From positions 2,684,501 to 2,748,500 of the forward strand of contig NZ_CP019388.1 of assembly GCF_001971725.1 (NCBI RefSeq): DNA of 64,000 nt, given 5' to 3'. Shown here one piece after another: positions 1-64,000 of the stretch; the first letter of the stretch is position 1, and the number at the start of each line of letters is the position of its first letter. The notes under the pieces were generated by a model that was not told the origin of the DNA, searched no databases, and was given only the letters and a program-made list of their open reading frames with translations. This stretch comes from Winogradskyella sp. J14-2. GTDB lineage: Bacteria > Bacteroidota > Bacteroidia > Flavobacteriales > Flavobacteriaceae. Both the position numbers and the translations under genes were made by a program.

Positions 1-872
1 TTAATTAATACATCTTCTTTTTTATCAAAAGTGGCATGTTGTAAAACAAAATTTAGACGCTCAATATCTACATTTACAAAGGCTTTACTTTGCTTATCCT
101 TACGATGAAATTTTAAAAGATTCTGATAAACTTTAAGTGTATTTAACTCTAGGTTTGTGGAATCTTTTGAGCTTAATTTTAAATTGATAAAAACCTCGCT
201 ATCATCTAAAAAGGAAGGATTGTCAATCTTAAATTGATATGCAGGTTTGGTAATGCTATTTTCATCGGTTTTATAAAATTGAAGTGCGTTATGACTCAAT
301 AAATCAAACAACGTAGGTCTGTAGATTTTAGAATTTTTGTATTCGTTTAAAAGCACGCTGTAGTTTTCTAACGACTCTTGTTGAAGCAGCAGACCATTTT
401 TTAAAGAACGTTGGTAATACACATGAATTTCATTGAACAAGGTTTCTAAATCCCAAGTTCTAAAGTCATCGCTTACTTTTTCTTCGGTTTTAGATCTATT
501 GTAAAACTTATAACGATTTTGCTGAAAATACTGCCAATACATCGTTGCCAACATGTTTTCTAATAAGCGTTGTGCTGGAATATCTTTAGTGGCTTCAATT
601 TCAGATTTAAAAATATTAACAATATTAAGCTGAGCGTCTTCTTCAAGAATCAGCATGTATTTACTCTTGTGCAACAGTGCTTTTATCTGTTGTTGTTTGT
701 TTTTAGAAGATTTTGCGTTTTTATAAATCGTATCAACAAGCTCTGCAGCACTTTTGGTTAGGCCTTCATTTTCTAGTTGTATCACCTTTTTCCACAGGTC
801 ATCAAGGTTGTCTTGGGCTTGAGAAAAGGAAGCAAAGCAAATGAGCATTAGGATTGGTATATAGTTTTTCAT
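1..872 (-). CDS. Alpha-2-macroglobulin-like protein, N-terminal part (runs off the left edge)
   Basis: The reverse strand is open from the ATG at 870-872 to the window edge, giving at least 290 residues. The protein begins with a signal peptide (MKNYIPILMLICFASFSQAQ). The rest, including words such as DDLWKKV, YKFYNRSKT and YRPTLFDLLSHNAL, matches my memory of the N-terminal region of the very large flavobacterial alpha-2-macroglobulin-like proteins, usually above 1700 residues, thought to be envelope-anchored protease traps. The MG domains and any thioester lie outside the window, so the family call rests on the N-terminus only. It is divergent from the TPR gene at 1025, with 152 bp between them. 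Confidence 0.65.
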   Translation of the reverse strand, partial: MKNYIPILMLICFASFSQAQDNLDDLWKKVIQLENEGLTKSAAELVDTIYKNAKSSKNKQQQIKALLHKSKYMLILEEDAQLNIVNIFKSEIEATKDIPAQRLLENMLATMYWQYFQQNRYKFYNRSKTEEKVSDDFRTWDLETLFNEIHVYYQRSLKNGLLLQQESLENYSVLLNEYKNSKIYRPTLFDLLSHNALQFYKTDENSITKPAYQFKIDNPSFLDDSEVFINLKLSSKDSTNLELNTLKVYQNLLKFHRKDKQSKAFVNVDIERLNFVLQHATFDKKEDVLI

Positions 873-997
873 AAGTATTATAATTTTCTGTAAAATACCT
901 TCAAAAGACGCACCAAACAAAGTCATAAAGCGTCAAAAGGGCATTTGGGTGAGTTAAGTTAAACAATTTGTGAGTGAATGCGCTCGTTATTATATTG

Positions 998-1005
998 TAT
1001 TTTTG
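998..1005 (+). promoter_or_regulatory. Bacteroidota -7 element upstream of the TPR gene
   Basis: TATTTTTG matches the flavobacterial -7 consensus TAnnTTTG and ends 19 nt before the ATG at 1025. I see no good -33 TTTG at the expected distance (about 19 bp), so this is motif evidence only. Confidence 0.45.
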
Positions 1006-1024
1006 TAAAAAATAGTCTTAAGGT

Positions 1025-1978
1025 ATGAATAAGTTTCTATTGATTTTTTTAATGTCTGCCTACTGCTTTGCGCAATCATCTAAAGAGAAAGCAAAAACAT
1101 ATTTAATAGAAAAGAATTATAACAAAGCACAGCAAGAACTCACCACTTTTTTAGAGGCTAATCCTAGTGATACTGAGGCTATTGAGCTATTAGGAGACGC
1201 GTATGGTTACCAAAAAAAATGGGACAACGCTGTGGAGCAATACAAAATTTTAAAAGATAATTACCCTAAAAATGCTAATTATCATTATAAGTATGGTGGT
1301 GCTTTAGGTATGAAGGCTCTTAGCATAAGTAAGCTAAAAGCCCTTGGTATTATTGGCGACGTTAAGCAAGCTTTTTTAAAGGCTGCAGAGTTAGATGAAA
1401 AACATATTGATACTCGTTGGGCTTTGGTAGAGTTGTATGTGTCTCTTCCTGGTATTGTTGGCGGAAGCAACTCTAAAGCCTTAAAATATGCTAACGAGCT
1501 TCAAAATCTATCTAAGGTTGACGGCTATCTAGCAAAAGGTTATGTTTATGAATATGATGATGAACCAGAACTGGCCGAAAAGTATTATAAATTGGCTATC
1601 GAAGTAGGAGGCTCTGTTACATGTTATGAAAAATTAACCAATTTTTATGAGACTAATAATCAGCCAGATAAAGCTATTGGGAACCTAGAAGAAGCGCAAA
1701 AAAAACACCAACGCAATGCCATGCACTACCAAATAGGTAAAGTTTGCGCAGATTATAATATTCAATTAGAGAAAGGCGAAAAATGTTTAAAAGCTTATTT
1801 GTATAACCACTCTGCAAAAGATGGTGTACCAAAGGCATGGGCTTATTATCGTTTGGCTCAAATCTACAAGCATAAGAAAGATAAAACTGAAGCTTTAAAA
1901 TGGATAAACAAAGCTATAGTGGGCTTGCCAGAAATTGAGGTGTTTCATGACGAAAAAGCTGCAATATCAGAGTTGTAG
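1025..1978 (+). CDS. Secreted tetratricopeptide-repeat protein
   Basis: This 317-residue protein has a cleavable signal peptide (MNKFLLIFLMSAYCFAQ), so it is probably periplasmic. TPR-type helical pairs follow at roughly residues 20-90, 155-195 and 265-310, seen as repeated A..Y..G/A patterns such as AIELLGDAYGYQ, GYLAKGYVYEYDD and AYYRLAQIYKHKKDK. TPRs mediate protein-protein contacts and no catalytic motif is visible. It stands alone between the divergent macroglobulin-like gene and the TetR operon, which has its own promoter. The function cannot be named. Confidence 0.8.
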   Translation: MNKFLLIFLMSAYCFAQSSKEKAKTYLIEKNYNKAQQELTTFLEANPSDTEAIELLGDAYGYQKKWDNAVEQYKILKDNYPKNANYHYKYGGALGMKALSISKLKALGIIGDVKQAFLKAAELDEKHIDTRWALVELYVSLPGIVGGSNSKALKYANELQNLSKVDGYLAKGYVYEYDDEPELAEKYYKLAIEVGGSVTCYEKLTNFYETNNQPDKAIGNLEEAQKKHQRNAMHYQIGKVCADYNIQLEKGEKCLKAYLYNHSAKDGVPKAWAYYRLAQIYKHKKDKTEALKWINKAIVGLPEIEVFHDEKAAISEL

Positions 1979-2069
1979 TACAGACTACATAAATAATAGT
2001 TATAAAAAGTATTAAAATTATTAATAGCTTAAATATTTGTTAAATTCGCAAAAACGATAGTATTACTAT

Positions 2070-2077
2070 TATATTTG
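2070..2077 (+). promoter_or_regulatory. -7 element of the TetR/ABC/HlyD/TolC operon
   Basis: TATATTTG is a full match to TAnnTTTG and ends 18 nt before the ATG at 2096. Transcription would start near 2081-2084, downstream of the alternative TTG codon at 2075, so the element decides the TetR start codon. Confidence 0.55.
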
Positions 2078-2095
2078 CAACCAAATATTTTAAGT

Positions 2096-2788
2096 ATGAT
2101 AAATTTACTGTCAAATTTAAAGATTGCTGTACCAGACAAGATATTTATCAAAGATCCCGAATCGTCGGATTTAGGCAAGCGCATCATAGAGCACAGTATT
2201 TTGCTAATCGATGAGATAGGCTTTGATAGTTTTACATTCAAAAAACTTGGTGTTAAAATAGGCTCTAACGAAAGCTCAATTTACCGCTATTTTGAAAGCA
2301 AGCACAAATTACTTCTGTACTTAACCTCATGGTATTGGGCTTGGATAGAGTACCAAATGGTATTTACAACTCATAATGTTCCAAATGCAAAGGAACAACT
2401 ATTTAAAGCCATTGAAGTCATTACGCAGACCATAAAGGAAGACATTACAATTACACATATCAATGAGGTAATTTTAAATAGAATTATTATTAACGAATAC
2501 TCTAAATCTTATTTAACAAAAGAGGTAGATAGTGAAAACAAAGAAGGGTATTTTGTTGCTTATAAACGCGTGGTAAAGCGTTTAAGTGAAATTATAAATG
2601 CAGTAAATCCGCATTATGAGTTTCCTTCTAGTTTAGCAAGTACAATTGTAGAAGGTGCTTTGCATCAGCATTTTTTAAAGGCACATTTTAGATCTATTAC
2701 AGACTGTGGTAAAGATGTAACACCAACCGAATTTTTTCTCAACCTAACCTTAAACGTATTAAAGTCTACATCAAATGAATCAAAATAA
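2096..2788 (+). CDS. TetR/AcrR-family transcriptional regulator
   Basis: From the ATG at 2096 this is a 230-residue protein. An N-terminal TetR helix-turn-helix lies at about residues 25-75 (DSFTFKKLGVKIGSNESSIYRYFESKHKLL), followed by an all-helical ligand domain. In-frame TTG at 2075 would add seven residues but lies inside the promoter element, so ATG is preferred. The gene overlaps the next one by 14 bp and heads a four-gene export operon, so it most likely controls that operon in response to an exported compound. The ligand is unknown. Aromatic residues after the HTH (YLTSWYWAWIEYQM) are typical of the Bacteroidota subgroup found with such exporters, as I recall it. Confidence 0.85.
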   Translation: MINLLSNLKIAVPDKIFIKDPESSDLGKRIIEHSILLIDEIGFDSFTFKKLGVKIGSNESSIYRYFESKHKLLLYLTSWYWAWIEYQMVFTTHNVPNAKEQLFKAIEVITQTIKEDITITHINEVILNRIIINEYSKSYLTKEVDSENKEGYFVAYKRVVKRLSEIINAVNPHYEFPSSLASTIVEGALHQHFLKAHFRSITDCGKDVTPTEFFLNLTLNVLKSTSNESK

Positions 2789-4436
2789 ACCACTACTAAC
2801 ACCTTGGCAACGATTTGTTGGTATTTTAAGACTTGAAAAAAAGGATCTACTCCAAGTTATTTATTACGCTGTTTTTTCAGGGCTTATTAGTTTAACATTA
2901 CCTCTAGGAATTCAAGCCATAATAAATTTAATCCAAGGAGCTCAAGTTAGTACATCTTGGATTGTTCTTGTCGTTTTGGTAACATTGGGTGTTGTCTTTG
3001 TAGGTGTTTTGCAGCTTATGCAGATGCGAATTATAGAAACGGTTCAGCAACGTCTATTTATGAGAGCATCTTTTGAATTTACTTACCGCTTTCCTAAAAT
3101 TAGAATGAATGAACTCCGTAACTTTTATCCGCCAGAATTGGCCAATCGTTTTTTTGATGTACTAACGGTTCAGAAAAGTTTGGCAAAGTTATTACTCGAC
3201 GTACCAGCAGCCGTATTGCAAATTGTGTTTGCGTTAATACTATTATCCTTTTACCATCCGTTTTTTATTGCTTTTGGTATTCTTTTAATCATACTTATCT
3301 ATATCGTATTTAAGTTTACCATTCAAAAAGGTATGGAAACCAGTTTAAAAGAATCTAAGAAAAAATACATGGTGGCACACTGGATACAAGAAGTTGCCAG
3401 AGCGATTATAAGCTTTAAAATTTCGGGCAGAACATCCTTAGCCTTAGAAAAAAATGACAAACTGGTAGAGGGTTATTTAGAAGCAAGAGAAAGCCATTTT
3501 AAGATTTTGGTGATTCAGTTTATACAAATGATTGGTTTTAAGGTAATCGTTACGGCTGGTTTATTAATTATTGGCGGACTATTAGTACTGAATCAAGAAA
3601 TGAATATAGGTCAATTTGTCGCTGCCGAGATTATCATTTTATTGGTAATAGCCTCTGTTGAAAAGCTGATACTCGGATTAGAATCTTTCTACGACGTGCT
3701 AACATCGCTAGAAAAAATGGGCCAAGTAGTAGACAAAAAATTAGAATCACAAGAAGGAATTGAAGTAGATAAGGCTAAAAGTCTTAAGATAGAACTCGAT
3801 AAGGTAACTTATGAAGTACCCAACAGATCTGTCCCAATTTTAAATAACATATCAATGACTATAAACCCTTCGAGTAGAGTTTTGCTTCAAGGACCTAGTG
3901 GCTCTGGGAAATCCACATTACTTCGAATGATTTCGGGAATTATTGAACCCACAAAAGGCAGAATTTTTGTTAATGACGAGGCTATTCAGAATATTCATCT
4001 TAATAACTACAGATCTTGTCTTGGCTTATCTCTAGCAGATGAGACACCGTTTGAGGGTAGTATTAAAGATAATTTAACCTTAACAAATAAAAATATCACC
4101 GACGAAGAAGTAAATAAAGCAATTGAGATCGTTGGCTTAAGAGATTATCTTAAAGAAACAGAGAAAGGATTAGAAACTATTATATATCCCGAAGGCAAGC
4201 AGATGTCTTTTACAGTGGCCAAAAAATTAATTTTAGCAAGAGCTATCTTAAAAAAACCAAAGATCCTTGTTTTAGAAGAACCTCTTGAGCATTTTGAAAC
4301 AGCAGAAGCTCAAAGAATCATTAAGGCACTTACAGCTCCAGAAAACCCTTGGGCATTAATTGTTGCTAGTTTTAATAAAGATTGGGCAAGTGAGTGTACT
4401 GACATAATTACTTTAAACAGTGGTGAAATTATCTAA
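2775..4436 (+). CDS. ABC transporter, fused membrane and nucleotide-binding domains, with degenerate NBD
   Basis: The 553-residue protein has an N-terminal exporter-type membrane domain with about five or six hydrophobic segments (residues 25-300) and a C-terminal nucleotide-binding domain (about 335-553). Walker A is intact (GPSGSGKST, 373-381). Other motifs are not: the Q-loop region reads GLSLADE without glutamine (about 415-421); the LSGGQ signature is replaced by QMSFTV (about 476-481); Walker B ends in EE instead of DE (LVLEEP, 498-503); and the H-loop position has serine (VASFNKDW, S532). No C39 peptidase domain is present. With HlyD and TolC genes downstream it should form a trans-envelope type I exporter. 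ATP may be bound but hydrolysis is doubtful. The substrate is unknown. Confidence 0.85.
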   Translation: MNQNKPLLTPWQRFVGILRLEKKDLLQVIYYAVFSGLISLTLPLGIQAIINLIQGAQVSTSWIVLVVLVTLGVVFVGVLQLMQMRIIETVQQRLFMRASFEFTYRFPKIRMNELRNFYPPELANRFFDVLTVQKSLAKLLLDVPAAVLQIVFALILLSFYHPFFIAFGILLIILIYIVFKFTIQKGMETSLKESKKKYMVAHWIQEVARAIISFKISGRTSLALEKNDKLVEGYLEARESHFKILVIQFIQMIGFKVIVTAGLLIIGGLLVLNQEMNIGQFVAAEIIILLVIASVEKLILGLESFYDVLTSLEKMGQVVDKKLESQEGIEVDKAKSLKIELDKVTYEVPNRSVPILNNISMTINPSSRVLLQGPSGSGKSTLLRMISGIIEPTKGRIFVNDEAIQNIHLNNYRSCLGLSLADETPFEGSIKDNLTLTNKNITDEEVNKAIEIVGLRDYLKETEKGLETIIYPEGKQMSFTVAKKLILARAILKKPKILVLEEPLEHFETAEAQRIIKALTAPENPWALIVASFNKDWASECTDIITLNSGEII

Positions 4437-4448
4437 AAACAAATCGCA

Positions 4449-5804
4449 ATGTTGAATATATCTAAAAATCCATTAAATAAAACAGTAGATTTATCTACTT
4501 ACAACTCAAGTAAGCGTGTTTTTGATAAATATTATTATAAGTATTTTAACCGGTTTCTTGGTGCATTTGCTATTGTTGGTTTAATTATACTGTTTTTGCC
4601 ATGGACGCAAAATATTACCGGAAGAGGTAATGTTACCACCTTAACGCCAGGTCAAAGACCTCAAACCATTCAGTCTCAAATTCCAGGTAGAATAGAGAAG
4701 TGGTTTGTAAATGAGGGAGACTATGTAAAAAAGGGAGACACCATAATGCAAATTTCAGAAGTAAAAAGTGAATACTTCGATCCTAACTTAGTAGAACGAA
4801 CGGCTCAGCAGCGCGATGCAAAGGCATTTTCTGCCAAGTCCTATGAGGAAAAAGCACGCTCTGAAGATGTGCGAATAGTTGCGCTTTTAAACGAAAGAAA
4901 ACTAAAGCTAGAACAAGCTCAAAATAAGCTTTTACAAGCAAAGTACAAGGTAGAAGCAGATAGTATAGACCTCGAGGCGGCCAAAACTAATCTTAGAATT
5001 GCCCAAACCAAATACAATCGTGCAGATACCCTCTATCAAGACGGTTTTACTGCCTTAAAAAATGTAGAAGACGCGCGGTTAAAATTGCAAGAGACCCAAG
5101 CCAAATTAGTGTCGCAAAAAAATAAACTCTTAGAAAGTAAAACTGAAGTCATTAATGCCAGGCTCGAAATTAACAGAGTAACACAAGAATTTGCAGATAA
5201 GATATCTAAAGCCCAAAGCGAAAAATTCTCCGCAAAATCAAATCAGTTTAGTACCGAAGCAGAAGTACAAAAGCTCGAAAATCAATACTCAAACTACAAA
5301 ATTCGTAACAGTTTATTACATGTAACGGCACCATATGACGGTTTTATAAATAAAGCATTACGAGGTGGTGTTGGCGTTACATTTAAGGAAGGCGAAGAAT
5401 TAGTAGGTATAATACCAGATAATGTAGATTTAGCTGTAGAAACGTTTGTAGAGCCAATAGATTTACCATTAATTCATAAAGGTGAAAAAGTACGCGTACA
5501 ATTTGATGGCTGGCCTGCAATTGTTTTTAGCGGTTGGCCAAATGTATCCTACGGTACCTATGGTGCAGAGGTGGTTGCGGTAGAACGTTTTATTAGTGCC
5601 AACGGAAAGTTTAGAGTGCTGCTAAAACCAGATCCAGAAGACCATCCTTGGCCAAAAGATGTACGTGCAGGCTCTGGCGCATTTACAATGGCACTGTTAG
5701 ACGATGTTCCAATTTGGTTTGAGCTATGGAGACAGCTCAACGGTTTTCCACCAAATTACTATCAGCCACAAGATGGTAGTGCATCAACAAAAGCTAAGAA
5801 ATAA
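4449..5804 (+). CDS. HlyD-family periplasmic adaptor (membrane fusion protein)
   Basis: This 451-residue protein has one N-terminal membrane helix at about 36-53 (FLGAFAIVGLIILFLPW). A biotinyl-lipoyl-like segment follows (IPGRIEKWFVNEGDYVKKGD). A long coiled coil rich in K, E, Q and A spans about 115-285, then a second lipoyl half (HVTAPYDGFI) and a beta-barrel region to the C-terminus. It starts 12 bp after the ABC gene and ends 3 bp before the TolC gene, so the three are co-transcribed. It should bridge the inner-membrane ABC protein to the TolC channel. The coiled coil is long, as in type I secretion adaptors. Confidence 0.92.
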   Translation: MLNISKNPLNKTVDLSTYNSSKRVFDKYYYKYFNRFLGAFAIVGLIILFLPWTQNITGRGNVTTLTPGQRPQTIQSQIPGRIEKWFVNEGDYVKKGDTIMQISEVKSEYFDPNLVERTAQQRDAKAFSAKSYEEKARSEDVRIVALLNERKLKLEQAQNKLLQAKYKVEADSIDLEAAKTNLRIAQTKYNRADTLYQDGFTALKNVEDARLKLQETQAKLVSQKNKLLESKTEVINARLEINRVTQEFADKISKAQSEKFSAKSNQFSTEAEVQKLENQYSNYKIRNSLLHVTAPYDGFINKALRGGVGVTFKEGEELVGIIPDNVDLAVETFVEPIDLPLIHKGEKVRVQFDGWPAIVFSGWPNVSYGTYGAEVVAVERFISANGKFRVLLKPDPEDHPWPKDVRAGSGAFTMALLDDVPIWFELWRQLNGFPPNYYQPQDGSASTKAKK

Positions 5805-5807
5805 ACA

Positions 5808-7211
5808 ATGAAGTATTTAAGCACACTACTTTTTATTTTTATAAGCACATTAAGCTTTGCCCAAACAGATAGCATTAAAGAAGTTTTACGCTTTAATGAG
5901 TATTTAGGTTACGTTAAAAAGTTTCATCCTATTGTAAAGCAAGCAGAACTTGTAATAGACGAAAGTCAGGCAAAACTATTAAAATCACGTGGTGCTTTTG
6001 ACCCTAAGTTTGAGGTAGATTATGATCGCAAAAAGTTTAAAGGAATAGAATATTTTGATAGACTCAACGGGATGTTTAAAATACCAACGTGGTACGGCAT
6101 TGAACTCAAAGCAACATTCGAAGAAAATTCAGGAAATTTCTTAAACCCTGAAGGCTTTGTGCCAGAAGATGGTTTGTACTCCGCAGGTGTTAAAGTATCT
6201 GTAGCCCAAGGTCTTTTAATCAACGATAGAATGGCATCTTTAAAACAAGCCAAATTGTTTAGAGAGCAAGCCAAGGCAGATAGAGATATTTTTGTTAACA
6301 ATATTCTTTATGAAGCATCCTTAGCATATTTTAAATGGTTGCAAGCTTATAATGAGTTAAAGTTGTTTGAAAACTTTTTAACCAATGCAGAATTGAGATA
6401 CAGAGGTATAGAACGTGGTGCAGAAGTTGGCGAACGTGCCGATATTGATGTGGTTGAAGCTAGAATTGCAATTAACCAGCGTAGATTAAGTCTAGAACAA
6501 TCTAAAGTAAAGTTGATGAAAGCATCTTTAGAGCTTTCTACATTTCTATGGTTAGAGAATAACGTTCCTGTAGAATTACAACCAAACGTTATTCCAGATG
6601 TAGAGTCTGAGCCCATTGTAGATACGACGTTTAGCATCAATCAATTACGGGAAGATGAGGTTATTATAGAGACGCATCCAAAGTTAATTTCGTTAGACTA
6701 TAAATTGCAAAGTCTAGAAGTAGACACCAGACTTAAAGCCAATAAGCTCTTACCCAAAGTAGATGTAGAATATAACTTTATTACCGAAGTACCAGAAGTT
6801 GCGCGTTCTTTTAATACTGCCGAGTATAAAGGAGGTCTCAATGTAAGTTTTCCTTTGTTTTTACGCAAGGAGCGCGGAGATTTAAGATTGGCAAAACTAA
6901 AAATGCAAGACACGGAATTTGAGATTAATGCCGCCCGAGTTAATCTTCAAAATAAAATTAATGCCATTCGTCAAGAGTTAGATTCTTATAGTACACAAAA
7001 TGAGTTGGTTGCGCAAATGGTGACCGACTACTCAAAAATGTTAGAAGCAGAAGAACGTAAGTTTTTCTTAGGTGAAAGTTCTCTATTCTTGGTAAATTCT
7101 CGAGAATCTAAGCTTATTGATGGACAGCTAAAAGCTATTGAAGTACAATACAAGTTTTTTAGTACTAAAGCAAAACTGTTTAATAGCCTTGCGGTAAATC
7201 CAGATCTTTAG
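5808..7211 (+). CDS. TolC-family outer-membrane efflux channel
   Basis: The protein is 467 residues, about the usual TolC length, with a signal peptide (MKYLSTLLFIFISTLSFAQ). Two halves carry the typical long alpha-hairpins (about 130-270 and 340-450), including LRYRGIERGAEVGERADIDVVEARIA-type segments with the helix-turn of TolC proteins. It completes the TetR-ABC-HlyD-TolC operon. Beta-strands ending in aromatic residues fit an outer-membrane barrel. No terminator is obvious in the 58 bp before mpl. Confidence 0.9.
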   Translation: MKYLSTLLFIFISTLSFAQTDSIKEVLRFNEYLGYVKKFHPIVKQAELVIDESQAKLLKSRGAFDPKFEVDYDRKKFKGIEYFDRLNGMFKIPTWYGIELKATFEENSGNFLNPEGFVPEDGLYSAGVKVSVAQGLLINDRMASLKQAKLFREQAKADRDIFVNNILYEASLAYFKWLQAYNELKLFENFLTNAELRYRGIERGAEVGERADIDVVEARIAINQRRLSLEQSKVKLMKASLELSTFLWLENNVPVELQPNVIPDVESEPIVDTTFSINQLREDEVIIETHPKLISLDYKLQSLEVDTRLKANKLLPKVDVEYNFITEVPEVARSFNTAEYKGGLNVSFPLFLRKERGDLRLAKLKMQDTEFEINAARVNLQNKINAIRQELDSYSTQNELVAQMVTDYSKMLEAEERKFFLGESSLFLVNSRESKLIDGQLKAIEVQYKFFSTKAKLFNSLAVNPDL

Positions 7212-7257
7212 AAGATATTTTCTCTTATGTCTAGTCTAATATCTCTCATCTATAATT

Positions 7258-7265
7258 TATATTTG
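7258..7265 (+). promoter_or_regulatory. -7 element directly before mpl (leaderless arrangement)
   Basis: TATATTTG (full TAnnTTTG match) ends 4 nt before the ATG of mpl. If the element is used, the mRNA would begin at or within a base or two of the start codon. No -33 element is evident. Confidence 0.45.
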
Positions 7266-7269
7266 TTTT

Positions 7270-8622
7270 ATGAATGTACATTTTATAGCTATAGGTGGTG
7301 CAGCAATGCACAATTTGGCGTTAGCGCTACATAATAAAGGATATAAGGTTACTGGAAGTGACGATGAGATTTTCAATCCTTCAAAATCACGATTAGATGC
7401 AAAAGGACTTTTACCTGAAACTTTTGGTTGGTTTCCAGAAAAAATCACAACAGATTTAGATGCCGTGGTATTGGGTATGCATGCCAAAGCCGATAATCCT
7501 GAGCTGTTAAAAGCTCAAGAATTGGGTCTGAAAATCTATAGCTATCCAGAGTTTTTGTACGAGCAATCCAAAAACAAAACCAGAGTCGTCATTGGTGGAA
7601 GCCACGGAAAAACAACGATTACGTCTATGGTTTTGCACGTAATGCATTACCACGATAGGGATGTAGATTACATGGTTGGAGCGCAGCTTGAAGGGTTTGA
7701 TGTGATGGTAAAACTCACCGAAGACAATGATTTTATAGTTTTAGAGGGTGATGAATACCTGAGCTCACCTGTAGATAGACGCCCAAAATTTCACTTATAT
7801 AAACCAAATATTGCATTATTGAGCGGTATCGCTTGGGATCATATCAATGTTTTCCCTACCTACGAGAACTATGTAGAGCAGTTTAAAACCTTTGTAGATT
7901 CTATTGTTTTGGGAGGAAGCATTAATTACAATGAGGAAGATGAAGAGGTAAAACGTGTTGTTGAAGCTTCGGAAAACCAAATACGTAAAATTCCATACAA
8001 AACACCAGAATATACGGTTGAAGATGGTGAAACCTTATTGGATACGCCAGAAGGGCCAATGCCAATAGAGATTTTTGGCTCACATAATTTAAACAATTTA
8101 GCAGGCGCCAAATGGATTTGCCAACATATGGGTATTGATGAAGATGATTTCTACGAAGCCATTGCTACGTTTAAAGGAGCAAGCAAACGCCTAGAAAAAA
8201 TCGCAGAAACTCAGAAAAGTGTCGCTTACAAGGATTTTGCACATTCGCCAAGTAAAGTTGAGGCCACGACCAAAGCAGTAAAGGCACAATACAGCGACAG
8301 AACTTTATTAGCTTGTTTGGAGTTGCACACCTACAGTAGCCTTAATGCAGAATTTTTAAAAGAATATAAAGGTGCTTTAGATGCAGCCGATGTTGCCGTA
8401 GTTTTCTACTCGCCACATGCTGTAGAAATTAAAAAACTAGAAGAAGTTACTCATGAGCAAATCGCGAATGCTTTTGAGCGCGATGATTTAGTTATTTATA
8501 CCAACCCAGCAGAATTTAAAGACTTTTTATTCTCTCAAAATTTTGATAACAAAGCCTTGTTGTTAATGAGTTCTGGCAATTATGGTGGTTTGGATTTTGA
8601 TGCGGTGACAAAACTGTTTTGA
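7270..8622 (+). CDS. mpl: UDP-N-acetylmuramate:L-alanyl-gamma-D-glutamyl-meso-diaminopimelate ligase
   Basis: This 450-residue Mur-ligase-family enzyme reattaches recycled murein tripeptide to UDP-MurNAc in the cytoplasm. The start (MNVHFIAIGGAAMHNLALAL) is the Rossmann-like UMP-binding part of MurC/Mpl. The ATP loop GGSHGKT is at 109-115. The GDEYLSS and GSHNLNNLAGA motifs and the C-terminal domain with DFAHSPSKVEATTKAVK, the Mpl counterpart of the MurC/MurF domain, follow. AHSPSKV rather than the MurC AHHP pattern supports Mpl over MurC. The start is fixed by homology and by the lack of a better upstream codon. Confidence 0.93.
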   Translation: MNVHFIAIGGAAMHNLALALHNKGYKVTGSDDEIFNPSKSRLDAKGLLPETFGWFPEKITTDLDAVVLGMHAKADNPELLKAQELGLKIYSYPEFLYEQSKNKTRVVIGGSHGKTTITSMVLHVMHYHDRDVDYMVGAQLEGFDVMVKLTEDNDFIVLEGDEYLSSPVDRRPKFHLYKPNIALLSGIAWDHINVFPTYENYVEQFKTFVDSIVLGGSINYNEEDEEVKRVVEASENQIRKIPYKTPEYTVEDGETLLDTPEGPMPIEIFGSHNLNNLAGAKWICQHMGIDEDDFYEAIATFKGASKRLEKIAETQKSVAYKDFAHSPSKVEATTKAVKAQYSDRTLLACLELHTYSSLNAEFLKEYKGALDAADVAVVFYSPHAVEIKKLEEVTHEQIANAFERDDLVIYTNPAEFKDFLFSQNFDNKALLLMSSGNYGGLDFDAVTKLF

Positions 8623-8631
8623 CGATTTGTC

Positions 8632-8652
8632 ATCCTGAACTTGTTTCAGGAT
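8632..8652. repeat. Palindromic intergenic element after mpl
   Basis: ATCCTGAA and TTCAGGAT form a perfect 8-bp stem with loop CTTGT. The wording 'CATCCTGAACTTGTTTCAGGATCT' in shorter pieces resembles short dispersed repeats common in Bacteroidota genomes, as I recall them. It lies 10 bp after the mpl stop, in a 172-bp gap between converging genes, and could also serve as a transcription end. The rest of that gap (8653-8794) shows no gene. Confidence 0.5.
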
Positions 8653-8794
8653 CTCATTTCTCATCGGCACTGTTCCCGCACGCAGACCGTGTTCTAGATG
8701 TGATGCGGAATCCTTTTCTTAGTCTTGTTGTTAAAATTGCTTCATGCTTTTGCAGGATCATAAATTCTGGACTTGTGGAATGATGCAATTAGAC

Positions 8795-9205
8795 TCACCC
8801 AATCTTAGAATTAATTAAAAATGCCAAAATCAAAATATTGAGAGGCAATAACCACCAAACCCAATTGGTATTGTTGTTTCCAAATATGTTGTTAGAGATA
8901 AAACCATTCATCTTGTTGTAGAGTTTTGAGCTGGCTTCAACTTTATTACCGCTTGTAATTTCTTCTTTTAGGTCTATGAGCATACCAGCAAAAGGAATTT
9001 TACTTAGAATTAAGATGATGCCTTTTCGCAAAAACTTAGGTGTTTTTTTGTATTTGGAATTAACCATTTTACCAAAGTCTAAGGTTTTATGTAGCTGATT
9101 GTCAGACACCTTGCCTTTACCTTTAAATACCTGTTCCGTTTTATCAATAATGAGTTCACTTATTTTGTGAAAAAGCGATGATAGATTTTCATAAATAACT
9201 CTCAT
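8795..9205 (-). CDS. Hypothetical protein with one C-terminal membrane helix
   Basis: The predicted protein is 136 residues. Residues 1-60 are charged and helical, a short hydrophobic stretch appears near 63-80 (GIILILSKIPFAGMLIDL), and the C-terminus is a clear membrane anchor (NWVWWLLPLNILILAFLINS). I recognise no family. It follows the interrupted membrane gene at 9224 by 18 bp on the same strand, so the two were probably an operon. Coding potential is plausible but not proven; the gene may be lineage-specific. Confidence 0.55.
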   Translation of the reverse strand: MRVIYENLSSLFHKISELIIDKTEQVFKGKGKVSDNQLHKTLDFGKMVNSKYKKTPKFLRKGIILILSKIPFAGMLIDLKEEITSGNKVEASSKLYNKMNGFISNNIFGNNNTNWVWWLLPLNILILAFLINSKIG

Positions 9206-9223
9206 AGTATCAATAATGACGTA

Positions 9224-9577
9224 CTAGTATGCTCTGTAAGAGGCATAAATAGTTACGGCAAGTCCAATTATAAAAACCAGAAAAACAAACATAAGTTTGC
9301 CAATCTCAAAGTCCGTAGAGAAAAGCTGCTTTATAACATAAAAAAACAAAATGGTATTAGATATGGCAAAAAGAAATAACACGGTAAAAAAACGCCTTAC
9401 ACCATTCACACCTAGTTTTCCCCCTTCTTTTATCAATCGCCATGGATGATTGAGTAGTTTCAGAAGTTTGTTGTTGTTTTCTTCGTTTTCAGGAAGGTTG
9501 TTGTATTCTATTTCAAACGCTTTTTCCTCACCACCATTTACTTAATAGCTACCATGAATTGAAAATTTCTTTTTCAT
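9224..9577 (-). pseudogene. Small two-helix membrane protein interrupted by an in-frame stop at codon 12
   Basis: Reading from ATG at 9577 gives MKKKFSIHGSY, then a TAA (9542-9544), then an open frame in the same register continuing through VNGGEEKAFEIEYNN and LLNHPWRLIKEGG to a protein with two membrane helices (about FFTVLFLFAISNTILFFYVI and LMFVFLVFIIGLAVTIYASY) ending at 9224. A single CAA to TAA change would explain the break. Alternatives are a true start at the internal TTG (9436, 70 residues) or a sequencing error. The family is unknown. The protein-like stretch both before and after the stop supports a recently broken gene. Confidence 0.5.
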
Positions 9578-9892
9578 CTGTATTGATTAGTCAATTTTTG
9601 TAAAAGGTCGTTTAAATTTTTGAAAAAGACAAAATCTTGTTGAAAGTTGGTTTGGTGGTTTAGGTTTTAGTGTATTTGTAGAAGTGTCGCTATCGGTTCG
9701 CATATGATTTGTGCGACTTAAAATCCGCTAGGATTTTTAGCTAGTCAAATCAGTTCTTAAATATTTTTTTTTTAATTGTGTTAGAAAGTAAATAAGTATT
9801 ATGTACAGCGTTAGAAAACGTTTTTACTCAAATGAGTTTTCAGTTTTGGTATTATTCTTAAATTATAACCTATCTTTAATTCTATCCTTTAA
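9578..9892. other. Non-coding gap with one hairpin, before the AraC-type gene
   Basis: This AT-rich stretch of 315 bp contains no convincing gene. At 9720-9737 AAAATCC and GGATTTT form a 7-bp stem with loop GCTA, followed by a short T run, which could end transcription. On the reverse strand a 39-codon frame starting with MRTDSDTSTNTLKPKPPN is open but has no recognisable family; I do not call it a gene. Confidence 0.4.
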
Positions 9893-9907
9893 TTGATTCA
9901 TTTCAAT

Positions 9908-10468
9908 ATGAAAATCTATATTAAATATATGGTAAGTTTAAGATGCAAGCTTATGGTAGAAAGTGAATTAGAAAAACTTGGGATTCATCAAACCAATATT
10001 GAATTAGGTATGGTAGAAACGAAAGAAGAAATTAATGATGACCTTCTGTTGGAACTAAAATCAAACCTAGCAAAATCTGGTTTAGAACTAATGGATGATA
10101 ACAAAAGTATTCTTGTAGATAGGATAAAAAATGTCATTATAGAAATGATTCATTATTCTGAAGAGATTCCGAAGGTTAATTATTCAGATTACATTGCTGA
10201 AAAATTAGACTATGATTATACTTATTTATCGAATCTATTTTCTGAAGTTAAAGGCATTACTATTCAGCATTTTATAATTAAGCACAAAATAGAAAGGGCA
10301 AAAGAATTGATTCTTTATAACGAACTCAATCTTACTGAAATTGCTTATAGATTAAATTATAGTAGTGTCGCTCATTTGTCTAACCAATTTAAAAAGGTAA
10401 CTGGTCACACACCTACTTATTACAAAAAAATTGGTCAAATAAGGAAAAGTAATCTAGAGAATCTGTAA
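9908..10468 (+). CDS. AraC-family transcriptional regulator with short N-terminal sensor-like domain
   Basis: From the ATG at 9908 this is a 186-residue protein. The C-terminal about 100 residues form the double helix-turn-helix of AraC regulators: YIAEKLDYDYTYLSNLFSEV, then LTEIAYRLNYSSVAHLSNQFKKVTGHTP and a final YYKK. The N-terminal about 75 residues (MKIYIKYMVSLRCKLMVESELEKLGI) look like a small ferredoxin-fold domain resembling HMA domains but lacking a CxxC metal site. An upstream TTG (9893) is less likely as a start. The targets are unknown; the nearby CsbD-like gene is a candidate. Such regulators are common in Flavobacteriia. Confidence 0.85.
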   Translation: MKIYIKYMVSLRCKLMVESELEKLGIHQTNIELGMVETKEEINDDLLLELKSNLAKSGLELMDDNKSILVDRIKNVIIEMIHYSEEIPKVNYSDYIAEKLDYDYTYLSNLFSEVKGITIQHFIIKHKIERAKELILYNELNLTEIAYRLNYSSVAHLSNQFKKVTGHTPTYYKKIGQIRKSNLENL

Positions 10469-10568
10469 GATGTGTAATCTTATAAACTACTTGTGTAATA
10501 GGCAGAAAGGCATTAGTTCTCATCTTTGTATTAATAATGCAATTAAGCATTAGGTTAAATACAATATT

Positions 10569-10814
10569 ATGGAAACCAAGAACAAAGTAGGCGAGAGAAA
10601 GTCTAGTGAGTTATTTAAATTTAGTGGTGATTGGGACAAGCAATCCAAAGCATTAAAAGCAAAATTTCCTAAGCTTACGTCAGAAGATGTAAAATTTGAG
10701 AGTGGTAAAGAGTTAGATTTGATAAAGCGTTTAGAAAACAAGTTAGATAAAGACCGTAACGAAGTGGTTGGGATTTTAAAATCAAACTATGCAACAGTTA
10801 CAAAAGCAATCTAA
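10569..10814 (+). CDS. CsbD-like small stress-related protein
   Basis: The protein has 81 residues, highly charged and without cysteine. The core, GDWDKQSKALKAKFPKLTS, followed by EDVKFESGKE and a helix ending EVVGILKSNY, fits the CsbD-like pattern (W, K/F around 35, LT..D, G.E, then a helix with E). CsbD proteins are general-stress proteins of unknown mechanism. CATCTTTG at 10521-10528, one mismatch from the -7 consensus, lies upstream. A terminator follows at 10839. The fit is partial, so the family call is moderate. Confidence 0.6.
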   Translation: METKNKVGERKSSELFKFSGDWDKQSKALKAKFPKLTSEDVKFESGKELDLIKRLENKLDKDRNEVVGILKSNYATVTKAI

Positions 10815-10838
10815 TCTAATTAATACTAAAATTTATTT

Positions 10839-10873
10839 AAAGAGCAGTTTATTAATAATCTGTTCTTTTTTTT
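10839..10873 (+). terminator. Rho-independent terminator after the CsbD-like gene
   Basis: AGAGCAG (10841-10847) pairs with CTGTTCT (10860-10866) with one G-U pair, followed by a T run to 10873. It lies 26 bp after the CsbD-like stop. Confidence 0.75.
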
Positions 10874-11004
10874 AATTATTTCAACCTGTAATATCTGTAA
10901 CTAAAGGTATTTATTCTATAACGAAATTATTGTCATTGATAATGATATTTGTAATGCTATTAATCAATTAGGGAAGACCAAATATTAATTTATTTGGCTT
11001 TAAG

Positions 11005-11031
11005 AAGCAGACTTAAAAATCTGCTTTTTTT
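11005..11031 (+). terminator. Terminator-like hairpin, possibly the end of a small RNA
   Basis: AAGCAGA (11005-11011) pairs with TCTGCTT (11020-11026) and is followed by a run of T. A second hairpin, CCAAATA/TATTTGG, lies just before it at 10978-10997. No gene precedes it closely: the CsbD-like gene already has its own terminator at 10839. Confidence 0.6.
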
Positions 11032-11444
11032 ATTCCCATTTCATAGATTTTATTTTTTGTATAAATGTTATTTGTCTTCTTCCATTTTTAGCCAAGTTTA
11101 AATGTATTGACTTATCCTTAAAAGCAGACCTGATTTTTTGAAATATTGGTTTTAATAGAGTTTTAAGTTTTGCCTTTTTTTATTTGGTTTAATACCCTTT
11201 TCTTTTAAGGTTATGGCGCAATTAATCTGCAAATTATTCATAGAATAACTTTTTAATAGTTTCTACAAAGTTGAGACTATTATTTCCGTCAAGTTTAAAG
11301 CCTATTAATCTATGTTTACATAATTGACTGATATTTATGCCTTGTCAAATAATCTGTGATATCTACAACTTATCTTATTGTTAATGTAACTAACTAGCTG
11401 CTAGTAATGGTATCTTATGCCCTAATCAAATAATTTAGAAGAAG

Positions 11445-11561
11445 ATGTCAAAAGAAAATAAGGGTAAGAAGAAAAATGACAAAACGCCTGCAGCAACAAC
11501 AGCAAAAGAAAAAAGGACTGCTAAAGTTTTAAAGCGGAATTTAAGGCGAAATTCAGAATAG
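11445..11561 (+). CDS. 38-residue basic protein
   Basis: ATG at 11445 opens a 38-codon frame ending in TAG at 11559-11561. The protein begins MSKENKGKKKNDKTPAATT and ends KVLKRNLRRNSE, with a very high lysine and arginine content, which suggests nucleic-acid contact or a disordered tail. AGAAGAAG just before the ATG is a purine-rich start region. It ends 7 bp before the cupin gene, so the two are likely co-transcribed. I do not recognise a family. Confidence 0.6.
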   Translation: MSKENKGKKKNDKTPAATTAKEKRTAKVLKRNLRRNSE

Positions 11562-11568
11562 TTTTGAG

Positions 11569-11901
11569 ATGGAAAATGAAGATTTTGAAGAAGCAATTAC
11601 ATTTAACCTATCAGATATCATAGATTATAAATCTAATGATATTGTAGTTAAAAATATATTAATAAGAGATGCCGTCGTCATTCAATACCTACTTTTTGAT
11701 TTTGGAAAAGTTCAAGCTTTTGAAAAGTCACCTTTTTTGAGGTTTATTTATATAGCGGAAGGTAAGGCAGAGGTTGTCATTAATAATAACTCTTCTTTTT
11801 TGCAGAAAGGCGATTCGATACTTATCCCTGGAAATACAGAAAGTTCAATTGAAGCTAACCAACCGTTTAAAATGATTTGTACTACAATTAAGAACGATTA
11901 G
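11569..11901 (+). CDS. Small single-domain cupin protein
   Basis: The protein has 110 residues. The centre and C-terminus form a cupin barrel: LRFIYIAEGKAEVVINNN is the strand pair with the glycine turn of cupin motif 1, and LQKGDSILIPGNTESSIEA is motif 2 with the GD..IPG pattern. The metal-binding histidines of motif 1 (HxH) are absent, so an enzyme function is doubtful; it may bind a small ligand or act as a sensor. It lies between two very short genes in a loose accessory cluster. Confidence 0.7.
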   Translation: MENEDFEEAITFNLSDIIDYKSNDIVVKNILIRDAVVIQYLLFDFGKVQAFEKSPFLRFIYIAEGKAEVVINNNSSFLQKGDSILIPGNTESSIEANQPFKMICTTIKND

Positions 11902-11934
11902 AAAATACGCAAATAATAAAGTTTAAAAATTATT

Positions 11935-12105
11935 ATGAAAAATAAATTTAAATCTGGTGACATAGTCTGTGCAAAAATTAATCCAACAACGCCTTTAAAG
12001 GTTAGAGTTTTTGCTCGTAAAGTTTATTATTGTGATGTGTTAAATAAGCCAGACGAAAACGAAAAAGTTTACTTTGAAAGAGAAATCGAGTTGTATGATT
12101 CTTAA
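11935..12105 (+). CDS. 56-residue protein, possibly SH3-like (DUF2158/YodC-like)
   Basis: ATG at 11935 opens a 56-codon frame ending with TAA at 12103-12105. The sequence FKSGDIVCAKINP, then KVRVFARKVYYCDVL and KVYFEREIELYD has the short beta-strand pattern of a small SH3-like barrel, and the opening FKSGD resembles DUF2158/YodC proteins. I believe close homologues exist in Flavobacteriia but cannot confirm it here. It follows the cupin gene by 33 bp on the same strand. Its function is unknown. Confidence 0.6.
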   Translation: MKNKFKSGDIVCAKINPTTPLKVRVFARKVYYCDVLNKPDENEKVYFEREIELYDS

Positions 12106-12207
12106 AGGATAAATTTGTAATGTAGAGTTCTTTAACTAGCAAATGTTATTTCCATATGTTGCCAATTTTAATGATATAAGTGCAGCTAAATTTTTGAGAA
12201 AGTCAAA

Positions 12208-14052
12208 CTACAAACTCTCAACAAAATCCAAAAACACAGCCTTATGCTTTTCCAAATCTAAATCTGGTGAAACCGCAACTCTGGCAATATAATCTTTGTC
12301 TCCTTCCTTGGTTGTACCTTGCGTAGAGGTGGCAGGAATGGTCCAATAACAACCTTTTAGTTGGCCATAACTCACACAGTATTTGCTTTCTGTAGGAATT
12401 TCAGTAATCATCAAATTAATTAATCTGAGATTTAAAGCACGCTTGTACGCTTCACGTTCTTCATCTGTATTACCTTTTGTCGGTAAGTCTAACGAAAAAA
12501 CTGAAGGAGTGAAGCCTTCAGCAGCCAGTTTCTCTGAAACGAAATTAATTTTAGCATCTGGTAATACCTCGTGGATGTAATTAACAAAAGCTCTTGTGTT
12601 TTTATAAGCATCTTCAATACGCTTTAACATTGATGGCATTTGAGTAGCCAAAATTTGGTATTGTAACGCTGTAGCTTCGTTATCGCAAAGCTCTAAATGT
12701 TTAGCTATTGGTTGAATTAAATATTCGGCTTTTGCATTGGCTACAGCATAACCAGCAGTACATTTTCCACCACTAGGAAATTTAGAGCCACTCACATAAG
12801 CAATGGTTTTTACATTTGAGAGTATGCCATTATCACCTAAAAACTGTACGTTGGGACAAAATGTTTGATCTAAAATAAACACAGGTGCAATGGCAGTTGT
12901 ACCATTTGGAGCTTGGCGCACTTTGCTAAGAGCCGAATTAAGTTGTTCTAAATCTGGAACTTCGACACGAGGATTTGTTGGTATTTCGGCAATGATGTAT
13001 GGTATAGTATCTTCTTTAGCAAGTTGAGTTAGCACCTTTTCTACGCTGTTTACCATATCATTGTCACCATCAACTGGCAAGTCAACAATTTCCACATTGT
13101 CAAGACAGGCAGCAACACGTCTGGCTTGGTCGTTTGTACCGCCATAACAGTTTGGTGGCACCACAAATTTTATGGCTTTGCCAGGATGCTCTTTTTGAGC
13201 GTTGTCTATCAATCCCATCATAATGGCATATTGCATAGACAATCCGCTAGAAGCTACTAAAGCTTCGCCAGAAGTCGCGTTAATTGCATTAATGATAGAT
13301 TTTACTTTGGCTTTGTGAGTAGCTGTATCTAATTGCTGAGGTAAAAAAGAAGTTTCAGTAGTGTAGGCTTTTAAAGCCAACAAACAATTAGCAGGTGTCA
13401 TAGCAATAGTCTCACGACGTCTAACATGTTGAATGTCTGAAATAAAACTCGTTTTTGCTTTACCAGAAATTAATAATACACTACCTAAACCTTCATAAAG
13501 ATTGACATAAAAATCGATCTTTTCATTTTGAAGATTAGCAGCAACAGTTTGATGTTTAGAAATTAGAATTGTTGAACCATCAAAGGCTTCAATAGCATCA
13601 AGATTTTGGATGTGTTCAATTTCAAAATTGTAGTTATAGACTGATTTTAAAAGGTCAGTACTGAAACGTTTTGGTAAATCTTCAGTATGCAAAATGCGTG
13701 TGGCTCTTTGTTCTAAAAGATTAGTACGTAAGATGGCCAAAATAGGCATGCTTTCCGAAGAAAAGCTAATCACATGTTCTGAATTGAGGCCATTGAGTTT
13801 GGCAATAGTCCATTCTAAAACTGAAGACAGCGGATGGCCAAGTCTTATGTAATCGTAAGCTGTTGGCAATTGGCTTAAGGATTCGGTACTGGAATCTCTA
13901 GAAATGTAAAGATTTTCAAATTGCGCTATAAATTGCGTTTTTGCTAATTTTTCGTTGTAAATGTCTAAGCGATGAGTTGTTAAATTTAACCAATCGCTAG
14001 GTATATTTTCTACAGTGTTTTTTATGTAATTCAGCATTTGAAAATCTTTCAT
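12208..14052 (-). CDS. PLP-dependent Cys/Met-metabolism-family enzyme with long N-terminal region
   Basis: The protein is 614 residues, against about 380-400 for ordinary cystathionine gamma-synthase/lyase enzymes. The fold-type-I catalytic part lies at about residues 250-614: SGEALVASSGLSMQYAIMM corresponds to the substrate/PLP-binding segment, FILDQTFCPN carries the conserved aspartate that holds the PLP ring, and VSGSKFPSGGKC contains the likely Schiff-base lysine K424. The first 230 or so residues form an additional domain of uncertain role, possibly a degenerate second copy. Likely reactions are gamma-replacement or elimination on a sulfur amino acid, but the exact substrate cannot be read. 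The gene stands alone with its own promoter at 14076. Confidence 0.8.
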   Translation of the reverse strand: MKDFQMLNYIKNTVENIPSDWLNLTTHRLDIYNEKLAKTQFIAQFENLYISRDSSTESLSQLPTAYDYIRLGHPLSSVLEWTIAKLNGLNSEHVISFSSESMPILAILRTNLLEQRATRILHTEDLPKRFSTDLLKSVYNYNFEIEHIQNLDAIEAFDGSTILISKHQTVAANLQNEKIDFYVNLYEGLGSVLLISGKAKTSFISDIQHVRRRETIAMTPANCLLALKAYTTETSFLPQQLDTATHKAKVKSIINAINATSGEALVASSGLSMQYAIMMGLIDNAQKEHPGKAIKFVVPPNCYGGTNDQARRVAACLDNVEIVDLPVDGDNDMVNSVEKVLTQLAKEDTIPYIIAEIPTNPRVEVPDLEQLNSALSKVRQAPNGTTAIAPVFILDQTFCPNVQFLGDNGILSNVKTIAYVSGSKFPSGGKCTAGYAVANAKAEYLIQPIAKHLELCDNEATALQYQILATQMPSMLKRIEDAYKNTRAFVNYIHEVLPDAKINFVSEKLAAEGFTPSVFSLDLPTKGNTDEEREAYKRALNLRLINLMITEIPTESKYCVSYGQLKGCYWTIPATSTQGTTKEGDKDYIARVAVSPDLDLEKHKAVFLDFVESL

Positions 14053-14075
14053 GTATTCCTTTTTCTTTTGGATTA

Positions 14076-14083
14076 CAAAGATA
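14076..14083 (-). promoter_or_regulatory. -7 element of the PLP-enzyme gene
   Basis: On the reverse strand TATCTTTG is a full match to TAnnTTTG, ending 23 nt before the ATG. The leader includes the purine-rich AAAAGAAAAAGGA. Confidence 0.5.
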
Positions 14084-14234
14084 CGCTAGTTGATAATTCT
14101 TTTGAAATCTTATAAGCGTTTTGTTCGTGCTTGCAATAAATGAAAATATCTTTCGTTATTGGTTAAAATCAACTAAACACGTTTACCCATAAATTAAAAT
14201 TACGTTTCAATTTATTAACCAATCTAAAAAAATT

Positions 14235-14876
14235 ATGAAACGTATAGTTTATGCCTGTCTTATTGTTGTTTTATTTTCTTCTTGTACATCGAACGATGAC
14301 GGCAATTCGCCAAACGATAATTCTAATTTTTATGCCCTTACTGTAGGAAATCAATGGGTTTATAAAAACTATGGGTTTAATTTTAGTTCTCAGGAATATG
14401 TTGATACTGGAATAGTGGACTCTGTAAGTATTATTGGTATAGAAAATATTAATTCTAAAGATTATTATAAATTCAGAATTTTTACTTCTGGAAATGATGA
14501 CGATATTCCTTTGTATAATCTAAACGGTGAGCGCTTTGAATTGTTGAGAGACTCTTTGGGTTATTTAGTATATGATGATGGTACAATAAAATATACTAAT
14601 AGTGATTTTTCACCAAGGCCATTGTTTTCATCAGATTGGGGAAGTGTTTATGAACAACTTATTGCTTTAGATCATGAGATTACTGTGGAAGCAGGTACTT
14701 TTAATAGTAGTTATACGCAACGTTTCGTTATTTTAGAAAATGGGGAACAAGCCGCAGGAATGGACCATATTTATTATGCAGATGGTTATGGCTTAATATA
14801 TGATACGGTTTCTTTTGTTTCTCAGGAAAATCCTAGGGTCGTAAGACGTCTTGATTCTTATTTTGTTCAAAACTAA
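14235..14876 (+). CDS. Lipoprotein of unknown function
   Basis: The 213-residue protein starts with a lipoprotein signal (LLIVVLFSSC type, lipobox FSSC with Cys17) and an Asp/Asn/Ser-rich linker (TSNDDGNSPNDNSN), which in Bacteroidota is compatible with outer-membrane attachment. The mature part contains FYALTVGNQWVYKNYG, a motif common in flavobacterial lipoproteins that start with a 'G-N-x-W-x-Y' beta strand, and is otherwise beta-rich. No catalytic signature is visible. The gene is monocistronic and converges on the PaiB-like gene 1 bp away. Confidence 0.75.
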   Translation: MKRIVYACLIVVLFSSCTSNDDGNSPNDNSNFYALTVGNQWVYKNYGFNFSSQEYVDTGIVDSVSIIGIENINSKDYYKFRIFTSGNDDDIPLYNLNGERFELLRDSLGYLVYDDGTIKYTNSDFSPRPLFSSDWGSVYEQLIALDHEITVEAGTFNSSYTQRFVILENGEQAAGMDHIYYADGYGLIYDTVSFVSQENPRVVRRLDSYFVQN

Positions 14877-14877
14877 A

Positions 14878-15465
14878 TCATATCAATTTATCCAAAAACT
14901 GTCTTATACTTTCTTGATTGACTCTAATCAATTCTTCACGAGCTGCTACTTTATCACTCGTTTTTTTGTCTTGAGAAAGTTTAAACTTTCCTTCCCAATG
15001 CATAATGTCTATTTCAAACATTTTAATATAATTAAGGTTTGCATTTAGGCGAGGATTATCTGGTTCTAGCGTGTATTTTGGATTTGGGTTTTCTAGAAAC
15101 TCAGTCATTGCTATTAGTGACTGTTTTAAGGAGTCTTTATCTTCAATCGCAGTAACTTTTCCTTTAAGATGTACTCTAATGTAATTGTATGTTGGTAATT
15201 GTGTAGTGGAGTATATGCTTGGTGAAATATAGCATTGTGGTCCATAAAAGATCACTGTGATATCCTTGTTGTCTTTTAAATATTCGGTTTGTGGATTGTA
15301 AATATCAATATGCCCAATTAGTTTTCCGTTTTCATAAATTAAAGGAAGATGGGTTATTAAAGGTGTATTATCCACAACCGAAATAATGGTTGCCAAAGGG
15401 TAAGCTTTAATAACTTCTATAATGTGATTTTTATCTGAGTCTTGGTGGTGCTTTGGTGGGTACAA
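14878..15465 (-). CDS. FMN-binding PaiB-like protein, TTG start
   Basis: This 195-residue protein resembles the FMN-binding negative transcriptional regulator family (PaiB). Features are the start YPPKHH, the flavin-fold strand HLPLIYENGKLIGHI, the YNYIRVHLKGKV segment and the C-terminal GKFKLSQDKK motif. The first codon appears to be TTG at 15465: the frame upstream hits TAA within five codons and no ATG is available, while the family normally begins MY.P. The molecular role of the family is poorly understood; it may be an oxidoreductase rather than a regulator. A heptanucleotide repeat lies just upstream. Confidence 0.85.
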   Translation of the reverse strand: MYPPKHHQDSDKNHIIEVIKAYPLATIISVVDNTPLITHLPLIYENGKLIGHIDIYNPQTEYLKDNKDITVIFYGPQCYISPSIYSTTQLPTYNYIRVHLKGKVTAIEDKDSLKQSLIAMTEFLENPNPKYTLEPDNPRLNANLNYIKMFEIDIMHWEGKFKLSQDKKTSDKVAAREELIRVNQESIRQFLDKLI

Positions 15466-15508
15466 ACTATTTACGATTTACCATTATTGATTTAAGAATT
15501 ACGATTTT

Positions 15509-15559
<51 letters not shown>

Positions 15560-15561
15560 AT

Positions 15562-16005
15562 TTATACACCAAACTGCTTTAAATGATGATCTAAATGTTT
15601 GTATTGCATTTGTCCCCATTGTTGTGCCGTAAAATACCCAAAAGCAGGATGCGGATTCCATTCTGTTTTGTCTTTATGTGCATAGGTTTCATCTAATAAA
15701 GCTTCGAGTTTGGCTTTTTCTGTATTAAAGTCTTTAGTGTCCTTGGTTTTAAGAAATTTAGCTGTCGGTAATCCTTTTTTCCAAGGTTTGTCATTATACA
15801 ATGATTTTTTAAAAAACACCTTTGCAAGCCAACTGGGCTTCATGCCATAGTCCTCTTTTTCCAATATGACATTTAATGGTCCTTGGCAATGCCAAACCAT
15901 CTGGCCAACATTCATTTTTCCCCAATTAGCTTCAGCATTTTCATTAAGGTTTTCTAGTCGGCTTTTTATGTCGTTATAAGCGTTTTCTTCAAAAATAGAT
16001 TGCAT
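15562..16005 (-). CDS. DUF1569 (DinB-like) protein
   Basis: This 147-residue protein shows the DUF1569 pattern, a four-helix DinB/YfiT-type fold: NWGKMNVGQMVWHCQGPL near residue 28, then HPAFGYFTAQQWGQMQYKHLDHHLKQFGV at the C-terminus. Histidines in WHCQG, HPAFG and HLDHH are placed as in the metal-binding site of DinB-like enzymes, some of which are thiol transferases. The exact reaction is unknown. It is transcribed leftwards, divergent from radC, whose ATG is 51 bp away. Confidence 0.88.
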   Translation of the reverse strand: MQSIFEENAYNDIKSRLENLNENAEANWGKMNVGQMVWHCQGPLNVILEKEDYGMKPSWLAKVFFKKSLYNDKPWKKGLPTAKFLKTKDTKDFNTEKAKLEALLDETYAHKDKTEWNPHPAFGYFTAQQWGQMQYKHLDHHLKQFGV

Positions 16006-16044
16006 TATTATTGATTTAAATAGACGCTTAAAGTTACAATTTTT

Positions 16045-16052
16045 TATCTTTA
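16045..16052 (+). promoter_or_regulatory. -7-like element directly before radC
   Basis: TATCTTTA differs from TAnnTTTG only in the last base and ends 4 nt before the radC ATG, the same geometry as at mpl and rarA. Confidence 0.35.
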
Positions 16053-16056
16053 GAGC

Positions 16057-16755
16057 ATGTCGGAAAATTCAAGTTCATTCTCTATAAAAAACTGGTCTCA
16101 AGACGATCAGCCTAGAGAAAAATTACGGGATAAGGGTAAGACTGTACTTTCGGATGCCGAACTGGTTGCCATCTTAATTGGTTCTGGAAGCAGGGAAGAA
16201 AGTGCCGTTGATCTGTGTAAGCGCATATTAGCCAGCGTAGATAATAATCTAAATGCTTTAGGGAAATTGTCGATTAAACAATTAATGGAGTTTAAAGGCA
16301 TTGGAGAGGCTAAAGCCATAACCATAGCTGCCGCTATGGAATTGGGTAGAAGACGACGATTAGAAGATGCTGTACAGTTAGATAAAATAACATCGAGCCG
16401 TTCTGTTTTTGACGTTATGCAACCTATTTTGGGAGAGCTACCACATGAAGAATTCTGGATTCTCTATCTTAATAATTCTAATAAAGTTATTCAGAAAAAT
16501 CAGCTAAGTAAAGGAGGTATCACAGGCACTTTAGTAGATGTACGACTAGTGCTAAAATCTGCTTTAGAAGTGGGCGCAACAGCATTAATACTCTGCCATA
16601 ATCATCCTTCAGGTACTTTAAAACCTAGTCAGGCAGATAAAGATATTACTCAAAAGTTAAAAACGGCTGCACAAAGTTTAGATATAAAAGTTTTAGATCA
16701 TTTAATTATAACAGAGAACACCTATTTTAGTTTTGCAGATGAGAGTATTCTGTGA
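16057..16755 (+). CDS. radC: RadC family protein (JAMM/MPN+ domain)
   Basis: The 232-residue protein has the usual RadC (UPF0758) layout. An N-terminal helix-hairpin-helix part includes LMEFKGIGEAKAITIAAAMELGRR at about 70-92. A C-terminal JAMM metalloprotease-like domain has EEFWILYLNN and the zinc motif HNHPSGTLKPSQAD, with H181, H183 and D194. RadC was named for DNA repair, but its enzymatic role is unproven. It is followed by a repeat-rich 115-bp gap and then the deacetylase-like gene on the same strand. Confidence 0.95.
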   Translation: MSENSSSFSIKNWSQDDQPREKLRDKGKTVLSDAELVAILIGSGSREESAVDLCKRILASVDNNLNALGKLSIKQLMEFKGIGEAKAITIAAAMELGRRRRLEDAVQLDKITSSRSVFDVMQPILGELPHEEFWILYLNNSNKVIQKNQLSKGGITGTLVDVRLVLKSALEVGATALILCHNHPSGTLKPSQADKDITQKLKTAAQSLDIKVLDHLIITENTYFSFADESIL

Positions 16756-16758
16756 AGA

Positions 16759-16860
16759 TTAAATTCAAAAATCAAATACTAAATTCCAAGATTTTAAAAT
16801 CAGAGCTAATATTTTGATTATTGGCTTTGGAATTTGTTACTTTTATTTTTTTTGGAATTT
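16759..16860. repeat. Imperfect inverted repeat built from AAATTC(C)AA words
   Basis: The left arm (about 16760-16802) contains AAATTCAAAAATC and AAATTCCAAG; the right arm (about 16809-16860) contains TTGGAATTT twice (16827-16835 and 16852-16860) and TTTTGATTA. The two arms carry the same short words in the same order on opposite strands. The right arm runs into the region just before the next gene's ATG at 16871. Confidence 0.6.
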
Positions 16861-16870
16861 GCTGCGCTTC

Positions 16871-18172
16871 ATGCTATTAGTTTACACACATAAGATTACA
16901 CCAAGATTAAAGTTTACCTTTAAGCACATTTGCAAGCGTATCTTAGGGTTAGACGTAAAATTTACTTCAAAAATAGAAGATTTTATTGCGCACGATAGCC
17001 TTAAAATGTCTTACACTAAACAGCCGTTGAGTAACGAACTATTTGTGCGTTGTCATAATTTATTATTCGAGAATGGTATATCGGATATAGATATTAGTGT
17101 GCAGCAATGGGATAGTACCAAAGGCTTTTTTTCTACTGGTGATCGTAGCGATTTACCGTTTGATATTTTTGCAGCTTCATTCTATTTACTAAGTAGATAC
17201 GAGGAATACTTACCGCATGTTAAGGACGATTTTGGACGGTACATGGCTAAAGAAAGTATAGCATATAAACATCGGTTTTTAAACCAGCCAGTTGTAGATA
17301 TTTGGGCTTATAAGCTTAAAGATGTACTGCAAGAGCGTTTTCCAGAGTTTAATTTTCCAAATCGCACATACAAAATACAACCTGTAATAGACGTACCTAT
17401 GGCCTTTTACTTTCGAAAAAAGGGATTTTTGCGCACTATTGGTGGTACGATAACAGATATTGGCAGATTTAAATTTAAACAGTTATATCAACGCTACTCT
17501 GTACTAATGGGCTTTAAACGCGACCCTTACGATACCTTTAAATGGGTGATTACTAAGCAAAAACAATGCAATTTCAAGTTTATGGTATTGTTTCTAATAG
17601 GAGATTATTCTACTTATGATAAAAACATAAGTGTTAATAAAAAAGAATTTGTATCTCTCATTAAATCTGTTGCAGATTATTGTAATGTGGGTATTAAAGC
17701 GTCTTACTTTGCGTTAGAAGACATTTCTATCTTAAAGAAAGAAAAGTTAAAGATGGAAGCTATAGTCAATAGAGATTTAAAGGCAGTAAGACATTCGTTT
17801 TCTAAGCTTAACCTACCACAATCGTATAGAAATTTGGTTGAGTTAGAAATCCATCAGGATTTTACAATGGGCTATATAGATGCGCTTGGTTTTAGAGCAG
17901 GCACATGTACACCATTTCAGTATTATGACCTAGATTTTGAGGTGCAAACACCTCTGCAAATTAACCCTTATCAGTGTTTAGATTTTGCCTTACTAAAATA
18001 CCAATCAGCGTTAGACAAAAAAGAACATCTACAAAAGCTTATAAAGGAAATTAAAAAAGTTAATGGTACTTTTACACCAGTATTTCATAACTATACATTT
18101 AGTAATATAGACCGTTGGGATGGCTTTAGGTCGCTGTTTAGTTTAATATTAGATTCAGTTGATGAAGGATAA
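16871..18172 (+). CDS. Polysaccharide-deacetylase-like protein (DUF7033-type N-terminal domain)
   Basis: From the ATG at 16871 this is 433 residues. A TTG at 16814 could add 19 residues, but they would be coded by the AT-rich repeat, so ATG is preferred. The N-terminal half (FDIFAASFYLLSRYEEYLPHVKDDFGRY) matches what I recall of the domain preceding flavobacterial deacetylase-like proteins. The C-terminal half follows a NodB-like order: PVIDVPMAFYF, FLIGDYSTYDKN, SYFALEDISILKKEK, EIHQDFTMGYIDALGFRAGTC and FHNYTFSN. Some metal histidines of active deacetylases are not evident, so activity is uncertain. It overlaps the nucleotidase gene by 11 bp. Confidence 0.7.
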   Translation: MLLVYTHKITPRLKFTFKHICKRILGLDVKFTSKIEDFIAHDSLKMSYTKQPLSNELFVRCHNLLFENGISDIDISVQQWDSTKGFFSTGDRSDLPFDIFAASFYLLSRYEEYLPHVKDDFGRYMAKESIAYKHRFLNQPVVDIWAYKLKDVLQERFPEFNFPNRTYKIQPVIDVPMAFYFRKKGFLRTIGGTITDIGRFKFKQLYQRYSVLMGFKRDPYDTFKWVITKQKQCNFKFMVLFLIGDYSTYDKNISVNKKEFVSLIKSVADYCNVGIKASYFALEDISILKKEKLKMEAIVNRDLKAVRHSFSKLNLPQSYRNLVELEIHQDFTMGYIDALGFRAGTCTPFQYYDLDFEVQTPLQINPYQCLDFALLKYQSALDKKEHLQKLIKEIKKVNGTFTPVFHNYTFSNIDRWDGFRSLFSLILDSVDEG

Positions 18173-18848
18173 AATAAAACACGTTTTTTTTGATTTAGAT
18201 CACACGCTTTGGGATTTTGATAAAAACTCTGGATTAACATTCGAAAAGATTTTTAAACTCAATAGCTTAGATGTTAATCTATCAGCTTTTTTAGAAGTTT
18301 ATGAACCCATAAACCTACAATATTGGAAACTCTACAGAGAAGAAAAAGTTACTAAGGCCGCATTGCGCTATGGTAGGTTGAGAGAAGCATTTAATGCTAT
18401 AAATGTTGAGGTAGAAGACGATATGATAAATCATCTATCTGTAGCATACATAGATTATTTAACAACATTTAATAATTTGTTTGAAGGTACATTAGATATT
18501 TTGAATTATTTAAAGGGTAAATACGAATTACACATCATTACCAATGGTTTTGAAGAAGCCCAAGAACGAAAGATGTACAACGCTAAAATTAAGCATTATT
18601 TTAAAACCATAACAAACTCAGAAATGGTTGGTGTAAAAAAGCCAAACCCAAAAATTTTTAATTTTGCATTACATAGTGCTCAAGCCAATGCTGCCGAAAG
18701 TGTAATGATAGGTGATAGCCTAGAGGCCGATATTGAAGGTGCACACAATATAGGCATGGAAACGATTTATTTTGACTATAAAAATTTGAATAATTCTAAT
18801 GGCTACAAAAGCGTAACAACTTTAAAGGCGATAGAAGATTATCTCTAA
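18162..18848 (+). CDS. YjjG-family HAD hydrolase (noncanonical pyrimidine nucleotidase)
   Basis: This 228-residue HAD-superfamily protein has motif I FFDLDHTLWDF near residue 10, motif II ITNGFEEAQ, motif III lysine in GVKKPNPKIF and motif IV MIGDSLEADIEGAHNIGM. The DHT instead of DGT in motif I and the overall length fit YjjG-type 5'-nucleotidases, which remove phosphate from damaged or unwanted pyrimidine nucleotides. TTG at 18159 precedes ATG at 18162; ATG is used here. The start overlaps the upstream gene, so the two are translated from one message. Confidence 0.9.
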   Translation: MKDKIKHVFFDLDHTLWDFDKNSGLTFEKIFKLNSLDVNLSAFLEVYEPINLQYWKLYREEKVTKAALRYGRLREAFNAINVEVEDDMINHLSVAYIDYLTTFNNLFEGTLDILNYLKGKYELHIITNGFEEAQERKMYNAKIKHYFKTITNSEMVGVKKPNPKIFNFALHSAQANAAESVMIGDSLEADIEGAHNIGMETIYFDYKNLNNSNGYKSVTTLKAIEDYL

Positions 18849-18863
18849 AAATTACAGCAAGTT

Positions 18864-19643
18864 ATGAAAAAGACGTTATTGGTTTCAATCCTTTTTTTGA
18901 GTGTCTCTATTTCTGCAGTAGCTCAAAAAACCATCAACAATTACAAATATGTTATCATACCTTTAAAATTCGATTTTTTAAGCGAAAAAGATCAGTATAG
19001 ATTAAACACCCTAACTAGGCATTTGTTTAAACAGAAGGGTTTTATAGCTTTGTTTGATAAAGAAGAATTTCCGGAGGAGCTTATCGACGACAGATGCAAA
19101 GCATTGTTTGCTGATGTAGAAAAGGAAAAAAGTGGTCTTTTTTCAACAAGAGTAAATATAACCCTTAAAGATTGCCTAGGTAAAGACGTCTATAAAACCG
19201 AAACAGGATCTAGTAGAGAAAAGGATTTTAAAAAAGCTTATAACGAAGCTCTAAAAAGTGCATTTTCTTCTATCGAGTTTTTAGATTATAAATATAAACC
19301 AGCAGAAGCAAAAGTAGAAAAAGGCGATGACGAAATGAAAGAGCTTGCTGTGAATGTTGACAAAGTAAAAACCGAAACTCAAACTGAAGATATAAAGGTG
19401 TCCACTAAAAATGGTGAAACAGCACTTAAAGATGAAACACTTTATGCGCAAGAAAAAGAGTATGGCTACCAAGTGGTAGATGCAACTCCAAAAGTGGTGA
19501 TGCAGTTAATGAAAACTACAGCCACCAATGTTTACATAGTAAAAGACCAAAATGCAATTGTTTATAAAGAAGATGGGTTTTGGTATTACTCCGAAAATAA
19601 CGGAGAATTAAAAGAACCAAAAACTTTAGATATTAAGTTCTAA
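18864..19643 (+). CDS. Secreted hypothetical protein
   Basis: This 259-residue protein has a signal peptide (MKKTLLVSILFLSVSISAVAQ). An N-terminal domain (about 22-140) contains NNYKYVIIPLKFDFLSEKDQ and a cysteine pair (DRCKALF, LKDCLG). A charged low-complexity linker rich in K, E, D and T follows (about 145-195), then a short C-terminal domain with NVYIVKDQNAIVYKEDGFWYYSENNG. I recall similar proteins only from Flavobacteriia and no function. It lies 15 bp after the nucleotidase gene and ends 2 bp from convergent rarA. Confidence 0.75.
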   Translation: MKKTLLVSILFLSVSISAVAQKTINNYKYVIIPLKFDFLSEKDQYRLNTLTRHLFKQKGFIALFDKEEFPEELIDDRCKALFADVEKEKSGLFSTRVNITLKDCLGKDVYKTETGSSREKDFKKAYNEALKSAFSSIEFLDYKYKPAEAKVEKGDDEMKELAVNVDKVKTETQTEDIKVSTKNGETALKDETLYAQEKEYGYQVVDATPKVVMQLMKTTATNVYIVKDQNAIVYKEDGFWYYSENNGELKEPKTLDIKF

Positions 19644-19645
19644 AA

Positions 19646-20923
19646 TCAATACCCATATTTCTCTTTCCAGCGCGCTTTTAAAAATTGACGCTGGGCGTTT
19701 TCGCGAGTATTATTTCCTGGATTGTAGAGTTTTGTGTTTTTTATTTCGTCTGGTAAAAATTCTTGGTTTACAAAGTTGTGCTCATAGTTGTGAGCATACT
19801 TATATTCATCTCCATAACCGAGTTCTTTCATCAGTTTTGTTGGTGCATTTCTAATGGATAATGGTACGGATAAGTCACCTGTTTCTTTAACGAGCTGCTG
19901 CGCTTTATTAATAGCGTCGTAAGCAGCATTGCTTTTAGGTGAGCTTGCTAAATATGTAGCACATTGACTCAAGATAATACGAGATTCTGGATTACCAATG
20001 ACAGAAACAGCCTGAAAGGTGTTGTTGGCAATGACCAAAGCTGTTGGGTTGGCATTACCAATATCCTCACTTGCTAAAATTAACAAGCGTCTGGCAATAA
20101 ATTTTACATCCTCACCACCTTCAATCATTCGCGCTAAATAGTAAACAGCAGCATTTGGGTCACTACCTCTAATGGACTTTATAAACGCTGAAATAATATC
20201 GTAATGTTGTTCGCCGGTTTTGTCGTAGAGAGCGGCTTTGCTTTGTACTTGTTTTGTAACAAGGTCATTGGTAATTACAATAGGTTCCTTTTTAAAAGAG
20301 GTAACTAATAATTCAAAAATATTAAGCAGTTTTCTGGCATCTCCACCAGAACATCGCAATAGTGCTTCTGTTTCTTTTAACTCAATACTTAATTTAGATA
20401 AAACTTCATCTTCAGACATTGCACGTTTAAGTAAGGCTTCTAAATCGTCTTTGCTAAAAGCGTTCAGAGTATATACCTGACAGCGCGAAAGTAATGCAGA
20501 AATGACTTCAAAACTTGGGTTTTCTGTAGTAGCGCCAATCAAGGTCACCCAACCTTTTTCTACAGCTTCTAATAATGAATCTTGTTGTGATTTGCTAAAC
20601 CTGTGAATCTCATCAATAAATAAAATTGGATTTTTCGCAGTAAAAAGCCCTCCGCTTTGTTTTGCTTTATCAATAACATCTCTAATGTCCTTAACACCAG
20701 AATTTATAGCACTTAGTTTAAAAAATGGTCGCTCAGATTCATTAGCAATAATATTTGCCAAAGTGGTTTTTCCAATTCCTGGAGGTCCCCAAAGAATCAG
20801 CGAAGGTATAATACCACTCTTAATTTGGTGGTACAGCATGCCATTTTTACCAACTAAATGGTGTTGGCTCAAATAGTCATTAAGGGTCTTTGGTCTTAAG
20901 CGTTCTGCTAAAGGAATATTCAT
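19646..20923 (-). CDS. rarA: Replication-associated recombination protein A
   Basis: This is a 425-residue AAA+ clamp-loader-like ATPase. Walker [10 protein letters not shown] is at 46-54 and Walker [11 protein letters not shown] at about 100-109. Sensor/arginine-finger regions include [19 protein letters not shown]. The C-terminal MgsA/RarA tetramerisation part has [22 protein letters not shown] and a terminal [10 protein letters not shown]. RarA acts at stalled replication forks. The reverse-strand -7 element TAATTTTG sits 4 nt before its ATG. The gene is divergent from the rhomboid gene. Confidence 0.96.
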
Positions 20924-20927
20924 AAAT

Positions 20928-20935
20928 CAAAATTA
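20928..20935 (-). promoter_or_regulatory. -7 element directly before rarA (leaderless arrangement)
   Basis: On the reverse strand TAATTTTG fully matches TAnnTTTG and is followed by 4 nt (ATTT) and the rarA ATG. Confidence 0.45.
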
Positions 20936-20995
20936 CAAAATGAGAACTTAACGATGATGATTATGACAATATTTCATGCAATTCATTTTTGGTCA

Positions 20996-21003
20996 TAAAT
21001 TTG
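20996..21003 (+). promoter_or_regulatory. -7 element of the rhomboid gene
   Basis: TAAATTTG fully matches TAnnTTTG and lies 23 nt before the ATG at 21027. It falls inside the frame extension from the ATG at 20976 and so argues for the later start. Confidence 0.4.
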
Positions 21004-21026
21004 AAGATCATCTGGAAAATAGATTA

Positions 21027-21767
21027 ATGTCTAAGCAACAATTCAAATTTTCAAATAGTGTCATCATCTACCCGGTTTTGATGTTGCTTGCTCTATGGTT
21101 GGTGTTTTGGTATCAAACAACCATTAACTATGGTATAAAGTCGTATGGTATAAGGCCACAAAAAATTGAAGGCTTGTTAGGGATTGTAACAAGTCCGTTT
21201 TTGCATGGAGATTTAAACCATCTTTATAATAACTCCTTTCCGTTATTAATTTTATCACTTGCATTATTCTATTTCTATAAAAATACCGCATGGAAAGTAA
21301 TAAGTTTTGGTGTTTTGTTTTCGGGATTTTTAACTTGGCTTATTGGAAGTTCTGGAAATCATATTGGAGCAAGTGGTCTTATCTACGTGTTGTTTAGTTT
21401 TATTTTTTTTAAAGGTATTTTTGCAAAGCATTATAGGCTAATTGCGTTATCTTTAGTGGTGATTTTCTTGTACGGAAGCATGATTTGGTATGTGTTTCCT
21501 ATAAAACAAGGCATGTCTTGGGAAGGGCATTTAGGAGGTCTAATTACAGGATTAATATTTGCGCTTTTATTTAAAAATAATGTGGCGAAACCAGAACGTT
21601 ACGCATGGCAACAGTCAGATTATAACGAAGAAGACGATCCTTTTATGAAGCATTTTGATGAAAATGGAAACTTCATAGAATCCTTACCAGAAGAAGCTAT
21701 TGATCAAGAAGCAGAAACTGAGCAGTCGACTCAGATAAATTATATTTTTAAGGAGAAGGATGATTAG
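21027..21767 (+). CDS. Rhomboid-family intramembrane serine protease
   Basis: From the ATG at 21027 the protein is 246 residues with six hydrophobic segments. The rhomboid signature is clear: SPFLHGDLNHLYNNSF in TM2, GASG with the catalytic serine (S116) in TM4, and WEGHLGG with the catalytic histidine (H168) in TM6. The C-terminus is an acidic cytoplasmic tail (YNEEDDPFMKHFDENGNF). An in-frame ATG at 20976 would add 17 residues, but a -7 motif lies between the two ATGs. Natural substrates are unknown. Confidence 0.93.
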   Translation: MSKQQFKFSNSVIIYPVLMLLALWLVFWYQTTINYGIKSYGIRPQKIEGLLGIVTSPFLHGDLNHLYNNSFPLLILSLALFYFYKNTAWKVISFGVLFSGFLTWLIGSSGNHIGASGLIYVLFSFIFFKGIFAKHYRLIALSLVVIFLYGSMIWYVFPIKQGMSWEGHLGGLITGLIFALLFKNNVAKPERYAWQQSDYNEEDDPFMKHFDENGNFIESLPEEAIDQEAETEQSTQINYIFKEKDD

Positions 21768-21791
21768 TTTTTCAGTAAAAAAGTGAGTTTC

Positions 21792-21812
21792 ACTAACTAC
21801 TAACTACTAACT
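21792..21812. repeat. Three tandem copies of ACTAACT between convergent genes
   Basis: The 7-bp unit occurs three times in the 39-bp gap between the rhomboid and rlmB stops, right after AGTGAGTTTCACT, itself a small inverted repeat (AGTGA/TCACT). A similar word, CTAACAACTA, occurs in the 89-bp repeats near 40.3-40.9 kb. Confidence 0.85.
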
Positions 21813-22544
21813 ACGCTGCCTTAGAGCCTCATACAAAAAAGCGCCACAAGCCACTGAAACATTAAGCGATTCAATTTCACCTACAATAGGAAGCTTAGCT
21901 TGTTCGTCTACCACTTTTAAAACCGAAGGGTTAATACCTCTACCTTCAGATCCCATGATTATGGCACAAGGTTCTTTGAAGGAAACGTCGTAAATAAAAT
22001 TATTCGCTTTTTCAGTAGCAGCAATTACTTTTATACCAGAAGATTGCATATGAAAAACAGCGTCTTTAATATGATCTACCTTGCAAATAGGAATTTTAAA
22101 AATAGCACCTGCACTGGTTTTTATGGTGTCGCCATTAATAGGTGCACCTCCTTTTTTCTGAATGATAATTCCTGAAACACCTGTACATTCAGCAGTTCTT
22201 ACAATGGCACCAAAATTTCTAACATCACTAAGTTGGTCTAATAGAAGAAATAAAGGAGTTTTACCAGATTCTATAACATTTAATACTATGTCGTCTATGT
22301 TATGAAACGCAATAGGAGAGATATTGGCAACAGCACCTTGGTGATTTCCTCCTTTGCTTAGTCGGTTTAATTTTTCAACAGGAACATAGGATGAATTTAT
22401 ACCTTCAGTACGAAGCAGAGCTTCTAATTCCTGAAAGAGTTCTCCCTTTAATCCTTTTTGAACAAAAACTTTGTCTATTGTTTTATTAGACTTTATAGCT
22501 TCAATTATGGCTCTAATGCCAAATATGGTAGTTTCATTTTTCAT
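21807..22544 (-). CDS. rlmB: 23S rRNA (guanosine-2'-O-)-methyltransferase RlmB-like (SpoU/TrmH family)
   Basis: The 245-residue protein has an N-terminal L30e-like substrate-binding domain with TTIFGIRAIIEAIKSNKTI and a C-terminal SPOUT knot. The three SPOUT motifs are visible: DQLSDVRNFGAIVRTAECTG, AIIMGSEGRGINPSV and PIVGEIESLNVSVACGAFLYE. Family members methylate the ribose of a guanosine in 23S rRNA or tRNA; RlmB (G2251) is the usual call for this layout. It is separated from the upstream secreted protein by a strong terminator and has a -7-like element 5 nt before its ATG. Confidence 0.9.
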   Translation of the reverse strand: MKNETTIFGIRAIIEAIKSNKTIDKVFVQKGLKGELFQELEALLRTEGINSSYVPVEKLNRLSKGGNHQGAVANISPIAFHNIDDIVLNVIESGKTPLFLLLDQLSDVRNFGAIVRTAECTGVSGIIIQKKGGAPINGDTIKTSAGAIFKIPICKVDHIKDAVFHMQSSGIKVIAATEKANNFIYDVSFKEPCAIIMGSEGRGINPSVLKVVDEQAKLPIVGEIESLNVSVACGAFLYEALRQRS

Positions 22545-22549
22545 CGTTG

Positions 22550-22557
22550 TAAAGGTA
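22550..22557 (-). promoter_or_regulatory. -7-like element directly before rlmB
   Basis: On the reverse strand TACCTTTA is one base off TAnnTTTG and ends 5 nt before the rlmB ATG. It begins 1 bp after the T run of the upstream gene's terminator. Confidence 0.35.
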
Positions 22558-22558
22558 T

Positions 22559-22587
22559 AAAAAAACCATCCTTACTTAGGATGGTTT
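22559..22587 (-). terminator. Rho-independent terminator of the arylsulfotransferase-like gene
   Basis: A perfect 10-bp stem AAACCATCCT/AGGATGGTTT with a 5-nt loop, followed on the reverse strand by seven T, lies 18 bp after the stop of the gene at 22606. Confidence 0.9.
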
Positions 22588-22605
22588 CATTGAATTTAGT
22601 TTGTG

Positions 22606-24237
22606 TTAATTTTTAACGATTTTCCTTGTAATGCTTTTGCTACCCGAATGAATTTTTAAGATGTAAATACCACTTGATTGTTGCGATAAATCTATCTTAG
22701 ATTGTGTACTTACAGAAATTCGTCTTCCTAAAATATGATATAACTCAATTTTGTCAATTTCGTTTATCGATTCAATTTGGATAATATTGGATGTAGGATT
22801 TGGATAAATAACAACAGAATTAATTTCAAATTCTAAAGTACTCAAATTGTTACATGGTGTTAAATCTGGATTTAACTCTATTGGGTTACTTGGTGTTAAA
22901 TCCCTACCATTAAAAGCTGGGTAGTCGGTTGGATACTTTTCAGCCCTAAAGGTGAGATTGGCATTTGGTGGAGGATCACCTTGAGTAGAAATATTACCAG
23001 TATTACTATTAACGGGGTTAATATACTCCCAAACCTTTTCTTCATTACTATTAATTTCAAAAACATAACCTTGATTGCCTTCGCAAATTAGAATGTTTCC
23101 ATTAGGTAATTGCTGAGCACTACTTACTATAGGGCTAAAAAAATCTGAATTGCCAGAGGTAAATTCATCATAAGTGTAATCTGTAGTGCTTGGTAGGTAG
23201 GCTGTGTTTGGTGTATAATCGTATACTCCCAAAGTGTTCTCAGGAGGTGAGATTATGTCTACTTGAGAGTAAAACGGAGCTCTATCAATACCATTGTTAT
23301 ATAAAATAATTTTTCTTTCATTTGGAAACCCTACAGGTATAAAATACGGTGTATGCTGACCAAATAAAGTGCGATCTGCAGGTGTACCTTGTCTGTAGGC
23401 TTCAGGATTTCCCCATCGATATAATAAATCTCCGCCTCTACCATAATTTCCTCCTGTGTCAGATGCTGCTTCGGCAGTTGTTGTAGAATGATCGATAATC
23501 CATATTTCACTCAAATTACGAGAGCTCATTATAATCTGATCACGTTCTTCATTATATTGTATAGAATTTATATGCAGCCAGTTTGAGCCACCAGATCCAC
23601 CATTTAAAAAGTTAATATCCAGTTTATTTGGACTAAGCCCAACATCTCCAAAATTATCTTTTGTGGCATCAAAATCTTGAATGAGATGGTCTTTTATGTT
23701 CCATTCCCAAACAATGTTAGCGCTACTAAAGCCAATAGGAGTAACTTCAATGATTTGCTCATTGTATAAATCTGTTTCAGTAAGCAACATTGGGTTTCTG
23801 CCAGCTTGTATAGCTTCACTGTTATCCATAACAGTAGCGGCTAGTATAAGTACATTGCCATTGGGCATTGGGTAAACATCGTGATGTTGCCTCATGGTAG
23901 GTGTATCATAAAAATATTGCCAAATTAAAGTGCCGTCCCAATCATAAAGTTCTACAACACCACCTTGACCACCAAAAGTTATGTCTGTTGAGCTTGTTCT
24001 TCCGGCTCTTAGCAAATTTCCATTTTCTAATAAATAAACAGAGTTACCTGGTGGAAAAGTGCTAATCCATTGATTTATAACTTCACCACAGTTATTTATT
24101 AAATAAGAATTATTAGAGACTGTAAATAATGTATAACCATCATAAACACCATCTGAAATAAAGGTAGTGCCTACAGTGTTTTGTGCAACAATAAGATTTG
24201 AAACAATGAAAATTGTAAAGCGTAGTTTTTTTAACAT
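22606..24237 (-). CDS. Secreted arylsulfotransferase-like protein with type 9 secretion sorting domain
   Basis: The protein is 543 residues with a signal peptide (MLKKLRFTIFIVSNLIVAQ). The central part (about 25-440) is a beta-propeller of the arylsulfotransferase (ASST) type: repeated W.Y/D..G and HHDVYPMPNGNVLIL, WLHINSIQYNEERDQIIMSSRN and FGQHTPYFIP motifs. The C-terminal about 75 residues (YPNPTSN..., GRRISVS, SGIYILKI, RKIVKN) form a type A T9SS sorting domain, so it is exported across the outer membrane. True ASSTs transfer sulfate between phenols via a histidine; which histidine would act here is not clear, so enzyme activity is inferred. Confidence 0.85.
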   Translation of the reverse strand: MLKKLRFTIFIVSNLIVAQNTVGTTFISDGVYDGYTLFTVSNNSYLINNCGEVINQWISTFPPGNSVYLLENGNLLRAGRTSSTDITFGGQGGVVELYDWDGTLIWQYFYDTPTMRQHHDVYPMPNGNVLILAATVMDNSEAIQAGRNPMLLTETDLYNEQIIEVTPIGFSSANIVWEWNIKDHLIQDFDATKDNFGDVGLSPNKLDINFLNGGSGGSNWLHINSIQYNEERDQIIMSSRNLSEIWIIDHSTTTAEAASDTGGNYGRGGDLLYRWGNPEAYRQGTPADRTLFGQHTPYFIPVGFPNERKIILYNNGIDRAPFYSQVDIISPPENTLGVYDYTPNTAYLPSTTDYTYDEFTSGNSDFFSPIVSSAQQLPNGNILICEGNQGYVFEINSNEEKVWEYINPVNSNTGNISTQGDPPPNANLTFRAEKYPTDYPAFNGRDLTPSNPIELNPDLTPCNNLSTLEFEINSVVIYPNPTSNIIQIESINEIDKIELYHILGRRISVSTQSKIDLSQQSSGIYILKIHSGSKSITRKIVKN

Positions 24238-24259
24238 GATTTTCCTTTTTCTAGCACTT

Positions 24260-24267
24260 CAAAAGTA
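24260..24267 (-). promoter_or_regulatory. -7 element of the arylsulfotransferase-like gene
   Basis: On the reverse strand TACTTTTG matches TAnnTTTG, 22 nt before the ATG, within the 48-bp gap after the Omp85-like gene. The gene may therefore be transcribed both alone and by read-through. Confidence 0.4.
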
Positions 24268-24285
24268 TTAGATTATTTCAATTTA

Positions 24286-25971
24286 TCAAAAAGTGGCAGT
24301 TAAGCTGACGTGAACCTTGGAGTCTGAGAATCGAAATTGTCGATTTTCTGATTTACCGCTAGAGTAATTTAATCTAAACAAACCAGCATTGGTTAAAAGT
24401 CCTAAACCAAAGCCAAAACCAAATAATTTTTCTTTAGTATCGGTAATCTGGTTCTCAAAGTAAGCAGCATCTAGCACAGAATGTACAAAAATGCCCTTAT
24501 TTAATCGGTAACGATACTCAGTGTTAATTACTCCATAAATATTAGCTACCAAACTATTTTCTTCAAAACCTCTTATGGAATTTATACCTCCAAATCTAAA
24601 AAGCTCATTATCAAGGTAGTCGTTAGATGATAATAGGGCACCACTTAATCGCGTGTAGATACTATTTTTAGGATTGAGGTTAAATATCTTATAGGTGTCT
24701 AAGTTAAAAACTGTTTGACTTTGTTTACCAAGATCATTCTCTCTGTTGCCAAAACCAGTGGAGAAATCAAACCAAAAATTAACAGGGAATAAAATATCGT
24801 AATACTGAGGTTTTGTGTAAGTATATCCTAGAGTGTAGTAGTTAGTGGTATAGTCGTTTAATATTGAAGTATTATTGTTTAGTAAATTTGTAGATTTAGT
24901 CAAAGAAACACCGACCGCAACACGATGCTGTGCATTGATTTGATAATTAACTTTAGCATACTGCTTAGCATTGGAAAATGTGGTATCTTTTCTAAAAATG
25001 CTTAATCCAGCTTGTATTCCTACAGGAGATCTTAATAAATAAGGTAGGTCGGCTTCTGCCCTAAAAGTTTGCTGATCTATTTCATCACTTTTATAAAACA
25101 AGTTAATAGTTTCGCCATAGTTAAGGTTATTAACTAATCGTAAATCTAAATAGCCATCAAATTCAATTTTATTAGTGTTTTCATTAGTGCCAAAGCCAAG
25201 AAAACCATCAAAATTATTCGTTTTAGCTTTTTCAACATATAGATATAATGTTGTAGAGTCTTTAGTAAATAAAACTTCTGGTTCTCTTATTTTTTTAGCA
25301 AAACGTAAATCTTCAAGTAATTCTACCCTCTTTTTAATCTCGTTAAGGTTAAAAGTTTTACCTGTTTTTAGCTTTAAAAATCTTTTTATGTAAGACACTG
25401 GGAATTTTTCATAGCCCTTAACCATAATCTTGTCAATTCGCCTTTTTTGATTGGTAACAATTTTGAGATCAGCCGAAATTAATTCAGAATGTTCTTTGGA
25501 AATGTTTATTAATTGAAGCGTAGAAAAAGGGTCTCCCTGTTCAGCGATCTTAGAATTTAGTGTGTTTAAAGTATTTTCTAATTTGGTAATGCTAACCTCA
25601 AAATACCCTTTACCTGCCTTATGATTAATAAAACTGAGCAATCTTTGGTTAAAATCGTTACTGTAATTAACTCTAATAACGTTTATTTTTTTACCTAAGA
25701 ACAGACTTACGTTAAAGAGCGAGTCATTCTTTCTTACAATGCTATCTGTAGAAGTGTCTATATAGCCTAATCTGGTAAGTTTATTTTTGAGCTTTTTTAA
25801 TTCACTCTCAATACCATTGTAGTTGTCAAATAATTTTACATAGCCAATTGAGTCTAAAACTTTGGTTTTTATTTCGTTTTCGCCAAGAACATTTAGGCTT
25901 AACGACTGGCCAGAAATTTGATGGCATAGTGCCAGCAGAAAAATACAAATACAACGTTTAATTTTCGACAT
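24286..25971 (-). CDS. Omp85/BamA-superfamily outer-membrane protein
   Basis: The 561-residue protein has a signal peptide (SKIKRCICIFLLALCHQISG). Two POTRA-like repeats follow at roughly 85-250, the second with RIDKIMVKGYEKFPVSYIKRFLKLK and NLNEIKKRVELLEDLRF. A 16-strand-type barrel then contains the family's L6 motif FGGINSIRGFEENS and a final strand ending in F (VSLTATF). It is shorter than BamA (about 800 residues), so it is probably a TamA-like or two-partner-type relative. It ends 48 bp before the secreted ASST-like gene, which could be a client, but this is only proximity. Confidence 0.85.
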   Translation of the reverse strand: MSKIKRCICIFLLALCHQISGQSLSLNVLGENEIKTKVLDSIGYVKLFDNYNGIESELKKLKNKLTRLGYIDTSTDSIVRKNDSLFNVSLFLGKKINVIRVNYSNDFNQRLLSFINHKAGKGYFEVSITKLENTLNTLNSKIAEQGDPFSTLQLINISKEHSELISADLKIVTNQKRRIDKIMVKGYEKFPVSYIKRFLKLKTGKTFNLNEIKKRVELLEDLRFAKKIREPEVLFTKDSTTLYLYVEKAKTNNFDGFLGFGTNENTNKIEFDGYLDLRLVNNLNYGETINLFYKSDEIDQQTFRAEADLPYLLRSPVGIQAGLSIFRKDTTFSNAKQYAKVNYQINAQHRVAVGVSLTKSTNLLNNNTSILNDYTTNYYTLGYTYTKPQYYDILFPVNFWFDFSTGFGNRENDLGKQSQTVFNLDTYKIFNLNPKNSIYTRLSGALLSSNDYLDNELFRFGGINSIRGFEENSLVANIYGVINTEYRYRLNKGIFVHSVLDAAYFENQITDTKEKLFGFGFGLGLLTNAGLFRLNYSSGKSENRQFRFSDSKVHVSLTATF

Positions 25972-26073
25972 TAAGTAAAAATGAAATATCCAAAAAGATA
26001 ACGTAAAAATAGGTCAATATATATAGGTATAAAATGAATTATGGCAATTCTTTAAAAAATAAATTCTCAACTA

Positions 26074-26104
26074 TTTGAATTATAAATATATATTTCTACC
26101 TTTG
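26074..26104 (+). promoter_or_regulatory. Promoter of the ribosomal protein cluster
   Basis: A -33 element TTTG (26074-26077) and a -7 element TACCTTTG (26097-26104) are 19 bp apart, the best match to the full flavobacterial promoter in the window. Transcription would start near 26108. Confidence 0.85.
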
Positions 26105-26107
26105 CAG

Positions 26108-26123
26108 CCCTCAAAAGTGAGGG
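26108..26123 (+). promoter_or_regulatory. Stem-loop at the extreme 5' end of the rpsL message
   Basis: CCCTCA and TGAGGG form a perfect 6-bp stem with loop AAAG, beginning 3 nt after the -7 element, so it would be at or within a few bases of the mRNA 5' end. A role in mRNA stability or start-site choice is inference. Confidence 0.6.
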
Positions 26124-26147
26124 TTAACAAATATTTATTAGTAATAT

Positions 26148-26522
26148 ATGCCAACAATTTCACAATTAGTACGAAAAGGAAGAGCCAAAATAACTAAGAA
26201 GAGTAAATCGGCTGCTTTAGATTCGTGTCCTCAAAGACGTGGTGTATGTACTCGTGTTTATACTACGACACCAAAGAAGCCTAACTCAGCAATGCGTAAG
26301 GTAGCAAGGGTTCGTTTAACAAACGGAAACGAGGTTAATGCATACATTGGTGGTGAAGGTCACAATTTACAGGAGCACTCGATAGTATTAGTTAGAGGTG
26401 GAAGGGTAAAAGATTTACCAGGTGTTAGATATCACATCGTTCGTGGTGCATTAGATACAGCAGGTGTTGCTGGTCGTACCCAACGTAGATCTAAGTATGG
26501 TGCAAAACGCCCTAAAAAGTAA
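26148..26522 (+). CDS. rpsL: 30S ribosomal protein S12
   Basis: At 124 residues it has the same length as the E. coli protein. The decoding-centre loops are visible: [18 protein letters not shown] with K43-equivalent (streptomycin-sensitive wild-type lysine in PKKPNS), and [18 protein letters not shown] with the second conserved lysine. No resistance-type substitutions are seen at these two lysines. First gene of the cluster, 44 nt after the promoter. Confidence 0.99.
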
Positions 26523-26544
26523 TTTAAAACTTTAAGAAGAAGAC

Positions 26545-27021
26545 ATGAGAAAAAGAGCAGCAAAGAAAAGACCGCTTTTACCAGATCCAAGATTTAATGA
26601 TCAGTTAGTGACGCGTTTCGTTAACATGATGATGTGGGATGGTAAAAAGTCTGTAGCTTTTAAAGTATTCTACGATGCAATTGATATTGTTGAAGAGAAA
26701 AAAAATGATGACGAAAAAACAGCTTTAGAAATTTGGAAAGACGCTTTATCTAACGTTATGCCACACGTAGAAGTACGTAGTCGTCGCGTTGGTGGTGCTA
26801 CATTCCAAATTCCAATGCAAATTCGTCCAGATCGTAAAGTTTCTACAGCGATGAAGTGGTTAATTGGCTACGCACGCAAAAGAAATGAAAAATCTATGGC
26901 ACAGCGTTTAGCAGCAGAAGTTTTAGCAGCTGCTAAAGAAGAAGGTGCAGCCGTTAAGAAGAGAGTTGATACTCACAAAATGGCGGAAGCAAATAAAGCA
27001 TTCTCACACTTTAGATTTTAA
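26545..27021 (+). CDS. rpsG: 30S ribosomal protein S7
   Basis: At 158 residues it has the usual length. It binds the 3' major domain of 16S rRNA and shapes the mRNA exit site. The S7 signature is present near the N-terminus ([18 protein letters not shown]) and the motif [15 protein letters not shown], with the C-terminal helix [14 protein letters not shown]. It lies 22 bp after rpsL and 5 bp before fusA; S7 is the classical autoregulator of the str operon in other bacteria. Confidence 0.99.
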
Positions 27022-27026
27022 TTAGA

Positions 27027-29156
27027 ATGGCACAAAGAGATTTAAAATACACAAGAAATATAGGTATTGCAGCACATATTGATGCTGGAAAAACAACAAC
27101 AACAGAACGTATTCTTTACTACACAGGTGTCTCTCACAAAATTGGTGAGGTACATGATGGTGCGGCGACTATGGACTGGATGGAGCAAGAGCAAGAAAGA
27201 GGTATTACAATTACTTCAGCAGCGACTACTTGTACATGGAAATTTCCAATGGAAAACGCACAGCCTTTACCAGAAACTAAAGACTACCACTTTAATATCA
27301 TTGATACTCCTGGTCACGTAGATTTTACTGTTGAGGTAAACCGCTCATTACGCGTACTAGATGGTTTGGTGTTTCTATTTAGTGCTGTTGATGGTGTTGA
27401 GCCACAATCTGAAACTAACTGGAGATTAGCTGACAATTACAAAGTACCACGTATTGGTTTCGTTAATAAAATGGACCGTCAAGGATCTAACTTTATGGCA
27501 GTTTGTCAACAGGTTAAAGATATGTTGGGTTCAAATGCGGTGCCAATTGTAATGAACATTGGTGACGAAGTTGATTTTAAAGGGATAGTAGACTTAGTGA
27601 AAAACCGTGCTATCGTATGGCACGATGAAACACAAGGGGCAACTTTTGACGTTATCGACATTCCTGAAGAATTAAAAGCAGAAGCTGCTGAATTAAGAGG
27701 TAAACTCATTGAAGAGGTTGCTGCTTATGATGAGAATCTGTTAGAAAAATATATGGAAGATGAAGATTCTATTACAGAAGAAGAGGTGCATGCTGCATTA
27801 AGAGCTGCTGTAATGGATATGTCTATTATTCCTATGATTTGTGGTTCTGCATTCAAAAATAAAGGTGTACAGTTCTTGTTAGACGCTGTGTGTCGTTATT
27901 TACCGTCACCAGTTGATAAGGACGCAATCATCGGTACTGATCCAGATTCTGATAAAGAGATAGCTCGTAAGCCAGATGTAAAAGAACCATTTTCTGCATT
28001 AGCCTTTAAGATTGCAACAGATCCTTTCGTTGGTCGTTTGGCATTCTTTAGAGCTTATTCAGGACGCTTAGATGCCGGATCTTATGTTTTAAATAACAGA
28101 TCAGGTAAGAAAGAGCGTATTTCTCGTATTTACCAAATGCACTCTAATAAGCAAAATGCTATTGAGTATATTGAAGCTGGTGATATTGGTGCTGCTGTTG
28201 GGTTTAAAGACATTAAGACAGGTGATACACTTTCGGATGAAAAATCTCCAATTGTATTAGAGTCTATGGACTTCCCAGATCCAGTAATCGGTATTGCAGT
28301 GGAGCCTAAAACTAAGGCAGACGTAGATAAGTTAGGTATGGCTTTAGCTAAATTAGCAGAAGAGGATCCAACATTTACAGTTAGAACAGACGAAGCTTCA
28401 GGACAGACTATTATTTCTGGTATGGGTGAGCTTCACTTAGATATTATTGTAGACCGTCTTAAGCGTGAGTTTAAGGTAGAGGTTAATCAAGGTCAACCTC
28501 AGGTAGAGTACAAAGAAGCTATTACAAGACGTGCAGAGCACAGAGAAGTTTACAAAAAGCAATCTGGTGGACGTGGTAAATTTGCTGATATAGTCTTTAC
28601 GCTTGAGCCAGCTGAAGAAGGTAAGCAAGGACTTGAATTTGTTTCTGAAATAAAGGGTGGTAACGTTCCTAAAGAATTTATCCCTTCTGTAGAGAAAGGA
28701 TTTAAGATGGCAATGGTTAATGGCCCATTGGCAGGCTACGAAGTTGACGCTATGAAGGTTACTTTAACTGATGGTTCGTATCACGATGTGGATTCTGATC
28801 AATTATCATTTGAGTTGGCTGCAAAACTTGGCTTTAAAGCTGCTGCAAAAGCGGCAAAAGCTGTAATTATGGAGCCGATCATGAAACTTGAGGTGTTGAC
28901 TCCAGAAGAATATATGGGTGATATCGTAGGTGACTTAAACCGTCGTCGTGGTCAAGTTAATAACATGAGTGACAGAGCAGGCTCTAAAGTAATTAAAGCT
29001 GAAGTACCATTATCTGAAATGTTCGGTTATGTAACATCATTAAGAACGTTGTCTTCAGGTAGAGCAACATCGACTATGGAATTCTCTCACTACGCGGAGA
29101 CACCATCAAACATATCAGAAGAAGTAATCAAAGCAGCTAAAGGCGTAGAAGCTTAA
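27027..29156 (+). CDS. fusA: Translation elongation factor G
   Basis: At 709 residues this is full-length EF-G. GTPase motifs are [19 protein letters not shown] (P-loop), [11 protein letters not shown] (switch I), DTPGHVDFT (G3), NKMDRQGSN (G4) and GSAFKN (G5). The domain IV tip sequence and the EF-G C-terminal domain ([21 protein letters not shown]) are intact. It drives mRNA-tRNA translocation. tuf does not follow, as is usual in Bacteroidota; rpsJ comes 12 bp later. Confidence 0.99.
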
Positions 29157-29168
29157 AACTAAAAGAAA

Positions 29169-29474
29169 ATGAGTCAGAAAATTAGAATAAAATTAAAGTC
29201 TTACGATCATAATTTAGTTGATAAGTCTGCTGATAAGATTGTAAAAACTGTAAAGAGCACAGGTGCTGTAGTAACTGGTCCAATTCCTTTACCAACACAC
29301 AAGAAAATTTTCACTGTGTTACGTTCACCACACGTTAATAAGAAGTCAAGAGAGCAGTTTCAGTTAAGCTCTTACAAGAGATTATTAGATATCTACTCTT
29401 CATCTTCTAAAACAATTGATGCTTTAATGAAGCTGGAATTGCCAAGTGGAGTAGAAGTAGAGATTAAGGTGTAA
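29169..29474 (+). CDS. rpsJ: 30S ribosomal protein S10
   Basis: The 101-residue protein has the S10 signature [24 protein letters not shown] in shortened form around residues 40-60. It binds 16S rRNA in the 30S head and elsewhere also acts with NusB in antitermination. In this window it is followed by an unusual 143-bp gap with a strong hairpin before rplC, so it may be the last gene of a shorter transcript. Confidence 0.99.
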
Positions 29475-29480
29475 TTGATA

Positions 29481-29501
29481 TTTCTGCGAAAGCAGAAATC
29501 T
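29481..29501. repeat. Copy 1 of a 21-bp hairpin repeat
   Basis: TTTCTGC and GCAGAAA form a 7-bp stem with GAAA loop, followed by TCT. Positions 43839-43859 carry the same 21 bases with one change in the loop (CAAA). Confidence 0.85.
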
Positions 29502-29550
29502 AAAAATGTCCCACCGATGCGGTCGCGGGAAAAACGGAAAAAAATACAAT

Positions 29551-29580
29551 TCAAGGCTGAAACGTATTTTTCAGCCTTGA
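29551..29580 (+). terminator. 12-bp hairpin between rpsJ and rplC (attenuator or terminator)
   Basis: TCAAGGCTGAAA (29551-29562) pairs perfectly with TTTCAGCCTTGA (29569-29580); the loop is CGTATT. The following sequence GTTTTAAATA is only weakly T-rich, so termination may be partial. It precedes rplC by 37 bp. A further structured segment, with TCCC/GGGA and CCG/CGG pairings, lies at about 29509-29530. Confidence 0.7.
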
Positions 29581-29617
29581 GTTTTAAATAAAGAATAATA
29601 ATTAATAAATAATAAAT

Positions 29618-30235
29618 ATGTCTGGGTTAATTGGAAAAAAAATCGGTATGACCAGCATTTTCGATGAAAATGGAAAGAACATTCCATGTACAGTAATCGA
29701 AGCAGGTCCATGTATCGTTACCCAAGTCAGAACTGAGGAAGTGGATGGTTATAACTCCCTTCAATTAGGTTTCGATGACGCGACAGAAAAAAGCGCTACT
29801 AAAGCTGCTCAAGGGCATGCTAAAAAAGCGGGTACTTCTGTAAAACGCAAAGTCGTAGAATTTAAAGGTTTTGACAAGGAGTACAAATTAGGTGATGCTG
29901 TCACTGTAGATCAATTTATTGAAGGAGAATTCGTGGATATTTCAGGAACTTCTAAAGGTAAAGGTTTTCAAGGTGTTGTAAAGCGTCATGGTTTTGGCGG
30001 TGTTGGTCAAGCAACTCATGGTCAGCACAACCGTTTAAGAGCTCCAGGTTCTATAGGTGCTGCTTCATATCCTGCGAGAGTATTCAAAGGAATGAGAATG
30101 GCCGGAAGAATGGGTGGAGAAACAGTTAAAGTAGAAAATTTAAGAGTTTACAAAGTTGTTCCTGAAAAGAACTTACTTGTTGTGAAAGGTTGTGTACCTG
30201 GTCACAAAAACTCTTATGTAATCATTGAGAAGTAA
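29618..30235 (+). CDS. rplC: 50S ribosomal protein L3
   Basis: The 205-residue protein shows the L3 start [17 protein letters not shown] and the conserved loop [19 protein letters not shown], ending in the glycine-rich arm that reaches towards the peptidyl transferase centre. L3 is an early 23S-binding assembly protein. It overlaps rplD by one base (TAATG), so translation of the two is coupled. Confidence 0.99.
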
Positions 30236-30864
30236 TGAAGGTAGCAGTTTTAGATATAAACGGAAAAGATACGGGTAGAAAAGCTGAGCTTTCTAAGGAC
30301 GTATTTGCTATAGAGCCTAATAATCACGCTGTCTATTTAGATGTTAAACAATATTTAGCAAACCAAAGACAGGGAACACACAAGGCTAAAGAAAGAGCAG
30401 AGATTGCTGGTAGTACACGTAAGATTAAAAAGCAAAAAGGAACTGGTACAGCCCGTGCTGGTTCTATTAAGTCTGGTGTATTTAAAGGTGGTGGTCGTAT
30501 GTTTGGTCCTAGACCAAGAAACTATGGGTTTAAATTAAATAAAAACCTTAAAAGATTAGCACGTAAATCAGCTTTGAGTATTAAGGCAAACGATAAAGCA
30601 ATCGTAGTGTTAGAAGACTTTAATTTTGATGCTCCAAAGACTAAAAGTTTTGTGAATGTCTTAAAGGCATTAGAGATAGATAATAAAAAGTCTTTGTTTG
30701 TGTTGGGTGACTCAAATAATAATGTATATTTGTCGTCGCGCAATTTGAAAGGCTCTGAAGTTGTAACAAGCTCAGAATTAAGCACTTACAAGATAATGAA
30801 TGCTAATAAAGTAGTTCTTTTAGAGGGTGCATTAGAAGGAATTGAATCGAATTTAATTAAATAA
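30235..30864 (+). CDS. rplD: 50S ribosomal protein L4
   Basis: At 209 residues L4 has the long internal loop lining the exit tunnel ([20 protein letters not shown] and [17 protein letters not shown]). In E. coli L4 represses the S10 operon; here the hairpin before rplC could be a target, but this is speculation. It starts on the last base of the rplC stop codon. Confidence 0.99.
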
Positions 30865-30871
30865 AACACAG

Positions 30872-31162
30872 ATGAGTATCTTAATTAAACCTATCATCAC
30901 AGAAAAAGCAACTACTCAGAGTGAGTTGTTAAATGCCTATGCATTTGAAGTGAACACAAAGGCGAACAAGGTAGAAATCAAAAAAGCAGTAGAGACTGCT
31001 TATGGTGTTTCTGTTGAAAAAGTTCGAACGATAAATGTCCGTCCAGATAGAAGAACGCGTTATACAAAAACGGGTATTCAGCATGGTAAAACAAATGCTA
31101 TTAAAAAAGCAATTGTACAACTGGCGGAAGGTGAAACAATAGATTTATACGCTAACATGTAA
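30872..31162 (+). CDS. rplW: 50S ribosomal protein L23
   Basis: The 96-residue protein has the L23 start ILIKPIITEKATTQSE and the extended basic loop RPDRRTRYTKTGIQHGKTNAIKKA. L23 sits at the tunnel exit and docks trigger factor, SRP and SecYEG. The gene lies 7 bp after rplD. Confidence 0.98.
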   Translation: MSILIKPIITEKATTQSELLNAYAFEVNTKANKVEIKKAVETAYGVSVEKVRTINVRPDRRTRYTKTGIQHGKTNAIKKAIVQLAEGETIDLYANM

Positions 31163-31172
31163 TTAGACAAAA

Positions 31173-32000
31173 ATGTCAGTTAGAAAATTAAAACCGATCA
31201 CATCAGCTCAGCGTTTTAGAGTAGTAAATGGATTTGACGCCATCACTACTGATAAGCCGGAGAAAAGTTTACTTGCTCCGAAAAAAAGATCTGGTGGTAG
31301 AAACAGTCAAGGAAAAATGACCATGCGCCACATGGGTGGAGGTCATAAGAAGAAGTATCGTATTATTGATTTTAAACGTAACAAAACTGGTATTCCAGCA
31401 GAAGTTAAGTCAATTGAATATGATCCAAACAGAACAGCATTTATTGCGTTGCTAAACTATCAAGATGGTGAAAAAAGATACATCATTGCTCAAAACGGTT
31501 TGCAGGTAGGCCAAAATGTTGTTTCAGGTAAAAGTGGGATTGCGCCGGAAATTGGGAATGCAATGCCATTAAGTGAAATACCTTTTGGAACTATTATTTC
31601 TTGTATAGAGTTGCGTCCTGGTCAAGGTGCTGTTATGGCGCGTAGTGCTGGAGCTTTTGCTCAACTAATGGCAAGAGATGGTAAGTTCGCAACTATAAAA
31701 TTGCCTTCTGGTGAAACTAGGATGGTGTTAGCTACTTGCATGGCTACTATAGGTGTCGTTTCAAATTCAGATCATCAGTTATTAGTATCAGGTAAAGCAG
31801 GTAGAAGCAGATGGTTAGGAAGACGTCCAAGAGTAAGACCAGTAGTAATGAATCCAGTAGATCACCCAATGGGTGGTGGTGAGGGTAAATCCTCTGGTGG
31901 TCACCCAAGATCTAAGAATGGTATTCCTGCTAAAGGTTATAGAACACGTTCTAAGACGAAAGCGAGTAATAAGTATATTGTAGAACGTAGAAAGAAATAA
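31173..32000 (+). CDS. rplB: 50S ribosomal protein L2
   Basis: At 275 residues it has normal length. The RNA-binding fold includes [24 protein letters not shown]-type N-terminal sequence and the conserved C-terminal [18 protein letters not shown] loop with the histidine near the peptidyl transferase centre. L2 is essential for subunit joining. The gene follows rplW by 10 bp. Confidence 0.99.
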
Positions 32001-32010
32001 TTAAGATAGT

Positions 32011-32289
32011 ATGGCACGTTCATTAAAAAAAGGACCTTATATTCATTATAAGTTAGAAAAGAAAGTTGCAGAGAATGTAGCTTCAAACAAGAAGACGGTT
32101 ATCAAGACTTGGTCAAGAGCGTCTATGATTTCTCCAGATTTCGTAGGTCAGACTATAGCTGTACACAATGGTCGTCAATTTGTTCCAGTATATGTAACTG
32201 AGAATATGGTAGGTCATAAATTAGGAGAATTTTCACCAACACGATCATTTAGAGGTCATGCAGGTGCTAAGAATAAAGGTAAAAAATAA
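32011..32289 (+). CDS. rpsS: 30S ribosomal protein S19
   Basis: The 92-residue protein starts [19 protein letters not shown] and carries the S19 signature [18 protein letters not shown]. It forms a complex with S13 in the 30S head and contacts bridge B1a. It is 10 bp after rplB and 5 bp before rplV. Confidence 0.99.
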
Positions 32290-32294
32290 GAATC

Positions 32295-32702
32295 ATGGGA
32301 AGTCGTAAAAAACAAATGGCGGAAGCTATTAAGGCTGAGAAAAGGCAAGTTGCTTTTGCTAAGCTAAATAACTGTCCTACATCTCCAAGAAAGATGCGTT
32401 TAGTTGCAGATTTAGTTAGAGGTGAAAAGGCTGAGAAAGCTCTTCAGATTCTTAGATTTAGCCCTAAGGAAGCCTCTCGTCGTTTAGAAAAATTGGTAAT
32501 GTCTGCAATTGCAAACTGGCAAGCTAAAAACGAAGATGCTGATGTTGAGGCAGCTAATCTATTTATCAAAGAGATTAGGGTAGATGGTGGTACAATGCTA
32601 AAGCGTTTACGTCCTGCTCCTCAAGGTAGAGCACATAGAATTAGAAAAAGATCTAACCACGTGACTGTAGTGGTAGATTCATTAAATAAAACACAAAGCT
32701 AA
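32295..32702 (+). CDS. rplV: 50S ribosomal protein L22 with N-terminal extension
   Basis: The 135-residue protein is longer than E. coli L22 (110), mainly because of about 20 basic residues before the core ([20 protein letters not shown]). The core has [19 protein letters not shown] and the beta-hairpin [20 protein letters not shown], which lines the exit tunnel and is a macrolide-related site. An N-terminal extension is usual in Bacteroidota as I recall. Confidence 0.98.
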
Positions 32703-32711
32703 GATAGAGAT

Positions 32712-33425
32712 ATGGGACAGAAGACAAATCCAATCGGAAATCGCTTAGGAATTATCAGAGGATGGGAATCTAACTGGTATGGCGGAAATGATTATGGAGA
32801 CAAACTTGCAGAGGATGATAAAATCCGTAAGTATATCCATGCTCGTTTATCTAAAGCTAGTGTAAGTAGAGTAATTATTGAGCGTACACTTAAACTTGTA
32901 ACCGTTACTATCACTACCGCTAGACCTGGTATCATTATCGGTAAAGGTGGTCAAGAGGTAGACAAGCTAAAAGAAGAGCTTAAAAAAATTACTGGTAAAG
33001 AGGTTCAATTGAACATCTTTGAAATTAAAAGACCTGAACTAGATGCACATTTAGTAGCAGCAAGTATTGCTCGTCAGATAGAAAGTCGTATTTCTTACAG
33101 AAGAGCAATAAAAATGGCTATCGCTGCAGCAATGCGTATGAATGCTGAAGGAATCAAAGTTCAAATTAGTGGTCGTTTAAACGGTGCGGAAATGGCACGT
33201 TCTGAACACTACAAAGAAGGACGTATTCCGTTATCTACATTTAGAGCAGATATAGATTATGCTCTAGTTGAAGCACATACTACATACGGTAGATTAGGTG
33301 TGAAGGTGTGGATTATGAAAGGCGAAGTTTATGGAAAAAGAGAGCTTTCTCCATTAGTAGGTCTTTCTAAGCAAAAAGGAAAAGGTGGACGTGGAGGAAA
33401 CAAAAACCAACGTCGCAGAAAGTAA
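32712..33425 (+). CDS. rpsC: 30S ribosomal protein S3
   Basis: At 237 residues it contains the KH domain with [20 protein letters not shown] and the C-terminal S3 domain with [12 protein letters not shown] and [16 protein letters not shown]3 forms part of the mRNA entry helicase. The basic C-terminus ([14 protein letters not shown]) is lineage-specific. The gene is 9 bp after rplV. Confidence 0.99.
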
Positions 33426-33445
33426 TTTTTTAAAGAAAAGACAAA

Positions 33446-33865
33446 ATGTTACAGCCTAAAAGAACAAAATTTCGTAAGCAGCAAAAAGGTCGTATGAAAG
33501 GTAATGCCGGAAGAGGTCATTTATTATCAAATGGTACTTTTGGTATAAAATCTTTAGACTCGTCATTTATAACTGCGCGCCAAATAGAAGCAGCTCGTAT
33601 TGCCGCTACGCGTTACATGAAAAGAGAAGGGTCGTTATGGATTAAAATATTTCCAGACAAGCCTATTACTAAAAAGCCTCTTGAAGTACGTATGGGTAAA
33701 GGAAAAGGTGCTGTGGAATATTGGGCAGCTGTCGTAAAACCAGGACGCGTATTATTCGAAATAAGTGGAGTGCCGTTAGAAACTGCTCAAGAAGCATTAC
33801 GTTTAGCAGCGCAAAAACTTCCTGTAAAAACTAAGTTTATCATTGCTAGAGATTACGAAGCATAA
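33446..33865 (+). CDS. rplP: 50S ribosomal protein L16
   Basis: The 139-residue protein starts [19 protein letters not shown] and contains the L16 signature [22 protein letters not shown]16 lies near the A-site tRNA elbow. The conserved KGKG segment and the RVLFEISGV strand are intact. The gene follows rpsC by 20 bp. Confidence 0.99.
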
Positions 33866-33877
33866 TAAATAAGAATT

Positions 33878-34069
33878 ATGAAGCAATCAGAAATTAAACA
33901 GCTTTCAACAGCTGAGTTACAAGAAAAACTTAGTGAGACTAAAAAGAGTTATTCAGACCTAAAAATGGCTCACGCAATATCTCCTTTAGACAACCCAATA
34001 CAGTTACGTACTGTAAGAAGAACTGTAGCTAGATTAGCGACAGAATTAACTAAAAGAGACGGACAATAA
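33878..34069 (+). CDS. rpmC: 50S ribosomal protein L29
   Basis: The 63-residue two-helix protein starts MKQSEIKQLSTAELQEKL and has the L29 core NPIQLRTVRRTVARLATEL. L29 binds near the tunnel exit beside L23. Length equals that of E. coli. It is 12 bp after rplP. Confidence 0.98.
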   Translation: MKQSEIKQLSTAELQEKLSETKKSYSDLKMAHAISPLDNPIQLRTVRRTVARLATELTKRDGQ

Positions 34070-34086
34070 TTGTATTCTGCTGAAAG

Positions 34087-34344
34087 ATGGAAAAAAGAAA
34101 TTTAAGAAAAGAACGTATAGGAGTAGTTACCAGTAACAAAATGGAGAAATCTATTGTTGTTTCAGAAGTAAAAAAGGTAAAACATCCTATGTATGGAAAG
34201 TTCGTGTTAAAAACAAAAAAATATGTTGCACACGATGAGAAAAACGACTGCAACGAAGGAGATACTGTAAAGATCATGGAAACAAGACCTATGAGTAAAT
34301 CTAAGTGTTGGAGATTAGTAGAAATAATTGAAAGAGCGAAGTAA
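34087..34344 (+). CDS. rpsQ: 30S ribosomal protein S17
   Basis: The 85-residue OB-fold protein starts [19 protein letters not shown] and shows [21 protein letters not shown] and [20 protein letters not shown]. It is a primary binder of the 16S 5' domain. The stop is 2 bp before rplN. Confidence 0.99.
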
Positions 34345-34346
34345 TT

Positions 34347-34715
34347 ATGGTACAACAAGAATCAAGATTAAAAGTAGCAGATAACACAGGAGCTAAAGAA
34401 GTTTTAGTAATCCGTGTTTTAGGTGGTACAAAAAGAAGATATGCTTCTGTTGGAGATAAGGTAGTAGTTTCTGTAAAAGACGCTACTCCTAATGGAAGTG
34501 TAAAGAAAAAGGCAGTTTCTACTGCTGTTGTTGTACGTACAGCTAAAGAAGTAAGACGTCCTGATGGCTCTTACATAAGATTTGACGATAATGCATGCGT
34601 ATTATTAAACCCACAAGGTGAGATGAGAGGAACACGTGTATTTGGTCCAGTAGCAAGAGAACTTCGTGATAAACAATTCATGAAAATTGTATCATTGGCA
34701 CCAGAGGTGCTTTAA
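34347..34715 (+). CDS. rplN: 50S ribosomal protein L14
   Basis: The 122-residue protein begins [19 protein letters not shown] and has the L14 signature [19 protein letters not shown], ending in the [12 protein letters not shown] helix. L14 forms bridge B5/B8 and is the docking site of ribosome silencing factor RsfS, whose gene is also in this window at 53334. Confidence 0.99.
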
Positions 34716-34727
34716 TTGATAAATAAA

Positions 34728-35039
34728 ATGACAAAGCTTAAAATAAAATCAGGAGATACTGTAAAAGTAATTGCTGGTGATCATAAAGGATCAGAAGGTA
34801 AAGTACTTAAAGTATTTAAAGATAAAAACAAAGCCATTGTGGAAGGCGTAAATATGGTTAAGAAACATACTAAACCTAGCGCACAAAACCCACAAGGTGG
34901 TATTGTAGAGAAAGAAGCGTCTATCCATGTTTCTAACTTGTCTTTATTAACCAACAAGGGTGAAACTACAAGAGTAGGATATAGAATGGACGGTGACAAT
35001 AAAGTAAGATTTTCTAAAAAATCTAATGAAGTAATTTAA
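34728..35039 (+). CDS. rplX: 50S ribosomal protein L24
   Basis: From the ATG at 34728 the protein is 103 residues with the KOW motif [21 protein letters not shown]. An in-frame TTG at 34716 would add four residues; ATG matches the family start (MTKLKIK). L24 nucleates early 50S assembly. The gene ends 2 bp before rplE. Confidence 0.98.
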
Positions 35040-35041
35040 TT

Positions 35042-35593
35042 ATGGCTTACGTTGCAAGATTAAAAAAAGAGTATCAGGATAAGGTAATTCCTGCGCTTAC
35101 AGAAGAATTTGGATATAAAAATGTAATGCAAGTACCTAAACTTGAAAAGATTATTCTTTCTAGAGGTGTTGGTGCTGCTGTTGCAGATAAGAAATTAATT
35201 GATCATGCTGTTGATGAATTAACAAAGATATCTGGGCAAAAAGCCGTAGCTACAATTTCTAAGAAAGATGTAGCTTCTTTTAAGTTACGTAAAGGAATGC
35301 CAATAGGTGCCAAAGTAACCTTACGTGGTGAGCAAATGTATGAGTTTCTAGATAGATTAGTAACAACTGCACTGCCACGAGTAAGAGACTTTAACGGTAT
35401 CAAAGCCACAGGTTTTGATGGTCGTGGAAACTATAACCTAGGTATTACAGAGCAAATCATTTTCCCTGAAATAGATATTGATAAAATCAATAAAATCTCA
35501 GGAATGGATATTACATTTGTGACTTCTGCTGAAACAGACAAAGAAGCGAAGTCTTTATTAACAGAACTAGGATTACCATTTAAAAAGAATTAA
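35042..35593 (+). CDS. rplE: 50S ribosomal protein L5
   Basis: The 183-residue protein contains the L5 signature [20 protein letters not shown] and [21 protein letters not shown]5 binds 5S rRNA and forms bridge B1b with S13. In E. coli the S8 repressor site lies around the rplE start; no clear equivalent is apparent here. Confidence 0.99.
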
Positions 35594-35595
35594 GT

Positions 35596-35865
35596 ATGGC
35601 TAAAGAATCAATGAAAGCTCGTGAGGTGAAGCGTGCAAAGACAGTAGCTAAATATGCTGAGAAAAGAAAAGCTTTAAAAGAAGCTGGCGATTACGAAGCA
35701 TTACAAAAGCTACCAAAAAATGCATCACCAATACGTATGCATAACCGTTGTAAACTTACAGGAAGACCAAAAGGTTATATGAGACAGTTTGGTATCTCTC
35801 GTGTAATGTTTAGAGAAATGGCTAACAAAGGGTTAATTCCTGGTGTGAAAAAAGCAAGTTGGTAA
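35596..35865 (+). CDS. rpsN: 30S ribosomal protein S14, zinc-independent form
   Basis: This is the 89-residue long form. It has [22 protein letters not shown] and [15 protein letters not shown] but only one cysteine, so the CxxC..CxxC zinc ribbon of the short form is absent. It starts 2 bp after rplE. A 105-bp structured gap separates it from rpsH. Confidence 0.98.
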
Positions 35866-35870
35866 CATTG

Positions 35871-35950
35871 AGGAAGCGAATTAGCTTCTGTACAATTATC
35901 AATATAAACTATTGTATAATCGGAATCTAGGTTCGAAAAGTTCGAAAACC
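35871..35950 (+). promoter_or_regulatory. Structured gap between rpsN and rpsH
   Basis: Three possible hairpins are visible: GAAGC/GCTTC (35873-35888), TACAAT/ATTGTA (35891-35916) and GGTT/AACC (35930-35950), the last enclosing two TTCGAA words. No TAnnTTTG promoter was found. It may be an RNA-level control site or a decayed repeat; the second is supported by TTCGAAA words shared with the 89-bp repeats at 40.3-40.9 kb. Confidence 0.35.
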
Positions 35951-35970
35951 ATTTTCCTAAATTTTAAACT

Positions 35971-36369
35971 ATGTACACAGATCCAATAGCGGATTATTTA
36001 ACGCGAGTTAGAAATGCTGTGAAAGCTAACCACAGAGTGGTAGAGATTCCTGCATCTAACTTAAAAAAGGAGATAACTAAAATATTATTCGATCAAGGAT
36101 ATATTTTAAGTTACAAGTTTGACGACTCTACGGTGCAAGGTACAATTAAGATTGCCTTAAAGTACAACAAAGAGACAAAAGAGTCAGTCATCAAAAAAAT
36201 TCAAAGAATCAGTAAACCAGGTTTACGTAAATATGCTGGTGCTAACGAAATGCCAAGAATCTTAAATGGTTTGGGTATTGCAATTGTTTCGACCTCTCAT
36301 GGAGTAATGACAGGTAAACAAGCGCAAAGAGAAAACGTTGGTGGCGAAGTATTATGTTACGTTTACTAA
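35971..36369 (+). CDS. rpsH: 30S ribosomal protein S8
   Basis: The 132-residue protein starts YTDPIADYLTRVRNAVKANH and ends with the S8 signature GIAIVSTSHGVMTGKQAQ followed by GGEVLCYVY. S8 binds the central 16S domain and in E. coli represses the spc operon. Confidence 0.99.
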   Translation: MYTDPIADYLTRVRNAVKANHRVVEIPASNLKKEITKILFDQGYILSYKFDDSTVQGTIKIALKYNKETKESVIKKIQRISKPGLRKYAGANEMPRILNGLGIAIVSTSHGVMTGKQAQRENVGGEVLCYVY

Positions 36370-36381
36370 AAACAGGAAATT

Positions 36382-36924
36382 ATGTCAAGAATAGGTAAAA
36401 GCCCAATCACAGTTCCTGAAGGTGTAACTGTAGAAATTAAAGATAACGTAATAACAGCAAAAGGAAAGTTAGGAGAGTTGACTCAAACTTTCTCTGATGT
36501 TGAAATTACTGTAGAAGACGGTACCATCACTTTAACCCGTCCGTCGGAGAAGAAAGATCACAGAGCAAAACACGGTCTATATAGAGCGTTAATAGCAAAT
36601 ATGATAGAAGGTGTTTCTAAAGGATTTACTAAAGAATTAGAATTAGTAGGTGTTGGTTACAGAGCATCAAATCAAGGTAATAAATTAGATCTAGCGATTG
36701 GATTTTCTCACAATATTGTAATGGACATCGCTCCTGAAGTTAAAGTTGAGACAGTTACCGAAAAAGGTAAAAATCCGATTGTTAAATTAACATCTCACGA
36801 CAAACAGTTAGTTGGTCAGGTAGCAGCGAAAATTCGTGGCTTCCGTAAGCCAGAACCTTACAAAGGAAAAGGCATCAAGTTTGTTGGTGAAGAAATTAGA
36901 AGAAAAGCAGGTAAATCAGCTTAA
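36382..36924 (+). CDS. rplF: 50S ribosomal protein L6
   Basis: The 180-residue two-domain protein starts SRIGKSPITVPEGVTVEIKD and has the L6 signature KPEPYKGKGIKFVGEEIRRK at the C-terminus. L6 lies near the factor-binding site. It follows rpsH by 12 bp. Confidence 0.99.
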   Translation: MSRIGKSPITVPEGVTVEIKDNVITAKGKLGELTQTFSDVEITVEDGTITLTRPSEKKDHRAKHGLYRALIANMIEGVSKGFTKELELVGVGYRASNQGNKLDLAIGFSHNIVMDIAPEVKVETVTEKGKNPIVKLTSHDKQLVGQVAAKIRGFRKPEPYKGKGIKFVGEEIRRKAGKSA

Positions 36925-36934
36925 TAATTAAGTT

Positions 36935-37291
36935 ATGGCATTGACAAAGAACGAAAGAAGAATTAGAATAAAAAACAGAATCCGTAAAGTAGTTTCTGGT
37001 ACAGAAACTAGACCGAGACTTGCTGTTTTTAGAAGTAATAAAGAAATTTATGCTCAGGTCGTAAATGATGTAACTGGTGTAACTATAGCTGCTGCATCTT
37101 CTAGAGATAAGGATATAGCAAAGTCTAAAGGAAATAAGACTGAAATTGCTGCTCTAGTAGGAAAAGCTGTTGCAGAAAAAGCTATGAAAGCTGGTGTAGA
37201 AACTATTTCTTTTGATAGAGGTGGTTATTTATATCATGGTAGAGTAAAATCATTAGCAGAAGGTGCTAGAGAAGCAGGACTTAAATTTTAA
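36935..37291 (+). CDS. rplR: 50S ribosomal protein L18
   Basis: The 118-residue protein has the basic N-terminal tail and [47 protein letters not shown]18 binds 5S rRNA together with L5. The gene is 10 bp after rplF and 6 bp before rpsE. Confidence 0.99.
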
Positions 37292-37297
37292 GACATT

Positions 37298-37822
37298 ATG
37301 TATCAAAAATATAAAAACGCAGAATTAGTAAAACCAGGCGGATTAGATTTAAAAGACCGTTTAGTAGGTGTACAGCGTGTAACTAAAGTAACAAAAGGTG
37401 GTAGAGCATTTGGTTTTTCTGCTATTGTAGTTGTTGGTGACGAAGCTGGTGTTGTAGGTCATGGATTAGGAAAATCTAAAGACGTAGCAACAGCAATTTC
37501 AAAAGCTGTAGAAGACGCTAAAAAGAATTTAGTAAGAATTCCTATTGTAAAAGGTACTTTGCCACACGAGCAAAAAGGAAAGTATGGTGGTGCTAGAGTA
37601 AATATTATTCCAGCTGCACCTGGTACCGGAGTTATTGCTGGTGGTGCTGTAAGAACAGTACTCGAAGCTGTTGGTGTACATGATGTATTATCAAAATCTC
37701 AGGGATCTTCAAATCCTCATAACGTAGTAAAAGCTACTTTTGATGCTTTATTACAATTAAGAGATGCAAAAGCTGTAGCAAGAGAGCGTGGAATTTCACT
37801 TGAAAAAGTATATAAAGGATAA
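37298..37822 (+). CDS. rpsE: 30S ribosomal protein S5
   Basis: The 174-residue protein shows [20 protein letters not shown], the S5 signature around the spectinomycin-binding loop, and [20 protein letters not shown]5 lines the mRNA entry channel. No spectinomycin-resistance-type deletion is apparent in the KGGRAF loop. Confidence 0.99.
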
Positions 37823-37833
37823 TCTAGGACAAG

Positions 37834-38013
37834 ATGGCAAAGATTAAAGTAACTAAAGTAAAAAGTGCAATCAATCGTACTAAAAGACAAAAGCAAACAT
37901 TAGAAGCTTTAGGTCTTAGAAAGATTGGACAAGTAGTAGAGCACGATGCCACACCAAATATCCTTGGTATGGTAAAAAAAGTTGAACATTTAGTTTCTGT
38001 AGAAGAAGCTTAA
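37834..38013 (+). CDS. rpmD: 50S ribosomal protein L30
   Basis: A 59-residue frame opens at ATG 37834 and ends at TAA 38011-38013. MAKIKVTKVKSAINRTKRQK and LGLRKIGQVVEHDATPNILG are typical of L30; the length equals the E. coli protein. It sits in its standard place between rpsE and rplO, 11 bp after rpsE. Confidence 0.98.
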   Translation: MAKIKVTKVKSAINRTKRQKQTLEALGLRKIGQVVEHDATPNILGMVKKVEHLVSVEEA

Positions 38014-38029
38014 AAATATACACTTAACA

Positions 38030-38482
38030 ATGGATTTAAGTAATTTAAAACCTGCAGAAGGTTCAGTTAAAAATCAAGGAAAACGTGTTGGTCGTGGTCA
38101 AGGATCTGGTAAAGGTGGTACTGCGACAAGAGGACACAAAGGTGCGAAGTCACGTTCTGGATACTCTAAGAAGTTAGGATTCGAAGGTGGTCAAATGCCT
38201 TTACAGAGACGTGTTCCTAAGTTCGGATTTACTAATATCAATAGAGTAGAGTATCAAGGTGTAAACCTAGATACTTTACAAGAATTGGTAGATGAAAAGA
38301 AAATAAAGGATACTGTAGATTTAGAAACACTTGTATCATTAGGAAAAGCTGGAAAGAACGATCTGGTTAAAATCTTAGGTAGAGGTGAGCTAAAAGCTAA
38401 ATTAACAGTAACCGCACATAAATTTACTGCAACAGCAAAGGCTGCTATTGAAGCTGCTGGTGGTGAAGCCGTAACTTTATAA
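38030..38482 (+). CDS. rplO: 50S ribosomal protein L15
   Basis: The 150-residue protein starts with LSNLKPAEGSVKNQGKRVG and the glycine/basic-rich L15 extension GKGGTATRGHKGAKSRSG, with the C-terminal core KFTATAKAAIEAAGGEAVTL. It is a late 50S assembly protein. It follows rpmD by 16 bp and precedes secY by 9 bp. Confidence 0.98.
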   Translation: MDLSNLKPAEGSVKNQGKRVGRGQGSGKGGTATRGHKGAKSRSGYSKKLGFEGGQMPLQRRVPKFGFTNINRVEYQGVNLDTLQELVDEKKIKDTVDLETLVSLGKAGKNDLVKILGRGELKAKLTVTAHKFTATAKAAIEAAGGEAVTL

Positions 38483-38491
38483 TATTAAAAG

Positions 38492-39856
38492 ATGAAGATA
38501 GTAGAAACGTTAAAAAATGTCTGGAAAATCACCGAGCTTAAGGATAGAATTATTCTTACCTTAGGCTTACTGTTAGTGTATCGTTTTGGTGCCCAAGTGG
38601 TTTTACCAGGTGTAGATTTTCCAAAGTTAGCAGAGTTGCAAAGTTCTGCAGCTCAAGGTGGTTTATTATGGTTAATTAATGCCTTTACTGGTGGTGGTTT
38701 TTCAAAAGCTTCGGTATTTGCATTAGGTATTATGCCATACATATCTGCATCTATCGTTGTGCAGCTCATGGGTATTGCAATCCCTTATCTGCAAAAACTT
38801 CAAAAAGAAGGCGCTAGTGGACAAAAGAAAATAACTCAGATAACACGATGGTTAACTATCGGAATTTGTTTAGTTCAGGCACCTGCCTATTTAGGTACCA
38901 TTCCGTCTCTATCTGGTCTTCAGTCAATTAACCAAATGTTAATTCCTGGTTTTTCAGAAAATGTTTTTTATTTTTCATCAGTAGTGATACTAGTTACAGG
39001 TTGCGTTTTTGCTATGTGGCTAGGTGAAAAAATTACGGATAAAGGTATAGGTAACGGTATTTCATTATTAATTATGGTGGGTATTATTGCAACTATGCCA
39101 CAATCATTTGCACAAAATATGTTCTCAAGGTTAGAAGGTGGAAATGGTGGATTTATGATGATTTTAATAGAATTGGTTATCTGGTTCTTAATTATCTTAG
39201 GTTCAGTATTCTTAGTAATGGCAGTGCGTAAAATTGCTGTACAATACGCAAGAAGAACAGCTTCTGGTGGCTATGAGAAAAATGTATTTGGATCACGTCA
39301 GTTTTTACCATTAAAGTTAAATGCTTCAGGTGTTATGCCTATTATATTCGCTCAAGCAATAATGTTTGCACCAGCATATATTGGTAAGTTGTTTGGTCCT
39401 GAGAGTGGTGTTGGTCAGTGGATGCAAACTAATTTTCAAGATATTTTTGGATTTTGGTACAACCTCGTATTTGCATTATTAATTATAATATTTACATATT
39501 TCTATACTGCAATTACAGTACCTACTAACAAAATGGCTGATGATTTAAAACGGAGTGGTGGATTTATTCCTGGTATTAGACCAGGTACAGAAACAGCGGA
39601 GTACTTAGATAAGATAATGTCTCAGATTACATTACCAGGATCTATCTTCCTCGCCTTGGTAGCAATATTCCCTGCGTTTGTTTATCAATTAGTAGGTGTG
39701 CAACAAGGGTGGGCACTGTTTTTTGGAGGTACCTCCCTTTTAATTATGGTAGGTGTTGCTATCGATACCATGCAGCAGATTAATTCTTATTTATTAAATA
39801 AGCATTACGACGGGTTGATGAAAACAGGCAAGAACAGAAAATCTGTAACCTCATAA
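38492..39856 (+). CDS. secY: Preprotein translocase subunit SecY
   Basis: The 454-residue protein has the expected ten membrane helices. The plug region follows TM1 (GGGFSKASVFALGIMPYISASIVVQLM), and the C5/C6 loops contain KMADDLKRSGGFIPGIRPGTETAEYLD, a conserved SecY signature that contacts SecA and the ribosome. It forms the protein-conducting channel of the inner membrane. Neither adk nor map follows, as usual in this phylum. Confidence 0.99.
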   Translation: MKIVETLKNVWKITELKDRIILTLGLLLVYRFGAQVVLPGVDFPKLAELQSSAAQGGLLWLINAFTGGGFSKASVFALGIMPYISASIVVQLMGIAIPYLQKLQKEGASGQKKITQITRWLTIGICLVQAPAYLGTIPSLSGLQSINQMLIPGFSENVFYFSSVVILVTGCVFAMWLGEKITDKGIGNGISLLIMVGIIATMPQSFAQNMFSRLEGGNGGFMMILIELVIWFLIILGSVFLVMAVRKIAVQYARRTASGGYEKNVFGSRQFLPLKLNASGVMPIIFAQAIMFAPAYIGKLFGPESGVGQWMQTNFQDIFGFWYNLVFALLIIIFTYFYTAITVPTNKMADDLKRSGGFIPGIRPGTETAEYLDKIMSQITLPGSIFLALVAIFPAFVYQLVGVQQGWALFFGGTSLLIMVGVAIDTMQQINSYLLNKHYDGLMKTGKNRKSVTS

Positions 39857-39930
39857 TTAAAAAATAATAAAATGTTCAAGAACCGTATCAAGCATTGACT
39901 AACTGAAGTTTTGAACATTAAACGCAAATT

Positions 39931-40146
39931 ATGGCAAAGCAAGCAGCAATAGAACAAGACGGAACAATTATAGAAGCATTATCTAATGCAATGTTTCGTG
40001 TAGAACTAGAAAATGGTCACATTGTGACGGCACATATATCTGGTAAGATGCGTATGCATTACATTAAACTATTACCAGGTGATAAAGTAAAATTAGAAAT
40101 GAGCCCTTATGATTTAACAAAGGCTCGTATAACCTATAGATACTAA
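39931..40146 (+). CDS. infA: Translation initiation factor IF-1
   Basis: The 71-residue OB-fold protein starts [20 protein letters not shown] and contains [21 protein letters not shown] and [21 protein letters not shown], nearly the universal IF-1 sequence. It blocks the 30S A site during initiation. It lies 74 bp after secY. Confidence 0.99.
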
Positions 40147-40201
40147 CAAGATGAAATCGTGAGATTCCATCTGACCGTATTAAACAAATAAAAAGAAACA
40201 G

Positions 40202-40318
40202 ATGAAAGTAAGAGCATCAGTTAAAAAGAGAAGTGCTGATTGTAAATTAGTACGTCGTAAAGGAAGACTTTACGTTATTAACAAAAAGAATCCAAGATTC
40301 AAGCAAAGACAAGGATAA
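40202..40318 (+). CDS. rpmJ: 50S ribosomal protein L36, zinc-independent form
   Basis: A 38-residue frame starts at ATG 40202. [20 protein letters not shown] and [10 protein letters not shown] identify L36. Of the four zinc ligands of the C+ form (C, C, C, H) only one cysteine (C14) remains; the histidine near the end is phenylalanine. This is therefore a C-minus type, although C14 persists. It sits in the standard spot between infA and rpsM. Confidence 0.97.
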
Positions 40319-40321
40319 AAA

Positions 40322-40410
40322 AGTCATTAGTAATTAGTAGTTAGATGAATCTGTTCGAAATCGAAAGGTTTAGGATTCTAACAACTAAAAGCTAACAGCT
40401 AAAAACTAAA
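40322..40410. repeat. 89-bp repeat, copy A, directly before rpsM
   Basis: This copy matches positions 40801-40889 at 86 of 89 bases. It ends 4 bp before the rpsM ATG. It is itself an imperfect inverted repeat: TTAGTAATTAGTAGTTAG on the left against CTAACAACTA/GCTAACAGCTA on the right, with inner GAATC/GATTC and a central TTCGAAATCGAAA. Confidence 0.97.
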
Positions 40411-40414
40411 TTAT

Positions 40415-40789
40415 ATGGCAAGAATTGCAGGTGTAGACATACCAAAACAAAAAAGAGGAGTAGTATCCTTAACTTATATCTACGGAATAGGTAGAAGTAG
40501 AGCGAAAGAAATTTTAGAGACTGCTAAAGTTGACGAGAGCACTAAAGTACAAGATTGGACTGACGATGAAATCGGAGCCATCCGTGAAGCAGTTGGTTCT
40601 TACAAAATAGAAGGTGAATTACGTTCTGAAACACAATTAAACATTAAGCGTTTAATGGATATTGGATGTTACAGAGGTATTCGTCATAGAGCTGGTCTTC
40701 CATTAAGAGGGCAGCGTACTAAGAACAACTCTCGTACTAGAAAAGGTAGAAGAAAAACAGTTGCTAACAAGAAAAAGGTAACTAAATAA
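40415..40789 (+). CDS. rpsM: 30S ribosomal protein S13
   Basis: The 124-residue protein starts [20 protein letters not shown] and has the S13 signature [20 protein letters not shown] with a basic C-terminal tail that contacts P-site tRNA. It is flanked on both sides by copies of an 89-bp direct repeat. Confidence 0.99.
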
Positions 40790-40800
40790 TAACAGACATT

Positions 40801-40889
40801 AGTCATTAGTAATTGGTAGTTAGATGAATCTGTTCGAAATCGAAAGGTTTAGGATTCTAACAACTAAAAGCTAACAACTAGAAACTAAA
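40801..40889. repeat. 89-bp repeat, copy B, directly before rpsK
   Basis: Second copy of the element at 40322-40410 (three mismatches). It ends 4 bp before the rpsK ATG, exactly the spacing of copy A to rpsM. Confidence 0.97.
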
Positions 40890-40893
40890 AAAT

Positions 40894-41277
40894 ATGGCAA
40901 AGTCAAGTTCAAAAAAACGTAAAGTTATAGTAGATGCTATAGGTGAAGCGCACATTACTGCTTCATTTAACAACATCATTGTTTCTTTAACAAATAAAAA
41001 AGGTGACGTAATCTCTTGGTCATCTGCTGGTAAAATGGGTTTCAGAGGTTCTAAAAAGAACACTCCTTACGCAGCACAATTAGCTGCTGAAGATGCTGCA
41101 GGTGTAGCAAAAGAAGCTGGTTTAAAGAAAGTAAAAGTATACGTTAAAGGTCCTGGTAACGGTAGAGAATCTGCTATCAGATCTATTCACAACTCAGGTA
41201 TTGAAGTGTCAGAAATTATTGATGTAACTCCAATGCCACATAACGGTTGTCGACCTCCAAAGAGACGTCGCGTATAA
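40894..41277 (+). CDS. rpsK: 30S ribosomal protein S11
   Basis: The 127-residue protein has the S11 signature [20 protein letters not shown] and ends [17 protein letters not shown]. It binds the 30S platform. A strong terminator follows 22 bp later, so the spc/alpha transcript probably ends largely here. Confidence 0.99.
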
Positions 41278-41298
41278 TAACGTACACATAGTAAGGTT

Positions 41299-41336
41299 AA
41301 TATCAGTCGATTATTCGGTTGATATTATCTTTTTTT
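41299..41336 (+). terminator. Terminator after rpsK
   Basis: AATATCAGTCGA (41299-41310) pairs with TCGGTTGATATT (41315-41326), 12 pairs including two G-U, with loop TTAT, followed by seven T. The 3' arm overlaps the -33 element of the next promoter. Confidence 0.9.
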
Positions 41337-41347
41337 ATGTACATTTG
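41319..41347 (+). promoter_or_regulatory. Promoter of rpsD-rpoA-rplQ
   Basis: TTG (41319-41321) and TACATTTG (41340-41347, full TAnnTTTG match) are separated by 18 bp. Transcription would begin near 41351, giving a leader of about 97 nt before rpsD. Confidence 0.75.
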
Positions 41348-41351
41348 CAAA

Positions 41352-41448
41352 CTGAAAAAATTAAAACAAGTATCACCGAGAGATTAACGGTTATAGAAGG
41401 ATAAGCTTTAGACCTTAATTTTATAATCACTCTCAAAATTAATTTAAA
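41352..41448 (+). promoter_or_regulatory. Structured 5' leader of rpsD, candidate S4 autoregulatory element
   Basis: GAGAG+ATTA (41378-41386) pairs with TAAT+CA bulge+CTCTC (41424-41434), closing a stem around an inner hairpin with AAGG/CCTT. The structure ends 14 nt before the rpsD ATG. S4 is a known autoregulator in other bacteria, and S4 leader motifs have been described for flavobacteria, as I recall. That this is one of them is inference from position and pairing. Confidence 0.45.
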
Positions 41449-42054
41449 ATGGCAAGATATACTGGTCCTAAAACTAAAATAGCCCGTAAATTCGGACAAG
41501 CTATATTCGGAGACGATAAAGCCTTCGAAAAAAGAAATTACCCTCCAGGTCAACACGGAAACAACAGAAGACGTGGAAAAAAATCTGAATACGCAATCCA
41601 ATTAATGGAAAAGCAAAAAGCAAAATATACGTATGGTATATTAGAGCGTCAGTTCAGAAACATGTTCAAAAGAGCAACTTCAGCTCAAGGAATTACAGGT
41701 GAAGTTTTATTACAATTATGCGAATCGCGTTTAGATAACGTTGTTTTCAGAATGGGAATTGCTCCAACCAGAAGCGCTGCGAGACAATTAGTATCTCATA
41801 GACACATTACAGTAAATGGTGAAAAGGTAAATATTCCATCTTACCAACTAAAAGCTGGTGATGTTGTAGGTGTAAGAGAAAAATCTAAATCTTTAGAATC
41901 TATTCAAAATTCATTAGCTAACTCTAGTAGTGTCTACGAGTGGATTACATGGAATAACGATACAATGGAAGGAACTTATGTTTCTGTACCAGCGAGAATC
42001 CAAATCCCTGAACAAATTAACGAGCAGTTCATCGTCGAACTTTACTCTAAATAA
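41449..42054 (+). CDS. rpsD: 30S ribosomal protein S4
   Basis: The 201-residue protein starts [20 protein letters not shown] and contains the S4 RNA-binding domain [34 protein letters not shown]. It nucleates 30S assembly and is the alpha-operon repressor in E. coli. The zinc knuckle cysteines of some S4 proteins are absent. It has its own promoter and leader. Confidence 0.99.
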
Positions 42055-42149
42055 TAAATTAATCATATTGGTATTTGGCCAAAGGGTTTATTAGTCTTCT
42101 TCAAACTTCTAAACCGCGCAACTAAATAACAATTAAAACGAAGAACACA

Positions 42150-43142
42150 ATGGCAATATTAAATTTTCAGAAACCAGATAAAGTAATCATGATTGATTCT
42201 ACTGATTTTGAAGGTAAGTTTGAATTCAGACCTTTAGAACCAGGATACGGATTAACAGTGGGTAATGCTTTACGTAGAGTATTATTATCTTCTTTAGAAG
42301 GTTTCGCAATCACTTCTGTTAGAATAGAAGGTGTAGATCATGAGTTTTCTACAATTTCTGGCGTAGTAGAAGATGTAACTGAAATGATCTTGAACTTAAA
42401 GCAGGTAAACTTTAAGCGTCAAATAGACGAAGTAGATAACGAAACCGTTACTATTTCTATTTCAGGTCAAGAGCAAATCACAGCTGGCGATTTTCAGAAG
42501 TTTATTTCTGGTTTTCAAGTTTTAAACACAGATTTAGTAATATGTAACTTAGACCCAAAAGTAAACATCAATATGGAGTTAACTATTGAAAAAGGTAGAG
42601 GATATGTTCCTGCTGAAGAAAATAAAAAAGCTTCTGCACCAATGGGAACAATCTTTACAGATTCTATCTATACTCCAATAAAAAATGTTAAGTACAGTAT
42701 CGAAAACTTCCGTGTTGAGCAAAAGACGGATTATGAAAAATTAGTTTTCGAAATCATTACAGACGGATCTATACACCCTAAAGATGCTTTAACAGAAGCA
42801 GCTAAAATACTAATTCACCACTTTATGTTATTCTCTGATGAGCGTATTACATTAGAAGCGGATGAAATTGCACAAACAGAAACCTATGATGAAGAATCAC
42901 TTCACATGAGACAACTATTGAAGACTAAATTAGTAGATATGGATCTCTCTGTACGTGCATTAAACTGTTTAAAAGCTGCAGAGGTTGATACTTTAGGTGA
43001 TTTAGTATCATTCAATAAAAATGATTTAATGAAATTCAGAAACTTTGGTAAGAAGTCATTAACTGAGCTAGAGGAACTAGTTAACGTTAAGGGTCTTAAC
43101 TTTGGTATGGATTTAAGTAAATACAAATTAGATAAAGACTAA
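42150..43142 (+). CDS. rpoA: DNA-directed RNA polymerase subunit alpha
   Basis: The 330-residue protein has the N-terminal assembly domain ([28 protein letters not shown]) and the C-terminal DNA/activator-binding domain with [21 protein letters not shown] and [16 protein letters not shown]. Length is normal. It follows rpsD by 95 bp, in which GGTTTA/TAAACC could pair. Confidence 0.99.
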
Positions 43143-43144
43143 AA

Positions 43145-43225
43145 ATTTTTGATTGACGAATTACGAGTGGCGAGTCTTTGAATCGTAAATCGTAAATCTG
43201 ATATCGTAAATCTAAAATCAATAAT
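43145..43225. repeat. Imperfect inverted repeat with three TCGTAAATC words between rpoA and rplQ
   Basis: Words TCGTAAATC(G/T) start at 43183, 43190 and 43204. The left arm TTTTTGATTGACGAATTACGA (shortened) is imperfectly complementary to the right arm ending TCTAAAATCAATAAT. It resembles in design the elements at 16.8, 40.3-40.9, 54.9 and 62.7 kb. Confidence 0.6.
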
Positions 43226-43282
43226 AATCATATTTTGCTCCTCAAAAAATGAGTTTGGTAGCAAGATGATAAAACAAGAGTC

Positions 43283-43759
43283 ATGAGACACGGAAAAAAA
43301 TTCAATCACTTAGGTAGAAAATCGGCGCACAGAAAGTCAATGTTAGCTAACATGGCATGCTCATTAATAGAGCACAAGCGTATTAACACAACGACTGCAA
43401 AAGCTAAGGCCTTAAAACAGTTTGTAGAGCCATTAATCACAAAGTCTAAAGAAGATACTACTCACAATAGAAGAATAGTAATGTCTAGACTTAGACAAAA
43501 AGAGGCAGTGGCAGAATTGTTTAGAGATGTAGCAACCAAAGTAGGTGATCGTCCTGGTGGTTACACACGTATCATTAAGTTAGGTAACCGTTTAGGTGAC
43601 AACGCTGATATGGCTATGATTGAATTAGTAGATTACAACGAGCTTTATAATGCTGGTAAGCCTGCTAAGAAATCTACTCGTAGAAGCAGAAGAGGTGGTA
43701 AGAAGAGTACGACTGCTGTGCCACCAGTAGAAACTCAAGCTTCAAACGAAGAAGAATAA
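43283..43759 (+). CDS. rplQ: 50S ribosomal protein L17 with C-terminal extension
   Basis: The core (1-118) starts [20 protein letters not shown] and has the L17 signature. A further 40 residues rich in R, K, S and T ([20 protein letters not shown]) extend the C-terminus relative to E. coli (127). It is the last gene of the cluster and is followed by a terminator. Confidence 0.98.
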
Positions 43760-43786
43760 TAAATGTTAATAATCATTTATAAATAT

Positions 43787-43821
43787 AAAGGATAGACTTT
43801 TTAAGTTTATCCTTTTTTTTT
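43787..43821 (+). terminator. Terminator after rplQ
   Basis: AAAGGATA (43787-43794) pairs with TATCCTTT (43808-43815), with further ACTT/AAGT pairing inside, followed by a run of T to 43821. Confidence 0.9.
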
Positions 43822-43838
43822 GGAATTTTGTAAAACTT

Positions 43839-43859
43839 TTTCTGCCAAAGCAGAAATCT
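43839..43859. repeat. Copy 2 of a 21-bp hairpin repeat, in the carA leader
   Basis: TTTCTGC/GCAGAAA with loop CAAA and trailing TCT; identical to 29481-29501 except for one loop base. It lies 14 bp before the carA ATG. Confidence 0.85.
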
Positions 43860-43873
43860 CATAAACACTGCAC

Positions 43874-44977
43874 ATGAAATATAAACAAAGAAAAAAAGCA
43901 CTGATTCTATTAGAGGATGGTACAATATTTTACGGTAAGTCCATAGGAAAAGACGGTACAGCATTCGGTGAAGTATGTTTTAACACTGGTACAACTGGTT
44001 ATCAAGAAATTTTCACCGATCCTTCTTACTATGGTCAGCTTATGGTAACTACAAACGCTCATATTGGCAACTATGGAACCAAGGAAGATGAGATGGAATC
44101 TGATAATGTAAAAATTGCAGGTTTAATTTGTAAAAACTTCAGTTTTGAATACTCTCGCCCAGCAGCAGATGATTCTTTAGAAAACTTTTTTGAAAAGTAT
44201 AATACACTAGCTATTGCAGATGTAGATACAAGAGCCTTGGTAAGCTATATAAGAGATAATGGAGCTATGAATGCTGTCATTTCTACTGAAGTAGAAGATA
44301 TAAATAGCCTAAAAAAGCAATTAGCAGAACAGCCAAATATGAAAGGTTTAGAGTTAGCCTCAAAAGTGTCAACAAAAGAACCGTATTATTTTGGTGATGA
44401 AAATGCCACTTACAAAATTGCTGCATTAGATATAGGAATTAAGAAAAACATCTTGAGAAATCTTGCTAAAAGAGATGCTTATATAAAAATCTTTCCATAC
44501 AATTCTAAATTTGAAGATTTAGAAGCGTTTAATCCAGATGGATACTTTTTATCAAACGGACCAGGTGACCCAGAACCATTGGTAGAAGCTCAAGCAGTAG
44601 CAAAAGAAATTATTGCAAGAAACAAACCATTATTTGGTATATGTTTAGGACATCAGGTTATTGCTTTGGCCAATGGTATTTCAACTTATAAAATGCATAA
44701 TGGTCATAGAGGAATAAATCATCCTGTAAAAAATTTATTAACAGGTAAAGGTGAAATTACGTCTCAAAATCATGGCTTTGCTATTAATAGAGAAGAAACA
44801 GAAGCCAATAAGAATGTAGAAATAACACACGTACACCTTAATGATAATACAGTAGCAGGTATTAAAATAAAAGATAAAAATTGTTTCTCAGTACAATATC
44901 ATCCAGAAGCAAGTCCTGGACCCAACGATTCAGTATATTTATTTGATCAGTTTATAGAGAATATCAAAAACCACTAA
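43874..44977 (+). CDS. carA: Carbamoyl-phosphate synthase small subunit
   Basis: At 367 residues this is the glutaminase subunit that feeds ammonia to CarB for arginine and pyrimidine synthesis. The N-terminal CPSase domain has GTTGYQEIFTDPSYYGQ. The class I amidotransferase has its nucleophile C257 in GICLGHQ and H343/E345 in YHPEASPGP. carB is not in the window. pyrE lies 10 kb away. A 21-bp hairpin repeat precedes it and a terminator follows. Confidence 0.98.
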   Translation: MKYKQRKKALILLEDGTIFYGKSIGKDGTAFGEVCFNTGTTGYQEIFTDPSYYGQLMVTTNAHIGNYGTKEDEMESDNVKIAGLICKNFSFEYSRPAADDSLENFFEKYNTLAIADVDTRALVSYIRDNGAMNAVISTEVEDINSLKKQLAEQPNMKGLELASKVSTKEPYYFGDENATYKIAALDIGIKKNILRNLAKRDAYIKIFPYNSKFEDLEAFNPDGYFLSNGPGDPEPLVEAQAVAKEIIARNKPLFGICLGHQVIALANGISTYKMHNGHRGINHPVKNLLTGKGEITSQNHGFAINREETEANKNVEITHVHLNDNTVAGIKIKDKNCFSVQYHPEASPGPNDSVYLFDQFIENIKNH

Positions 44978-44983
44978 TATAAA

Positions 44984-45019
44984 AAACGCAACAAAATTTT
45001 AGATTTGTTGCGTTTTTTT
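44984..45019 (+). terminator. Terminator after carA
   Basis: A perfect 12-bp stem AAACGCAACAAA/TTTGTTGCGTTT with an 8-nt loop and T run, 6 bp after the carA stop. Confidence 0.95.
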
Positions 45020-45091
45020 AGTTCCGAAAACATTATAGTAAATATTAATCGTAAATATGATTTTTGTTCTGTTTTACGGTCTATATTTTCG

Positions 45092-45099
45092 TAATTTTG
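45092..45099 (+). promoter_or_regulatory. -7 element of eno
   Basis: TAATTTTG matches TAnnTTTG, 29 nt before the eno ATG. No matching -33 element at 19 bp was found. Confidence 0.5.
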
Positions 45100-45116
45100 A
45101 AACTATCAACAATTAA

Positions 45117-46421
<1,305 letters not shown>

Positions 46422-46445
46422 AGTAGACTACAAAAATAAATTTTT

Positions 46446-46480
46446 AAAGCGGTTGTCAATTAGATGACCGCTTTTATTTT
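46446..46480 (+). terminator. Terminator after eno
   Basis: AAAGCGG/CCGCTTT stem (46446-46474) with partial inner pairing, followed by TTTTATTTTTT. Confidence 0.85.
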
Positions 46481-46585
46481 TTATTGCGGTTTAAGGTGTT
46501 AAATCCATGATAAATTGACTTCCGAAATCGTTTGATATTTCGTAAATTAGCAATCCCTAATATTCATAAAAACAAGAAAAAAAAT

Positions 46586-47872
46586 ATGTCAGACAAAGCT
46601 ACTCTAGAAATCAATGGAGAAAAATATGAACTACCAGTAAAAGTAGGAACCGAAAATGAAGTTGCCATTGATATAAAAACCTTAAGAAGTGCCACAGGTG
46701 GTGTTATAACCATAGATCCTGGTTACAAAAATACAGGAAGTTGCGAAAGTGCTATCACCTTCCTTGACGGAGAAAAAGGAATACTAAGGTACAGAGGTTA
46801 CTCCATAGAAGAGCTTGCTGAAAAGGCAGACTTCTTAGAAGTTGCATATCTTTTAATATTTGGTGAGCTGCCAACCCAAGCGCAACTTGACAAGTTTGAA
46901 GCCGATATTAAGGATAAGTCAATGGTAGATGACGATATAAAGAAGATTTTAGATGCTTTTCCTAAGTCGGCGCATCCTATGGGTGTGTTGTCTTCATTGA
47001 CAAGTGCATTAACAGCTTTTTACCCTTCTTCGGTAGATGTAAATTCTGAGGAGGCAATGTATAACGCCATAGTTAGAATTTTGGCTAAGTTTCCAATACT
47101 TGTGGCATGGACTATGCGAAAAAAACACGGTTTACCATTAGAGTATGGTGATGACAATCTGGGCTATGTTGAGAATGTATTAAAGATGATGTTTAAAAAG
47201 CCAAATAGTGAGTACACACAAAATCCTATCTTGGTAAATGCGCTGGATAAACTCTTAATTCTTCATGCAGATCATGAGCAAAACTGTTCTGCTTCAACAG
47301 TAAGAATCGCAGGCTCCTCTCACGCAGGTTTATTTGTATCTTTAGCATCTGGAATTTCTGCGCTTTGGGGACCATTACACGGAGGTGCTAACCAAGCTGT
47401 TCTAGAAATGTTAGAAGCCATAAAAGAAGATGGTGGAGATACTAAAAAATACATGGCAAAGGCAAAAGATAAAGACGATCCGTTCCGTTTAATGGGCTTT
47501 GGTCATCGTGTTTATAAAAACTTTGATCCTAGAGCAAGAATTATTAAAAAAGCTGCCGACGAAGTATTGGGAGATTTAGGGGTAGAAGACCCTATTTTAG
47601 ATATTGCTAAAGGACTAGAGAAAGAAGCCTTAGAAGACCAGTATTTTGTGGATAGAAAATTATATCCTAATGTAGATTTCTATTCAGGCATTATTTATAG
47701 AGCAATGGGTATTCCTGTAGAAATGTTCACTGTTATGTTTGCACTGGGTCGTTTACCAGGTTGGATTGCGCAATGGAGAGAAATGCGCATGCGCAAAGAG
47801 CCAATAGGTCGTCCGAGACAATTATACATAGGTGAAACCTACAGAGCTTTTAAGGCGATTGATCAACGATAA
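46586..47872 (+). CDS. gltA: Citrate synthase
   Basis: From the ATG at 46586 the protein is 428 residues and starts SDKATLEINGEKYELPVKVG, the normal beginning of the hexameric citrate synthase type. An upstream TTG (46532) is rejected because it adds a lysine-rich tail absent from the family. Active-site motifs are HADHEQNCSASTVR, GPLHGGANQ, FGHRVYKNFDPRA (H307) and the C-terminal RPRQLYIGE. It catalyses the first step of the TCA cycle. Confidence 0.98.
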   Translation: MSDKATLEINGEKYELPVKVGTENEVAIDIKTLRSATGGVITIDPGYKNTGSCESAITFLDGEKGILRYRGYSIEELAEKADFLEVAYLLIFGELPTQAQLDKFEADIKDKSMVDDDIKKILDAFPKSAHPMGVLSSLTSALTAFYPSSVDVNSEEAMYNAIVRILAKFPILVAWTMRKKHGLPLEYGDDNLGYVENVLKMMFKKPNSEYTQNPILVNALDKLLILHADHEQNCSASTVRIAGSSHAGLFVSLASGISALWGPLHGGANQAVLEMLEAIKEDGGDTKKYMAKAKDKDDPFRLMGFGHRVYKNFDPRARIIKKAADEVLGDLGVEDPILDIAKGLEKEALEDQYFVDRKLYPNVDFYSGIIYRAMGIPVEMFTVMFALGRLPGWIAQWREMRMRKEPIGRPRQLYIGETYRAFKAIDQR

Positions 47873-47893
47873 ATTATTGAATAAAAAAGCAAC

Positions 47894-47923
47894 AAAGCTT
47901 CATAAAACTATGAAGCTTTTTTT
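47894..47923 (+). terminator. Terminator after gltA
   Basis: A perfect 11-bp stem AAAGCTTCATA/TATGAAGCTTT with loop AAAC and a T run, 21 bp after the stop. Confidence 0.95.
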
Positions 47924-48018
47924 GTGCTTACACAAATAAAATAGCTACTTGTATAAGCTAAGAAGATACGGATAACAAGTAGCAAAATCTATTTGATAAA
48001 AATAACAAACGTTTACAG

Positions 48019-48930
48019 ATGAAACTTAATATACCAAACGAAACGTCTCGATTAAGAGCTGTAATTTTAGGAACAGCCGAGAGTAATGGTCCTGTACCTT
48101 CAATTGAAGATGCTTATGACCCTAAGTCATTAGAGCATATAAAAGCAGGAACATACCCTACAGAAAAAGACATGGTAAAAGAAATGGAAGCCGTAGCCAA
48201 AGTATTTGAAAAATATGATGTAAAAGTCTACAGGCCAAAAATTATTAAAGACTGTAATCAAATATTTACCAGAGATATAGGTTTTGTAATCGATGATGTT
48301 TTTGTAAAAGCAAATATATTACCAGATAGAGAAGAAGAGCTAGATGCTATTCAATACATTATAGATCAAATCGACCCGCAAAAAGTAATGCGTCCACCAG
48401 TAGAAGCACATATAGAAGGAGGTGATGTCATTGTATGGAACGACCATATCTTTATAGGTACATACCGAGGTGACGACTATGCAGATTATATTGTGGCTCG
48501 CACAAATAAAGCAGGTGTAGACTATATTACTAAGGAGTTTCCTCAAAAAACAGTTAAGAGTTTTAACCTAAGAAAGTCTCAAACAAATGCTATGGAGAAT
48601 GCACTACATCTAGATTGCTGTTTTCAGCCTATCGGAAAGGATAAAGCCATACTACATAAAAACGGATTTTTGAAAGACAGAGAGTACCAATGGCTGGTCG
48701 ATTTCTTCGGAAAAGAAAATATATTTGAAATTACAAAAGAAGAAATGTATAACATGAATAGTAACGTGTTTTCAATTTCTGAAGATGTTATTATTTCAGA
48801 ACGAAATTTTACACGATTGAATACTTGGTTAAGAGAAAATGGCTTTACTGTTGAAGAAGTACCATATGCTGAGATAGCAAAACAAGAAGGATTGCTGCGT
48901 TGCTCCACTTTACCTTTGATAAGAGATTAA
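48019..48930 (+). CDS. Dimethylargininase/arginine-deiminase-family hydrolase
   Basis: The 303-residue protein has the pentein (guanidino-group-modifying) fold motifs: FTRDIGFVIDDVFV, HIEGGDVIVWND, the catalytic histidine in ALHLDCCFQP and the nucleophile C295 in LLRCSTLPL. Family members hydrolyse arginine or methylated arginine to citrulline or transfer amidino groups. The substrate cannot be read. A second pentein protein, CtlX, lies at 61747. The flanking ACBP gene is convergent. Confidence 0.88.
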   Translation: MKLNIPNETSRLRAVILGTAESNGPVPSIEDAYDPKSLEHIKAGTYPTEKDMVKEMEAVAKVFEKYDVKVYRPKIIKDCNQIFTRDIGFVIDDVFVKANILPDREEELDAIQYIIDQIDPQKVMRPPVEAHIEGGDVIVWNDHIFIGTYRGDDYADYIVARTNKAGVDYITKEFPQKTVKSFNLRKSQTNAMENALHLDCCFQPIGKDKAILHKNGFLKDREYQWLVDFFGKENIFEITKEEMYNMNSNVFSISEDVIISERNFTRLNTWLRENGFTVEEVPYAEIAKQEGLLRCSTLPLIRD

Positions 48931-48935
48931 CGTAT

Positions 48936-49202
48936 TTACTTTCTATACAAAAAATAATTGTTAACTAAATTGATGTACTCCCTTTTTGCCTCGTCTTGAC
49001 TAATATCTTGTACTTGAAAAAGCGCATTGGTCTTAAATGCGTTAATTATTGGTTTTCGGCTGCTTGGTCTGCCGTAATCATTAGTAGCTTTTTTATAGTA
49101 GGCATACAAGCGAAGTAAAAAGTCAGCAGGGAAAGGCTCTGTGTGCGCGTTTATGCGCTCTACAGCATCTTCAAACTCAATATTTAATTCTTCTGAGGTC
49201 AT
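48936..49202 (-). CDS. Acyl-CoA-binding protein
   Basis: The 88-residue protein is the four-helix ACBP fold: FLLRLYAYYKKATNDYGRPS carries the ligand-contacting YxxYKQAT-like motif. It binds long-chain acyl-CoA in the cytoplasm. Its start overlaps the psd stop by 4 bp (ATGA type), making it the last gene of the lipid cluster cdsA-psd-ACBP. Confidence 0.92.
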   Translation of the reverse strand: MTSEELNIEFEDAVERINAHTEPFPADFLLRLYAYYKKATNDYGRPSSRKPIINAFKTNALFQVQDISQDEAKREYINLVNNYFLYRK

Positions 49203-49852
49203 TTCATTTCGGCAATAACACTTTCACCACCTTTTACTTTCTGGTTAAGCTTTACCTTAATTTCTGCATCTAAAGGTAAAAATAAATCAACTCTCGAGCC
49301 AAATTTTATAAATCCAGAGTCTTCACCTTGCACTGCCTCTGAGTTTATTGATGCATAATTTACAATTCGTTTTGCAAGTGCACCTGCAATTTGTCTATAT
49401 AATATTTTACCAAAGGATTTATTTTCAATTACAACAGTAGTACGCTCATTTTCTTCACTTGCCTTAGGGTGCCAGGCTACTAAATATTTACCGGGATGAT
49501 ATTTGCTATAGCTAATATTTCCGCTAATTGGGTATCTAGTAACATGAACGTTTATAGGCGACATAAATACTGAAACCTGAATGCGTTTATCTTTAAAAAC
49601 CTCATTTTCCATCACCTCTTCTATAACTACAACTTTACCATCAACAGGAGATAACGCACATTTTTCATTAATATGAGTATGGCGTTTTGGGTTTCTAAAA
49701 AATTGCAGAATAAGAATAAAGAAAATGAGTATGGCAATCATAAGGCTCTTTCTAACCCACTCATTGGTAACAAATTCATCTATTAAAAAAAATGAGCCCA
49801 CAACTAGGACTAATGTGATAAAAATAATTTTATGACCCTCTTTATGAAACAT
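49199..49852 (-). CDS. psd: Phosphatidylserine decarboxylase family protein
   Basis: The 217-residue protein has N-terminal membrane helices (about 9-25 and 34-52) and the short Bacteroidota/archaeal type PSD core. LSPVDGKVV, MSPINVHVTRYP and the cleavage site FGS (G185-S186), where the serine becomes the pyruvoyl group, are visible. It converts phosphatidylserine to phosphatidylethanolamine. The start overlaps the cdsA stop by 11 bp. Confidence 0.94.
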   Translation of the reverse strand: MFHKEGHKIIFITLVLVVGSFFLIDEFVTNEWVRKSLMIAILIFFILILQFFRNPKRHTHINEKCALSPVDGKVVVIEEVMENEVFKDKRIQVSVFMSPINVHVTRYPISGNISYSKYHPGKYLVAWHPKASEENERTTVVIENKSFGKILYRQIAGALAKRIVNYASINSEAVQGEDSGFIKFGSRVDLFLPLDAEIKVKLNQKVKGGESVIAEMK

Positions 49853-50663
49853 AGCTAAGTATTCTTAAAAATAAATATATAAATGGTGATGCAAATATAA
49901 TACTATCTAATCGGTCTAAAAGCCCACCATGTCCTGGCATTATAACTCCACTATCTTTTACACCTGCCTGACGCTTAAATTTAGATTCTATTAAATCGCC
50001 CAAAGTACCAAATACACTTACTATTATTCCCATAATTAGCCAGCTCGTAAAACTTAAAGTTTCGGTATATTTTGCAATGAAGTAACTAGAAATACACGCA
50101 AAAAACAATCCGCCAAGAAATCCTTCAACTGTTTTTTTTGGAGATATGCTTGGAAACAGTTTTTGTTTCCCAAAGTTTTTACCCACCAAATAGGCAGCAC
50201 TATCATTTACCCAAATAAGGATAAAACTCCCTAAAAGTAAAAGTGGTGTAAATTCTTTTTTATAATTGGCAATGAGTAGCATAAATATAAAGCCATTAGT
50301 TAGGTAAAATGTGGTTACAATAAAACTCTTTGAGCTAAAAAGAGGAATACGCTTTGTGGTAAATAAGTCTTTTATAAGAATGAGATTAACAAAAATCGTG
50401 GTAACCAGCATAATTTGAATAGCTTCATCGCTACCCGTTACACTTTTATTTAACAAGCACAAGTACCAAAACCCACCAAAAAGTAGCATAAAAATTATAT
50501 ACTGAGCAAAAGATTTTAGTGCAATAAGTTTACTAAATTCTGCTAAACTTAAAATACCGAATAGTAAGAGTAGCGTGGTAAGCGCATTTTGCGTATACAA
50601 CGAACCAATGAGTAATAAAACATATACAACGCCAGATATGGCTCTAATGGATAATTCTTTCAT
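49842..50663 (-). CDS. cdsA: Phosphatidate cytidylyltransferase
   Basis: The 273-residue integral membrane protein has about eight helices and the C-terminal CDS signature KRQAGVKDSGVIMPGHGGLLDRLDS. It makes CDP-diacylglycerol from CTP and phosphatidate, feeding psd via phosphatidylserine. It starts on the stop codon of the LUD gene. Confidence 0.97.
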   Translation of the reverse strand: MKELSIRAISGVVYVLLLIGSLYTQNALTTLLLLFGILSLAEFSKLIALKSFAQYIIFMLLFGGFWYLCLLNKSVTGSDEAIQIMLVTTIFVNLILIKDLFTTKRIPLFSSKSFIVTTFYLTNGFIFMLLIANYKKEFTPLLLLGSFILIWVNDSAAYLVGKNFGKQKLFPSISPKKTVEGFLGGLFFACISSYFIAKYTETLSFTSWLIMGIIVSVFGTLGDLIESKFKRQAGVKDSGVIMPGHGGLLDRLDSIIFASPFIYLFLRILSYVS

Positions 50664-51271
50664 TACAGATCTTCTAAAAGAAGTAGGTATAGATTTTTTG
50701 CACTACTTCCGTAGGTAAGGAAATCTTTATCGTCGGCAGTTTTAAAATGTTTTATGGTGGTAATATTTGTTGGGATTTTAGATTTACTCTTTGCTTTAAT
50801 GCCCTTTAAACCTTCACCAATATTTTCTGCAAATTGACTCGTTGTTGCGTAAATTATAAAATGTTCAGGAAGCTCTTTAAGCTTTTTTTCTGCAATTTGA
50901 TTAGAAGAAATTAATAAAGAACCGTCATCAGAGATTAAGTATTCGCAAGTGGATAGAAAGTATTTGCCCTCAGTAATTTTATTGGTATTATTGAGTTTAA
51001 AATCTTTAAACAAGTCGAGTAAGCGTTCATCAATTATAAAGACTTTATCACTATGCCATTGATTTTCGTCTAAAATAGCATTGAAGCTTTCCTTTACTTC
51101 GTTCATGTTTTCGCAGTACAGAAATTTACCACCATTAGCTTTGAAGTTTATGGTAAAACGTTCATCTGCAGGCAACTTAATTTCTGGCATATATTTGCCA
51201 CGCTCTTGATTTGGTATTTGTTCTTCGGACTGGTTTGATTTTTTTCCGAAGAGTTTACGAAATAAGCTCAT
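50663..51271 (-). CDS. LUD-domain protein
   Basis: The 202-residue protein resembles the LutC/YkgG (LUD) fold: FTINFKANGGKFLYCENMNEVKE, STCEYLISDDGSLLISSNQ and the C-terminal YGSSAKNLYLLLLEDL. It lacks the clear LutC partner genes lutA/lutB. In Flavobacteriaceae this gene commonly sits between ftsH and cdsA, as here; its function there is unknown. The N-terminus is basic and polar (LFGKKSNQSEEQ). Confidence 0.75.
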   Translation of the reverse strand: MSLFRKLFGKKSNQSEEQIPNQERGKYMPEIKLPADERFTINFKANGGKFLYCENMNEVKESFNAILDENQWHSDKVFIIDERLLDLFKDFKLNNTNKITEGKYFLSTCEYLISDDGSLLISSNQIAEKKLKELPEHFIIYATTSQFAENIGEGLKGIKAKSKSKIPTNITTIKHFKTADDKDFLTYGSSAKNLYLLLLEDL

Positions 51272-51316
51272 TCAACCGCTACTATTAATCCTAGGTTAGT
51301 GCATTTCTCAAATATA

Positions 51317-51355
51317 AAAAAACTTAAACTAACATAAAGTCAATTTAAGTTTTTT
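51317..51355 (-). terminator. Terminator-like hairpin after ftsH
   Basis: AAAAAACTTAAA and TTTAAGTTTTTT form a 12-bp AT-rich stem. It lies 19 bp past the ftsH stop on the reverse strand and would separate ftsH from the LUD-cdsA-psd genes. Its low GC makes it weak. Confidence 0.6.
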
Positions 51356-51373
51356 ATATGATAGTAGTATAGG

Positions 51374-53317
51374 TTATTCTTCTTCCTCTACAATTGCTTC
51401 TTCTTTTTTAAAAGCACGTTTTCCAAATATTTTCTCAAGATTATCTTTAAAAATCACTTCTTTATCTAATAGAACTTCGGCAAGTTCTGTAAGTTTATCT
51501 TTATTCTCTTCAAGAAGTTTTACGGCTCTGTCATATTGCTTTTCTATGATATCCGAGATTTCTTTGTCAATGAGTTCTGCAGTTTGTTCGCTGTAAGGTT
51601 TTGTAAATCCATATTCAGATTGCCCAGAAGAATCGTAATAAGTAAGGTTACCAACTTTATCGCTTAGACCATAAATGGTTACCATGGCTCTGGCTTGTTT
51701 AGTTACTTTTTCCAAATCGCTTAAAGCTCCTGTAGAAATTTTACCAAAAATTACCTGTTCTGCAGCTCTACCACCCAACGCAGCACACATTTCGTCTAGC
51801 ATTTGCTCTGGCCTTACAATAAGTCGTTCTTCGGGCAAATACCATGCTGCACCAAGAGAGCGACCTCTGGGTACTATAGTAACTTTTACCAACGGAGCCG
51901 CGTGTTCTAGCATCCAGCTTACAGTGGCGTGACCAGCCTCATGAAATGCAACTGCTCGTTTTTCTTCAGTAGTTATAATCTTGTTTTTCTTTTCTAATCC
52001 ACCAATAATTCTATCTACTGCATCCAGGAAATCTTGTTTATTAACCGCTTTCTTACCTTTTCTTGCTGCAATTAAAGCTGCTTCGTTACAAACGTTAGCT
52101 ATATCAGCACCAGAAAAACCAGGTGTTTGCTTGGCTAAGAAATCTATGTCTAAAGTTTCTTCCTTTTTAAGTGGACGAAGGTGTACTTCAAAAATTTCTT
52201 TACGCTCTCTTACATCAGGAAGATCAACATAGATTTGCCTATCAAAACGACCTGCGCGCATTAAGGCACTATCTAAAACATCTGCACGGTTGGTAGCAGC
52301 GAGCACAATAACATTTGTGTTAGTGCCAAAACCGTCCATCTCGGTCAATAATTGATTTAAGGTGTTTTCTCTTTCGTCATTAGAACCAGAAAAATTATTT
52401 TTCCCTCTCGCTCTACCGATAGCATCGATTTCATCTATGAAAATAATTGATGGTGATTTTTCTTTAGCCTGTTTAAATAAGTCTCTAACACGAGATGCAC
52501 CTACACCAACAAACATTTCAACAAAATCAGATCCTGATAGTGAGAAAAAGGGAACTTTTGCCTCACCTGCTACAGCTTTTGCTAATAAGGTTTTACCTGT
52601 TCCTGGAGGCCCTACAAGTAGTGCGCCTTTTGGGATTTTGCCACCTAGTGAGGTGTATTTTTCTGGAAATTTTAAAAAATCTACAATTTCTTGTACTTCT
52701 TCTTTTGCACCCTCTAAACCTGCTACATCTTTAAATGAAGTTTTTGTATCAGATTTCTCATCAAAAAGCTTGGCTTTAGATTTTCCTATGTTAAAAATCT
52801 GACCACCAGCTCCGCCACCTCCACCAGATGACATACGTCTCATTATAAAAATCCAAACACCAATAATGAGAATAAAGGGAAGAAGCGTAAGCAAGAAATC
52901 TCCCCACACATTTTGCTCGGTTTCGTACTCGACAACAGTATTAAGATTATTCGCTTCAATACTTTCTCTAATGTCTTTTTCAAAATTCTGAAGATCTCCA
53001 AATTCAAACTTATAATTAGGAATTGGTGTTACCGATGGTAAGATGGTTTGGGGTTTAGAATTTTTGTGAACCTCTTGTTGTTGGGCTTCTTTGGTTAAAT
53101 ATACTCTTGCCTCTCGCTTGTTTACTATCTCTACTTTAGCGACATCGCCTTTATCTAAATAGTCTATAAATTGAGATGGGTTGATTTGCTTACCCGTAGA
53201 TCCGCCAAATCCTCCAGAAAATAACTGTATTGATAAGAATATAGCGATGATTACACCATAAATCCAATAAGGATTAACTTTTGGTTTTTTATTCGAATTT
53301 TTATTGTCGTTTGCCAT
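51374..53317 (-). CDS. ftsH: ATP-dependent zinc metalloprotease FtsH
   Basis: The 647-residue protein has two membrane helices (about 17-36 and 142-160). The AAA domain carries Walker A GPPGTGKT (236-243), Walker B IIFIDEID (about 291-298) and the SRH with RAGRFDRQI. The peptidase domain has the zinc motif HEAGH (459-463). A glycine-rich linker follows TM2 ([11 protein letters not shown]). FtsH degrades membrane and regulatory proteins. It follows rsfS by 16 bp. Confidence 0.99.
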
Positions 53318-53333
53318 TATTAGCTTTTCTCTT

Positions 53334-53705
53334 TTAGTAACTTGTTTCTATTTGGGTCATTATAGCGTCTCCCCAAAGACTTTCTATGTCGTAATATTCT
53401 CTGATATGTTTTTGAAAAACATGAACAACTACGTTAACATAATCCATTAAAACCCATTCGGCATTGTCAGTGCCTTCTATATGCCAAGGCTTGTCTTTAG
53501 TGGTTTTACTAACTAACTTTTGTATGGAATTGACGATTGCATTAACTTGCGTGTTAGAAGTACCTTCACAAACTATAAAATAATCGCAAACCGTATTTTC
53601 AATATCTCTTAAATCTAAAATTGTAATTTCTTTTCCTTTAACCTCTTCTATTCCAGCAATGATTGTTGTAATGAGTTGGTCTGCACTAGTTTTTTCTTTC
53701 GTCAT
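53334..53705 (-). CDS. rsfS: Ribosomal silencing factor RsfS
   Basis: The 123-residue protein has the family core: ICEGTSNTQVNAIVNSIQ, WHIEGTDNAEWVLMDYVNVVVHVF and YDIESLWGDA. RsfS binds L14 and blocks subunit joining in slow growth; the L14 gene is in this window. It heads the ftsH transcription unit with a -7 element 20 nt upstream. Confidence 0.97.
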   Translation of the reverse strand: MTKEKTSADQLITTIIAGIEEVKGKEITILDLRDIENTVCDYFIVCEGTSNTQVNAIVNSIQKLVSKTTKDKPWHIEGTDNAEWVLMDYVNVVVHVFQKHIREYYDIESLWGDAIMTQIETSY

Positions 53706-53725
53706 TTAATTAAATAAAATTTATG

Positions 53726-53733
53726 CAAAGTTA
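53726..53733 (-). promoter_or_regulatory. -7 element of rsfS-ftsH
   Basis: On the reverse strand TAACTTTG fully matches TAnnTTTG, 20 nt before the rsfS ATG. Confidence 0.55.
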
Positions 53734-53799
53734 TTATTTTTTTAGTTCTTGTGAACGCTAAATGTCATAAGAAAACTATAAAAATAGACCGTTGTTTGT

Positions 53800-54531
53800 A
53801 TGTATATTATCAAACTTAATGCCATTGACTCTACTAACAGTTACCTTAAGGCTTTAACTTCTACTGTTATGCCTAAAGATTTTACGGTTGTTGTGGCTAA
53901 CCATCAGACAAAAGGAAGAGGACAGATGGGTACAGTATGGCAAACAGAAGAGGGTAAAAACCTCACGGCTAGCGTATTTAAAGAGGTTAGTGCACTTAAT
54001 GTAGAGAAGCAATTTTACATTAGTATGGTTGTGGCTTTGGCAATTTGTAAGACACTGAGACAATTAAAAATACCTCAGCTCTCAATAAAATGGCCTAACG
54101 ACATTTTGTCAGCAAATAAAAAGATTTGTGGCACGCTCATAGAAAATGTGATAAAACAAAACAAACTCAAAGGTTCTGTAATTGGGTTTGGATTGAATGT
54201 AAATCAAAAGAATTTTGAGGGTTTACCAATGGCTTCATCTATGAATTTAATCACAGGTGTATTATTTAACAAAGATGAGGTTTTATCAGCTATTTTAACG
54301 CAACTCCAATTCTATTTTAAGTTGTTAGATTCTAAAGACTATGCTGAAATCAAAAAGCAATATGAGGCGCTTTTATTCAGAAAAGACAAACCTTCAACAT
54401 TTAAAAATGAAGATGGTAGTATCTTTTCTGGAATTATAAAAGGTATAACTGAAACAGGTAAACTCAACGTTTGGACGGAAGATGGTATTGTAAAAAACTT
54501 TGATTTAAAAGAGGTAACATTACTCTACTAA
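53800..54531 (+). CDS. birA: Biotin-[acetyl-CoA-carboxylase] ligase
   Basis: The 243-residue protein has the catalytic and C-terminal domains of BirA but no N-terminal DNA-binding domain, so it is a ligase only. The biotin/ATP loop is GRGQMGTVW (39-47), then KWPND (97-101) and KKICGTLIE with the catalytic lysine. It biotinylates carboxylase carrier proteins. It is divergent from rsfS and overlaps the convergent SRPBCC gene by 4 bp. Confidence 0.95.
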   Translation: MYIIKLNAIDSTNSYLKALTSTVMPKDFTVVVANHQTKGRGQMGTVWQTEEGKNLTASVFKEVSALNVEKQFYISMVVALAICKTLRQLKIPQLSIKWPNDILSANKKICGTLIENVIKQNKLKGSVIGFGLNVNQKNFEGLPMASSMNLITGVLFNKDEVLSAILTQLQFYFKLLDSKDYAEIKKQYEALLFRKDKPSTFKNEDGSIFSGIIKGITETGKLNVWTEDGIVKNFDLKEVTLLY

Positions 54532-54923
54532 ACTGCAGTTTTCATATTAGTTACTAGGGTTTCAATAAATTTATTGATAGGTCCTTTTATCATCATTGCC
54601 ATCATGGCATTGAACTCTCCGCTAAAAGTTAACTGTACCTCACTTTTATTAGTTTCAACTTCTGTGATATGACCAATGAGTGAGAAATCTAACTTTCCGC
54701 CTGCTGCTCCTAGGACAATTTTGTTGTGAGGAACCGCTTCTTTTTTCTTAAGTACTATTTCTGGCATACCTTTTAAAGCAAAGAGAAATTTGTCATTGTC
54801 AAGAACTTCAAATTTGCTTATATTCTCGGGCATTAAGCTTTCAAAATTTTTAACGTCTGATAAGAAATTGAATGTTTCTTCTGATGATTTATCTAAAGTT
54901 ACCTTTGGTGATTCTAAATTCAT
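54528..54923 (-). CDS. SRPBCC-family protein
   Basis: The 131-residue protein has the START-like pattern: N-terminal strand NLESPKVTLDKSSEETFNFLSDVKNFESLMPE, a beta sheet (KFLFALKGMPEIVLKKKE), and a long C-terminal helix (PINKFIETLVTNMKTAV). Such proteins form a hydrophobic ligand pocket; the ligand is unknown. Conserved next to birA and pyrE in flavobacteria, to my recollection. Confidence 0.75.
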   Translation of the reverse strand: MNLESPKVTLDKSSEETFNFLSDVKNFESLMPENISKFEVLDNDKFLFALKGMPEIVLKKKEAVPHNKIVLGAAGGKLDFSLIGHITEVETNKSEVQLTFSGEFNAMMAMMIKGPINKFIETLVTNMKTAV

Positions 54924-54933
54924 GTTTAATAAT

Positions 54934-55022
54934 GTTAAGTTGTTTATTAGTTTATGCGTTAAGTTGATGTTGTATTAATTTTAATTAATTTAAACGAATC
55001 AACAACTAAACGACTCAACGAT
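54934..55022. repeat. Imperfect inverted repeat between SRPBCC gene and pyrE
   Basis: The left arm (54934-54972) contains GTTAAGTTG twice; the right arm (54995-55022) contains AACAACTAAACGACTCAACG, imperfectly complementary to it in more than one register. Confidence 0.55.
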
Positions 55023-55028
55023 ACTATA

Positions 55029-55673
55029 TCAATTAGTGTTCCATTGGCTAGGATTAGCATTCCATTGTGCTAAAATGTCTTGTTCTGCTTTGGTGATATA
55101 ACTAGTATCTAATGCTTGTTCTAAAAGATTTTCGTAGTTACCGAGAGTGTGTAATTCTACTTTGGCATCCTTAAAATTTTTTTCTGCAACGTCAAAACCA
55201 TAAGAGAAAATAGCGACCATACCCTTTACATTAACGTCGGCTTCTTCTAAAGCTGCGACGGCATTTAAACTGCTTTTTCCGGTACTTATTAGGTCTTCTA
55301 CCACAATTACAGATTGACCACTTTCTACGTGTCCTTCAATTTGGTTTTGGCGACCATGCTTTTTAGCCTCTGGTCTTACATAAACAAAAGGAAGATTAAG
55401 ATAGTCTGCTACCAACGCACCAATACCAATTGCACCAGTGGCTACACCAGCTATTACATCGGGTTTTCCATGAAGTTCTTCAATAGCTCTAGCTAGTGTT
55501 TCTCTTATATAGTTTCTTATTAAAGGATAAGAGAGTACAATTCTGTTATCGCAGTATATTGGTGATTTCCAACCAGAAGCCCAAGTAAAGGGGTCTTGAG
55601 GCTGTAATTTTATAGCATTAATTTGCAATAAAACTTCTGCGGTTTTTTTGGCGGTTTCTTTGTTAAAAATCAT
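55029..55673 (-). CDS. pyrE: Orotate phosphoribosyltransferase
   Basis: The 214-residue protein has the PRPP-binding motif VIVVEDLISTGKSS and the OPRT core FTWASGWKSPIYCDNR and GVATGAIGIGALVAD. It converts orotate and PRPP to orotidine 5'-phosphate. The -7 element TAATTTTG lies 5 nt before the ATG. The short C-terminal tail (WNANPSQWNTN) is repetitive. Confidence 0.97.
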   Translation of the reverse strand: MIFNKETAKKTAEVLLQINAIKLQPQDPFTWASGWKSPIYCDNRIVLSYPLIRNYIRETLARAIEELHGKPDVIAGVATGAIGIGALVADYLNLPFVYVRPEAKKHGRQNQIEGHVESGQSVIVVEDLISTGKSSLNAVAALEEADVNVKGMVAIFSYGFDVAEKNFKDAKVELHTLGNYENLLEQALDTSYITKAEQDILAQWNANPSQWNTN

Positions 55674-55678
55674 AATTG

Positions 55679-55686
55679 CAAAATTA
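55679..55686 (-). promoter_or_regulatory. -7 element directly before pyrE
   Basis: On the reverse strand TAATTTTG fully matches TAnnTTTG and is followed by CAATT and the ATG, leaving room for at most one or two nt of leader. Confidence 0.45.
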
Positions 55687-55795
55687 ATGAATTTTAGAAG
55701 TTTTTAAATTTTTAAACTAATTTAATTCTTTGTTTAAAATCAGTTTAATAAAAAATAATATTTTTACAATTTACTAGTTGTAACTTACCAAATCT

Positions 55796-56377
55796 ATGTA
55801 CACGATCTATGTAGGTGATAAACCTATTATTTTAACAACAAATGTTGAAAAAGAGACAAATTTTAAGGCGTTTCTTCTTAAATCAGTTAATATAGGTAAA
55901 GTTGTAAAAATACTTAATACTACAGACTTAAATGCTGTACACCTTATACATAAAAACCCAGATAAACTACTAAAACATTTTTTAAAACTTTTACCCAATG
56001 TTGTTGCAGGCGGAGGTAAAGTATACAATGCAAACAATGAGGTGTTGTTTATTTTTAGAAATAATAAATGGGATTTGCCAAAAGGTAAAATAGAAGGTAA
56101 AGAGTCTATAGAAGAAACAGCCATAAGGGAAGTAGAGGAAGAGACTGGAGTGAAGGGGTTGAAAATTACTAAGGCATTACCTACAACCTATCATATATTT
56201 AAACGCAATGGTAAGCACAAAATAAAAATTACCTATTGGTTTGAGATGAAAACCAAATTTGATGGTAAACTTTACCCACAAGAAAAGGAAGGTATCACTA
56301 AGGTAGAATGGTTAGATGATAAAGCGTCTCAAAAAGCTCTAAATAATAGCTATGCAAACATTAAAGTGCTAGTGTAA
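55796..56377 (+). CDS. Nudix hydrolase
   Basis: The 193-residue protein has a perfect Nudix box GX5EX7REUXEEXGU at residues 97-119 (GKIEGKESIEETAIREVEEE followed by TGV). An N-terminal stretch of about 70 residues (MYTIYVGDKPIILTTN) precedes the Nudix fold and is not part of the minimal domain. It hydrolyses some nucleoside diphosphate linked to X; the substrate is unknown. It is divergent from pyrE and converges on the NFGA-like gene 8 bp away. Confidence 0.9.
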   Translation: MYTIYVGDKPIILTTNVEKETNFKAFLLKSVNIGKVVKILNTTDLNAVHLIHKNPDKLLKHFLKLLPNVVAGGGKVYNANNEVLFIFRNNKWDLPKGKIEGKESIEETAIREVEEETGVKGLKITKALPTTYHIFKRNGKHKIKITYWFEMKTKFDGKLYPQEKEGITKVEWLDDKASQKALNNSYANIKVLV

Positions 56378-56385
56378 TAGTTTTT

Positions 56386-57066
56386 TTAGTTAATTAAGTT
56401 ACTTACAGCTATATATAAGATTTCTTTTATGCTACCTTGCATCTTGTTTTTTTGGTTAAATTTTTGATTTACCTCAATCTCAATACCTAAATAGTTTTCT
56501 AGAAATTGCTTTCTCAAAAATGTTGTAAATCCATCAGCCTTACCTAAGTAGGGATAGTTAAAGCGTACATTTAAACCTGAATCGGTTTTTAATATTTCAG
56601 CTTTTAGTTGTCTACAAAAGGTTTGTTCTTCTTTTTTTAGTGAATTGTAAAGTAAACCTATATCACAGTTACGAATTTCATTATTGAGTTTTGGTGTAAA
56701 ACTATGAATTGATAGATGCAAAACTTTATTATTTGAGCCTATGAGATTAGCTATTTTATGCTCAACAGCCGTCCTGTAAGGCAAATAATAGGTTTCGATA
56801 ATGTTGTTTTTTTCAGTTTTGGATAGCGATTTTGTAAATTCTGAAAATAATTGTTTATGAAACAAAGATCTATTGAGCTCTATTAATAATCGTGAATTTA
56901 TACTGTAAAACGATGCCTCGGCCAAGGGCTTTAAGTACTCTAATACATCTAGTGCACCCAGGTCATAACCGAGATGGGTATTTAGAATGTCCTTGTCGTT
57001 AAATAGTTGTGCGTAAGCCTTAGGTATAATATTGCCTCCGTGCTCACAGGTTAAAACAAGTTTCAA
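56386..57066 (-). CDS. N-formylglutamate amidohydrolase-like protein
   Basis: The 226-residue protein shows the N-formylglutamate amidohydrolase fold: LVLTCEHGGNIIP at the start (zinc/catalytic H-G-G), LGYDLGALDV, NRSLFHK and VLHLSIHSFTP. The family belongs to the zinc aminopeptidase/carboxypeptidase-like clan. It is not in a histidine-degradation operon: instead it is the last gene after a GCS2-like ligase and an ATP-grasp gene (4-bp overlap), so its substrate is probably an amide or peptide made by that system. Confidence 0.82.
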   Translation of the reverse strand: MKLVLTCEHGGNIIPKAYAQLFNDKDILNTHLGYDLGALDVLEYLKPLAEASFYSINSRLLIELNRSLFHKQLFSEFTKSLSKTEKNNIIETYYLPYRTAVEHKIANLIGSNNKVLHLSIHSFTPKLNNEIRNCDIGLLYNSLKKEEQTFCRQLKAEILKTDSGLNVRFNYPYLGKADGFTTFLRKQFLENYLGIEIEVNQKFNQKNKMQGSIKEILYIAVSNLIN

Positions 57067-58289
57067 GGTTGAAACAATTTGTTATTGGTTAAACAATTTT
57101 GAAGTTGTTGATATACTTCAATAATTTTTGCTTCTGAAGTGTTATTCTCTAATGCCTTTAAAAGCCTTGAAGATAATGTGCCTTCTTCTAAAATAAGCTC
57201 AATGGATTTATGATGATTTTTATCAATTTGCGTTTTTACCCTTTTGTAGAGGTGTTTCCATACCTCGTTTGTTGTAGATATTTTATTTAAGCCAAATAGC
57301 TTTAGATAAGGTATCTTTTCAATGATACTATTTTCACCGTTTTTTATGCTGTCATCTAAAATCAGAAACAACTCTTGTTTTGTCCAAAGTTTTTGTGCTT
57401 GTAGCGTGCAGAATTCCTTGTTGATGATGGCTTTTAAAACTTCGATTACCAAAGCACACAAGGCGATATCAGCCTTTGGACATTCTTGAATATCCATTAG
57501 TCTTATTTCTACAGCATTTCTATCGAAACGCGCAATAGCACCGCGAGAATTTAAAAAATGATGGTCTAAAATTTTATGCGTATCATAAGGTCGCATAGCA
57601 CGCTTAATGGGTTCAAAAATAGAGGCATGATAATCTAATTTTGAAAATACCCGTTCAGGTATAACCATACCGGTTAAGCTAGGTATTTCTTTCTGGTTGG
57701 TCTTGTAAAATTCTAATCGGGTGTCTTTAAAGCCTGTAATTTCGCCTTCTAAGATTGGTGAACTTGCACAAATTCCAGGGAGCAAAGGGAGAATGATTCT
57801 TATTGCTGCGTGCAGTTTTTCAAATTCTTTATCGTCATAAAAAGGTAGATTAAGATGTGTACTTTGTACGTTGCTCCATCCATGGCCTTTGCAATTAAAA
57901 ATCGTATTGTAAAGGGTATAAACTTCACTATAGCTATGTTTCCAAAGTTGTGTGTCTAAATTTGGATGCATCAATGGATGGGCTGCTGTTCCTAATAATT
58001 TTAATTGTAGATTACTTAAAAGCTCATCTATCTCTAATACATTTGCATGAAATTTTGATGCTAGATCATGTAGGTTTGCCGTTGGTCCATTTGTTTTTAA
58101 TTCCACCACATGAGCCACCAGTTCATTGCTCCAAGCTATATCGCCATTGTCAATATCAGAGGTGATTTTTCCCGCTTTTTTTGTTAAAAGTTCATCTACT
58201 TGTGGTGCAACCTTAAACGTGTTTTTATGTACCAGCATATACTCGAGTTCTATACCATATACCTCGAATAAATGATATTTTCTTGCCAT
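57063..58289 (-). CDS. Glutamate-cysteine-ligase family 2 (GCS2)-like amidoligase
   Basis: The 408-residue protein begins LFEVYGIELEYMLVHK, the E-x-E metal motif of GCS2 enzymes. It also has DIDNGDIAWSNELVAHVVELKTNGP, HLNLPFYDD (substrate/ATP), and RFDRNAVEIRLMDIQECPKADIA. The family forms gamma- or alpha-peptide bonds with glutamate or similar using ATP. The gene overlaps both neighbours by a few bases, so three proteins are made from one message. No glutathione synthetase is present; the real product is unknown. Confidence 0.85.
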   Translation of the reverse strand: MARKYHLFEVYGIELEYMLVHKNTFKVAPQVDELLTKKAGKITSDIDNGDIAWSNELVAHVVELKTNGPTANLHDLASKFHANVLEIDELLSNLQLKLLGTAAHPLMHPNLDTQLWKHSYSEVYTLYNTIFNCKGHGWSNVQSTHLNLPFYDDKEFEKLHAAIRIILPLLPGICASSPILEGEITGFKDTRLEFYKTNQKEIPSLTGMVIPERVFSKLDYHASIFEPIKRAMRPYDTHKILDHHFLNSRGAIARFDRNAVEIRLMDIQECPKADIALCALVIEVLKAIINKEFCTLQAQKLWTKQELFLILDDSIKNGENSIIEKIPYLKLFGLNKISTTNEVWKHLYKRVKTQIDKNHHKSIELILEEGTLSSRLLKALENNTSEAKIIEVYQQLQNCLTNNKLFQP

Positions 58290-59737
58290 TATTGGTTTAA
58301 TCGTTTTTTTAATGCAGAGAGTATTTTAGTGTATACCAAATCGCCATAGTGTAAGTCCTCAACGCCATTATCAATGTTAGGGTTGTCATTAATCTCAATA
58401 ACCATAAGTTTTCCGTTGACTACTTTTATATCTATACCATAAAGGCCTTCACCCATAAGTTTTGCAGATTTTAATGCTATATCTATTACATTTTTTGGCA
58501 CATCTTCTATAGCTATACAATCGGCATTACCATCTTTTTCGGTTTTCTTTTTGGCTTTCCAATTATAAATTTGCCAGTGCCCTTTAGCCATATAATAACG
58601 ACAAGCATAAAAGGGTTTGTTATCAATAATGCCAATGCGCCAATCGTAATCTGAAGGGCAATACTCTTGGGCAATAATGAGGTCTGATTCTTTAAGCATC
58701 TCAGTTACAAGAGTTTCAAATTCTGTTTTGGTATTGGCTTTTTTTACACCAAAAGAAAATGTAGAATCTGGAGCTTTTAATACACAGGGTAATCCTGTTT
58801 CTTTTAATACTTTGTTTCTATTATTGTTATGAACGATAACGGTTTTTGGTGTATTGATATTTGCATTTTGCAAAGCCTCTGCCATGTAAACCTTATTACA
58901 GCATTTTAATATAGCATCTGGGTAGTCAATGATAGCGATACCCTCTTGCTGTGCTTTTCTGGCAAAGGTGTAGGCTTCGTTATTAACTTCGGTACTTTGT
59001 CTTAAGAACAACGCATCAAATGATGACAGGCGCGATAGGTCCTTAGGCTCTATAATTTCTGCGTAGATATTCATTTTTTCCGCAATATCCACAAACTTTT
59101 TAAGGGCTTTAGCGTTGCTTGGTGGAGCAGGATCTGTTGGGTTAACCAATATGGCTAGGTCAAAATCATAATTAATTATTTTTGCTGTATCATATCGTTT
59201 TTTAGAAAAGTACTGATTGGCAAATTCGTGAACACTTGACAAATGCTCCTCTGGTATTTCAGATTCTGAAATTGCCTTTATGCTCTGTACATTCCATTTG
59301 TTACTATAATTAAACTTTACACGTAAAAATGGCACCTGAAAATGCTTGTAAAAAAGTGAGCTCAACACTTTATACTTTTGGGCTACATTTTGCCCAAAGT
59401 AAATGCTTAGCGTGAATTCTCGAGACTTTATGTTTTTAAGACTCTTTTGTATTTCGTCATCAAACTCGTCTGAAACAATCCTAACAAGTTTTAATTTTTT
59501 TAGATCTACAATATTTTTAGTGGTAGGAATTGGTAAATGTCCTCTCGCTTCTGCCAAAAGCGATACGTAATACCCTTTTGATTGGTATGAATAATCTTTG
59601 CATAAATTAAAAATACGTGCAGTTTTTAAAAGTGCGTATTTTGGATTAGTAAGATAATCTTGAGAGGAAATTATTTGAATATGATCGGCCGAAAAATTCC
59701 AGTTTTCAGGCTGATTTACAATAATGTATTTGTTCAT
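58289..59737 (-). CDS. RimK-family ATP-grasp ligase
   Basis: The 482-residue protein has a long N-terminal region (1-270) and a C-terminal ATP-grasp domain: CVLKAPDSTFSFGVKKA (phosphate-binding loop), LIIAQEYCPSDYDWRIGI and YGIDIKVVNGKLMVIEINDN with the E..N metal ligands. RimK-type enzymes add amino acids, often glutamate, to carboxylates. It is first in a three-gene operon with the GCS2-like and NFGA-like genes and has its own -7 element. The N-terminal domain is of the kind annotated as RimK-like N-terminal; the acceptor is unknown. Confidence 0.85.
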   Translation of the reverse strand: MNKYIIVNQPENWNFSADHIQIISSQDYLTNPKYALLKTARIFNLCKDYSYQSKGYYVSLLAEARGHLPIPTTKNIVDLKKLKLVRIVSDEFDDEIQKSLKNIKSREFTLSIYFGQNVAQKYKVLSSLFYKHFQVPFLRVKFNYSNKWNVQSIKAISESEIPEEHLSSVHEFANQYFSKKRYDTAKIINYDFDLAILVNPTDPAPPSNAKALKKFVDIAEKMNIYAEIIEPKDLSRLSSFDALFLRQSTEVNNEAYTFARKAQQEGIAIIDYPDAILKCCNKVYMAEALQNANINTPKTVIVHNNNRNKVLKETGLPCVLKAPDSTFSFGVKKANTKTEFETLVTEMLKESDLIIAQEYCPSDYDWRIGIIDNKPFYACRYYMAKGHWQIYNWKAKKKTEKDGNADCIAIEDVPKNVIDIALKSAKLMGEGLYGIDIKVVNGKLMVIEINDNPNIDNGVEDLHYGDLVYTKILSALKKRLNQ

Positions 59738-59768
59738 TTAGAGCGCATAACGCTATTAATATTATAAA

Positions 59769-59776
59769 CAAAATTA
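59769..59776 (-). promoter_or_regulatory. -7 element of the amidoligase operon
   Basis: On the reverse strand TAATTTTG fully matches TAnnTTTG, 31 nt before the ATP-grasp ATG. Confidence 0.5.
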
Positions 59777-59879
59777 TACTATTTTTTGATTGGTTTTACG
59801 TAGGTATAAAAATATTTTTTTGTGTTTTTATTACTAAAAAAAGCTACTCACCAATTGCAATGTTTACATCTTTTTTTAT

Positions 59880-61634
59880 TTAGTGATGTAACCTATATAT
59901 AGGATATTGCAAATGTGCTTTTTCGTAGTGCTTACTTTTTTTGTGTATCCAATCGAGTTGGGCATACCAGTTGTTAGCAAATTTTTCATCGTAGCTTATT
60001 TTAACATTGTACTCAATTTGTAATCTTGGGTTTTCTCTAAGTACTTGTTTTGCTCTGTCTTCCCATACATAAGGCGAAAAACTTTCTTTTTGTTGTAAAA
60101 TGGTATCAAAGAAATTCCAATTAAAAAACGAGTCTGGTGCAGTAGGTTCTAAAGTTTCCATAAGGTACCGCATGGCTTTTTGATCGGTGTTTACCAAATA
60201 ATCTCCTTGTCTAAAAGTAATATTTTCTTTAGCGGTTGCTACCTTAACATTGTAATGTGGATAATGGCCTTCGTAAGGTGATGTTCTGGTTTTATAATCA
60301 TCAATTTTGTATGACTCTACAGTTAAAGTAGTGTCTTTTTTAAACGGAGTTAATTCTACCTTGTTTAATTTTAATAATTCAATAACCGTGTGCCACCCTT
60401 GCGGAATAACGTATGCCTTTGGAATAGTTACAGAATCTTTTGGCATAAAAAAGTTTTGATAAGCCACATCTTTAGTATATGGTTTGCTTCGGTCATATTT
60501 TAGGCGTTGGGCACCAGTTAACTCACTAAGAATCATTTCTCCTTCATAACCTTTAAATTGCAGAATAGTTGATTTTGTAGTGTCTACAGTCCATGCCAGA
60601 GGGTAGTAATTTTCATGTGTCCAAGTAGTTTGTTGGGGTTTTCTTAGTTCAGCAATTTTTTCAGCATCTTCTTCTGTAATTTCTATCATGCTTTTCATTA
60701 GCTCATAAGTACCTTCAACTCGTTGTTTGTAAGGTTTTAGCATGTGCGTTTCTACCATCATGCCAAGTGTGTTAAATAAGGATGTATAACCTGTGGAATA
60801 ACGTGGTGAATCCAAAAATTGTGAAAAACCAGACTCAGGTGTACGATTAAAAACATTGACATATGGAGTGATGTCCCACCCTTTTTTGGCTAGTTTTTGT
60901 TCTAGTTTTGGCATCATTTCCGAGTGAAGATACGCTCCCAGGTCACCGCCCAATTTATTGTGTTGGGTAAATAGATGTGTTAAGGTGTATTGGTAATCTG
61001 CACCGTTGCTCACGTGGTTATCGATAAAGACATCTGGCTGTATTGTATGAAATATTTCCGCAAAAGCCTTAGCATTTTTGGTATCACATTTTATAAAGTC
61101 TCTGTTTAAATCATAGTTGCGAGCATTGCCTCTAAAACCATATTCTTGTGGTCCGTTTTGGTTGGTGCGCGTGCCAGAGTTTCTGTTAAGGCTTCCACCA
61201 ACATTGTAGATAGGTATTGTTACTAAAACCGTGTGTTTTGGAGCTTCAAGTTCCCCTTGAACCAAATCTCTGTATAGCATCATAGTAGCATCTATGCCAT
61301 CAGATTCGCCTGGGTGAATACCATTGTTAATTAACATGATTCTATTTTTATTTCTTAAAAGATTAAAATCATTATGAACTTGCGTTGGATTGTAAATTAC
61401 AATATGCAGTGGTTCACCAGAATCTGTCTCACCCATCTCTCGGATTGAAATTTCACTGTAATTATCTGCTAAATCTTCGTAGAACTTAATGGTCTCTTGG
61501 TAGGTTGCTGTCTGGGTGCCGTTACTTTTTTCAAAAACAGTTTTGAAATCTAAATTAGATGTACTGGCATCTTTTTTTTTGTGATGATCTGAACAAGAAC
61601 TAATTAGTAATATTAAAACTAAGAGTTTTTTCAT
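59880..61634 (-). CDS. M14-family zinc carboxypeptidase-like lipoprotein
   Basis: The 584-residue protein has a lipoprotein signal (MKKLLVLILLISSC, Cys14). The M14 domain (about 45-330) shows NNGIHPGESDGIDATMML (HxxE zinc site), NYDLNRDFIKCDTKNAKAF, FIDNHVSNGADYQYTLTH (third zinc histidine) and the catalytic glutamate in GMMVETHMLKPY. The second half is a beta-rich accessory region. It likely trims peptides or amidated peptides at the cell envelope. It is divergent from ctlX. Confidence 0.88.
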   Translation of the reverse strand: MKKLLVLILLISSCSDHHKKKDASTSNLDFKTVFEKSNGTQTATYQETIKFYEDLADNYSEISIREMGETDSGEPLHIVIYNPTQVHNDFNLLRNKNRIMLINNGIHPGESDGIDATMMLYRDLVQGELEAPKHTVLVTIPIYNVGGSLNRNSGTRTNQNGPQEYGFRGNARNYDLNRDFIKCDTKNAKAFAEIFHTIQPDVFIDNHVSNGADYQYTLTHLFTQHNKLGGDLGAYLHSEMMPKLEQKLAKKGWDITPYVNVFNRTPESGFSQFLDSPRYSTGYTSLFNTLGMMVETHMLKPYKQRVEGTYELMKSMIEITEEDAEKIAELRKPQQTTWTHENYYPLAWTVDTTKSTILQFKGYEGEMILSELTGAQRLKYDRSKPYTKDVAYQNFFMPKDSVTIPKAYVIPQGWHTVIELLKLNKVELTPFKKDTTLTVESYKIDDYKTRTSPYEGHYPHYNVKVATAKENITFRQGDYLVNTDQKAMRYLMETLEPTAPDSFFNWNFFDTILQQKESFSPYVWEDRAKQVLRENPRLQIEYNVKISYDEKFANNWYAQLDWIHKKSKHYEKAHLQYPIYRLHH

Positions 61635-61653
61635 GATGAATAGGATTGTTGTT

Positions 61654-61661
61654 CAAACTTA
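61654..61661 (-). promoter_or_regulatory. -7 element of the M14 peptidase gene
   Basis: On the reverse strand TAAGTTTG matches TAnnTTTG, 19 nt before the ATG. Confidence 0.5.
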
Positions 61662-61716
61662 CAGATTTTAGTTCTAAAAAATGTTAACATCGTAAATTTC
61701 AAAATATAAAAAAGAT

Positions 61717-61724
61717 TAATTTTG
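61717..61724 (+). promoter_or_regulatory. -7 element of ctlX
   Basis: TAATTTTG matches TAnnTTTG, 22 nt before the ctlX ATG. Together with the element at 61654 it gives a divergent promoter region of 112 bp. Confidence 0.5.
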
Positions 61725-61746
61725 CATCGCTTTCAAAAATTAGATA

Positions 61747-62679
61747 ATGCAACAAACTACAGACACAATTTTAATGATTCGTCCGGTGAATTTTAGGATG
61801 AATGAGCAGACCGCTGTAAATAACTATTTTCAAGAAGATATTAATTTAAAAAATGCAGAAATTAATACTAAGGCGCAACAAGAATTTGATGTTTTTGTTG
61901 AAAAGTTAGAGGCGGTTGGTATTAATGTTGTTGTAGAAAGTGATGACGAGCTAATGGACACACCAGATTCCATTTTTCCAAATAATTGGGTGAGCTTTCA
62001 TAATAATGGTAATATAGCGTTGTACCCAATGTTTGCAGAAAATAGAAGAAAGGAACGACGGGAAGAGGTGTTTATTAGGTTAGAGAATGAAGGGTTTAAA
62101 ATTGAAAATATTATAGACTATACTTCGGCTGAGGATGAAGGTATCTTTTTAGAAGGTACAGGTAGTCTCATTTTAGATCGTGTCAGTAGAAAAGCATATT
62201 GCGCGCTATCACCAAGAGCTGATGAAGACTTGTTTATTGAGTTTTGCGAGGATTTTGAATATACTCCTGTAATTTTTGTTGCCAACCAAACCGTTAATGG
62301 AAAGCGTTTACCAATTTACCACACCAATGTAATGATGTGTTTGGCAGAAACCTTTGCAGTGATTTGTTTAGATGCTATAGATGACAAAAAAGAGCGTAAA
62401 AATGTGCTTAAGCATTTAAAAGCAGATGGTAAGGAAATTATAGCGATTTCCGAGGCACAAATGCATCAGTTTGCAGGTAATATGTTACAACTTAGAGGAA
62501 AGGAAGACAAACGTTATTTAATAATGAGTGAGGCTGCTCATAGAAGCTTAACAAAGGATCAGGTCAATAAAATTGAAAAGCACTGTTCGATAATTTCAAG
62601 TTCGTTAGAAACTATAGAAACCTGTGGTGGCGGAAGCGCACGTTGTATGATGGCTGAGGTGTTTCTGCCAAAAGCCTAG
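61747..62679 (+). CDS. ctlX: Citrulline utilization hydrolase CtlX
   Basis: The 310-residue pentein-fold protein has MIRPVNFRMNEQTAVNNYFQ, DTPDSIFPNNWVSFH, the histidine in YHTNVMMCLAETFAV and the nucleophile C300 in GGGSARCMMAEVFLP. CtlX acts on citrulline in a route described for Francisella; the flavobacterial proteins carry this name by homology. A related DDAH-like gene lies at 48019. In many Flavobacteriia the two are adjacent, as I recall; here 13 kb separates them. Confidence 0.9.
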   Translation: MQQTTDTILMIRPVNFRMNEQTAVNNYFQEDINLKNAEINTKAQQEFDVFVEKLEAVGINVVVESDDELMDTPDSIFPNNWVSFHNNGNIALYPMFAENRRKERREEVFIRLENEGFKIENIIDYTSAEDEGIFLEGTGSLILDRVSRKAYCALSPRADEDLFIEFCEDFEYTPVIFVANQTVNGKRLPIYHTNVMMCLAETFAVICLDAIDDKKERKNVLKHLKADGKEIIAISEAQMHQFAGNMLQLRGKEDKRYLIMSEAAHRSLTKDQVNKIEKHCSIISSSLETIETCGGGSARCMMAEVFLPKA

Positions 62680-62688
62680 TGAAAATGG

Positions 62689-62763
62689 TATAAAGTAAAA
62701 AGTGTAAAGAAATCATTAAATATCAATGAATTAAATTACTTTATAATCTACACTTTTTTACTT
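62689..62763. terminator. Convergent terminator-like inverted repeat between ctlX and the CpcT-like gene
   Basis: TATAAAGTAAAAAGTGTA (62689-62706) faces TACACTTTTTTACTT (ending 62763), with a second complementary word ACTTTATAA in the loop (about 62739-62746). The T run on each strand would end transcription from either side. Long loop and alternative pairings make the strength uncertain; the design equals that of other intergenic elements in the window. Confidence 0.5.
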
Positions 62764-62772
62764 AGTACTAAA

Positions 62773-63411
62773 CTAGTCTTGTTTATTAAAGATATAAGGC
62801 CCTTTTTCTGCACCCCAAACGTAGTTGCCTTCAGCATCAAAACCTCTGTCCCAAGACATTATTTTATCCTCGAGTATCTCTACTTCGCTTCTGGCAAAAG
62901 AAGCTCCTCGCATGGTGCTAATACAAGTAGTATCACCTGTTTTTCCTATATAATGCTTTGCGGAAATGCGTTTCAATATAACTTCACAGCCTTCCTTAAG
63001 TGCAATATCCTTTATTGAAATAGAATCAAAGGCTTTTGGTGTTTTCCATTTCCCAATCCAAAGCGAATCTACATCTAATGTATAAACTGAAGAGCTAAAC
63101 GTGCTATCGTTCATTGCTATTACCTCATAAATGCGTTGACGATAAGGCTTATTCTGCATGCTATTTAAGGCCTGTTCTACGTAAAGAAAGTTACCTTTAT
63201 CTTCCCAGATAGGGTACATGTGCAACGAAATGTTGTAGTAGGAAGAATCTACTTGTGATTGTACTTCAGAATTAAAAGAACCTTGCATTAACGTAAAAAG
63301 TTCCTCGAGACCTTCAGCTTCTTTGTTTTCTTCGGTTAACGTAGTTTTTTTAGTGTTTTTACAATTGAAAACTAGAACAAAGATTAAAACTATTGGAAGA
63401 ATACGTTTCAT
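62773..63411 (-). CDS. CpcT/CpeT-like lipoprotein
   Basis: The 212-residue protein has a lipoprotein signal (LIFVLVFNC, Cys17) and the CpcT/CpeT (DUF1001) pattern: FTLMQGSFNSEVQSQVDSSYYNI, HMYPIWEDKGNFLYVEQAL, PYRQRIYEV, GCEVILKR and STMRGASFARSEVEIL. In cyanobacteria and phages the family attaches bilins to phycobiliproteins; nothing in this window suggests phycobiliproteins, so a different ligand (perhaps a tetrapyrrole or lipid) is likely. Exported, unlike the cyanobacterial enzymes. Confidence 0.85.
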   Translation of the reverse strand: MKRILPIVLIFVLVFNCKNTKKTTLTEENKEAEGLEELFTLMQGSFNSEVQSQVDSSYYNISLHMYPIWEDKGNFLYVEQALNSMQNKPYRQRIYEVIAMNDSTFSSSVYTLDVDSLWIGKWKTPKAFDSISIKDIALKEGCEVILKRISAKHYIGKTGDTTCISTMRGASFARSEVEILEDKIMSWDRGFDAEGNYVWGAEKGPYIFNKQD

Positions 63412-63448
63412 AAAAGAATGTTTAAAGAGCTTAAAGATATAAAATAAG

Positions 63449-64000
63449 TTAGGCTTTTGGAGCTGACTTAGGAAGTTCTATGAAGAATTTACTACCCACA
63501 TTTACAGTACTTTCTACCCAAATACGCCCATTGTTCAGTTCAACTAAATCTTTAGCAATTGTTAGTCCAAGACCTGTGCCTTTTTCATTCTTGGTGCCTA
63601 CGGTTGTGAAGTTCTTGTTGGCGTTGAAAAGTTTTTTGATATTTTCTTCAGAAATACCAACACCTGTATCTTCAACACAGATTAAAACTTTACCATCAAC
63701 GTTTTGGTTTGAGACCGTTATGACATCACCGGTTCTACTGAATTTTACGGCATTGGTAATTAGATTCTGAATTACAATTTCTATCATACTCTTATCAGCG
63801 TATGCAAAGTCGCGTTGCGACTCATCAATAAGTACTATACGTTTATCTTCAACCTTTTGCTCAACCAATGCCATTTTGGTATGAAACACTTCTTGAATGT
63901 TAAACAACTCAGGGTTTGGCTCTAAATTCTGCATCTGCGATTTAGACCAGTTTAATAAATTAAACAAAAGTGAAGATGCGTTGTTTGCATTTTCGCTAAG
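63449..64000 (-). CDS. Sensor histidine kinase, C-terminal part (runs off the right edge)
   Basis: The reverse-strand frame is open from the window edge to the stop at 63449, giving 183 residues. It includes the end of the dimerisation helix (LFNLLNWSKSQM) and the HATPase domain with N-box VIQNLITNAVKF, G1 VEDTGVGI, F-box-like FNANKNFTT and G2 KGTGLGLTIAKDL. The phosphorylated histidine and any sensor domain lie beyond the window. LLNWSKSQ is typical of hybrid or PAS-linked kinases of Bacteroidota. Confidence 0.92.
   Translation of the reverse strand, partial: LSENANNASSLLFNLLNWSKSQMQNLEPNPELFNIQEVFHTKMALVEQKVEDKRIVLIDESQRDFAYADKSMIEIVIQNLITNAVKFSRTGDVITVSNQNVDGKVLICVEDTGVGISEENIKKLFNANKNFTTVGTKNEKGTGLGLTIAKDLVELNNGRIWVESTVNVGSKFFIELPKSAPKA

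Follow-up and report, generated by a model that had tools for sequence, protein, structure and literature searches.

The operon described here is, on balance, best explained as a TetR-controlled tripartite exporter that is no longer run by ATP hydrolysis and is perhaps proton-driven. It lies on the forward (+) strand of a 64,000-nucleotide stretch of the Winogradskyella sp. J14-2 genome, the window that was analyzed, in the order TetR, ABC, HlyD, and TolC. The first gene encodes a TetR-family regulator (2096..2788; Pfam TetR_N, 2.1e-07), for which a TTG at 2075 is an alternative start. The second encodes an ABC exporter half (2775..4436; 553 aa; Pfam ABC_membrane and ABC_tran; AF2 model) with an intact membrane domain and a motif-degenerate nucleotide-binding domain (NBD); the membrane domain (aa 1–325; 2775..3749) is the portion also retained by NBD-less relatives. 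An HlyD-type periplasmic adaptor (4449..5804; 451 aa; Pfam HlyD_3, 4.7e-11; TIGR01843, 1.6e-28, under its curated cut-off) and a TolC-type outer-membrane channel (5808..7211; 467 aa; Pfam OEP, 3.4e-38) follow. The TetR and ABC genes overlap by 14 bp, and the remaining gaps are 12 and 3 bp; these distances and the Pfam matches confirm an earlier note made from the sequence, in which the membrane domain, adaptor, and channel were described as intact and tightly linked. The ABC-type membrane domain, presumably a homodimer, would form with HlyD and TolC a single conduit leading from the inner membrane out of the cell, and control by TetR suggests a small-molecule substrate. HlyD and TolC matches were present on the same stretch in 94 of the 100 family loci fetched; among the other six, contig ends truncate L162, L234, and L236 but not L160, L163, or L188. 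The small PPP-tailed proteins had no match below E 0.03 in Pfam or NCBIfam.

Motif positions were read against canonical ABC proteins in the same alignments. The NBD of the window protein shows an ABC NBD fold with a P-loop (Pfam ABC_tran, 1.8e-22), and the modeled domain (residues 333–553) superposes on the ComA NBD with an rmsd of 1.6 over 218 residues. Walker A (GPSGSGKST, aa 373–381; 3891..3917), which includes K379, is intact. However, the Gln of the Q-loop region (LADETPFEG, aa 420–428; 4032..4058) is replaced by A421, the signature LSGGQ by MSFTV within QMSFTVAK (aa 476–483; 4200..4223), and the Walker B Asp by E501 within KILVLEEP (aa 496–503; 4260..4283), where E502 is retained at the catalytic-Glu position. 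These observations agree with the earlier note. Its further claim that the H-loop His is replaced holds for the loss itself but not for the position, S532: in the degenerate H-loop (LIVASFNK, aa 528–535; 4356..4379), the His aligns with F533, which S532 precedes. Beyond what had been claimed, the A-loop aromatic is also absent (V348; 3816..3818), and the D-loop reads EHFE where the aligned canonical ABC proteins have SALD. Judged from the alignments, this motif loss is far beyond chance, as it recurs in 206 of 239 homologues.

The 239 aligned Bacteroidota rows, which are not a random sample but comprise the window, the best-scoring loci of genome searches, and loci picked for diversity, include 206 degenerate members, 19 motor-type members, 9 membrane-domain-only forms, and 5 membrane domain-HlyD fusions. 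The genome samples behind the homologue searches overlap, and six rows duplicate another one at the protein level. A query duplicate, the other ABC proteins of the source genome (L002–L010), L234, and L236 were dropped before counting, and the plasmid proteins of Bacteroidota (n = 4) and sphingomonads (n = 8) were treated apart; 18 Bacteroidota type I exporters, several of them near-identical, served as the canonical set. Motor-type members were those with the Walker A Lys and a Walker B D/E, and 13 of them also have the His. The exact LSGGQ occurs in 16/18 canonical proteins and in none of the degenerate (0/206) or motor-type (0/19) members. A Walker B-like DE, scored by an alignment-independent regex, was found in 2/206 degenerate versus 19/19 motor-type members, and the A-loop aromatic in 64/206 versus 18/19. 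By contrast, K379 is retained in 199/206 degenerate members and lost in 7, and the catalytic-Glu position is D or E in 186/206. In the sphingomonad and canonical proteins, regex searches for LS.GQ and the H-loop covered whole proteins and partly matched TM6, and these counts were set aside.

Among the 121 nearest rows, nearly all from Flavobacteriaceae, every one is degenerate, and the replacements are constrained: F/Y/H at 479 in 116, T/S at 480 in 119, S532 in 119, and K379 in 121. The Walker B Asp position is Lys, Asn, Arg, or Val in 22 of these rows, and His is not among the residues listed at 533. Full-length homologues occur in 148/249 Flavobacteriaceae genomes, the source genome included, and 3 of the 148 matches carry one in-frame stop. 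The alignment across Bacteroidota homologues that the earlier note had proposed as a check thus points to a subfamily of its own whose replacements are conserved, and a single decayed copy is ruled out, since the same changes are common to homologues. The note had also held that homologues with canonical motifs in the same synteny would mark this copy as simply mutated. Such relatives exist in part: in 19 distant members the Walker A Lys and a Walker B D/E persist, but none has an exact LSGGQ, and no near row is other than degenerate. In the tree, 18 of the 19 motor-type rows fall in a deep group, and L249 lies close to the root of the degenerate clade.

Loss extends to the whole domain in some relatives. 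The membrane-domain-only forms (332–339 aa, n = 9) lie beside HlyD and TolC and constitute one clade (SH-aLRT 99), sister to L167, which has a degenerate NBD (98). The fusion rows, four of five being in the tree, constitute a second clade (100), sister to L207, a degenerate form in which the Walker A Lys is lost (99). These placements come from a quick search of 132 rows with SH-aLRT support only, from which the fusion locus L225 was left out. Since the gap between the membrane domain and HlyD spans just -8 to +66 bp in the nine membrane-domain-only loci, there is no room for a hidden NBD, and a frameshift masking one is ruled out; L234 and L236 were rejected as further members of this class because contig ends cut them. 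Seven NBD queries against the 14 NBD-less loci found a single ABC ATPase, 4.2 kb off in L151, so an NBD encoded next door was likewise rejected. The 14 genomes searched (9 membrane-domain-only and 5 of the fusion genus, namely four of the five fusion loci plus G855, with G737 of L225 left out) each hold one family membrane domain, and no family-like NBD was found elsewhere in them; a relocated NBD that had diverged very far could escape this search, as the operon's own NBD in the relative G1143 scored only 85 bits. In G429, another ABC protein reached 116 bits, close to the score of the operon NBD in G613 (127). For the membrane-domain-only L151 and L155, ABC_membrane was the sole Pfam match at E <= 0.01, and in the fusion L157, where Pfam did not see ABC_membrane, BLAST (37%, E 5e-57) and a profile identified the membrane domain.

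The coupling helices are kept in the window protein, and in the coupling loop W203 is conserved in 100% and E206 in 95% of the 197 NBD-bearing degenerate members. In the membrane-domain-only rows, ICL2, the region of the coupling loop, is relaxed rather than deleted: its conservation is 0.493 versus 0.602 (sd 0.033), and 0/300 matched controls were as low. TM4, TM5, and TM6 are likewise less conserved than controls in these rows. The conserved P-loop and coupling loop, the latter relaxing once the NBD is gone, suggest that the retained degenerate NBD could act as a docked pseudo-ATPase, either a structural clamp or a nucleotide-sensing gate.

The same operon was found in 7/8 sphingomonad plasmid copies, in which the P-loop is also lost. 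A tree with sphingomonads and canonical exporters (91 rows, quick search, SH-aLRT only) places the family in a clade separate from canonical type I exporters (99); given its long branches, the placement of the sphingomonads and the independence of their loss are likely rather than firm.

The membrane domain, NBD, HlyD, and TolC are all under purifying selection in the usable pairs. For the window versus close relatives (4 of 5 pairs usable), dN/dS is 0.013–0.030 in the membrane domain and 0.045–0.093 in the NBD, which evolves faster; it is 0.048–0.114 in membrane-domain-only pairs (3 of 5 usable) and 0.045–0.072 in fusion membrane domains. With NBD values this low and K379 so widespread, most members may still make use of nucleotide. 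The family is marked by the TM6 glutamate E285 (codon 3627..3629) plus other residues: Glu occupies this position in 237/239 family rows and 8/8 sphingomonads versus 0/18 canonical type I exporters. As it is already present in motor-bearing relatives, E285 was not gained at motor loss and may have another role.

Comparison with known systems places the protein near several of them. It shares its fold and the HlyD and TolC operon with type I secretion and PCAT exporters (HlyB, LssB, PrtD, PCAT1). VIA-align gave Z 27.0 for HlyB (8dck) and 26.8 for PCAT1 (8voz), with which other ABC exporters tie (Z 27–28), and Foldseek returned the same kind of exporters. However, the Bacteroidota type I exporters of the canonical set (n = 18) carry canonical motifs and lack a Glu at 285; the window protein lacks the functional signature, Walker B Asp, and H-loop His of that class and scores 200.2 bits against TIGR03375, below the curated cut-off of 693.1. 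The SbmA/BacA (SLiPT) proteins have an ABC-exporter membrane fold without an NBD, a state seen here only in the 9 membrane-domain-only and 5 fusion relatives, whereas Pfam and the AF2 model both place an NBD in the window protein. Pfam gave no SbmA/BacA assignment for L151 and L155 (ABC_membrane only) or for the window protein (ABC_membrane and ABC_tran), and the absence of SbmA from the matches listed by VIA-align and Foldseek carries no weight either way. Excerpts of one report present SbmA as proton-driven via conserved glutamates and, in its authors' opinion, descended from a full-length ABC transporter (PMC13316013). SbmA works as an importer and carries an additional TM0 domain, whereas this family sits with HlyD and TolC; here the NBD-less form has 332–339 aa, and degenerate-NBD intermediates persist in many genomes. 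Where SLiPT proteins have a glutamate ladder, the family has one near-invariant TM6 glutamate, a candidate coupling residue. Excerpts also describe transport on proton-motive force by the engineered, NBD-less LmrA-MD and MsbA-MD (PMC2704374, PMC4979069) and a need for E314 in TM6 of LmrA for delta-pH dependence (PMC2704374). Those are laboratory truncations, whereas the NBD-less relatives here are natural.

Taken at the level of sequence, the family has lost the residues for ATP sandwiching and hydrolysis, and two lineages in the tree, represented by few genomes, have no NBD. Export is very probably not powered by ATP hydrolysis at the protein's own NBD. The earlier note had listed a different cycle among its options; with the parts of a working ATP motor lost, and the whole motor domain gone in some relatives, the exporter probably runs on a non-ATP source. 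More tentatively, the membrane domain might cycle on proton-motive force in the manner of SbmA, with E285 as the main candidate coupling residue. A search of open-licence PMC papers found no assay of any family member.

Several other explanations were weighed. ATP or another nucleotide on the P-loop might open or close a conduit driven by the substrate gradient, without turnover; ATP binding of that kind was also among the options of the earlier note. The persistence of K379 in degenerate and near rows, the aromatic or His at 479 and T/S at 480, the fold of the modeled NBD, and the conserved W203 and E206 are all consistent with such ATP gating, but the A-loop aromatic is kept in just 64/206 degenerate members, and HlyD and TolC are still kept where the Walker A Lys (7 members) or the whole NBD (14) is lost; we consider this explanation unlikely. 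Slow hydrolysis via E501/E502 and the unusual signature, sufficient for a slow exporter, is improbable: E502, the frequent D/E at that position (186/206), and the intact Walker A would permit it, whereas the 22/121 near rows with Lys, Asn, Arg, or Val instead of the Walker B Asp, the F/Y/H in place of the signature Gly in 116/121, the absence of His from the residues listed at 533, and the two clades without an NBD all speak against it.

An ATP site is built by two subunits, one supplying Walker A, Walker B, and the H-loop and its partner the signature. Because the window protein has lost both half-sites, no partner could give a consensus ATP site, which counts against pairing with a canonical ABC half-transporter, an option raised in the earlier note, or borrowing an NBD in trans. 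The asymmetric exporters TmrAB, TM287/288, and TAP likewise depart at Walker B, the signature, and the H-loop but keep one consensus site per pair, and excerpts describe TmrAB-like exporters as functional with one degenerate site (PMC7756269, PMC8277102). With the next homologue in the source genome at only 24% identity, no close full-length paralogue found there, and no family-like NBD found in the 14 NBD-less genomes (the very divergent case aside), the heterodimer was rejected as highly improbable. Least credible is a functionless exporter in decay; the faster-evolving NBD, the lost P-loops, and the few in-frame stops would fit, but purifying selection acts on all four parts in the usable pairs, and the wide occurrence of full-length homologues (148/249) with HlyD and TolC matches (94/100 loci) argues against it.

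Returning to the non-ATP exporter, motor loss was apparently independent in Bacteroidota and Sphingomonadales, and it is plausible, though less likely than not, that an ATP-driven type I exporter repeatedly turned ion-driven within an intact HlyD-TolC machine. The steps are extant in genomes: a working-looking NBD, a dead NBD with a P-loop, one without it, no NBD, and an HlyD fusion. Whether an ABC exporter membrane domain can be driven by ions without an ATPase is an old and contested question. Support so far, as far as the excerpts extend, comes from the engineered LmrA and MsbA truncations and SbmA (PMC2704374, PMC4979069, PMC13316013). This natural experiment, with its intermediates preserved and its machine spanning both membranes, makes the question testable by comparing natural orthologues. 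If the explanation is true, these machines would add a fourth class, defined by energy source, to the ABC, RND, and MFS tripartite pumps, and ABC exporter membrane domains would carry their own ion coupling, the NBD being an add-on. Moreover, Bacteroidota genes annotated as 'ABC transporter ATP-binding protein', plasmid copies among them, may depart from the usual use of ATP.

The operon comprises genes for TetR (2096-2788), an ABC half-exporter (2775-4436), HlyD (4449-5804) and TolC (5808-7211), all on the + strand with almost no space between them, in a one-contig genome of 3.35 Mb. The closest named homologues of the ABC protein are from Winogradskyella, with identity up to 95%. As the earlier note claimed, most of the motor motifs of this protein are lost. 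Walker A is intact, and the alignment bears out replacement of the Q-loop Gln, the LSGGQ signature, the Walker B Asp and the H-loop His; the note had placed the last at S532, but the histidine aligns with F533 instead. Two further elements, the aromatic residue of the A-loop and the D-loop, are lost as well. The AF2 model (mean pLDDT 75; NBD mainly 80-90) retains a complete ABC fold: its NBD superposes on that of ComA with an rmsd of 1.6 over 218 residues, and the full chain aligns to many ABC exporters at Z 27-28, including HlyB (27.0) and PCAT1 (26.8). The ABC ATP site is established to be composite, pairing the Walker motifs of one subunit with the signature of its partner (PMC7756269, excerpt). 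Because this protein lacks both half-sites, a consensus site would not be formed whether it pairs with itself or with a different ABC protein.

Of 249 Flavobacteriaceae genomes, the source genome counted, 148 carry a full-length homologue (E <= 1e-60). At E <= 1e-45 such homologues were found in 97 of 395 genomes sampled across the phylum and 101 of 296 across the order; when the class is sampled, a membrane-domain profile (E <= 1e-30) matches 197 of 395 genomes. There is overlap between these samples. Of 239 aligned Bacteroidota rows, 206 have a degenerate NBD (Walker A Lys present in 199, absent in 7), 19 are motor-type, retaining the Walker A Lys together with D/E at Walker B (and, in 13, the H-loop His), 9 have no NBD, and 5 are fusions of the membrane domain with HlyD. 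Exact LSGGQ is found in none of the 206 degenerate or 19 motor-type rows and in 16 of 18 canonical Bacteroidota type I exporters. With those 18, several near-identical, as outgroup, the family forms a clade (SH-aLRT 99). K379 is invariant among the 121 nearest rows, which come almost entirely from Flavobacteriaceae; 116 of them have F/Y/H for the signature Gly, and 119 have T/S at the next position. The comparison across Bacteroidota that the earlier note proposed thus gives, at the level of the alignment, constrained replacements; random decay is not the pattern.

The Q-loop Gln is missing at the aligned position even in motor-type relatives (L186-L190, L211-L219), which also carry variant signatures (LSTGQ, LPxGM), so drift in the family may predate motor loss. 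Motor-type loci L160 and L163 show no HlyD/TolC match in the fetched flanks, though no contig end cuts there. Longer relatives (720-832 aa; L165, L167, L169, L187, L188) are extended at the N-terminus, the place of the C39(-like) domain in type I exporters; Pfam gave no C39 family match to this region at E <= 0.01.

The nine NBD-less relatives are 332-339 aa long and end just past TM6; HlyD starts -8 to +66 bp from their end, followed by TolC. ABC_membrane is the sole Pfam match in L151 and L155, the two that were scanned. The five fusions (732-758 aa, then TolC) belong to one small-genome genus; in fusion L157, Pfam detects HlyD and not ABC_membrane, and the membrane domain was found by BLAST (37%, E 5e-57) and profile. 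On the membrane-domain tree, which took in four of the five fusions, the nine form one clade (99) sister to L167, which has a degenerate NBD (98), and the fusions a separate clade (100) sister to L207, without the Walker A Lys (99). The tree thus places at least two NBD losses, each arising among degenerate forms.

An NBD encoded elsewhere was sought around 14 NBD-less loci, where the one ABC ATPase gene lies 4.2 kb downstream in L151, and across 14 genomes (those of the nine, and five of the fusion genus: four with fusion loci and G855). Each genome has one family membrane domain, with an extra marginal 20-bit match in G1161, and the L167 NBD query returned only other ABC proteins, at no more than about 101 bits. 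In relatives G613, G317 and G429 the NBD encoded in the operon itself scores 127, 151 and 529 bits with the same query; the gap is narrow, since an unrelated ABC protein in G429 reaches 116 bits. A highly divergent exiled NBD could be missed, because the operon NBD of relative G1143 scores only 85 bits.

Selection was estimated by dN/dS. Between the window's operon and close relatives (4 of 5 pairs usable), values are 0.013-0.030 for the membrane domain, 0.045-0.093 for the NBD, 0.026-0.090 for HlyD and 0.019-0.071 for TolC; membrane-domain-only pairs give 0.048-0.114 (3 of 5 usable, the rest saturated) and fusion membrane domains 0.045-0.072. These values indicate that the operon parts are kept by selection. 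In bins matched for membrane-domain identity, the NBD lags behind the membrane domain, 0.15 to 0.25 lower in degenerate and 0.01 to 0.17 lower in motor-type members. Within an intracellular loop that should be the NBD-docking loop, W203 and E206 are conserved in 100% and 95% of 197 NBD-bearing degenerate members and in 78% and 67% of motor-type members; each falls to 44% in the nine, and neither is the majority residue in the fusions. In the nine, ICL2 conservation is 0.493 versus 0.602 in matched control sets (0/300 as low); TM4 is relaxed too, TM5 and TM6 more weakly, and ICL1 is unrelaxed. From this pattern, we read that the degenerate NBD still docks and that the loop is freed once the NBD is lost.

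Members also occur on plasmid records, all degenerate in Persicobacter, Aureibacter and Riemerella, and in the Sphingomonadales genera Novosphingobium, Sphingobium, Sphingomonas, Croceicoccus and Sphingopyxis. The sphingomonad copies have lost both Walker motifs (A and B) as well as the H-loop; HlyD and TolC adjoin 7 of 8 fetched copies, and L280, from Sphingopyxis, is an incomplete copy with a transposase gene after it. The sphingomonads branch outside both Bacteroidota groups, motor and motorless, which suggests an independent motor loss, on a tree that carries a long-branch warning.

At 15 of 251 loci (L143-L145, L155, L156, L183, L192, L195, L196, L198, L202, L231, L242, L243, L250), a PPP-tailed small protein (96-151 aa, N-terminal hydrophobic stretch) is encoded directly upstream on the same strand, with 59-305 bp between its end and the ABC gene. 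Six other tripeptide endings give 0 at this place, and PPE, which overlaps PPP, gives 5. These proteins have no match below E 0.03 in Pfam (six scanned) or NCBIfam (five scanned), and none was found in the window's first 12 kb. A role as accessory or as substrate is possible. It tends to accompany absence of a nearby TetR (L143-L145, L155, L156, L231), with exceptions at L202, L243 and L250. Genes named from sequence as SulP-type permease and carbonic anhydrase lie immediately upstream of the operon at L179, L182 and L186, with L183, L226 and L227 listed alongside, and a DUF2309 protein, presumably the inorganic-carbon transporter DabA, adjoins it directly upstream in Sphingobium L255. Based on these neighbours, an operon link to inorganic carbon is possible.

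Given two clades without an NBD, hydrolysis by its own NBD cannot, on the sequences, be the energy source common to the family. Excerpted reports describe proton-gradient operation of SbmA, whose membrane domain has the same fold (PMC13316013), and of two engineered proteins without an NBD, LmrA-MD and MsbA-MD; in LmrA, the TM6 residue E314 is reported to be required for delta-pH coupling (PMC2704374, PMC4979069). By analogy, the membrane domain here could be run by the proton gradient, with E285 in TM6 as the candidate residue. E285 is Glu in 237 of 239 rows (Asp in L182, Gln in L219), in 8/8 sphingomonads and in 0/18 canonical exporters. K134 and K197 are present in 73/73 family rows of the alignment with the canonical exporters and D307 in 71/73, while position 241 is H or Y in all 73. 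Since it is already present in motor-bearing relatives, E285 would be a pre-existing coupling candidate, short of proof; YddA, with its reported partial ladder of glutamates, offers a parallel.

Among known systems, those of a similar kind are SbmA and the laboratory truncations, and searches of open PMC papers gave no description of this family. Collectively, and more broadly than the earlier note proposed, the sequences indicate a conserved ABC exporter family that is repeatedly losing its motor within a trans-envelope machine.
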